From a virus: a stretch of 29,488 bases of DNA. The DNA is taken from positions 1 to 29,488 of the IMG/VR virus record IMGVR_UViG_3300035698_011798; one strand, 5' to 3'. This document shows positions 1-29,488 of this stretch, one piece after another; within the stretch, counting starts at the first letter, position 1, and each line of letters opens with the position of its first letter. The position numbers were made by a program, and so were the translations under genes. The notes under the pieces were generated by a model that saw only the letters and a list, made by a program, of their open reading frames with translations, was not told the origin of the DNA and did not search any database.

Positions 1-67
1 ACTACCGAGGCACGTATTTACAGGGATATGAGAACTGTTTATTTATCTGTTGTTTACAGTTAACAGG

Positions 68-205
68 TTAGCTTAAATCACTGCATAATTCCTCTAACTG
101 TTCGGCTGGCAAGGAGCGTAACTCCTCCTCTGAGTAGTAAGCACATAGCTTGTTAACCAAGTCTGCATTTGAACTATCTTCTAACATTGTAATGACGTTT
201 AACAT
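68..205 (-). CDS. Small hypothetical protein, 45 aa
   Basis: Not recognised. The reading frame starts MLNVITMLEDSSN and is Glu/Leu-rich (SEEELRSLPAEQLEEL), so it should be a short acidic helical protein without a membrane segment. An AAGGA-type ribosome site precedes the ATG. It is the last gene of the leftward unit in this window, 50 bases after the 59-residue gene, and both can be served by the promoter at 472-500. No family can be named. Confidence 0.6.
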   Translation of the reverse strand: MLNVITMLEDSSNADLVNKLCAYYSEEELRSLPAEQLEELCSDLS

Positions 206-255
206 TGTACTATTCCTTGTAGTTGTTATAAAATAACCTTTCTTAGTGATGATTC

Positions 256-435
256 CTATGAAAGGATGGTGTCTAGATGATCGGATAGTATAAGCTCCAG
301 GATAGACTCGTCGAGGGGCTCAAAGTACCTGCCGTGTACGTCGTAGTAGTTACCGTCATTTGTCTCTGTAAGCGAGCCATTTGCTAGTAGTCTTTCTACG
401 AGTACTTCAGCTTCCTGGTTGGTTAGGTTTCTCAT
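256..435 (-). CDS. Small hypothetical protein, 59 aa
   Basis: Not recognised. The protein starts MRNLTNQEAEVLVERLLANG and ends in an acidic Leu/Ile-rich helix; no membrane segment. The start is supported by AGGAGT 8 bases upstream. It is the first gene behind the strong leftward promoter at 472-500, so it can be expressed separately from the membrane-protein genes upstream of it. The N-terminal half looks helical and the middle (NYYDVHGRYFEPLD) looks like a short beta hairpin, but no function can be given. Confidence 0.65.
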   Translation of the reverse strand: MRNLTNQEAEVLVERLLANGSLTETNDGNYYDVHGRYFEPLDESILELILSDHLDTILS

Positions 436-471
436 GACTAGTTACTCCTGGTATTTGTTAGCTCATACTTT

Positions 472-500
472 ATGTTAGCAAGGTATATTACGGTTGTCAA
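472..500 (-). promoter_or_regulatory. Sigma70-type promoter, leftward
   Basis: On the minus strand the -35 box TTGACA (495-500, 6 of 6) and the -10 box TAACAT (472-477, 4 of 6) are separated by exactly 17 bases. Transcription would begin near 465 and run into the 59- and 45-residue genes. It lies just behind the stop of the upstream membrane-protein gene (504), as expected for an internal operon promoter. Confidence 0.75.
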
Positions 501-503
501 GAA

Positions 504-608
504 TTATGTTACTATAAATATACCTAAGTTGACCACGGCCACATACACAATTCCTGCTGCAGCCACCATAGCCACGATTGTAATTATTTCTTGTATAATT
601 TCTTTCAT
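504..608 (-). CDS. Single-span small membrane protein, 34 aa
   Basis: Starts MKEIIQEIITIVAMVAAAG and continues as one hydrophobic helix to the C-terminus, so most of the protein is a membrane segment with a short charged N-terminus. AAGGGA lies upstream of the ATG and the gene begins 12 bases after the stop of the 620-724 gene. Very small hydrophobic proteins beside a phospholipase could be holin- or pinholin-like, or modulators of a membrane enzyme. That role is inference; no family was recognised. Confidence 0.6.
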   Translation of the reverse strand: MKEIIQEIITIVAMVAAAGIVYVAVVNLGIFIVT

Positions 609-619
609 ATTAGTATCCC

Positions 620-724
620 TTATCGCGCCAATAGTTCTACAAAACAGATTCCCCAGAATATTACTAGTAGTAGGGCTCCGTTACTTACTAGGTAGTTTTT
701 AAAGTGTTTCATTAGCTCTAACAT
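620..724 (-). CDS. Single-span small membrane protein, 34 aa
   Basis: MLELMKHFKNYLVSNGALLL, then a hydrophobic run to a short ELLAR tail: one transmembrane helix with a basic N-terminus, so N-in is likely. The ATG at 724 has AAGGAG at ideal spacing. An in-frame ATG 27 bases upstream has its purine stretch immediately adjacent and is less likely. It follows the patatin gene by 78 bases and is read in the same direction. Function unknown; a lysis-related role is only suggested by size and neighbours. Confidence 0.65.
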   Translation of the reverse strand: MLELMKHFKNYLVSNGALLLVIFWGICFVELLAR

Positions 725-781
725 TTTCTTTCTCCTTGTGTCGGGAACCATCTCCCTATACTTAATAGTAGCACACCAATA

Positions 782-807
782 GTTAATAAACCGTTAACAA
801 AATTAAA
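782..807 (+). repeat. Copy 1 of a 26-base GTTAAC-pair element
   Basis: Two GTTAAC-like half sites 12 bases apart followed by AAAATTAAA. It matches the copies at 4578-4603 (same orientation) and 3391-3416 (opposite orientation) at roughly 20 or more of 26 positions. This copy spans the stop codon of the patatin gene and lies upstream of the two small membrane-protein genes. A protein-binding site is the simplest reading. Confidence 0.5.
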
Positions 808-1753
808 CTTTTCCTTCTAGTGCATATTCAGTCCAGACTTGTAGCGTATCCCGGAAATCCTTAGTCATATTTTCAGCGTCCAGGAGCAGGTTGTGTAGGT
901 TCTCTTGCCCTATACTATCTAAAGCACCGTCCGAGTGATGTAGGAACGGTTTAACGCGGTAATGGCCCGCATCTATTAGAGCATCAACACCAGCTTCTAC
1001 AGTTTTACTGGTACCGTCCATCAGAATATGGATAATCGGACCTAGCCAACTGATTTGCCACCAACTAGCCACATCATTACCATCATAAATAACATCCTTA
1101 CTCCCAGTACTCAGGGATAATATACGTATGTCCTTACGGTTAATGGCTGGATAGAGGTCTAGAGCATATACGATGGCCTCCATACTAGGATTGTTTGCGA
1201 ATACGCCACCGTCCAGGAAGGAATGGTGATATTTAATGCTAGGAGCTTCCTTCACGTGCGATTCGACCATATGAGGAGCGAAGTACGTCGGGGCTGCACT
1301 GGTAGCGGAGGCAGCATGTGCCATCGACATCTCAAGGCGGTCCATTAATAGTATGTCATCAGGCCAATGAGAGCATAAACGGTACGTAAGGTCTCTAGAG
1401 ATGTCATATGCCGTCACTAGAGTGGGTATTTTAGCAGCGCTGAGTGGCGTCGTACCGAAAACCTTCTTTAGGACCTTGTATTTGGAATCGGCATCATATT
1501 TAGGACCTCTAGGCCACCAATTACGTTGAAACATCTCGTTAGCGTCTTCTAAGTAGATATCCATCACTTCTTGGGCTGTAAATTTAGATAATCCTAGAGC
1601 GATAATCCCCCCAGTAGAAGTCCCGGTGACTACATCAAAAATCTCATGACATCTCTTACCAGAGGCCTTCTCTAACTGGATGAGGAAGAATAGTGGAATG
1701 AGACCTCTGATTCCTCCCCCATCTATAGATAATACTTTTATTGGACGCTTCAT
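803..1753 (-). CDS. Patatin-like phospholipase
   Basis: A 316-residue patatin-family lipid acyl hydrolase. Visible are the oxyanion loop DGGGIRG (residues 11-17), the nucleophile elbow GTSTG with Ser46, and DGGVFANNP with the dyad Asp181, so the Ser-Asp dyad is intact. These enzymes cleave acyl chains from membrane phospholipids. There is no signal peptide, so a cytoplasmic face of action is likely. The ATG at 1753 is preferred because GGAG lies 9 bases upstream and it overlaps the stop of the 48-residue membrane protein as ATGA; an in-frame GTG 12 codons upstream has no good ribosome site. The neighbours are a membrane-anchored protease and one-helix membrane proteins. Possible roles are lysis, envelope remodelling or interference with host signalling; the sequence does not decide. 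Confidence 0.93.
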   Translation of the reverse strand: MKRPIKVLSIDGGGIRGLIPLFFLIQLEKASGKRCHEIFDVVTGTSTGGIIALGLSKFTAQEVMDIYLEDANEMFQRNWWPRGPKYDADSKYKVLKKVFGTTPLSAAKIPTLVTAYDISRDLTYRLCSHWPDDILLMDRLEMSMAHAASATSAAPTYFAPHMVESHVKEAPSIKYHHSFLDGGVFANNPSMEAIVYALDLYPAINRKDIRILSLSTGSKDVIYDGNDVASWWQISWLGPIIHILMDGTSKTVEAGVDALIDAGHYRVKPFLHHSDGALDSIGQENLHNLLLDAENMTKDFRDTLQVWTEYALEGKV

Positions 1754-1896
1754 TTGAGGTTTCTCCACATTCCATATAATAATATACACCAGGCTAGGAG
1801 GAGGACACCGCCAATGACAGGTGCTCCAAGGGACAAAATGTTATTAAAAAGATCTACGGCAATAAATTCTCCGATTATTTCTATTTCATGATCCAT
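1750..1896 (-). CDS. 48-aa single-span membrane protein coupled to patatin
   Basis: MDHEIEIIGEFIAVDLFNNI, then a hydrophobic span at about residues 24-43 and a basic MWRNLK tail. The acidic N-terminus and basic C-terminus predict N-out/C-in by the positive-inside rule. AAGGAG lies 9 bases before the ATG. The stop overlaps the patatin start as ATGA, so translation of the two is probably coupled. The geometry fits a partner that brings the lipase to the membrane, or a holin-like protein. No family was recognised. Confidence 0.75.
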   Translation of the reverse strand: MDHEIEIIGEFIAVDLFNNILSLGAPVIGGVLLLAWCILLYGMWRNLK

Positions 1897-1988
1897 TATT
1901 TTTACTCCTTGTACGTTGTTGTAAATGTCCCCTAAGGTAGATTCTACCCTAGAGGACGATTAGGTCTATCAGTGGTCCCTTCTAGGGC

Positions 1989-2867
1989 TTAATTAGACCC
2001 AAATAACTCTAGTATAGTAGTGAAAACTTCTTCAACCAGTTGCTCATCATCTTGATTGTTATTAAACCGCACAACTTCGTTTATACCTTGGTAGTTTAGA
2101 ATATTATTATATTCCCTTGTTTCTAGATCTAGCATCCTAAAATCTTTTAGCATACCCACGTTTAGAAAGTTCTGTTCGTTATCCTCTATAAACATGCCTC
2201 CTCGTAATGAACGTTCTGTCTGTCCTGTCTCACTCATCAGTAGTCGGTAGATGATCATATTGAAGTTCATAATATCATTACGGATCTCTGTAGCTATCTT
2301 GTAGTTAAGAGGTCCTTTGTAGGATGTCTGCATACTATGGAATAGGACTAAGGCACCTTTACCGGATACCCGAACATCCCCGAGGGCGTATAATACTGCG
2401 CCGGCTGAGAAAGCTATCCCGTCGTTCACTGTGACGATGACACCTCCATAGGATTGAGCAACAGTCGTGAACTCTAGGAGCTCTCCTGCACTACCTCCCG
2501 GTGTGTTGATGTGTATCACTAGAGGAGCTGTGTTACCTTCCCGGTTCATCTTCTCTAGTTCGCGAGTAGCTTTTAATAGGGAACCAGGTACAATAGCTCC
2601 GAAGACGTTGATTTCGTAATATACGTCGCCCCTCACGTCTGTTTTTATCTCGATGATGCTATCAGCAATCGATGCCCAGGGACTTAGTCCGGCAGTAAGT
2701 GTCCGGTCCGTCGGGGCCTCTAAGATCATATCACCAGTCACTTTAGGAATATTATTAGATTTATCTTGTCCGGTTAAATGTCCGGTTACAAGAGCGAAGA
2801 ATAGGAAGACACCAATCACGGTGGCTAGCATCATTAGTATGGGATGGTTCTGTTTAAAGTTTATCAT
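1989..2867 (-). CDS. Membrane-anchored ClpP/SppA-fold serine protease
   Basis: A 292-residue protein with an N-terminal hydrophobic anchor (about residues 10-29), a polar linker, then a ClpP-type crotonase-fold domain. Visible are INTPGGS (120-126), the nucleophile region GIAFSAG with Ser154, LVLFHS with His177, and a downstream FIEDNEQNFLNVGML stretch in the place of the ClpP aspartate region. The Ser-to-His distance of 23 is close to the 25 of ClpP. ClpP itself is never membrane-anchored, so this resembles SppA/NfeD-type membrane proteases in layout. The domain probably lies outside the cytoplasm, which is inferred. Start: TAAGGAGAAATGACATG, with an almost ideal promoter directly upstream. 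It is the first gene of the leftward unit. Confidence 0.8.
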   Translation of the reverse strand: MINFKQNHPILMMLATVIGVFLFFALVTGHLTGQDKSNNIPKVTGDMILEAPTDRTLTAGLSPWASIADSIIEIKTDVRGDVYYEINVFGAIVPGSLLKATRELEKMNREGNTAPLVIHINTPGGSAGELLEFTTVAQSYGGVIVTVNDGIAFSAGAVLYALGDVRVSGKGALVLFHSMQTSYKGPLNYKIATEIRNDIMNFNMIIYRLLMSETGQTERSLRGGMFIEDNEQNFLNVGMLKDFRMLDLETREYNNILNYQGINEVVRFNNNQDDEQLVEEVFTTILELFGSN

Positions 2868-2888
2868 GTCATTTCTCCTTATAGTTTA

Positions 2889-2917
2889 ATTATATAATAA
2901 ACAAGGTGGTAAGTCAA
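2889..2917 (-). promoter_or_regulatory. Strong sigma70-type promoter, leftward
   Basis: Minus strand: TTGACT (2912-2917, 5 of 6) and a perfect TATAAT (2889-2894) with a 17-base spacer. Transcription would start near 2882, giving a very short leader before the ATG at 2867. It should drive the membrane protease, the 48-residue protein, patatin and the small membrane proteins. Confidence 0.85.
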
Positions 2918-2933
2918 GGATTATCTACACTCC

Positions 2934-3013
2934 GTGTCATATTTCGACACATGAGCTGAATAATACCTGTAATCGGCTCATAAATGCGGCGAATACCGGG
3001 TCTAATCCCCGCA
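2934..3013. other. Three abutting hairpins in the divergent region
   Basis: Three inverted repeats stand end to end: GTGTC/GACAC (2934-2950), ATGAGC/GCTCAT (2951-2981) and TGCGG/CCGCA (2985-3013). A perfect palindrome GGGCGCCC follows at 3041-3048. This is a relatively GC-rich island in very AT-rich surroundings and contains no credible gene. It could be a structured RNA, an operator cluster or part of an origin. Confidence 0.45.
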
Positions 3014-3024
3014 AAGTAGTAAGT

Positions 3025-3127
3025 CCATCGACATATCAGAGGGCGCCCCAAGTATATATTATATATATTATTATATATCTTATAGGTTATATATATACTA
3101 TTACATATTTTATATATACATCGATGG
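3025..3127. repeat. A/T tract enclosed by an inverted repeat
   Basis: CCATCGA (3025-3031) and TCGATGG (3121-3127) are exact inverted repeats about 90 bases apart, and both continue inward into TAT-rich sequence. Between 3051 and 3120 almost every base is A or T in alternating order. Such a tract melts easily and can form a cruciform, as in many replication origins. No coding sequence lies here. Confidence 0.5.
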
Positions 3128-3128
3128 C

Positions 3129-3340
3129 CTAAATAGTCCCTAACGGTATCTTATACCAGATATATACTACATCTTAGACTAAATAGTACCTTTAGGGAGT
3201 ATATCTATAGTTAAGTATACTTTCCTTTTAAGTCATAGTATACTAAATAGTAAGCTATAGTTATCTATAGTATAGGTTTTTTTCTTTTTAAGATATAGTC
3301 TACTAGATAGTATACTATGTAGTGTATCTATAGTAAGAAG
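3129..3340. repeat. About 60-base degenerate direct repeats (candidate iterons)
   Basis: CTAAATAGT occurs at 3129, 3179 and 3243, and CTAGATAGT at 3303. TATCTATAGT occurs at 3202, 3262 and 3325. The blocks 3221-3280 and 3281-3340 align from their first base (TTTCCTTTTAAG against TTTCTTTTTAAG), so the period is 60 there and 50-64 elsewhere. GTATACT is also embedded three times. The stretch has no gene. It may bind a replication initiator or a regulator. Confidence 0.6.
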
Positions 3341-3390
3341 ATAGATACCATGTATGAGTCCACTTGTCAAGAAAAAAGATAATAAATTAA

Positions 3391-3416
3391 TTTAATTATG
3401 TTAACCATTTGTTAAC
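3391..3416 (-). repeat. Copy 2 of the 26-base GTTAAC-pair element
   Basis: Read on the minus strand it has two GTTAAC half sites 12 bases apart followed by an AATTAAA tail, matching the copies at 782-807 and 4578-4603. It ends 9 bases before the extended -10 at 3425-3433, so a protein bound here would cover the -35 zone of the rightward promoter. Confidence 0.55.
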
Positions 3417-3424
3417 TATTGACA

Positions 3425-3433
3425 TGCTATTCT
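3425..3433 (+). promoter_or_regulatory. Candidate extended -10 promoter, rightward
   Basis: TGCTATTCT has the TGn extension and 5 of 6 bases of the -10 box. No good -35 stands 16-18 bases upstream. It is the best candidate for starting the rightward transcript of the small genes at 3472 onward, which begin about 40 bases later. Confidence 0.4.
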
Positions 3434-3471
3434 GGAACTAAGGAAAGAGATAACAACCAAAGGAGAATAAA

Positions 3472-3570
3472 ATGTTTAACGTAATATTTATTTCAGTAGC
3501 AAGTGTATCGCTAGTAATAATAATACTTGCAATTACACTAAATACCGTGCTAAGCTTAATTATAGTCTAA
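3472..3570 (+). CDS. 32-aa hydrophobic membrane peptide
   Basis: Almost the whole protein (MFNVIFISVASVSLV onward) is hydrophobic and uncharged, forming one membrane helix. AAAGGAG lies 7 bases before the ATG. It is the first gene of the rightward unit, 13 bases before the next. The function is unknown; peptides of this kind may act on the host membrane or on a membrane enzyme. Confidence 0.6.
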   Translation: MFNVIFISVASVSLVIIILAITLNTVLSLIIV

Positions 3571-3583
3571 GGGAGAGAGACAG

Positions 3584-3763
3584 ATGAACAGAATAGTAGA
3601 AGACCTAAAAAGAGCAATGAGAGAACTAGAAGAAGACGAAGAGAAGTTTGAAAACGACTGGGCCGTGCAAAAACTAAATGAGGAGATCAAAAATGAATAC
3701 CGCGATACTGATAATGTTCATAATATCCTGCATCCTAGTAGGTTCCTTGGCGAAACAAGATAA
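3584..3763 (+). CDS. Small charged helical protein, 59 aa
   Basis: The N-terminal part (MNRIVEDLKRAMRELEEDEE) is a strongly acidic amphipathic helix; the C-terminal third is polar. GGGAGAGAGA precedes the ATG. The 3' third overlaps in another frame with a small hydrophobic reading frame at 3693-3791. Not recognised; a small early phage protein of unknown role. Confidence 0.6.
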   Translation: MNRIVEDLKRAMRELEEDEEKFENDWAVQKLNEEIKNEYRDTDNVHNILHPSRFLGETR

Positions 3764-3791
3764 AGGAGACGATGACGATGACACTCGATAA
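3693..3791 (+). CDS. Nested 32-aa membrane or lipoprotein-like peptide
   Basis: This frame is shifted by one base relative to the 3584-3763 gene and overlaps its last 71 bases. GAGGAG lies 7 bases upstream of the ATG. The product is a short hydrophobic segment with IISC at residues 10-13, resembling a lipobox, then an acidic tail (KGDDDDDTR). Overlapping small lipoprotein frames recall Rz/Rz1 spanins, but the enclosing gene here has no membrane anchor. Expression is uncertain. Confidence 0.45.
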   Translation: MNTAILIMFIISCILVGSLAKQDKGDDDDDTR

Positions 3792-3885
3792 AATAATAGA
3801 CGATATGATCCTGTACGCAGACCTAAGCTACGAGGATGATGAAGACCTAGTAAAAATGATTAACTACTACGTGATGGAGGTTTAA
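3772..3885 (+). CDS. Small acidic protein, 37 aa
   Basis: MTMTLDKIIDDMILYADLSY followed by an acidic helix. It has AAAGGAG before the first ATG and an alternative ATG two codons on. It overlaps the end of the nested peptide frame by 20 bases. There is no membrane segment and no recognised family. It is part of the chain of tightly packed small rightward genes. Confidence 0.55.
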   Translation: MTMTLDKIIDDMILYADLSYEDDEDLVKMINYYVMEV

Positions 3886-4056
3886 ATGACTAATATGGAT
3901 AGACTAGAGACGATCTACGGAGAGTTTAACAAAAGACTAATGGAGGAACTCAGTCTAGCGATACACGAAGGGGACTTCGAGCTAGTAGACGCACTGAGTG
4001 CTGTACATGATAACTTAACTGAAACTGTATACCATTATGTGGAGGGTACAAAATGA
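3886..4056 (+). CDS. Small acidic helical protein, 56 aa
   Basis: MTNMDRLETIYGEFNKRLME and onward reads as two acidic helices. GGAGG stands 5 bases before the ATG, and the start follows the preceding stop directly (TAAATG). Its stop overlaps the next start as ATGA. Not recognised. The overlaps on both sides suggest coupled translation. Confidence 0.65.
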   Translation: MTNMDRLETIYGEFNKRLMEELSLAIHEGDFELVDALSAVHDNLTETVYHYVEGTK

Positions 4057-4229
4057 GAAACGTCATAGACTTCAACAGAATACAACTAGACCGAGCAATC
4101 GCTAACTGGAAAGAGACGGGGAAACTAGAATATAATACCAACAACAAAGCCCTAGTCGGGATGATCGAATCTTATTTTATGGTACTGAGCGACCTAAACG
4201 CCCCCCATGGAGGGTGCGGTGAAAAGTAA
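4053..4229 (+). CDS. Small hypothetical protein, 58 aa
   Basis: MRNVIDFNRIQLDRAIANWK and onward is mostly helical and carries no membrane segment. It overlaps the preceding gene by ATGA and the following gene by about 11 bases. The tail ends HGGCGEK. No family recognised. Confidence 0.6.
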   Translation: MRNVIDFNRIQLDRAIANWKETGKLEYNTNNKALVGMIESYFMVLSDLNAPHGGCGEK

Positions 4230-4482
4230 CCTTGTCTCATTCAGAGCCCTCAAGATCGCAGACATACTGGTCAGGATGTTAGATGAGGTATTTGTACTAA
4301 CAGATTACCTCACAACCGATTCCAAAGAGATACGGGTAAAGGTAAAATACCGGTCCACATCGACACGTCGCCGAGTTACGTACGAAGTTGTCTTAGACCT
4401 CGACACGTTAGATCTGGTGAAGGTAGAAATCTTTGAAATAAATAGAAAACTTCTGTTGACAGAGGAGGACTTAATATGTTAG
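4219..4482 (+). CDS. Hypothetical protein, about 87 aa
   Basis: The start is doubtful. GTG at 4219 has GGAGGG a few bases upstream and overlaps the previous stop. An ATG four codons earlier (4207) lacks a ribosome site. The protein has a helical N-terminal half (RALKIADILVRMLDEVFVL) and a beta-rich second half with basic patches (KVKYRSTSTRRRVTYEVVLD). It overlaps the next gene by 7 bases. No family was recognised. Confidence 0.65.
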   Translation: MKSNLVSFRALKIADILVRMLDEVFVLTDYLTTDSKEIRVKVKYRSTSTRRRVTYEVVLDLDTLDLVKVEIFEINRKLLLTEEDLIC

Positions 4483-4485
4483 TAT
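4456..4485 (+). promoter_or_regulatory. Possible internal promoter before lysozyme unit
   Basis: TTGACA (4456-4461) and TAGTAT (4480-4485, 4 of 6) with an 18-base spacer and a TGn extension. It overlaps the start of the 61-residue gene, so a transcript from here would begin close to that gene's internal ATGs at 4491 and 4494. Confidence 0.4.
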
Positions 4486-4661
4486 ATAATATGATGAAAA
4501 TTTACATGTTCCTAGTTATAGCCTTTCTGCACACAGAGATGGTAATAGTGGACGCAGATAAGAGGGCCTCCAATGGGGTTAACAAAGTATTAACAAAATT
4601 TAAGACGGAAAATTACGATAGAATTTTAGAAACATTTATTCATAATAAACAAAGGAGCTAA
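4476..4661 (+). CDS. 61-aa membrane-associated protein upstream of lysozyme
   Basis: The N-terminus MLVYNMMKIYMFLVIAFLH is a hydrophobic segment; the rest is basic and polar. GAGGAGG lies 7 bases before the first ATG, and in-frame ATGs follow at 4491 and 4494. The stop is one base before the lysozyme start, so the two are read together. Its position makes it a candidate holin or anti-holin, but only one membrane segment is visible and no known family matches. The role is inference. Confidence 0.6.
   Translation: MLVYNMMKIYMFLVIAFLHTEMVIVDADKRASNGVNKVLTKFKTENYDRILETFIHNKQRS
4578..4603 (+). repeat. Copy 3 of the 26-base GTTAAC-pair element
   Basis: GTTAACAAA followed 12 bases after its first base by ATTAACAAAATTTAA, matching copies at 782-807 and 3391-3416. 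It lies inside the 61-residue gene, 60 bases before the lysozyme start. Confidence 0.5.
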
Positions 4662-4662
4662 C

Positions 4663-5229
4663 ATGAAAAAAGGATTAATACCACTAATCATACGTCTGGA
4701 AGGCTCTAAGAACCGCTTATATAAAGATCCTATCGGACTATATACTATTGGAGTAGGGCACTTAGTAATCAAGAATGATAAGAACTTAATCAAGGTCCTC
4801 GGAACCGATGATATTAGTAAACTACAAAGAATTAAAATGAAAGAGTCCCAGGTAGCCGAACTACTAAGTTTGGACCTAGAGATTTTTATAGAAGATGTTA
4901 CAAAACGGGTTAAGACAGTAAAGAACTTAGAACAGCATCACTTAGATGCCCTCATAAGTCTTTCCTTTAACATAGGTAGAGGAGCTTTCAAAAGGTCTAC
5001 ACTACTTATGGAACTTCTAACAGACAAGCCTTTTAGCAAAGTCGCCCAACAATTCGTACGGTGGAATAAAGCCGGCGGCAGGGTATTACCAGGATTAGTC
5101 ATCCGTAGAATAGTAGAGACTCATTTGTTCCTAGGTGCTAAGGAATTGATTCCCTCACTCACGAAAAAACTTAAAGCTAGGCACGAAGAAGAAGTGATAA
5201 CACTATTGAAAACTTACTGGAGTAGCTAA
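4663..5229 (+). CDS. Endolysin, T4-type lysozyme (GH24)
   Basis: A 188-residue lysozyme that cuts the glycan strands of peptidoglycan. The catalytic set of T4 lysozyme is present with identical spacing: Glu13 (RLEGS), Asp22 (YKDPIG) and Thr28 (YTIGVGH). The later NIGRGAFKRSTLL and WNKAGGRVLPGLVIRR stretches are typical of the family. There is no signal or SAR anchor, so release through a holin would be needed. AAAGGAG precedes the ATG. It lies next to ClpX in the early/replication half, not in the virion block. Confidence 0.93.
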   Translation: MKKGLIPLIIRLEGSKNRLYKDPIGLYTIGVGHLVIKNDKNLIKVLGTDDISKLQRIKMKESQVAELLSLDLEIFIEDVTKRVKTVKNLEQHHLDALISLSFNIGRGAFKRSTLLMELLTDKPFSKVAQQFVRWNKAGGRVLPGLVIRRIVETHLFLGAKELIPSLTKKLKARHEEEVITLLKTYWSS

Positions 5230-5230
5230 T

Positions 5231-6487
5231 ATGGGAAATAACACAATGTACTGTAATAAATGCACTAAACGAATTATTCCATCAGCGGGATACTATCAAG
5301 ATCACGCTAAGTTGACTATGTGTTGGAACTGTCTGTCAGGACATCACCCAGAACACCTAGACTTCGACTGCATCGTTTCTCCTTTATTAGACGAAGGTCC
5401 TTCCGGTCCAGAAGCCATGTACTACAGCGAGGCACAAGACCACTACAGAATGTCTGACGATTTGCTTGTTAACCTACACCAAATGTTAGGCAAGCCGGGA
5501 CTAAAAGGAAAGTCAGGACCTAGTAGAGACGAAATGCAGCTTCTACCTATTGTCACTCCTGCTGAAGTAAACGAATTTCTAGGAGACTATGTGGTTGGTC
5601 AAGACCTGGCCCGTAAGACACTTTCAGTAGTCGTATCTAATCATAGAGCCATCTGCGAGTATAACCAAGATAGCCCAAAGAATAAGCTTAAGAAGAGTAA
5701 CCTTCTGATTATGGGTCCCTCAGGAACCGGTAAGACCCTAATGATCGAGAAGGTCGCCGAGTTTCTTAATGTCCCTTACGTATCGACTTCCGCCACCGAA
5801 TACACAGAGTCAGGATACGTTGGTAAAGATGTAGAGCAAGTTCTTCAGATGTTACTAGACAACGCCGGAGGCGACCATTCAATTGCTGAGAATGGGATCG
5901 TATTTATTGATGAGGTCGATAAGATTCTATCTGCGACTGATAAAAGCGGTAGAGATGTCAGTGGAGCCGGAGTTCAACACGCTCTACTACGCATGGTTGA
6001 AGGTGGTATCATTAACATAGCAGACCCCTCACTACGAGGACACGCAGGTCCAGGTAAGCCATTCGACACATCTAATGTATTATTTATCTTTGGCGGGGCT
6101 TTCACTAACCTACGCGAGTCTAAAGAGAAGGTTAAAGAACAACTAGGATTCACCGCAGTTGATAAGAAAGAAGTCTCCACACAGGTGACCTCTGACGATC
6201 TTATCCAAGCCGGACTCATCCGAGAGTTTGTAGGACGCGTACAACACATCGTAACTACAGAGACTCTAACTGATGAGAACCTACTAGATATCCTAACCGG
6301 GCCTAAAGACAACATTATTGCTCAACATGAGAAGCTGATGAAGTTCAAGAAATTAGGTAACATGGATCTTAGAGACCCTAAGTTCTTACAGAGCCTAGTT
6401 GAAGAAGCTAAGAAGATTGGGACTGGTGCCCGCGGACTAAAAGTGGTGCTAGAGCAGAAACTTCTTGACGTTTACTATGAAGGATGA
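5231..6487 (+). CDS. clpX: ClpX-like AAA+ unfoldase
   Basis: 418 residues, close to bacterial ClpX. An N-terminal C4 zinc site (Cys8, 11, 31, 34) corresponds to the ClpX substrate/adaptor domain. The AAA+ core has Walker A GPSGTGKT (162-169), the GYVG pore loop, Walker B with Asp227-Glu228, the ClpX signature SGAGVQHALLRMVEGG, and sensor-2 GTGARGLK. A loop with LGF at 305-307 stands where bacterial ClpX carries its IGF tripeptide for docking to ClpP, so ClpP interaction is likely. A ClpP gene lies 5.4 kb downstream on the same strand. GGAG stands 9 bases before the ATG. Substrates are unknown; phage or host regulators and defence proteins are possibilities. Confidence 0.93.
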   Translation: MGNNTMYCNKCTKRIIPSAGYYQDHAKLTMCWNCLSGHHPEHLDFDCIVSPLLDEGPSGPEAMYYSEAQDHYRMSDDLLVNLHQMLGKPGLKGKSGPSRDEMQLLPIVTPAEVNEFLGDYVVGQDLARKTLSVVVSNHRAICEYNQDSPKNKLKKSNLLIMGPSGTGKTLMIEKVAEFLNVPYVSTSATEYTESGYVGKDVEQVLQMLLDNAGGDHSIAENGIVFIDEVDKILSATDKSGRDVSGAGVQHALLRMVEGGIINIADPSLRGHAGPGKPFDTSNVLFIFGGAFTNLRESKEKVKEQLGFTAVDKKEVSTQVTSDDLIQAGLIREFVGRVQHIVTTETLTDENLLDILTGPKDNIIAQHEKLMKFKKLGNMDLRDPKFLQSLVEEAKKIGTGARGLKVVLEQKLLDVYYEG

Positions 6488-6493
6488 TATAAT
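6465..6493 (+). promoter_or_regulatory. Near-consensus promoter at the end of clpX
   Basis: TTGACG (6465-6470, 5 of 6), a 17-base spacer and a perfect TATAAT (6488-6493) with TG extension. The -35 lies in the last codons of clpX. Initiation near 6500 would produce mRNA for the 112-residue protein, ssDNA-binding protein and nucleases. Confidence 0.85.
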
Positions 6494-6513
6494 AAGATAA
6501 AGGAGTAAAAGAC

Positions 6514-6852
6514 ATGAATGATGAGATTCTTAATATAGATTCCGATGATATCCCAGAATTCCTGAGTAAGTCTGATCAGGAAGCTTATGTAGTTACTGAT
6601 GTGCTCCAGGAAAAACTCTTGGAATACTACGGTATCATACAAGAGAAGAACCCCAGCATACCTTTTGCCTTCGTTATGGCATTGGATCTGATGGGGAAGA
6701 CCCTAGATGTCGCTAAAGACACTGGGGAGTACAAGTCTATCATGCCTGAGGAGTCCAAGTCTATTAGGCCTGAAAGCTACGAGACCGTCAAGGAAGATAT
6801 GCTTGAATTCATAAACGTGATGTTTGAGCATCATAACAAAACCGCTAATTGA
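6514..6852 (+). CDS. Hypothetical acidic protein, 112 aa
   Basis: Not recognised. It is acidic at the N-terminus (MNDEILNIDSDDIPEF) and helical throughout, without membrane segment or cysteines. AAAGGAG lies 10 bases upstream, directly behind the strong promoter at 6465-6493. It is followed after 12 bases by the ssDNA-binding protein, so a role in replication or recombination is plausible but unproven. Confidence 0.8.
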   Translation: MNDEILNIDSDDIPEFLSKSDQEAYVVTDVLQEKLLEYYGIIQEKNPSIPFAFVMALDLMGKTLDVAKDTGEYKSIMPEESKSIRPESYETVKEDMLEFINVMFEHHNKTAN

Positions 6853-6864
6853 AGGGAGACTAAT

Positions 6865-7389
6865 ATGAGTATAGGAAGAATAACAACACCAACCGGAGCC
6901 TCAGTGTTTGTTAAGGTGAATGAGCCTGACATGACATACGGTGCTCCAGGATCGTTCACAGCAACTATCTCGTTATCTGGAGACGCTGCTGATGAATTTA
7001 CATTACTGATGTCCTCACACGTAAAGAACGCCTTACGTCAACTAAATAGTGAAGGCGCTGAGGTCACTAAAGAGACGCTCTCAATGCCTGTAAGGGTACA
7101 AGAGGATGGCTCAGTACATATCACAGCTCGTGTAAAGGCAGGCGGAACCAACCGCAAGACAGGTGAGGAGTTCTTTAACTCCGTATCCGTAGTCGATGTA
7201 GAGGGTGAAGATGCTACATCATTGTTGATTGGTAAGGGAAGCAAGATCAAGCTCTCCGCAGATGTCATTCCATACAACTTCAAAGACAAGATCGGGATTT
7301 CACTCCGTCTAAAGAGTATCCAGGTGGTCAAGTTAGTTGAAGTGGAAACTAAGGGCGCCAGTAAAAAATCAACGAACGTACCGTTTTAA
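6865..7389 (+). CDS. Probable ssDNA-binding protein
   Basis: 174 residues, beta-rich, with a pattern typical of phage OB-fold single-strand binding proteins: an early VKVNEPDMTYGAPGSFTATI strand region and a late stretch with IPYNFKDKIGISLRLKSIQVV. The protein ends NVPF, like the xxPF tip with which bacterial SSB recruits partner proteins, although the tip here is not acidic. It sits between the replication promoter and two nuclease genes, which supports a role in replication and recombination. A functional relative of T7 gp2.5 is inferred from fold and context, not from close sequence match. Confidence 0.7.
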   Translation: MSIGRITTPTGASVFVKVNEPDMTYGAPGSFTATISLSGDAADEFTLLMSSHVKNALRQLNSEGAEVTKETLSMPVRVQEDGSVHITARVKAGGTNRKTGEEFFNSVSVVDVEGEDATSLLIGKGSKIKLSADVIPYNFKDKIGISLRLKSIQVVKLVEVETKGASKKSTNVPF

Positions 7390-7401
7390 GGAGGTGAAAC
7401 A

Positions 7402-7821
7402 ATGACGCCATATGGTCGCAAGAATAAGTATAATGCTAAAAAGACCATGTACGCCGGAAAGAAGTACGATTCTCGTAAAGAAGCAGAATATGCTAAGACG
7501 TTAGATGGAATGCTGGAAGAGGGAACAATCAAAGAGTGGCGTCGTCAAGAACGCTACCCTCTACCGGACATTAATTGGTTTGAAACCCACTCTAAACGAT
7601 CTTGGTACTGTGCTGACTTCGTAGTCACTACCCACAATGGGTTAGAGCACGTAGTAGAGGTCAAAGGAATACTTACCGCCGAGAATAAAGTTAAGTATGC
7701 CTTCTGGAAGTACGTATATGAACGCCCGTTACATATAGTTTATACGACGGGGTTGGCTAAAATGAATACAGAGTGGTTGGAGTGCACGACATGCCCAAAA
7801 GCGAAAAAGGTAAAGAAGTAA
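7402..7821 (+). CDS. DUF1064-type PD-(D/E)XK endonuclease
   Basis: 139 residues. The layout KYNAKKTMYAGKKYDSRKEAEYA, then an acidic Glu, YCADFVV and VVEVKG matches the DUF1064 phage nuclease family, in which the ADF aspartate and the ExK pair form the metal site. Such enzymes act as phage endonucleases or junction resolvases. AAGGAGGTGAAACA precedes the ATG. The 3' end overlaps the next gene by 31 bases. The C-terminus contains two cysteines (ECTTCPKAKK) that may bind metal or simply be a tail. Confidence 0.8.
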   Translation: MTPYGRKNKYNAKKTMYAGKKYDSRKEAEYAKTLDGMLEEGTIKEWRRQERYPLPDINWFETHSKRSWYCADFVVTTHNGLEHVVEVKGILTAENKVKYAFWKYVYERPLHIVYTTGLAKMNTEWLECTTCPKAKKVKK

Positions 7822-8471
7822 TATTCGAGGTAGGGTCACTGGAGTGGCTTGCAGCCCGTTCTAAGAATGTGACTGCTACAGAGGTAGCTAGTCTGTTTGG
7901 TCTTAATAAGTACAAGTCAGCTAATGCCTTAATCAAGGACAAGGTAGCCCCCAAGAAGATCTGGTCCCAACATATACGAAGGGGACGTATCCTAGAGCCA
8001 GCCGTACTACAGGCTTTACGTGAAGATATGGGATGGGATTCAGAGCTGTATGGTGGTACTGAAGGTGTTTCCTTTTATCAATACCCAGCCGCCAGGCTGT
8101 CCGCAACACCTGATGGTAAGCTGCTTAATGACAAGGGTAAGGTAACTGCCCTAATTGAGCTTAAGACAGCTAACAACGCTAGGATGGATGATTGGGACTA
8201 TACTGTTCCTCCTCATTACGCCCTACAAGTACATGCTCAGATGATGTGTGTAGGAATCGATAAAGCTTACATAGCTTGTCTAGGTGCATTTGATCCATTC
8301 CCACTTATTGTTTACGAAATTGAGCACAATCAACGCATTGTAGATCTAATAACAAAGGTTGTTACTAAGTTCTGGGATGACTTTGAAAACAAAACACCTT
8401 TCGTAGTCGATAAAATGTTCAAGAAGGACATGACTGACTGGCTTCGCATAGGTTCCAAACGAGTCTACTAA
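7791..8471 (+). CDS. YqaJ/lambda-exonuclease family recombination nuclease
   Basis: 226 residues. Motifs of the YqaJ viral recombinase family are present in order: GRILEPAVLQAL, ATPDG with the metal-binding aspartate, ELKTA with the ExK pair, and HYALQVHAQMMC with the conserved glutamines. Enzymes of this family degrade one strand from double-strand ends to feed annealing recombination. The ATG at 7791 is chosen because TTGGAG lies about 10 bases upstream; a GTG six codons earlier has no ribosome site. No recognisable annealing protein (RecT, Beta or Erf type) is nearby, so the ssDNA-binding protein may be its partner. Confidence 0.88.
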   Translation: MPKSEKGKEVIFEVGSLEWLAARSKNVTATEVASLFGLNKYKSANALIKDKVAPKKIWSQHIRRGRILEPAVLQALREDMGWDSELYGGTEGVSFYQYPAARLSATPDGKLLNDKGKVTALIELKTANNARMDDWDYTVPPHYALQVHAQMMCVGIDKAYIACLGAFDPFPLIVYEIEHNQRIVDLITKVVTKFWDDFENKTPFVVDKMFKKDMTDWLRIGSKRVY

Positions 8472-8495
8472 AACCCCCTCCTAAGAAAATAATCC

Positions 8496-8524
8496 TTGAC
8501 TTTCTCCTCTCCGTAAGGTATACT
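8496..8524 (+). promoter_or_regulatory. Sigma70-type promoter, rightward
   Basis: TTGACT (8496-8501, 5 of 6), a 17-base spacer and TATACT (8519-8524, 5 of 6). It lies in the gap behind the exonuclease gene. The -10 is embedded in GTATACTTATAG, which resembles the motif repeated in the 3215-3322 region and at 8827. Confidence 0.8.
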
Positions 8525-8568
8525 TATAGTAAGATACATAACAACCTTACAAGGGAGTGAGAGACTCA

Positions 8569-8820
8569 ATGGATATATCCAAATATGAAAGAAGCGTTTT
8601 GAAGCTGTGGCGTTCTGTGCTTGAACAAGCTCGGAGAGACCTAATGTGGCGCCCCACAGTGATGAAGAACCAGAGTCTGTATAGGCTAAAATATAACGCT
8701 AAAGTCACCACTGAATGGTGGTTAGGTTCTGAGGACTTCTATGAAGTCTGTAGACATGCTGAAGTGGACCCTGCGGCAACTCTAAAAGAGTTTAAACGCT
8801 GTAGTATTTTATCTGAGTAG
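8569..8820 (+). CDS. Hypothetical protein, 83 aa
   Basis: First gene after the promoter at 8496-8524. Starts MDISKYERSVLKLWRSVLEQ; an AAGGGAG site lies 11 bases upstream. An in-frame GTG four codons earlier sits inside that site and is unlikely. The C-terminal WWLGSEDFYEVCRHAEVDP pattern resembles short phage proteins of unknown function. It has several tryptophans and basic residues, so nucleic-acid or protein binding is possible, but no role can be given. Confidence 0.75.
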   Translation: MDISKYERSVLKLWRSVLEQARRDLMWRPTVMKNQSLYRLKYNAKVTTEWWLGSEDFYEVCRHAEVDPAATLKEFKRCSILSE

Positions 8821-8823
8821 ATA

Positions 8824-8846
8824 AATGTATACTATAGGTATACATT
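8824..8846. promoter_or_regulatory. Perfect 9-base inverted repeat (operator-like)
   Basis: AATGTATAC and GTATACATT are exact inverted repeats around the 5-base loop TATAG. No T-run follows, so an intrinsic terminator is unlikely. It stands between two genes and 300 bases after the promoter whose -10 carries the same GTATACT core. An operator for a dimeric regulator or an mRNA hairpin are both possible. Confidence 0.5.
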
Positions 8847-8881
8847 CAAGACATTATTTAAAATAAGTCATGGAGGCATAA

Positions 8882-9121
8882 ATGATTTGGCACTATCAAC
8901 TAATGAAATACCCGGTCACTCATGGGCCCAATGGACATCCGATAGAGAGTTACGGAATACACGAGTTCTACGTGTTTGAGAGTGGGGGCAATTCCTGGAC
9001 CGACGAGACCGCAGAAGTTGTTGCTGAGAACCCTAAGGAACTGCGCAACATACTCCTACAAATGCTGATGGACCTAGACGCTAAAGGCATCAGAGACTAT
9101 GACAGCGGAGAGCTGATCTAA
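8882..9121 (+). CDS. Hypothetical protein, 79 aa
   Basis: Starts MIWHYQLMKYPVTHGPNGHP; mixed beta then a C-terminal helix rich in Leu (LRNILLQMLMDLDAK). It looks like the small phage proteins that begin (M)WHYQ and carry HEFY and SWT motifs, for which no function is known to me. GGAGG lies 7 bases before the ATG. Confidence 0.75.
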   Translation: MIWHYQLMKYPVTHGPNGHPIESYGIHEFYVFESGGNSWTDETAEVVAENPKELRNILLQMLMDLDAKGIRDYDSGELI

Positions 9122-9141
9122 CACATACGGAGGACTTCAAT

Positions 9142-9306
9142 ATGGACGAGAGAGGTTACACAATACTTCTACAGAACCTATTAAATAGAGCTGTAGATAT
9201 CGAGATTGCTAAAGGTAAGCCTGTAAGCATCCCAGCGGTTGAAAAGACCCTAGAGGATCTGAAGGATTTATTTCGCTCACAACTAGTAAAATACAAGGGA
9301 AGTTAA
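9142..9306 (+). CDS. Small hypothetical protein, 54 aa
   Basis: MDERGYTILLQNLLNRAVDI and onward is a small helical, charged protein. A clear GGAGG stands 8 bases before the ATG, and the stop is 2 bases before the next ATG. This packing supports a real gene. No family recognised. Confidence 0.65.
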   Translation: MDERGYTILLQNLLNRAVDIEIAKGKPVSIPAVEKTLEDLKDLFRSQLVKYKGS

Positions 9307-9308
9307 CG

Positions 9309-9821
9309 ATGAACAAGGCAACGCAAGTGCATTCAGTTTTAATACCTACCGATGAGGAATTCGGCGGTGTATCGCAACAGGTTGTGCTATTCCATGGTGA
9401 GGACTTCATCACTATTAAGGGATACGCTGCTACATGGGACATAGACCTACAGGGAGACCAAGTAGCCCGAGGTGCCTTCAAAGCCTCGTTGGCAGCAATG
9501 CTGGGAGCTAGATTAGCTGTACCGATGTTCGTCGATCACCAATACCAAGTTTGTGTAGGGGTATTTGAAATAGAACACATGTTAGAGGACGATAAAGGAC
9601 TCTGGGTGGAGGGTAAGATTAATAGGCAGTTAGGTGTAAGCCCACTCATCTCCAAGCTACTCAGAGAGCGTGTTTTAATTGGTCTTTCATATGGCGGCCT
9701 GATTGATAACCTGGTTCATCTTAATGGTGTCAGAGTATTCACGGAGCTGACCCTTATGGAAATTAGTATTACAGCCGATCCACAGAACACTGATTCGTTG
9801 ATCTCGGTGATTAGCGACTGA
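9309..9821 (+). CDS. HK97-type prohead protease-like protein
   Basis: 170 residues with the usual order of the HK97 prohead protease (peptidase U35) family: IKGYAATWD and ARGAF, PMFVDH with His77, an EDDKGLWVEGKI strand pair, LIGLSYGG with Ser127, and an ELTLMEISITADPQN closing motif. Such proteases clear the scaffold or delta domain during capsid maturation. Its place is odd: it is read with the replication genes directly before DNA polymerase, more than 6 kb from the nearest virion gene and on the opposite strand. A role other than capsid maturation is therefore possible. Confidence 0.8.
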   Translation: MNKATQVHSVLIPTDEEFGGVSQQVVLFHGEDFITIKGYAATWDIDLQGDQVARGAFKASLAAMLGARLAVPMFVDHQYQVCVGVFEIEHMLEDDKGLWVEGKINRQLGVSPLISKLLRERVLIGLSYGGLIDNLVHLNGVRVFTELTLMEISITADPQNTDSLISVISD

Positions 9822-9846
9822 ATCTAAACCCTGGGAGGGACATTAG

Positions 9847-11619
9847 ATGTCAAGATTCTTACTAGATATTGAGGCCAATGGTCTCTTAATGGACGCCACC
9901 GTAGTGTGGTGTATCGTTTTAAGGGATATAGATAATGGAACAGTCCATACTTTCGGACCTGACGATATCCCAGCAGCTATCACAAAGATAAAACAAGCCA
10001 AAGAATTAATTGGTCATAACCTTTCCTTATACGATCTCCCTCTTTTACAACGGTTACATAAACTAGACTGGGAAGACTTCCTTGTTACAGATACCATGCT
10101 ATGGTCTCGCTTACTACAGCCTGACCGTCTTGGTGGTCATAGCCTAGGAGCGTGGGGAGAGCGACTAGGTTACGCTAAAGGAGACTTCACAGACTTCTCA
10201 GAGTATACCGAAGAGATGTTACAATACTGTGTACAGGACGTAGAAGTTACCTCACACCTGTATTCCCGACTGCTCGGACAAGTAAAGAACTATAGTAACG
10301 CACTTGCAATCGAGCATAAATTTGCCTATATTATATCCCAACAAGTACTAAATGGGTTTAAACTTGATATAGGTTTCGCTAATGAACTACTTAACAAACT
10401 GGAGACTGAATATGATGGACTTTATACCCGCCTCACTGATGAACTACCTCAAAAACGCATCGAAACACATTTTAAAGGTGTTAAAAAAGGTGGAAGATTT
10501 ATGGGCCTCACTGAAAGTGGCTATCAATACATTACTGAAAAGACTGAAGTAATAAAAGAAGCTAAATGGAAGTATATAGACCCAAACCCCCGTTCAAGAG
10601 CTCAAATAATAGAGTTCTTTCAACAGAAGTACAGTTGGCAGCCTGATCAGAAGACTGAAAAGGGCACCCCTATCATCAACGAGACTGTTCTAGAAGCTAT
10701 GGACTATCCTGAAGCACAGAGTTTTAGTAGACTCTTCCGCTTAAACAAGCAAATAGCCATGATCGCTTCTAAGAACGGTTGGACTACTCAGCTACATGGC
10801 GAGAGAGTCCATGGAAGTGTGATCACAAATGGAGCAGTCACAGGACGAGCGACTCACTCGAAGCCTAACATGGCACAGATCGACTCCGATGAACGTATGA
10901 GAGCCTGTTGGATACCTAAAGAAGGTTGGGACCTTGTTAGTTGCGACGCCGATCAGTTAGAAGTCAGGGCCCTAGCCCACTTTACACATCCTTACGATCA
11001 GGGGGACCTAAAGCTGGTTATCCTGGAAGGTGACCTACACAGTCAGAACCAAGAGTATTGCGGGTTCAAGGATCGTAAGACTGCTAAGACCGCCCTCTAC
11101 GCCTTTATATACGGGGCAGGTAATATAAAGTTAGGTACGATTGAAGCCTCGGAGAGTCCAAATGAATCCTATAAAGTCTACTCCCTTATTGCCAAAGGCA
11201 AGGAAGTCCGGAGCAACCTTAATAACTCAATGCATGGGCTCATTCAGCTATCTAAGATACTTAACCTGACATTAGGGGAACGTAACTACTTATTTGGTCT
11301 AGATGGGAGGCCTCTTTACATCCGTTCACAACACGCTGCACTAAATACCTTGCTTCAGTCAGCTGGAGCTGTTACAATGAAGATGTGTCTGATAGAGTTT
11401 TGGAGACTAGCAAAGGAGAATAATTATGTTCATGGTTTGGATTATGGCCTGGTGGCTAACGTGCACGACGAAATCGTCTTCGAAGCCCACAAGGACAAAG
11501 CGGAGGCAATAGGAAAACTAGTAAATGATGCTATGCAAGTAGTGGTAGAGAAATTAGACTTTAAGTGCCCACTGACAATGGGTTGTTCAATCGGCGCCGA
11601 CTGGAGCCAAATACACTAA
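9847..11619 (+). CDS. T7-type family A DNA polymerase
   Basis: 590 residues with both functional domains. The exonuclease starts with DIEAN (Asp7, Glu9), then a GHNLSLYDLPLL motif and YCVQDVEVTSHLY. The polymerase has GAVTGRATHSKPNMAQ, motif A CDADQLEVRALAHF with Asp367, the O-helix RKTAKTALYAFIYG, LDGRPLYIRSQHAALNTLLQ, and motif C VHDE at 539-542. These match T7 gp5 motif by motif. It is about 110 residues shorter than T7 gp5, and the thumb region between the exonuclease and the DPNPRSR motif seems shorter, so thioredoxin binding may be absent. GGGAGGG precedes the ATG. Confidence 0.95.
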   Translation: MSRFLLDIEANGLLMDATVVWCIVLRDIDNGTVHTFGPDDIPAAITKIKQAKELIGHNLSLYDLPLLQRLHKLDWEDFLVTDTMLWSRLLQPDRLGGHSLGAWGERLGYAKGDFTDFSEYTEEMLQYCVQDVEVTSHLYSRLLGQVKNYSNALAIEHKFAYIISQQVLNGFKLDIGFANELLNKLETEYDGLYTRLTDELPQKRIETHFKGVKKGGRFMGLTESGYQYITEKTEVIKEAKWKYIDPNPRSRAQIIEFFQQKYSWQPDQKTEKGTPIINETVLEAMDYPEAQSFSRLFRLNKQIAMIASKNGWTTQLHGERVHGSVITNGAVTGRATHSKPNMAQIDSDERMRACWIPKEGWDLVSCDADQLEVRALAHFTHPYDQGDLKLVILEGDLHSQNQEYCGFKDRKTAKTALYAFIYGAGNIKLGTIEASESPNESYKVYSLIAKGKEVRSNLNNSMHGLIQLSKILNLTLGERNYLFGLDGRPLYIRSQHAALNTLLQSAGAVTMKMCLIEFWRLAKENNYVHGLDYGLVANVHDEIVFEAHKDKAEAIGKLVNDAMQVVVEKLDFKCPLTMGCSIGADWSQIH

Positions 11620-11629
11620 GGGGAAAGAG

Positions 11630-11884
11630 ATGCCTTATATAACTAAAGAACTACGAGAGACTGTACTAGAAGTGGGGCCGACAGGCTCCGGCGAACTAAA
11701 CTACGTACTAACTAGTGTTGTTAAGGACTATGTTAATACACATGGTCTCTGCTACAACTCTATTAACGATGTCTTAGGTGCCTTAGAAGGTGCCAAATTA
11801 GAGTTCTACAGAAGGGTAGCAGTACCTTATGAGAACAGTAAGTTAGCCTTAAATGGCGACGTATACAGCAAAGAGGGAGAATAA
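11630..11884 (+). CDS. Conserved small phage protein, 84 aa (DUF6899-like)
   Basis: [20 protein letters not shown] begins a protein with [31 protein letters not shown] and [14 protein letters not shown]. This pattern is that of a short conserved phage/bacterial family of unknown function (I believe DUF6899). It lies between DNA polymerase and ClpP with only short gaps. A GGGGAAAG site precedes the ATG. Confidence 0.75.
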
Positions 11885-11885
11885 C

Positions 11886-12473
11886 ATGAGAATTTTAGTT
11901 CCGACAGTAATTGAAAAGACTTCAGCAGGCGAACGTTCGTACGATCTATACTCTAGATTATTAAAAGAACGTATCATCTTCCTAACTGGAGCGATTGACG
12001 ACGACGTGGCTTCAATCATATGTGCACAGCTTCTATTCCTAGAGGCTGAGGATCCAGAGAAAGATGTACAACTTTACATCAACTCTCCTGGCGGGGCTGT
12101 AACAGCGGCTATGGCCATGTTAGATACTATGAACCATATTCGTCCTGATGTATCGACAATATGTATTGGTCAAGCGTGTTCCGCAGGATCACTGCTATTA
12201 ACCTGTGGAGCCTCTGGTAAGAGATTCGCTCTTCCTAACTCTAGGATTATGATTCACCAACCACTAGGTGGAGCACAAGGCCAAGCAACCGATATTGAGA
12301 TCCGAGCCAACGAAATCCTTCGTATGAAGAAGGACCTAAACGAGATCTATGCCAAGACTACCGGGCAGAAGATTGGGGCTATAAACAAGATCATGGAACG
12401 TGATACTTTCATGAGTCCAAAAAAAGCCTTGCAGTTCGGACTTATAGATGCTATAATAGAGAAGAAAGCGTAA
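11886..12473 (+). CDS. clpP: ClpP, ATP-dependent protease proteolytic subunit
   Basis: 195 residues, extremely similar in layout to bacterial Clp[47 protein letters not shown] with Ser99, [18 protein letters not shown] with His124, and ERDTFMS with Asp173. The distances between the triad residues (25 and 49) equal those of E. coli ClpP, so the enzyme should be active. The protein starts at the position of the mature bacterial N-terminus, so there is no propeptide. ATG 11886 has GAGGGAG upstream. It probably works with the phage ClpX (5231-6487) or captures host ClpX. It looks like a gene taken from a bacterium. Confidence 0.96.
12429..12457 (+). promoter_or_regulatory. Promoter inside the end of clpP
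   Basis: A perfect TATAAT (12452-12457) with TGC extension and TTGCAG (12429-12434, 3 of 6) 17 bases upstream. Transcription would begin near 12464, shortly before the primase-helicase start at 12485. Confidence 0.6.
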
Positions 12474-12484
12474 CAGGAGATACC

Positions 12485-14125
12485 ATGACATTACATGAAC
12501 TCGGAATAGAAGACAGAGATGAGCAAAAGTTTGCTACCCGCTGTCCAAAGTGTGCTGACACTCGTCAAAAAACAGCTACTAACTCCTTAATGGTTTATAA
12601 GGATGAAGATGGTACTCGCTATGAGTGCCTCCACCCTACTTGTGAGTGGTTTGAGAATAGGCAGTTTATTAAAGACGCCTCTGCAAGCCCTTCGAGCAGT
12701 AAGCCGGCTAAGATGGAATTTCAGATCCCGGTGCCCGACAGCGCCGGACCTCCTCCACTTAGTGCTAACGCCATTAAGTACGCTTACAGAAACGTTGAAG
12801 GGGAACTACTATATTACATTACACGTATAGACTCCCCGGAAGGTAAACGCTTCTTCCCAATGGCCTATACTACTACGGGTGAATGGGTAGCTAAACGACC
12901 TACTATTAAAGCACTGTACGGAGCGGAGTTACTAAAAGACACCTCCAAGCCAGTTATTATAGTAGAGGGCGAGAAAGCTAAAGACAAGGGACAGGAAACC
13001 TTTAACCAAGCCATCGTCATAAGTTGGCCTGGCGGAGCCGCTAACGTAAAGGGTGGTGACTGGGACCTACTAAAAGGTCGTAAGGTAATCATCTGGCCTG
13101 ACAACGACGAAGCCGGACTGGTTGCTGCTAGACAGATCGCTGCTCTTATCCCTGGTGATATCAGTATCGTAGATCCATCAAGTCTACCAGCTAAAGCAGA
13201 CCTAGGGGACGATCTAACTAAAGAACAAATAGTTGAAGTTTGGAATACTCAAGTACGTCACAACCGCCCAGAGATAAGCGGCGCCTACTCAGCTAAGGAC
13301 ATGCAGTTCAAACTATCCGAGATCAAGACGGGAGAGTCTCTTGGGTGGGCTAATATGAGACGCATGCGACTACCAGCCTCAGGGATGGTTGTTATTGAGG
13401 GACGTACAGGACACGGTAAGACAACGATGATGGCGAATATCTTAGCGAAGAAGATACAAGAAGGTAGGTCCCCTCTAGTGTTTTACTCATACGAGATGCC
13501 CGCTGAACGTATCTTACTTAAGACCGTGATGATTCTAGATGGGCGTCAGCTCGATGAGATCCCTCACGTTAACGAAGAGATGTTTAGGGAAGAATGTCTC
13601 ACAGGTAAGAATAAGATATATAACTCACTACTAGAGAAGTTAGGAAGCGATCTTTACATTACCGACGCTTACTTAGATATCGATCAGTTAATGGCTAACC
13701 TATCCTCTCCACATATGAGAGGCGCTATGGTGTTTGTCGATTATATTCAATACATCCCAGCGAAGAATAGTGCGACCAGCCGTTACCTAATCATTAAAGA
13801 GTTCGCAGATAAGATACAGAACGTATCGCATAAGAACAAGTTAGTTGTATTCGTCGGAGCTCAACTCACTCCAGGCGATAAACCAGAGATGGATTCACCT
13901 AGGGAAGGTAAAGACATTCACAACTCCGCCGAGCTGGTAATTAGAATTTGGAATAGGTCCCTGGGAGACACTATGGGGGTTACACGTAAGGATCTAGACG
14001 GGTTACCTGGTAACTGTGTTCTAGATATACGTAAGAATCGAAATGGGTTGTCAGGAGCGAAATATTGCTTCGACCTAGTAAATGGATGTTCTCTACAGGA
14101 CATTAACGCTCAGGGAGCATTTTAA
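12485..14125 (+). CDS. Primase-helicase (T7 gp4-type)
   Basis: 546 residues. An N-terminal zinc site (Cys20, 23, 48, 53) is followed by a TOPRIM domain with VEGEK (160-164) and WPDNDEAG (Asp206, Asp208). A RecA-fold DnaB-type helicase then shows Walker A GRTGHGKTT (306-314), Walker B MVFVDYIQ with Asp419, and a VFVGAQLTP motif. This gives a single chain that primes and unwinds, as in T7 gp4 (566 residues). AGGAG precedes the ATG. Together with the polymerase and ssDNA-binding protein it forms a compact T7-like replisome. Confidence 0.93.
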   Translation: MTLHELGIEDRDEQKFATRCPKCADTRQKTATNSLMVYKDEDGTRYECLHPTCEWFENRQFIKDASASPSSSKPAKMEFQIPVPDSAGPPPLSANAIKYAYRNVEGELLYYITRIDSPEGKRFFPMAYTTTGEWVAKRPTIKALYGAELLKDTSKPVIIVEGEKAKDKGQETFNQAIVISWPGGAANVKGGDWDLLKGRKVIIWPDNDEAGLVAARQIAALIPGDISIVDPSSLPAKADLGDDLTKEQIVEVWNTQVRHNRPEISGAYSAKDMQFKLSEIKTGESLGWANMRRMRLPASGMVVIEGRTGHGKTTMMANILAKKIQEGRSPLVFYSYEMPAERILLKTVMILDGRQLDEIPHVNEEMFREECLTGKNKIYNSLLEKLGSDLYITDAYLDIDQLMANLSSPHMRGAMVFVDYIQYIPAKNSATSRYLIIKEFADKIQNVSHKNKLVVFVGAQLTPGDKPEMDSPREGKDIHNSAELVIRIWNRSLGDTMGVTRKDLDGLPGNCVLDIRKNRNGLSGAKYCFDLVNGCSLQDINAQGAF

Positions 14126-14126
14126 T

Positions 14127-14888
14127 ATGACAAAAGCAATAGAGAAGAAAGCTAAAATACTAGTTCTAGATATTGAAACGAGTTATAGCGTAGTCGCTAC
14201 CTTTGGGATCTGGAACGTCAATATACCGATTGACAGTATCTTAGACGAATGGTACATCATTTGTGCCGCTTGGAAGTGGTTAGACGATGATGAAGTCCAT
14301 ACCTCGAGTATTCTAGACTGTCCAGATAAGTCAGACAAAGTGGTTGTTCAAGCCCTTCGAGACGCTATCGTAGAGGCGGACATCATTATAGGCCATAACT
14401 CGGATAAGTTCGATGTTAAGAAACTTAATACCCGAATCATTCAACACGGGATGGAGCCAATGCCTCCAGTAACATCCATCGATACTTTGAAGGTTGCAAA
14501 GAAGTACTTCAAGTTTACCAGTAACAAGCTAGACTACATTGCCCAATACCTCGGAGTCGGTTCTAAGTTATCCACCTCTAAGGGACTTTGGTTACGTGTA
14601 CTACGCGGAGACGACGACGCTGTACAAGAGATGTTAGACTATAACAAGGTCGACGTAGTAATCACAGAGAAGGTTTACTACAAGTTCAGGCCTTACATGG
14701 CGCAGCATCCTCACCTTAATCTTTATACAGGTGAATCAACAGAGTCTTGCCCAGCATGTACTTCTAAGAACCTACAGAAGAGAGGGTTCGCTTACACCGG
14801 GGTAGGTCGTAGACAACGTTTCCAATGCATAGACTGTGCTAAATGGTCTACTGGTAGAAAATCAATAGAAACAACTAACATAAGGTGA
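14127..14888 (+). CDS. DnaQ/RNase H-fold 3'-5' exonuclease with zinc ribbon
   Basis: 253 residues. Exo I is LDIET (Asp15, Glu17), Exo II is IIGHNSDKFDVKKLN and Exo III is YNKVDVVITEKVY: the DEDD metal-binding set in the order seen in family B polymerase exonucleases. A C-terminal C4 zinc ribbon follows (Cys208, 211, 234, 237). The DNA polymerase already carries its own exonuclease, so this is an additional nuclease for recombination or primer processing. AGGGAG precedes ATG 14127. A proofreading-like or RNA-degrading role cannot be separated by sequence. Confidence 0.85.
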   Translation: MTKAIEKKAKILVLDIETSYSVVATFGIWNVNIPIDSILDEWYIICAAWKWLDDDEVHTSSILDCPDKSDKVVVQALRDAIVEADIIIGHNSDKFDVKKLNTRIIQHGMEPMPPVTSIDTLKVAKKYFKFTSNKLDYIAQYLGVGSKLSTSKGLWLRVLRGDDDAVQEMLDYNKVDVVITEKVYYKFRPYMAQHPHLNLYTGESTESCPACTSKNLQKRGFAYTGVGRRQRFQCIDCAKWSTGRKSIETTNIR

Positions 14889-14892
14889 TATT

Positions 14893-15429
14893 ATGAAAAT
14901 AGGTATGTTTGGGGCAGCGTCCCCTTTTCTAAAGGAAGAATACAAGAAACTGGCATATGATGTAGGCCGCCTAATCCGAACTAACGGGGCAGGTCTCATC
15001 ACAGGTGCCGGAGATACAGGCGCTATGGGATCTATCATGGATGGTTTCACAGCCGAGGACCATGAAGGAGAAGCGGTGGGGATCATAACCCATCGTCTCA
15101 TACGCATGGAAGGCATCCACCCAAAACTGAATACTCTGTATAAGGTGGAGAGTATGGATACTCGTAAACACATGCTGATTAACCTGAGTGACATGCTAAT
15201 TACTTTACCAGGCGGATTCGGTACGATGGATGAGCTGATGGAGGTCATAACACTTAAACAGTTAGGGATCTCTAATAAAACAGTCGTTGTAATAGATATA
15301 GAGGGAGGGCCCTTCTCAACCGCTTTGAAAGCACTGATTGCAATGTTCTTGGAAATAGGTACCGTGGATCCTAAGACAGCACATGGTGTCCACTTTATGA
15401 CAATAGAACAATTCGAGGAGCTACTCTAA
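14893..15429 (+). CDS. LOG-family nucleoside 5'-monophosphate phosphoribohydrolase
   Basis: 178 residues with the Rossmann-like LOG fold: an N-terminal FGAASP strand-turn, LITGAGDTGAMGSIMDGF, the DTRKHM motif (Arg91, Lys92) and the signature PGGFGTMDE (106-114). Members cut the N-glycosidic bond of nucleoside monophosphates to free base and ribose 5-phosphate; plant and bacterial members activate cytokinins. In a phage it may alter nucleotide pools or supply a base. Its stop overlaps the next start (TAATG), which links it to the diphosphohydrolase-like gene. Confidence 0.9.
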   Translation: MKIGMFGAASPFLKEEYKKLAYDVGRLIRTNGAGLITGAGDTGAMGSIMDGFTAEDHEGEAVGIITHRLIRMEGIHPKLNTLYKVESMDTRKHMLINLSDMLITLPGGFGTMDELMEVITLKQLGISNKTVVVIDIEGGPFSTALKALIAMFLEIGTVDPKTAHGVHFMTIEQFEELL

Positions 15430-15749
15430 TGTTAGCAGATAAGCACGATCAAGGGAAACCAAGACTTGAACTACTCCCTCCACACGCAGTGGTCGAACTA
15501 GGATATGTTCTTAAGTTTGGTGCTGAGAAGTACGGAGAGTTTAATTATTTGAAAGGCACAGGTTGGTCACGGTTCGCAGGTGCGGCACTTAGACACATCT
15601 ATGCTTGGATAAGAGGCGAGGACAACGACCCCGAAAGTGGTCTACCTCACCTAGCACATGCGGCAGTAAGTTGTATGATGATCATTGAATACCAACGCCG
15701 CGGTATTGCTAAAGATGATCGTTTCAAACAGGGAGACTCAAATGAGTAA
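15429..15749 (+). CDS. dATP/dGTP diphosphohydrolase-like protein
   Basis: 106 residues. KHDQGKPRLELLPPHAVVEL, FGAEKYGEFNY, GAALRHIYAW, and GLPHLAHAAVSCMMIIEY are typical of the phage dATP/dGTP diphosphohydrolase N-terminal family (PF18909-like), relatives of MazG-type helical enzymes. The His and Glu/Asp residues of these helices would hold metal. It overlaps the LOG gene by one base, and together they point to nucleotide-pool control. The family occurs near diaminopurine biosynthesis genes in some phages, but no PurZ is present in this window. Confidence 0.75.
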   Translation: MLADKHDQGKPRLELLPPHAVVELGYVLKFGAEKYGEFNYLKGTGWSRFAGAALRHIYAWIRGEDNDPESGLPHLAHAAVSCMMIIEYQRRGIAKDDRFKQGDSNE

Positions 15750-16116
15750 AGAAGATATGAAGAACGTAGAACTTAAGACAACGGCGGAAGCCATCAGTGA
15801 TATGAAGCAGACCCAGCTAGAAGACAAGGGCGATGGATTTGATCCTTATTACACGGCGGAGCGTAAAGCACTGAAGATGGCAGTTGAAGATCTTAAACTT
15901 CTAGTAGAAGCGGTAGATAAACGGGTAGACCTAATCAAGGTGTTGCACGATGAGAAATCTCGAGGTCATGAGGTATTCGCTTACATGACGGACGAACAAC
16001 GTAAGCAGGTTTTCTCTACAGTCTACACATTCGACATGAAGAACGTAAAAAAACTCGGAAAAGCACTTACCGATTCCGATAAAGCTCTCTCTCGAGTTTT
16101 GAGATCACTTAACTAA
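15742..16116 (+). CDS. Hypothetical helical protein, 124 aa
   Basis: MSKEDMKNVELKTTAEAISD followed by long charged helices (RKALKMAVEDLKLLVEAVDK). It is probably coiled-coil and has no membrane segment. GGGAG lies 8 bases before ATG 15742, and the start overlaps the end of the preceding gene by 8 bases. It is the last rightward gene before the double terminator. Not recognised. Confidence 0.75.
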   Translation: MSKEDMKNVELKTTAEAISDMKQTQLEDKGDGFDPYYTAERKALKMAVEDLKLLVEAVDKRVDLIKVLHDEKSRGHEVFAYMTDEQRKQVFSTVYTFDMKNVKKLGKALTDSDKALSRVLRSLN

Positions 16117-16135
16117 AAAACGTCCTCACAGGACG
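16115..16135 (-). terminator. Intrinsic terminator for the leftward virion unit
   Basis: Read on the minus strand, CGTCCT/AGGACG forms a stem with a 3-base loop and is followed directly by TTTTTT (the A-run at 16115-16120 on the plus strand). It stands about 110 bases beyond the stop of the fibre-like gene. Confidence 0.75.
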
Positions 16136-16148
16136 CTCACTGAGTATA

Positions 16149-16184
16149 GGTCTAAGGGTATCCCAGTATCCTTAGGCCTTTTTT
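16149..16184 (+). terminator. Intrinsic terminator for the rightward unit
   Basis: GGTCTAAGG pairs with CCTTAGGCC (one G-U pair) around a 12-base loop and is followed by TTTTTT at 16179-16184. It closes the replication transcript 33 bases after the last rightward gene. Confidence 0.85.
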
Positions 16185-16191
16185 ATGTTAA

Positions 16192-16226
16192 AGTCTCTGT
16201 ATGGGCTTGTATGAGCCTTAGAGACT
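16192..16226 (-). terminator. Second hairpin between converging units
   Basis: AGTCTCT (16192-16198) pairs with AGAGACT (16220-16226), and GGCT with AGCC inside it. On the minus strand only TTTAA follows, so it would be a weak terminator or an mRNA 3'-end structure for the fibre transcript. Confidence 0.5.
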
Positions 16227-16247
16227 GATTCATTGTATTTCTTACCC

Positions 16248-18563
16248 TTAAGGTACAAATTTAGCTGTCATTAGGGTCACAATCTTCCTTGTGATACTTA
16301 AAACCCATCCCGAAGCTATCTGACCACCTATTACTACGATCATGGCAGTAGAAAGTGTTACAGACATTCCACATGTCATCATAGCTACTTGGATAAACTT
16401 TAACCCCTGAGCAAACCCTACAGTTCCAGCCATAGTAATCTGCTTAGCGGTAGGAGTTATCTTTTTAACCATAGATGCGATACTTCCCGTAGCCACCCCT
16501 TTAAGCACCTTCACATACTTTGAGATAGTAACTGCTCCCGACATAGTTGAGGAAAGTGTTAAGGTCCATATATTAGCCCTGGTCAACGAGACGGCACCGG
16601 CCATAGTTACAGCGAATGACTCTAAGAATATCTTACCTTGAGATAGAGAAGAAGTCATCGCACTTGTAGCAGTCTTAGTTAACTTAACCAACTTAGCGAC
16701 AGTCGAGCCCATGGTAGCTGTAACACTCCCAGCAATGGCCCATATGTTTGCTTTAGTCATTCCGGCACTCCCGGCCATAGTTATTGAGAAAATTATTCCG
16801 AGGACAGTACCGTACGCAAGACCAGCAACTCCCGCTACCGTGTAACCAAATGACCTAGGATACTGGGCACTACGAGAGAATATATTACTCCCACCCGTAG
16901 AAGAGGCGGAGGTTCTATAGTACTGCAGCAGCCTACTCATTGTAGACACACCACCCATAGCTACCCCGATGGCCTTGGTAAAGATGTTAGCGAAGGATAC
17001 CGAAGCAGAGCCGGCCGCTGTTATCATCTTTGTTAATTTCACCGCTTTAATAAAACCACTAGTTCCGTCAACTACCATTTCTTTAAGAGTCTTAACGTAC
17101 TTAGACACACTACTTGTCATATCCGCCGTAATACCGAGTACTTTGGACCAAGTGTTCTCCAACGCAACAGAGACACTACCTGCCGCCGCTATTGACTTAG
17201 TTGTCTTAACGTATATAACCAGACCATTAGCCCCAGCCATAGTCATCGAAGGTGTCTCGTAATACGTAGTAGAGCTCGCCGCAACAGGCCACTTGAAAGG
17301 AAGATAATGATTATTTGCAGGATTTACGAAGTAAACCCAAGGGTTGTAAGCAGCTGTCTCGGAGTTACCATTAGCAAGATCCGTCTCGGAGTCATCGCCG
17401 AAGGATAACAGACCAGTATGTCCACTTGCACCGGAGGGATTACCACCCATACCAAACTCAACCACTAGTCTATCCCCGTCTGCTATAGTAACATTATTGT
17501 TTAAGAGGGTCGTTGTAATAGATCTGGCGGTAAGAGTTGTAGACGCCTCCGATGTGTCAGCGGCGGTCAGACTAGGCCCTACAAGAAATTCAGGAGTACC
17601 ATATTCCGTACCATCGTTCTTTACAATACGAACAGTCGCTCTGACATCCATGTTGACCGACGCTGCAGTCTCCGATGCTCGTATCACATAATCGAAAACC
17701 TTAGACCCCATCTTAGTGGTAGAGAAAGGGTGTAGGGGAGGAGATACATATTGCATAATCAAGATATCTAAATTTGCAGTACTCGCGTCACTAATAGAGT
17801 GGTCCTTCATAACGGTGCCAGTAGGAGTTCGAGGGAGATCTAGCCTAGCCTTAACTTGGGATGTATCGTCCCAGTTAACAGAGTATCCAGGACTGACTGG
17901 GGCCACCGTACCTGTGTCTGCTGGAAGGTAGAACTTATTCCCATAAAAATCGAGAGTGCCTGTGTTAAACCTGGCTCTAGGATTATCAGCACCAGTAGCA
18001 ACATCGGAAGTAGTTACAAGGTTGGCAGCGGAATCATCCCCATAAGAAAGTGAGAAACCGTGCGACTGTCCTCCATCAGGATTACCTGAACCACCTATCT
18101 CAATAACCAGTCTATCCCCCTCAGCTATTGTGGTATCAGTAATGGCCCCCATCATGAATGATCTAGAAGTAAGTGTAGTTGCATCGAACTCTACATCATC
18201 CAGACCGAATGCGATTACTACCTTAGGTGTATCATAATCATCACCATTGATATCCACTAACCTGGCAGTCGCAGACAGGAACATATTATTCCCAGCGTTA
18301 GACTCGACACCTCGTATGGAGATAAGCATTGTAGGAGCACCAGTAGTGCCGGCATCCATAGGCGCACTTACGAATTGAAATAACAGGATATTCTGGTCCG
18401 TCTCGTCTGAGTCGGTGTAGGCTTTTGTAGTCATAGTAGAGTTGCGTGGGAAGCCCGACAAGGGCCTCCTCACAGCATCTGTAGTTACATCCCAATCAGC
18501 ACTATAGGAAGGGGAAACTTCCGGAGTCCCAGAGGACCCTAGGTAAAAGTCTGTAGCCATCAT
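16248..18563 (-). CDS. Repeat-rich fibre-like virion protein, 771 aa
   Basis: Not a recognised fibre family. Two homologous beta-rich domains (about residues 6-208 and 209-420) each begin with FYL, followed by SPxYSxxWD, and later contain a LVxExGxxGNP motif and SYGDDS or SFGDDS. From about residue 420 a third FYL-like start (HYLPFKW) leads into some 13 hydrophobic units of 17-21 residues, with cores such as ITMAGSAGMTKANIWAIAG and AVTMAGAVSLTRANIW. Alternating small and hydrophobic residues suggest a beta-roll or an aggregating trimeric stalk; they are not typical membrane helices. The start follows the previous stop closely with a weak ribosome site. It is the last gene of the virion block, the usual place for receptor-binding or accessory fibre genes. 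Confidence 0.7.
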   Translation of the reverse strand: MMATDFYLGSSGTPEVSPSYSADWDVTTDAVRRPLSGFPRNSTMTTKAYTDSDETDQNILLFQFVSAPMDAGTTGAPTMLISIRGVESNAGNNMFLSATARLVDINGDDYDTPKVVIAFGLDDVEFDATTLTSRSFMMGAITDTTIAEGDRLVIEIGGSGNPDGGQSHGFSLSYGDDSAANLVTTSDVATGADNPRARFNTGTLDFYGNKFYLPADTGTVAPVSPGYSVNWDDTSQVKARLDLPRTPTGTVMKDHSISDASTANLDILIMQYVSPPLHPFSTTKMGSKVFDYVIRASETAASVNMDVRATVRIVKNDGTEYGTPEFLVGPSLTAADTSEASTTLTARSITTTLLNNNVTIADGDRLVVEFGMGGNPSGASGHTGLLSFGDDSETDLANGNSETAAYNPWVYFVNPANNHYLPFKWPVAASSTTYYETPSMTMAGANGLVIYVKTTKSIAAAGSVSVALENTWSKVLGITADMTSSVSKYVKTLKEMVVDGTSGFIKAVKLTKMITAAGSASVSFANIFTKAIGVAMGGVSTMSRLLQYYRTSASSTGGSNIFSRSAQYPRSFGYTVAGVAGLAYGTVLGIIFSITMAGSAGMTKANIWAIAGSVTATMGSTVAKLVKLTKTATSAMTSSLSQGKIFLESFAVTMAGAVSLTRANIWTLTLSSTMSGAVTISKYVKVLKGVATGSIASMVKKITPTAKQITMAGTVGFAQGLKFIQVAMMTCGMSVTLSTAMIVVIGGQIASGWVLSITRKIVTLMTAKFVP

Positions 18564-18569
18564 AATCTA

Positions 18570-18932
18570 CTAAGCACCAACTGTTAGTTGAAACGTAAAC
18601 TCGATCTTGTCTCCAGAAGTTAGAGCAATGCCAGTAAAGTCGGACTTAACTATCATAGTACCGGACGAAGCAGCATTGAATACTCCTGCATTAGTAATAG
18701 TCTTGCTACCATCCGCTGTTATAGTGGACACCCATTGTAGGATGTTTGCCGAAGGTTGTGAATCCGTACTTCCTACGCGGGACTCAGAAGCCTCCGTAAA
18801 CAAAGTCGTATCAGCTACAGCTGCCGTACCAGCTCCAGTACCCCAACCAATATAGTAAGTGCCGTATGCATCAAGTTCATCAACTACGAATCCTTCGCCT
18901 GCATCGGTAAAAACATCTGCCATCATCATCAT
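18570..18932 (-). CDS. Putative tail-fibre-associated protein, 120 aa
   Basis: Starts MMMMADVFTDAGEG; further on TGAGTAAVADTTLFTEASESR, a QPSANILQWVSTITADG stretch and a closing KIEFTFQLTVGA. This order is seen in many small phage proteins annotated as tail fibre or surface proteins, beta-sandwich in character. AAAGGACT lies upstream of four tandem ATG codons, so the exact start is uncertain by up to three residues. It overlaps the preceding gene as ATGA. Confidence 0.65.
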   Translation of the reverse strand: MMMMADVFTDAGEGFVVDELDAYGTYYIGWGTGAGTAAVADTTLFTEASESRVGSTDSQPSANILQWVSTITADGSKTITNAGVFNAASSGTMIVKSDFTGIALTSGDKIEFTFQLTVGA

Positions 18933-19204
18933 TTTATAAGTCCTTTTAAGTTCATTAATTGTCCTAGGATACCGTCTAGAGGGCTTGCGTCTTCAATCAC
19001 GCCTTCTTCTTTGGCACCTTGCAGTTGACCTAGTAGCATACCAACTACGTCACTTTTACCACCTGTTGCTGCACTAAGTAAGCCACTACCTAGTAAACCA
19101 CCACCGGCTTCGCCAGCAGCCGCCTGATCTGGATTGGCTCCAAACGACTGGTCGATAGCTCCATGTAGTATTCGTTTAATTTCTACGTTTAAGTCAATTA
19201 TCAT
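18929..19204 (-). CDS. Small virion-block protein, 91 aa
   Basis: Starts MIIDLNVEIKRILHGAIDQS; the middle is Gly/Ala-rich (AAAGEAGGGLLGSGLLSAAT) and the end is helical. It overlaps neighbours on both sides by ATGA, so it is translated in a coupled chain. There is no clear membrane helix, though the Gly-rich middle is hydrophobic. Not recognised. Confidence 0.65.
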   Translation of the reverse strand: MIIDLNVEIKRILHGAIDQSFGANPDQAAAGEAGGGLLGSGLLSAATGGKSDVVGMLLGQLQGAKEEGVIEDASPLDGILGQLMNLKGLIK

Positions 19205-19359
19205 TTTATGGTTCTCTCTTCTACTGTTCCATCTGCCCGTATAATACGGATTTTACTTAACTTCAGCTTCTTCTCCATAGTAACCTTAGGTAACCAAGGG
19301 GATCCGCCGTTTATACGACCACGAATGGCCTTCTTAATATCATCGATTAATTTAATCAT
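19201..19359 (-). CDS. Small basic protein, 52 aa
   Basis: MIKLIDDIKKAIRGRINGGS and onward is strongly basic (VTMEKKLKLSKIRIIRAD). AGGAGT lies upstream of the ATG. It overlaps the stop of the 111-residue gene by 8 bases and its own stop overlaps the next start as ATGA. Basic composition suggests nucleic-acid or virion-interior association, which is inference. Not recognised. Confidence 0.65.
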   Translation of the reverse strand: MIKLIDDIKKAIRGRINGGSPWLPKVTMEKKLKLSKIRIIRADGTVEERTIK

Positions 19360-19687
19360 TTCTAACTCCTGATTGTCTGACCTGTAACGTAGCTGTGCCT
19401 GAGACCCAGCCAGTAACGTTTAACCGTACTCCCGTTACCGGAGCTACTATCACCTTACTAAGCGATGTTGTAATATCAGCAAAATCTGGTAGTGCATAAC
19501 CATCCCCACTCGCGGTCTCAGTGGCTAAGTCATCGGTTGTATACTCTACTGTATATGTCAGTGATGCCCCTGCGGACACCTTTACATGTGCGTGCACTAT
19601 GAAAGGAAGAATCTTAGTATTCAGCCTCACCCATGAACTGGTATCAACAGCCCCTAATGCCCGGGTATCAAAATGTGTAATAGCCAT
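19352..19687 (-). CDS. Beta-rich virion protein, 111 aa
   Basis: MAITHFDTRALGAVDTSSWV and onward is rich in Thr, Val and Ser with alternating strands (SLTYTVEYTTDD, GVRLNVTGWVSGTATLQVRQ). It is typical of small head or tail decoration domains. AAGGAGC precedes the ATG. No exact family known to me. Confidence 0.65.
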   Translation of the reverse strand: MAITHFDTRALGAVDTSSWVRLNTKILPFIVHAHVKVSAGASLTYTVEYTTDDLATETASGDGYALPDFADITTSLSKVIVAPVTGVRLNVTGWVSGTATLQVRQSGVRND

Positions 19688-19703
19688 TTATTGCTCCTTC
19701 GGC

Positions 19704-19901
19704 CTAATGGCCTAAAAATGTTTTAGATATAAAACCACCTGCGGCTACGCAGACAGCACCTACCCCTGAGGCCCACGCCCTGAAAGTCTCGAGAGAAGAT
19801 ACACGTGTAACTAGTTCAGCCTTCATGACTTTAATTTCTTGTATATCTTCTTGGATACTATCCAATTTTGTTATTATAATACCCATTTCTCTTTCATTCA
19901 T
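19704..19901 (-). CDS. Coiled-coil protein with C-terminal membrane helix, 65 aa
   Basis: MNEREMGIIITKLDSIQEDI begins a coiled-coil segment; a hydrophobic helix follows (about residues 43-60) with a short FLGH tail. This layout recalls XhlA-like holin-associated proteins. The ATG at 19901 is used because it stands one base after the stop of the large ejection protein gene (TAGTATG). A longer frame would reach into that gene. In the virion block such a protein could be a holin or a tail-length/ejection accessory factor. Confidence 0.65.
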   Translation of the reverse strand: MNEREMGIIITKLDSIQEDIQEIKVMKAELVTRVSSLETFRAWASGVGAVCVAAGGFISKTFLGH

Positions 19902-19902
19902 A

Positions 19903-22900
19903 CTAGCCACCACGTTTAATCCTCTCCGCGTCTCTACGGTCTTTCTCAACCAGTCTTTTTTCATTTCTCACAAGCAACCTGAACTCCTCGTTCTCTCTTA
20001 GTAACTGTGCTTTACCTTGTCTACGGAACTTACTAACAACCCCCTGAACCTTCTTAGCCTGGTTCTCAGGGAGGTCGTCCCTAAACCTTTTACTTAAATA
20101 TCTTTCACCGGTTACTAGATCTTCCAATGTTTCTGACATTGTCTTACCACCGATCTTAAGTTCTCCTATTGTCTTATTCAGTGCGGAGAACACTTCTGGA
20201 TGCTTACGCATATCCATCTTAACTGTATCAAATGTTTGTGTTTTATATAATGGAGTTACGTTTATACCATTCTCTACAATGAAGTCATCAAATTTAGCAG
20301 CTGTCTTACTAGTAGCTGGTAGAGGGTTTAACGCCCCAATAACACCTTCTCTAGAATTCTCCATATCCCTACCGTAAACGTCGTACTTAATAGGTAAGTA
20401 CAAAGACAGTCCCGGTACACGTTTCATAATCTTCTCTAGTAACGTATCAGCCTCCCTCTGGTAAGGATCGAATGCCTGAGAGAACCTACTCACGATGTTA
20501 GGAACAGCTAGATTAGCAATGATGTCGTTAAGCTCTCTACGTGCAGTCTTACCAACAGTCTTCTCACTACCCTCTCCTAAGAGATCAACAAACTCGATCA
20601 TAGACTGACCGTATGCGTTATTAGCAAAGGCTCTGCCCATGTAAAGAGAAGCTCCCGTAATAGCATCTACTAGATCCTGGTCCTCGTCATCAACTATTGT
20701 AGATAACACGTCGATAGCACCCATAAAGTCTGCCATAGTCTTATACATAACACCAACGACATCTAAGTTATTATAGGAAATGTTCTGGCCCTCAAGGTTG
20801 AATGAGTAGGGAATGAATCCAGCAGCATTCTGTGTACCCCACTTACCGAACTCTCCGGCACCATTTAATGTACCACTCTCGTATAAGATAGTGAAGGAGG
20901 ACATAACTGATAAACCGGTCATCATAGATCCGACAACTTCAGCACGGTCTGCACCGCCTTTAGCAAACTTCTCTGCAGGACCCTTAAACATTAATCCTGA
21001 ACCAGGGAATCTTTCGAATCCTTGGCGAGTAAGGTTACCAATAGTTTTAAAGATAGGTACATAGATCCTACCTAGGGGAATTGTATTTCTTATATCATTA
21101 AGCTTCTGAGCGAATTCTCCTGGAGACTCTTTAAGACCGATCTTCTGAGCTATTTTACCCGCTTCCGTACTAATACCAGACTCGATTATCTCTTTAGGAT
21201 TCTTAAGCATTCTCTGCTGCTCTTTAAGAACTAAGTGATAGTTCTCACGAGTCACATCCTTTATACCTAACTTCTCAGCCGACTTCCTCCAAGATAGAGA
21301 ACGAACAGCTCCTGAAAAACCAGTGTAAGTAGCCATCTCATCAACAACACCGATTGCCTTATATATCACGTTAGGCAGTGTAGCAATACCGTCAATCAAC
21401 TTCGACACCTTTAGGCTAGGATCTAGTTTAAGTTGATGTGCACCTGCTCCTCTGGCACTGACCTCACCACGCATAATACCTTCAAATGCAGAGTCCCCAG
21501 TCCTCCAAACATCTTTAACAGCCTTACCACTCTGGAAGAAACCGTCCTTCATACCTTGAATGTTAGCCATAAGCTCACCAGCTTGTACACCAGGCTTACC
21601 GCCAAGTATCTTACCACCAACAACCTTATCTAATTTAGTTACACCACGAGCGAATGCAGTGTCCGACACTCTCAAAGCAACCTGCGTTAAACCACCTACA
21701 ACCTGTAGAGGCAAAGACGCCGAAACCAGGTAAGCACGGTATGTATCAATTACCATCTCTTTCGTACCTAGACTAATATCTTTAAGAGAAGCAGAGTTAC
21801 CTACAAATGACTCAAGTTCTTTAGCTTGTTTCTTAGGAAGGAACTTAGAGTAGTCAACTAACTGATCCCCAGCAGTCTTCATAGCGACACCCTTATCAGT
21901 CGTCTTCCAACCAAATGGTGCTAGCTTAGCAATCATTGGCATCGCCTTAATTAATAGTTCAGCCGCACCTACGCCTACAGCGCCTTCTGCAAACTGCTTA
22001 AACTTCTTAGTACCATAACCGTCATCGTCTTGAATAGCCAACATCCCATTAAACCAGTTAGCTGTTTCAGGATGTTCTTGTATGATGTTAGATAGGTTCT
22101 TTTCAGCATCATCCATACCGAGCATCATAGCTAGTCCGCCCTCAGTAAGATTAGATAGCACCTTAGGTCCTTTAGCTATAGCCTCCCAACCCTTGCGGAA
22201 CTTACCTGCTCCAAAGATACCTACACCTAACTGAGCAACCGAACTAGTAATATTACCGACTGTGGAGTCTGTTGGAAGAGCTCCTTCGATAATCTCGTCA
22301 ATTTGTTTAAAGGCTTCCTCAGACTGGTTGAAAAGCTCCTCTCTCTTTACTGGGTCTGATATACCTATAATGTCGCCTAGATGTGTTAGCGGATCTATCT
22401 TACGAAGGTTATCCCCAACAAAAGTAATAAACTGAGCAGTCTCTGCGACTCCCTTAGCAGCTCCCTGAAGGAGTCCTCTGCTTATCTCTCCATTAGCAAC
22501 ACCTTTAATAGCGCCTCGTGCAATATCGCCACTCACCTGCGAAGCACCTACGACGCCTCCCCATAGTCCTTCAGCAAATGTCTGACTATGATTCATCTCT
22601 TCCTGCTTCGTAGGAGTATTAGCTTCATCACCTAAAGGAAGGAACTCGTCCTCCTCACTAGTCATAAATTTACTTCCGCTCCTAGAGAGGTCGGTCGTGC
22701 GATCAGCAGGGTCTGTCCCCGCAGGAGCCTTCACTTCGATCTCAGGCTCGATCTCTTCTATAGTATCGTCGACCACAGGCTCCTCTACAGGCACCTCTGG
22801 CTCTTCTAGTTCTTCAGGAGCCTTGTCCTCTACCTGCTCCTCAACCGGAGCGTCCTCTAGATTCTTAGGCTTACCTACACCTTCATCAACAACGGGCTCA

Positions 22901-22980
22901 GCAACGTTATCAACTTCCACACCCTCTAGGTCTAGGAAATCTTGTGCTTGATCGTCATTATTGTTTGGATTATCTATCAT
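19903..22980 (-). CDS. Large internal virion (ejection) protein, 1025 aa
   Basis: Residues about 20-90 are an acidic, Pro/Val/Glu-rich tail (e.g. EEPEVPVEEPVVDD), followed by a largely helical protein with several hydrophobic Gly/Ala-rich stretches (near 340 and 690) that could insert into membranes. Size, position upstream of the small tail genes and downstream of other internal proteins match T7 gp15/gp16-type ejection proteins. No lytic transglycosylase motif was seen. It overlaps the 434-residue gene as ATGA. Confidence 0.65.
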   Translation of the reverse strand: MIDNPNNNDDQAQDFLDLEGVEVDNVAEPVVDEGVGKPKNLEDAPVEEQVEDKAPEELEEPEVPVEEPVVDDTIEEIEPEIEVKAPAGTDPADRTTDLSRSGSKFMTSEEDEFLPLGDEANTPTKQEEMNHSQTFAEGLWGGVVGASQVSGDIARGAIKGVANGEISRGLLQGAAKGVAETAQFITFVGDNLRKIDPLTHLGDIIGISDPVKREELFNQSEEAFKQIDEIIEGALPTDSTVGNITSSVAQLGVGIFGAGKFRKGWEAIAKGPKVLSNLTEGGLAMMLGMDDAEKNLSNIIQEHPETANWFNGMLAIQDDDGYGTKKFKQFAEGAVGVGAAELLIKAMPMIAKLAPFGWKTTDKGVAMKTAGDQLVDYSKFLPKKQAKELESFVGNSASLKDISLGTKEMVIDTYRAYLVSASLPLQVVGGLTQVALRVSDTAFARGVTKLDKVVGGKILGGKPGVQAGELMANIQGMKDGFFQSGKAVKDVWRTGDSAFEGIMRGEVSARGAGAHQLKLDPSLKVSKLIDGIATLPNVIYKAIGVVDEMATYTGFSGAVRSLSWRKSAEKLGIKDVTRENYHLVLKEQQRMLKNPKEIIESGISTEAGKIAQKIGLKESPGEFAQKLNDIRNTIPLGRIYVPIFKTIGNLTRQGFERFPGSGLMFKGPAEKFAKGGADRAEVVGSMMTGLSVMSSFTILYESGTLNGAGEFGKWGTQNAAGFIPYSFNLEGQNISYNNLDVVGVMYKTMADFMGAIDVLSTIVDDEDQDLVDAITGASLYMGRAFANNAYGQSMIEFVDLLGEGSEKTVGKTARRELNDIIANLAVPNIVSRFSQAFDPYQREADTLLEKIMKRVPGLSLYLPIKYDVYGRDMENSREGVIGALNPLPATSKTAAKFDDFIVENGINVTPLYKTQTFDTVKMDMRKHPEVFSALNKTIGELKIGGKTMSETLEDLVTGERYLSKRFRDDLPENQAKKVQGVVSKFRRQGKAQLLRENEEFRLLVRNEKRLVEKDRRDAERIKRGG

Positions 22981-24281
22981 TCAATTGCTCCTGCTGCATT
23001 CATTAGAGCCTGTCTTGCCTTCTTGGCTTCTTCCAGTGTAATCTTACCAGATTTATAGTCGTTTACCAAATTCACTTTAAGAACACCCACCCCAATTTCC
23101 TTAATCTTTTCAATAGTATCGGGTATTCCTGGGTATACACGGGTAACCTCTTTCAAGTCCTTATTAACTCGAGTAGTCACTCTTTGCTTGACTTCCATAT
23201 GAATCATCTGTACAGACTGCTCGTTAAGCGTACCGTTGTCATAAAGAGCTTGTAATCTCTTCTGAGCATATGCACTGTCTTCACTATTAGTACCACCTGG
23301 CTTAGCGTCCATCAACTGTGTCTTGTTACTTTCGTAAACAGGGTCGTCCATACGCTGAGTCTCAATTGCTTTGAGGTCGCTGGCGATAGCATGCTCAACA
23401 TGATTCATCTTACCTTCCCTCAGAGATTCGTCAATGTCTTCCCCACCATAAACTCGATTAAGTGCTGACTTAATAACCTCTTGAGAAGAAGGCATAGTTT
23501 CTAACTCATCATCCCTCAATGATACGGAATCCACGTAATCCTTAAAGTTCTGAACTTCCCGCTTATTAAAGATATCTGAGTAAGCGCCTGTATCTAAAAG
23601 CTCGTAAGCCTTCTCAACGTCTCTGTCAGCGATAGCGTGTATAGAAGTTGTTACTAATTCTTTATCCGCCTCTTCAATAGCCTTAGCCGTCTCTTCCTGA
23701 TCCCAACCGAGTGTACGTCCCATATCAACCACACGGTCAGCTGATTCCTGACGAAGGCCTGGTAGAGCAGCAGGGTTAGCTTCAACAGATTGTTGTATCT
23801 CATCCATTGATTCAAAGTGTACTTTAAGGTAATCTTGTTTAATTAAAGAAGCTTCTTCCTTAGCAGAATTCTTAACCGCGGAATCAACAAACTTACTAAG
23901 AAGGTTCGACAAACGCTCTTTCTGCTCGTTATCCCGGGCACCGTCAATAATCTCTGTGCTTCTATTTAGTACGTGTTCCTGAACGGTTTGCGCATAACCA
24001 CGCCCGTCTGGGAAGGATTCCTTAGCACGTTCAGCTACCTCAGCTTGTTCTTGCTGTAGTCTAAATAAGCTATTCGCTTCGTATTGTTTATTCTGTAATT
24101 TAGTAAGTTCTTCATCTTCTGATGAGGATCCTCTATATACATCCACTGTTGATCCATTATCTAACTTAACGGTCTCACGTGACGGTACGGAACCCCCACC
24201 AGTACGCGTCACAGTAAACTCATCACCGTCATCGTTTCGGATTGTTCTTGTAAAAGGATCGCCGTAAAAATCTGCCATCAT
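22977..24281 (-). CDS. Helical internal virion protein, 434 aa
   Basis: Starts MMADFYGDPFTRTIRNDDGD and is predominantly acidic alpha-helix (QEQAEVAERAKESF, EEASLIKQDYLKVHFESMDE), like middle-sized ejection proteins of podoviruses. TAAGGAATA precedes two tandem ATGs. It overlaps the start of the large ejection protein. No sequence-level match to T7 gp15 was recognised; the call rests on size, composition and order. Confidence 0.55.
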   Translation of the reverse strand: MMADFYGDPFTRTIRNDDGDEFTVTRTGGGSVPSRETVKLDNGSTVDVYRGSSSEDEELTKLQNKQYEANSLFRLQQEQAEVAERAKESFPDGRGYAQTVQEHVLNRSTEIIDGARDNEQKERLSNLLSKFVDSAVKNSAKEEASLIKQDYLKVHFESMDEIQQSVEANPAALPGLRQESADRVVDMGRTLGWDQEETAKAIEEADKELVTTSIHAIADRDVEKAYELLDTGAYSDIFNKREVQNFKDYVDSVSLRDDELETMPSSQEVIKSALNRVYGGEDIDESLREGKMNHVEHAIASDLKAIETQRMDDPVYESNKTQLMDAKPGGTNSEDSAYAQKRLQALYDNGTLNEQSVQMIHMEVKQRVTTRVNKDLKEVTRVYPGIPDTIEKIKEIGVGVLKVNLVNDYKSGKITLEEAKKARQALMNAAGAIE

Positions 24282-24287
24282 TATTCC

Positions 24288-24695
24288 TTACCCCTTTGGT
24301 TTAATCTTGTATGTAGCCGGACCCCCAGGGTTAGCTACCGTTGACTGACCACCACCATCACTCTCTCTTTTCTTTGGGGCGGAGTAACCACTATCTTCAT
24401 CACCACCATAACCACCGCCTCCGAAGGAAGAATCGATACTGCCTTGAGCACCACTATTACGAGTCCCAGCATAGCGACTACGTCCCCCGAAAAGTCCTCC
24501 AACCTTAGAAGTACTAATTCCAGTGAGTCCTACACCCAGCGCGTTTCTAGCTAAGTCTTGGGCACTCTGTAATCGACTATTCTCTAATCCTAGTTTAGCT
24601 CTCGCGGCTACCGACTCTGCGTTTGGGTCATGTAAGGCTCCGTAAGTCTCTACTGGAAATGTCCTTTGAAAAAATATAGGTATACGTGCCATCAT
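24288..24695 (-). CDS. Gly/Ser-rich virion-block protein, 135 aa
   Basis: Starts MMARIPIFFQRTFPVETYGA and has a helical middle. The C-terminal half is low-complexity with Gly and Ser (SSFGGGGYGGDEDSGY), and therefore flexible. TAAGGAATA and two ATGs mark the start. It sits between two internal virion genes with gaps of 2 and 6 bases. Not recognised. Confidence 0.65.
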   Translation of the reverse strand: MMARIPIFFQRTFPVETYGALHDPNAESVAARAKLGLENSRLQSAQDLARNALGVGLTGISTSKVGGLFGGRSRYAGTRNSGAQGSIDSSFGGGGYGGDEDSGYSAPKKRESDGGGQSTVANPGGPATYKIKPKG

Positions 24696-24697
24696 TA

Positions 24698-25402
24698 TTA
24701 TTCCTTATCAAAATATTGTGTTGTTGCATAAGAACTTTGGAAATTGCCCAATAGAGGTGTTTCAGCTGCCAAGGTTCCCCTCTCCTCCCCTAACAAGGAC
24801 GCTATCTCTCTGTACTTAGCGATATTAGCCCTGGCTGCGCCTCCAGAGAAACTCCAAGGATGTACCTTAAAGGCCGCCTCGTACTGAGCACGATTACTAT
24901 CTAAATAACGTTGGATAGCTCTATTCCTGTCATTTTCTGCGCCTGCTGTAGCCTGCTCAACGATAGCTGTGGCTTGAAACGCCGCTGCTTGTCTTTCTAA
25001 GCCCGCAGTGTATTCGGCAATGTCTGCTTGTAAGGCTGACCGCCTAGCCGAGAACTCGTATTGGTTCCTCTGAGCGATCGCTTCTCTCTGACTCTCTCGT
25101 CGGATATCATCCATAACTGCACCTGCTGAACCAGATAATGTAACTCCCCCAGCTACATATTGACTTCCGGCTGAAGCTGTTCTCTGCAGTCCCTGTCGTA
25201 CCTCATTCCTAAAAACGTCGGCACCAACCCTACGGTATGAGGCTGCGTCGAATCTCAATAGAGAGGCATTACCATCTAATGCACCGGCCTTAGCCGCACC
25301 TACCGCTCTAGCCGCACTGGCCGAAGCCTGGGCCGCACCGAGTAGGGAACTGTTGTCTACTGCAAACAGTGCAGCATATTTATTTTTATCTGGTCTTAAC
25401 AT
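24698..25402 (-). CDS. Internal virion protein, T7 gp14-like by context, 234 aa
   Basis: A long Ala-rich helical protein (AAQASASAARAVGAAKAGAL, a QREAIAQRNQYEFSARRSAL stretch and LERQAAAFQATAIVEQ) without charged domains at the ends. Such composition and the place directly downstream of the nozzle gene fit T7 gp14-type proteins, the smallest ejection protein. AGGAGTAGTT precedes the ATG. Similarity at sequence level is weak. Confidence 0.6.
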   Translation of the reverse strand: MLRPDKNKYAALFAVDNSSLLGAAQASASAARAVGAAKAGALDGNASLLRFDAASYRRVGADVFRNEVRQGLQRTASAGSQYVAGGVTLSGSAGAVMDDIRRESQREAIAQRNQYEFSARRSALQADIAEYTAGLERQAAAFQATAIVEQATAGAENDRNRAIQRYLDSNRAQYEAAFKVHPWSFSGGAARANIAKYREIASLLGEERGTLAAETPLLGNFQSSYATTQYFDKE

Positions 25403-25410
25403 AACTACTC

Positions 25411-28044
25411 CTAATTATTACCGCCTACCATCTTGGCCACTAATAGCGTGGCTGTAAATGGATAAGGATCGGCTTGTCTCATTACTATTCTTGTATCTCT
25501 TTCCCAACCGTGTGGGAACTTAATTGCTATATCGCCTGTGTAGGTAGGAGATACAGAGCTTGTAGGATCTATCGCTGCGGGATAAACTAAATTATCTGCA
25601 GAGGCTGTAGCGTAGCCTGCTTGCCCACCTAAGGAGTTATGTAAGCGAAGGGTTAGCTCAACAATTCTACTGTCGTGTGCTGGACCGTGTCCTAAGTTAT
25701 TAATAGGTTCTATAATATTAGTCTCTGCATAGGATGTATAAGGAAGGCCTATCTTAACAATGTCCCCATTGGATAAAGCAGGTGTAAAGTCGGAAGGCGC
25801 TGTATTGGTCGTTAGGTTCCCACTACCGTTTATAATATCAGTACCATAGAAGACATCGTTCACCATAATGGAAACGGTCTCACCTTCTAGATGCGTCATT
25901 TTATAGCCTATGCCCAGTCCTAAATTCTGGTTCTGAAAAACCCCCGCGACGACCTTAAATTTCATATGTGAATCAAGGAAGGTCATACTAGCTCTGTCCG
26001 AACTCGTAGTGGCTGCGTTCCTTAAAACCTCGATGGTCCTTACGGTGGCACTATTCACAGTTCTCTTAACGGACATCCATACTTCATCCTGTGTATCTCC
26101 AGGAATCGTTATCATGGATTCTATAAGCGGTCCTTCTTTCCCGGTTAGGGATCCCCCTAATAGATGTTTATGCCATGCCATAACTCCCTCATCGGGCATA
26201 TATGACAGACCAGCCATGGAACCGTTATTTAACGCGAACCACATAATCCCATAAGGGAATTCCTGATACGCTGAACTATTAATAGGTGACTCATCCGCTA
26301 TGTGATCTGCACCTACCATTATATCCCTAGTAACGTTACGTCCACGATTAGAGTTATAGTACATTTCTAACATTTGTCGTCTGTATAATTGAGGAAAGAT
26401 GATACTGTCCCTTACGAGCATTGGGTCAATACGTGCAGACCCTACCTTTATAATACTTTTAACGTTAACATTCCTAGCATTTAAAGCCTCGTTAAAGTCA
26501 GAGGCAGAAACCCGGTGGATCTGGTAGTTAGTACCTACTAGTAGTGCTTCCCTACTCACTAACCACTGAACAACCTCCGGACGAGTAGTTGCTAATGTGA
26601 AAGTATACGCTGTGAGGGCTGTAATGTTCTCGTCTACTGAACCATCATCTGGTGCAAAGTTGTCATACCGTCCTACAGCAGATCCCCAGATTGTCTGTGG
26701 TTGATAAGTTGTCCCACCATACACCTTACGTTGCTCATGGTAAGTACTTGCTCTTGGATACCCTGTAGTCTGCGACCACGCTCCCAAACGCCATTCTAGA
26801 GAGGTCGTTGTAGAAGCTATAGTAGAGTCTACATAGACCTCCACTTCTGTGGAACTAGTATAAGAGTCTATTACCCCGTAGCCCCAGGCTGCTGTATCAC
26901 TTGGGCGTATTCTAATTAACCTATCTGCGTCTGTAGAAACAAATAAGGCTGCACTAGATGTAACTGTTATAGTGGCTGCAACAGCGCCTCCTGCTGTAGA
27001 TACTGTAGTCCCAGTACCTAGTCCACCATATAAAGGATCCCTTTTATCACAGTAAGGTCCATCAACTAATTCAATAAGTGAATATGTCCAGACACCTGCC
27101 GGGGACCTAACTAAAAGCCCAGGAGCACTAAATTCAGATGTGACTATAGTTCCATCCGGACCCTGTGTGGCTGAGGAGGAAGGTGAACTTGCTGAACTTC
27201 CACCACTTATAGAAACATTAACTTTGGTAAGAGACATCTCGCTGATGACAAGTGAATTTGTTAAGTTGCCATTAAATGCTATTACAGATATACCTACCGT
27301 CGTACCTGCCGGAACATTGAATGTGACTTGCTTAGTAGTGCTCTCCTCTGAGAACTCTATCTCCGCTAATTGAGCTGCCGCAGAGCCGACTAAGGTACCG
27401 TCCCAAGCGTCGGTCACTACTCTGATAACCCCTGCGTTTGCTCCATCTGAGTTATGAGGAGATGCAGGTTGGTTTGCTGTTACGCTTAACGTGTAGTTCC
27501 CCGCCCCTACTGGAACATACTGACTAATAAGTCCTGCCGAACCAACGATACCAGAATCGTCATCTTGGTTACCCGCCATCGTGACTGTTCCTGCTCCACC
27601 ACTTACGGATCCCCCGCCTGAAAGCGTGTCGGGCCAAGCATTGAGAGAATCATCAAAACTAGCTTCCGTTAACTGTTGGGTTGTATCCGGGTTATTAATA
27701 TTAGTCCCCGAACTTTCTGAGCCGTCTACCCCTTCATCATTAACACCGTCTTCACCAGCCCCTAACTCGAATACACGGATAGTATTGCCACTAGCTTCTA
27801 CGATTGCGGCTATAGTCCCATTAATTATGTAAGGCACTAACTTACTCGGACTTGCCTGGTCCTTAGCTAGGATCCCAAACTCAGTACCTTCCCTACGACG
27901 TATACCACCTTGGGGAATAACATAGAAGTTCTCTAATGACCTAAAGCCATGAGACTTAGCGGAAACGTCAATACGTCCCCTCAATAGAGGAGACAATTCG
28001 CCCGCATTAAAATGCTCAATGTGTGTTGTAAATTTAGTTACCAT
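25411..28044 (-). CDS. Tail nozzle (tail tubular protein B-like), 877 aa
   Basis: The N-terminus has the typical HFNAGELSPLLRGRID, SLENFYVIPQGGIRRREGTE and SKLVPYIIN segments of T7 gp12-type nozzle proteins, which close the lower end of the tail tube. Residues about 122-285 interrupt this pattern with a Gly/Ser/Thr-rich beta domain (SFDDSLNAWPDTLSGGG, NYTLSVTANQPASP, VSISGG), possibly a carbohydrate-binding-like jelly roll. The C-terminal region resumes with AYTFTLATTRPEVVQW and NQIHRV-like tracts. It is longer than T7 gp12 (794), consistent with an insertion. GGAGTAATC precedes the ATG. Confidence 0.85.
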   Translation of the reverse strand: MVTKFTTHIEHFNAGELSPLLRGRIDVSAKSHGFRSLENFYVIPQGGIRRREGTEFGILAKDQASPSKLVPYIINGTIAAIVEASGNTIRVFELGAGEDGVNDEGVDGSESSGTNINNPDTTQQLTEASFDDSLNAWPDTLSGGGSVSGGAGTVTMAGNQDDDSGIVGSAGLISQYVPVGAGNYTLSVTANQPASPHNSDGANAGVIRVVTDAWDGTLVGSAAAQLAEIEFSEESTTKQVTFNVPAGTTVGISVIAFNGNLTNSLVISEMSLTKVNVSISGGSSASSPSSSATQGPDGTIVTSEFSAPGLLVRSPAGVWTYSLIELVDGPYCDKRDPLYGGLGTGTTVSTAGGAVAATITVTSSAALFVSTDADRLIRIRPSDTAAWGYGVIDSYTSSTEVEVYVDSTIASTTTSLEWRLGAWSQTTGYPRASTYHEQRKVYGGTTYQPQTIWGSAVGRYDNFAPDDGSVDENITALTAYTFTLATTRPEVVQWLVSREALLVGTNYQIHRVSASDFNEALNARNVNVKSIIKVGSARIDPMLVRDSIIFPQLYRRQMLEMYYNSNRGRNVTRDIMVGADHIADESPINSSAYQEFPYGIMWFALNNGSMAGLSYMPDEGVMAWHKHLLGGSLTGKEGPLIESMITIPGDTQDEVWMSVKRTVNSATVRTIEVLRNAATTSSDRASMTFLDSHMKFKVVAGVFQNQNLGLGIGYKMTHLEGETVSIMVNDVFYGTDIINGSGNLTTNTAPSDFTPALSNGDIVKIGLPYTSYAETNIIEPINNLGHGPAHDSRIVELTLRLHNSLGGQAGYATASADNLVYPAAIDPTSSVSPTYTGDIAIKFPHGWERDTRIVMRQADPYPFTATLLVAKMVGGNN

Positions 28045-28046
28045 GA

Positions 28047-28646
28047 TTACTCCGGTAAACCTAGATTATCCCAATAAGTTGAAGAACGTCTAGAGTTAGT
28101 TAAATCGTCGACCACAAAACCATCACTGTAATTTTCTTGTGCATCAACTGTTTTAGCTTTCTGTAATTTTTGCGCATACTCTTGCATCAATGTTTGAGCT
28201 AGAGTATTACTTCCTGTAATTCCGAATGAGATTTCTGCCGCTAGTCGGGTTGCAAATGCCTCCCTGAATAATGGGTCCCATTGTGTGGGATCTTCCATCT
28301 GCGATATGTATATTATATCTAAAGTTGCAGCATCTGTCAAAATGTTGCTTCCTTCGATCTTAAAACGACCCCCATCCTTATAAAGTCTCACTAGTCGCAG
28401 GAAATCATCTGGGACGGCATACTGGTAACTAAACTCGAAGTCGGGAGAGTCATTAACGTCAATAGCTAGCTGCGCTCTCGCCATTGCAAAGTTCCAAGGA
28501 TGTTGTCTCAGGACCTCATCTCTCATAAGAGAAAAGATAGCGTTACACAAACGTGCTTGCTTAGTATCCTCAGATATTGTTGTAATGGTATCAGACCCTA
28601 TCTTCAATAAGGCCATGTTACATATTTGTTCTACCGATACTGCCAT
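28047..28646 (-). CDS. Tail adaptor (tail tubular protein A-like), 199 aa
   Basis: MAVSVEQICNMALLKIGSDT, ARLCNAIFSLMRDEVLRQHPW, NFAMARAQLA and the YQYAVPDDFLRLVRL strand are the signature of T7 gp11-type adaptors, which form the ring between portal and nozzle. AAGGAGAT precedes the ATG. Directly followed by the nozzle gene, the invariant order in T7-like tails. A perfect promoter consensus is embedded at 28312-28340. Confidence 0.92.
   Translation of the reverse strand: MAVSVEQICNMALLKIGSDTITTISEDTKQARLCNAIFSLMRDEVLRQHPWNFAMARAQLAIDVNDSPDFEFSYQYAVPDDFLRLVRLYKDGGRFKIEGSNILTDAATLDIIYISQMEDPTQWDPLFREAFATRLAAEISFGITGSNTLAQTLMQEYAQKLQKAKTVDAQENYSDGFVVDDLTNSRRSSTYWDNLGLPE
28312..28340 (-). promoter_or_regulatory. 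Perfect sigma70 consensus inside adaptor gene
   Basis: Minus strand: TTGACA (28335-28340) and TATAAT (28312-28317), both 6 of 6, separated by exactly 17 bases. It lies in codons of the adaptor gene and points toward the nozzle gene. Transcription from here would cover nozzle and ejection genes independently of upstream genes. A chance match in coding sequence is possible but unlikely at 12 of 12. Confidence 0.65.
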
Positions 28647-29060
28647 TTAAAATCTCCTTACTTTACGGACCATCAACTGTACGACCATATCATCAGCAGC
28701 TGCGTCAATGGCACCACTATCGAAGATCACGATCTTGTAACCTGGTAGTGCAATCAGCTCGTCTGATAAAGGCACGTTCATATTGTTATCAACGAAGGAT
28801 GTATCTCTAGGAACACCTTGGACGAAGTTATAGGTCTTTGTGTTCGACGCGGCCTGTACGGCCCCGGCATGGATCGACATAATCTCTACATCGTTTGCAT
28901 CAGTCACCTTCAAAATCATTTGTCTATTCCCCGCAACAGCAGAGGTAGTCAGTGCGACACTCCCGAAGAGAACCTCGTAGATAAATCCTGTAGGTACGGT
29001 GAATGTTTTGTTTGAATCGTTTAGGGTTACGTCTGTTAATAATACTGGTAGTACCATCAT
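28647..29060 (-). CDS. Beta-rich virion protein, 137 aa
   Basis: Starts MMVLPVLLTDVTLNDSNKTF, then alternates strands (GFIYEVLFGSVALTTS, MILKVTDANDVEIMS) and ends basic (VRKVRRF). It has the look of a small head-decoration or fibre-attachment domain. AAGGAGA lies upstream of two tandem ATGs. It sits between a C1q-like fibre gene and the adaptor. Not recognised. Confidence 0.65.
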   Translation of the reverse strand: MMVLPVLLTDVTLNDSNKTFTVPTGFIYEVLFGSVALTTSAVAGNRQMILKVTDANDVEIMSIHAGAVQAASNTKTYNFVQGVPRDTSFVDNNMNVPLSDELIALPGYKIVIFDSGAIDAAADDMVVQLMVRKVRRF

Positions 29061-29102
29061 TTTGTTGTCTCCTTGGTGGACTTAGTTAATATTTGGGCTG
29101 GT

Positions 29103-29488
29103 TTATCCTACTAGAAACCCGGATAAGTAATTAGCGTATGCAGCGGCTGTTAGGTTACGGGAAACCGAATCGTCGTGGTATACAGCGAGATCCACGTAGT
29201 CTGTACTACCGTTCATCTTAACGACAGTGGTAACACTACCGCCGGTATTAGTTGATCCAACACTAGAAGCGTGTCCTCGTACCTGTGCGGTTCCATTCTT
29301 ACGTATGTCCATTCGCATCTTCTTACCGTCAGCCAGAGATGTTAAGGTAACAGCTCCTACGTACATATAGGTACCAGCCACAGTTGGTGTGTGTCTGTAG
29401 TTAGTAGTGCTATCAAATGTAGCGTTTTCGTCGAAGTCTTCGTTATTAAGGACGACTACTGTAGCTGTTGTAGCGGCGACAGCATTAG
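29103..29488 (-). CDS. C1q-like domain, C-terminal part of a virion/fibre protein (partial)
   Basis: The reading frame stays open to the window edge, so the N-terminus is outside. The visible part has EDFDENATFDSTTNYRHTPT, VAGTYMYVGAVTLTSLADG, KMRMDIRKNGTAQVRGHAS and a closing beta stretch ending in LSGFLVG. This order is that of C1q/TNF-like jelly-roll domains found at the C-termini of phage fibre and surface proteins, where they form trimers. An internal GTG at 29381 is not a real start because the conserved domain begins before it. Confidence 0.8.
   Translation of the reverse strand, partial: NAVAATTATVVVLNNEDFDENATFDSTTNYRHTPTVAGTYMYVGAVTLTSLADGKKMRMDIRKNGTAQVRGHASSVGSTNTGGSVTTVVKMNGSTDYVDLAVYHDDSVSRNLTAAAYANYLSGFLVG

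Follow-up and report, generated by a model that had tools for sequence, protein, structure and literature searches.

A divergent ClpP-fold protein with an N-terminal membrane anchor in a podovirus that also encodes a canonical ClpP

The window analysed here, the whole 29,488-nt stretch of IMG/VR record IMGVR_UViG_3300035698_011798, carries at 1989-2867 a gene for a ClpP-like protein with an N-terminal hydrophobic segment, and a lipase gene lies behind it on the same strand. The question raised by this locus is what such a protein does in a phage that also encodes a canonical ClpP and a ClpX, and whether its work is tied to the lipase, as an earlier note on this DNA had proposed.

This 29.5-kb record covers part of the genome of a podovirus, a small tailed phage. 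Its tail and head genes are similar to those of HTVC010P-type pelagiphages: tail tubular protein B is about 30% identical, and tail tubular protein A and the internal virion protein also resemble that type. The same phage is covered by two further, nearly identical IMG/VR contigs from other samples. L047 (99.9% identity to the window) adds 3.7 kb at the right end, covering the capsid and scaffold genes and the end of the portal gene, while L068 contributes the portal gene and the C-terminal half of the terminase. The features on which the analysis is based are as follows.

504..608, minus strand: hydrophobic ORF of 34 aa, predicted
620..751, minus strand: hydrophobic ORF of 43 aa, predicted
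803..1753, minus strand: patatin-like phospholipase, CapV-like; start most likely the ATG at 1753; Pfam Patatin 3e-21
1750..1896, minus strand: predicted single-helix membrane protein of 48 aa
1927..1957, minus strand: RNA hairpin, 14 bp with a 3-nt loop, in the gap that follows the ClpP-like gene and precedes the 48-aa ORF
1989..2867, minus strand: membrane-anchored ClpP-fold protein of 292 aa; ATG start, ribosome-binding site AAGGAG; anchor at about residues 9-31, linker at about 32-70, ClpP domain at about 71-250
2889..2917, minus strand: sigma-70-type promoter, TTGACT-17 nt-TATAAT, 11 of 12 consensus positions (a consensus match only)
4663..5229, plus strand: phage lysozyme (endolysin), adjoining ClpX; Pfam 3.3e-30
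5231..6487, plus strand: ClpX-like AAA+ unfoldase with an N-terminal Cys4 motif and Walker motifs
11853..12473, plus strand: canonical ClpP; Pfam 2.6e-81; TIGR00493 309.5 bits, above the cut-off of 308.6

The A+T-rich divergent region at 3050-3340 contains direct repeats (a 57-nt pair and CTAAATAGT units) and palindromes, and is possibly an origin or a regulatory site. On the replication arm, a DprA/LOG-like protein is encoded at 14893-15429 (plus strand; weak match to PHROG 23875).

A search with ClpX led to a distant podovirus, IMG/VR 3300023548_000116 (L015/L058), whose proteins are 49% (terminase), 43% (portal), 39% (an 83-aa head protein), 39% (lysozyme) and 38% (ClpX) identical to those of the window phage. 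It encodes a 230-aa homologue of the ClpP-like protein (27% identity). In both genomes the ClpP-like gene lies on the packaging arm near the divergence point, and the other arm carries ClpX and lysozyme opposite it. This layout is known from this one relative only. The packaging and structural genes of the window phage are oriented leftward, and its minus-strand genes at 1-2867 are expected ahead of the terminase on the same arm, across a short unsequenced gap, since the ClpP-like gene, terminase and portal of the relative are all on one contig (L058).

Fold and catalytic residues

The product of 1989-2867 matches Pfam PF00574 (CLP_protease) at E 1.6e-8; its score of 35.1 bits exceeds the cut-off of 20.2. 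In the AlphaFold monomer model, the core at residues 71-180 reached a pLDDT of 82-96, and the structure comparison (VIA-align) aligned 160 residues with ClpP at Z 15.6 and rmsd 3.7. The best 50 structure matches listed were all ClpP, with no SppA or NfeD entries, which is not taken to mean that such folds do not match. The alignment supplied to AlphaFold contained canonical ClpPs, so the fold model is not independent of them; a single-sequence model reproduced the anchor together with the initial strands and helices, was poor beyond the anchor and is too weak as sole support.

The earlier note had read the protein as a second crotonase-fold serine protease with Ser154 and His177, and this reading is confirmed. 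Ser154 falls in the ClpP Ser column, shared by 17 of the 18 aligned phage proteins, and His177 in the His column, shared by all 18. The Asp column is occupied by Q232 or, when the protein is aligned pairwise with its homologue, by G224; D229 is close to it, lies in a low-confidence region of the model and could not be placed. As judged from these alignments, the third residue of the triad is not conserved at the ClpP position. The product is a second, very divergent ClpP-like protein beside the canonical one.

A catalytically weak or dead ClpP-fold scaffold, which would oligomerise at the membrane and bind proteins such as a host envelope factor but leave them uncut, fits the non-conserved Asp and the poor modelling of the stretch in which it is expected. 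Nevertheless, Ser, His, PGG and the GxAxSA context are kept in the window protein and its homologue despite their 27% identity, and we regard such a scaffold as unlikely, although it survives better than the other alternatives.

Searches with peptide patterns in IMG/VR and GTDB genomes confirmed no close relatives of the protein, and none were found among plasmids. In GenBank phages, only three weak matches were obtained, and the two records examined among them (H1 and H2) contain ClpP-like ORFs without an N-terminal anchor, and a search with the alignment of query and homologue yielded soluble phage ClpPs only. The homologue itself matches PHROG 1827 at 9.5e-18, and 226 phage records match it weakly. 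Relatives collected through the 83-aa head gene, among them L068 and mostly short fragments, carried no further ClpP-like gene, and no ClpP match was present on the 40-kb contig behind L070. PADLOC gave no defence match for the protease, and a literature search of partial coverage found no description of a phage ClpP anchored in the membrane. Among the ClpP-like ORFs of the fetched viral loci, an N-terminal hydrophobic leader that lies within the coding part occurs in the window protein, its homologue and one protein of L055 only. The latter (3529-4344, plus strand) has a signal-peptide-like leader, and Ala in the catalytic Ser column of the alignment with Ser one position further; a second ClpP is encoded next to it on that contig.

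Anchor, topology and the ClpX of the phage

The N-terminal segment is the sole strong hydrophobic segment of the protein (Kyte-Doolittle mean 2.67 over 19 residues), and residues 9-31 form a helix in both AlphaFold models. The helical tether that had been proposed as a distinction from true ClpP was therefore upheld, and both fold and anchor are well supported. The charge bias flanking the anchor is weak, with K5 before it and mixed charges after it. The homologue carries seven lysines and no acidic residue ahead of a moderately hydrophobic stretch (1.31), a leader that would represent a typical N-inside export start. An anchor preceded by a positively charged N-terminus, clearest in the homologue, favours a domain outside the cytoplasm.

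The structural match begins at about ClpP residue 21, and the axial-loop segment, ClpP residues 1-20, has no counterpart, its place being taken by the linker and anchor. The first 20 residues of ClpP are the axial loops that contact the unfoldase. Moreover, the Tyr of the ClpP docking cleft is replaced by His in the window protein and by Asn in the homologue. The divergently transcribed ClpX of the phage has the tripeptide LGF where the IGF ClpP-docking loop belongs. Together with the canonical ClpP, this ClpX could plausibly form a normal soluble ClpXP, to which the anchored protein would be an addition.

These data bear on a tethered ClpXP, in which the ClpP domain would lie on the cytoplasmic face and the phage ClpX would feed it membrane proteins, as an FtsH-like machine. 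ClpX adjoins the ClpP-like gene divergently in both phages, docking tripeptides (LGF and IGF) are kept in the ClpX proteins, and the charge bias at the N-terminus of the window protein, taken alone, is weak enough to allow this orientation. However, the many lysines at the start of the homologue speak for N-inside with the domain outside, the axial-loop segment and the docking Tyr are lost, and ClpX can rely on a canonical ClpP. The ClpX-coupled version on the cytoplasmic face is thus disfavoured, and we consider it rather improbable; a membrane-anchored ClpP ring with docked phage ClpX, stripping host membrane proteins as a counterpart of FtsH, appears less probable again.

Improbable as well, and slightly less likely than the tethered ClpXP, is an accessory role in lysis, with the protease cutting envelope proteins late in infection and so aiding the endolysin arm. 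The lysozyme lies opposite the ClpP-like gene in both phages, and a soluble ClpP-like gene is found between the spanins and holin/endolysin of the T5-like Serratia phage Slocum (L062, 2432-3103, plus strand). On the other hand, the protein of the T5-like phage lacks an anchor at its N-terminus, and the sigma-70-type promoter of the window gene suggests early rather than late expression.

Promoter, neighbouring lipase and head genes

The promoter, which the earlier note had called excellent, lies at 2917..2889 upstream of the ClpP-like gene, and its strength as a sigma-70-type match suggests early expression by the host polymerase. The proposed operon was only partly borne out: all of these genes are on one strand, yet the ClpP-like gene is set apart from the rest by 92 nt in which the 14-bp hairpin lies. 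The 94-nt stretch with the hairpin has a folding energy of -27.7 kcal/mol (z -3.25). The hairpin is a candidate attenuator, processing site or terminator without a U-run, and the ClpP-like gene may therefore be processed or attenuated separately from the lipase. A similar, strong hairpin is present at 16148-16179 between the convergent arms; the two possibly represent the terminator or processing-site type of this phage.

The three very small membrane proteins expected in this region are present as hydrophobic ORFs of 48, 43 and 34 aa. The stop codon of the 48-aa ORF overlaps the patatin ATG (ATGA), and the two look translationally coupled. In the patatin, the motifs GGGIRG, GTSTG and DGG are all intact. 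Among curated models, the CBASS cGAMP-activated phospholipase NF041079 comes closest to the patatin (4.5e-47; 160.8 bits, below the cut-off of 200), PADLOC matched it to a phospholipase effector (1.6e-57), and its best PDB relative is CapV, a CBASS effector. No cyclase was seen within the window; the protein may act as a lytic lipase or bind cyclic nucleotides. No export signal was found in its sequence, and since it is also CapV-like, protease and lipase would probably be on opposite sides of the inner membrane. Related patatins were found in Wolbachia WO phages and a megaphage, and no ClpP lies beside the patatin in the one WO neighbourhood examined.

The common strand and order, the intact lipase motifs and the small membrane proteins between and after the two genes speak for the envelope-directed protease-plus-lipase cassette of the earlier note, but the comparison of gene order does not support it and gave the outcome that the note itself had named as refuting. 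In 3300023548_000116, three small ORFs are followed by the ClpP-like gene, a 67-aa ORF, peptide deformylase and PhoH, and no patatin or lipase occurs from the ClpP-like gene to the terminase, a stretch that is fully sequenced. Both contigs are fragments, and a lipase may lie elsewhere in the genome of the relative. The intervening hairpin, the absence of an export signal in the CapV-like lipase and its distribution in other phages also argue against the cassette, which we regard as very unlikely. In the reading that we prefer, the adjacent lipase would be an exchangeable neighbour and not a functional partner of the ClpP-like protein.

The head module consists of portal, 83-aa protein, scaffold and major capsid protein, in this order. 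A homologue of HK97-type prohead proteases (57.1 bits with TIGR01543, below its cut-off of 59) is encoded separately at 9309-9821 (plus strand) among replication genes, the head module of this phage being of the scaffold type. A ClpP-related head maturation protease, the name given by the best PHROG and NCBIfam matches of the 1989-2867 product (NF045542, 27.6 bits against a cut-off of 120), is the least probable reading, as that product carries a membrane anchor, the interval between portal and capsid holds the 83-aa and scaffold proteins and no protease, and a separate HK97-type protease is present.

Proposed role and comparison with known systems

The reading we prefer, with a probability of roughly 45%, is that the gene encodes a ClpP-fold serine peptidase that is anchored in the inner membrane, faces outward from the cytoplasm, works without an unfoldase and remodels the envelope during takeover. 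We infer its periplasmic topology, peptidase activity, substrate and role as follows. The N-terminal helix would act as a signal anchor placing the ClpP-type domain outside the cytoplasm, where the Ser154-His177 pair could cleave proteins or peptides close to the membrane, whether from the host envelope or from the phage itself. No unfoldase would be needed, by analogy with SppA and NfeD1b; a stand-alone peptidase is suggested because the protein has no axial loops and would lie away from ATP, and it would not be the partner of the phage ClpX, for which the phage supplies a canonical ClpP. With its strong promoter of the host type, the gene would be the first of the packaging arm, and its product would probably serve host takeover or envelope remodelling.

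This outward-facing peptidase is supported by the divergent layout opposite ClpX and lysozyme, which two phages have in common even though their terminases are just 49% identical. It is weakened by the non-conserved Asp, the weak charge bias, the moderate hydrophobicity of the homologue, the single relative and the ClpP-guided model. Phage ClpP homologues are common and those examined are mostly soluble; the protein described here is an anchored form that accompanies a phage ClpX and a lysozyme in a phage with a canonical ClpP as well. Such a protein suggests that the phage controls proteolysis at the cell envelope and, if confirmed, would give a new handle on host membrane remodelling by podoviruses.

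With ClpP (S14, PF00574) the protein shares the core fold, the Ser and His columns, the PGG motif and the helix after His. It differs in its membrane anchor, its linker of about 40 residues, a C-terminal extension, the missing axial-loop segment and the Asp that is not in place, at about 20% identity. The phage 'ATP-dependent protease' families PHROG 1827 and 5410 likewise have a phage-borne divergent ClpP fold, often near PhoH, but the five members examined are soluble and have no N-terminal hydrophobic segment. The ClpP-related head maturation protease is the best-named family by profile, and differs in score, anchor and gene position as set out above.

NfeD1b and SppA resemble the protein in having a membrane-linked ClpP-type domain without an unfoldase. 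In NfeD1b, a ClpP-like domain is followed by transmembrane helices and an NfeD domain, whereas the window protein has its one strong hydrophobic segment N-terminally, no NfeD C-terminal domain and no NfeD Pfam match. The ClpP protease domain of NfeD1b is located at its N terminus (PMC2636767). The NfeD1b_N model gave no match for the window protein and stayed below the cut-off for the homologue. Unlike SppA, the protein has no tandem SppA domains, and S49/SppA profiles gave 15.7 bits against 155 (TIGR00706) and no Pfam S49 match. We file it as a variant of the ClpP fold rather than as a ClpP, an NfeD or an SppA.
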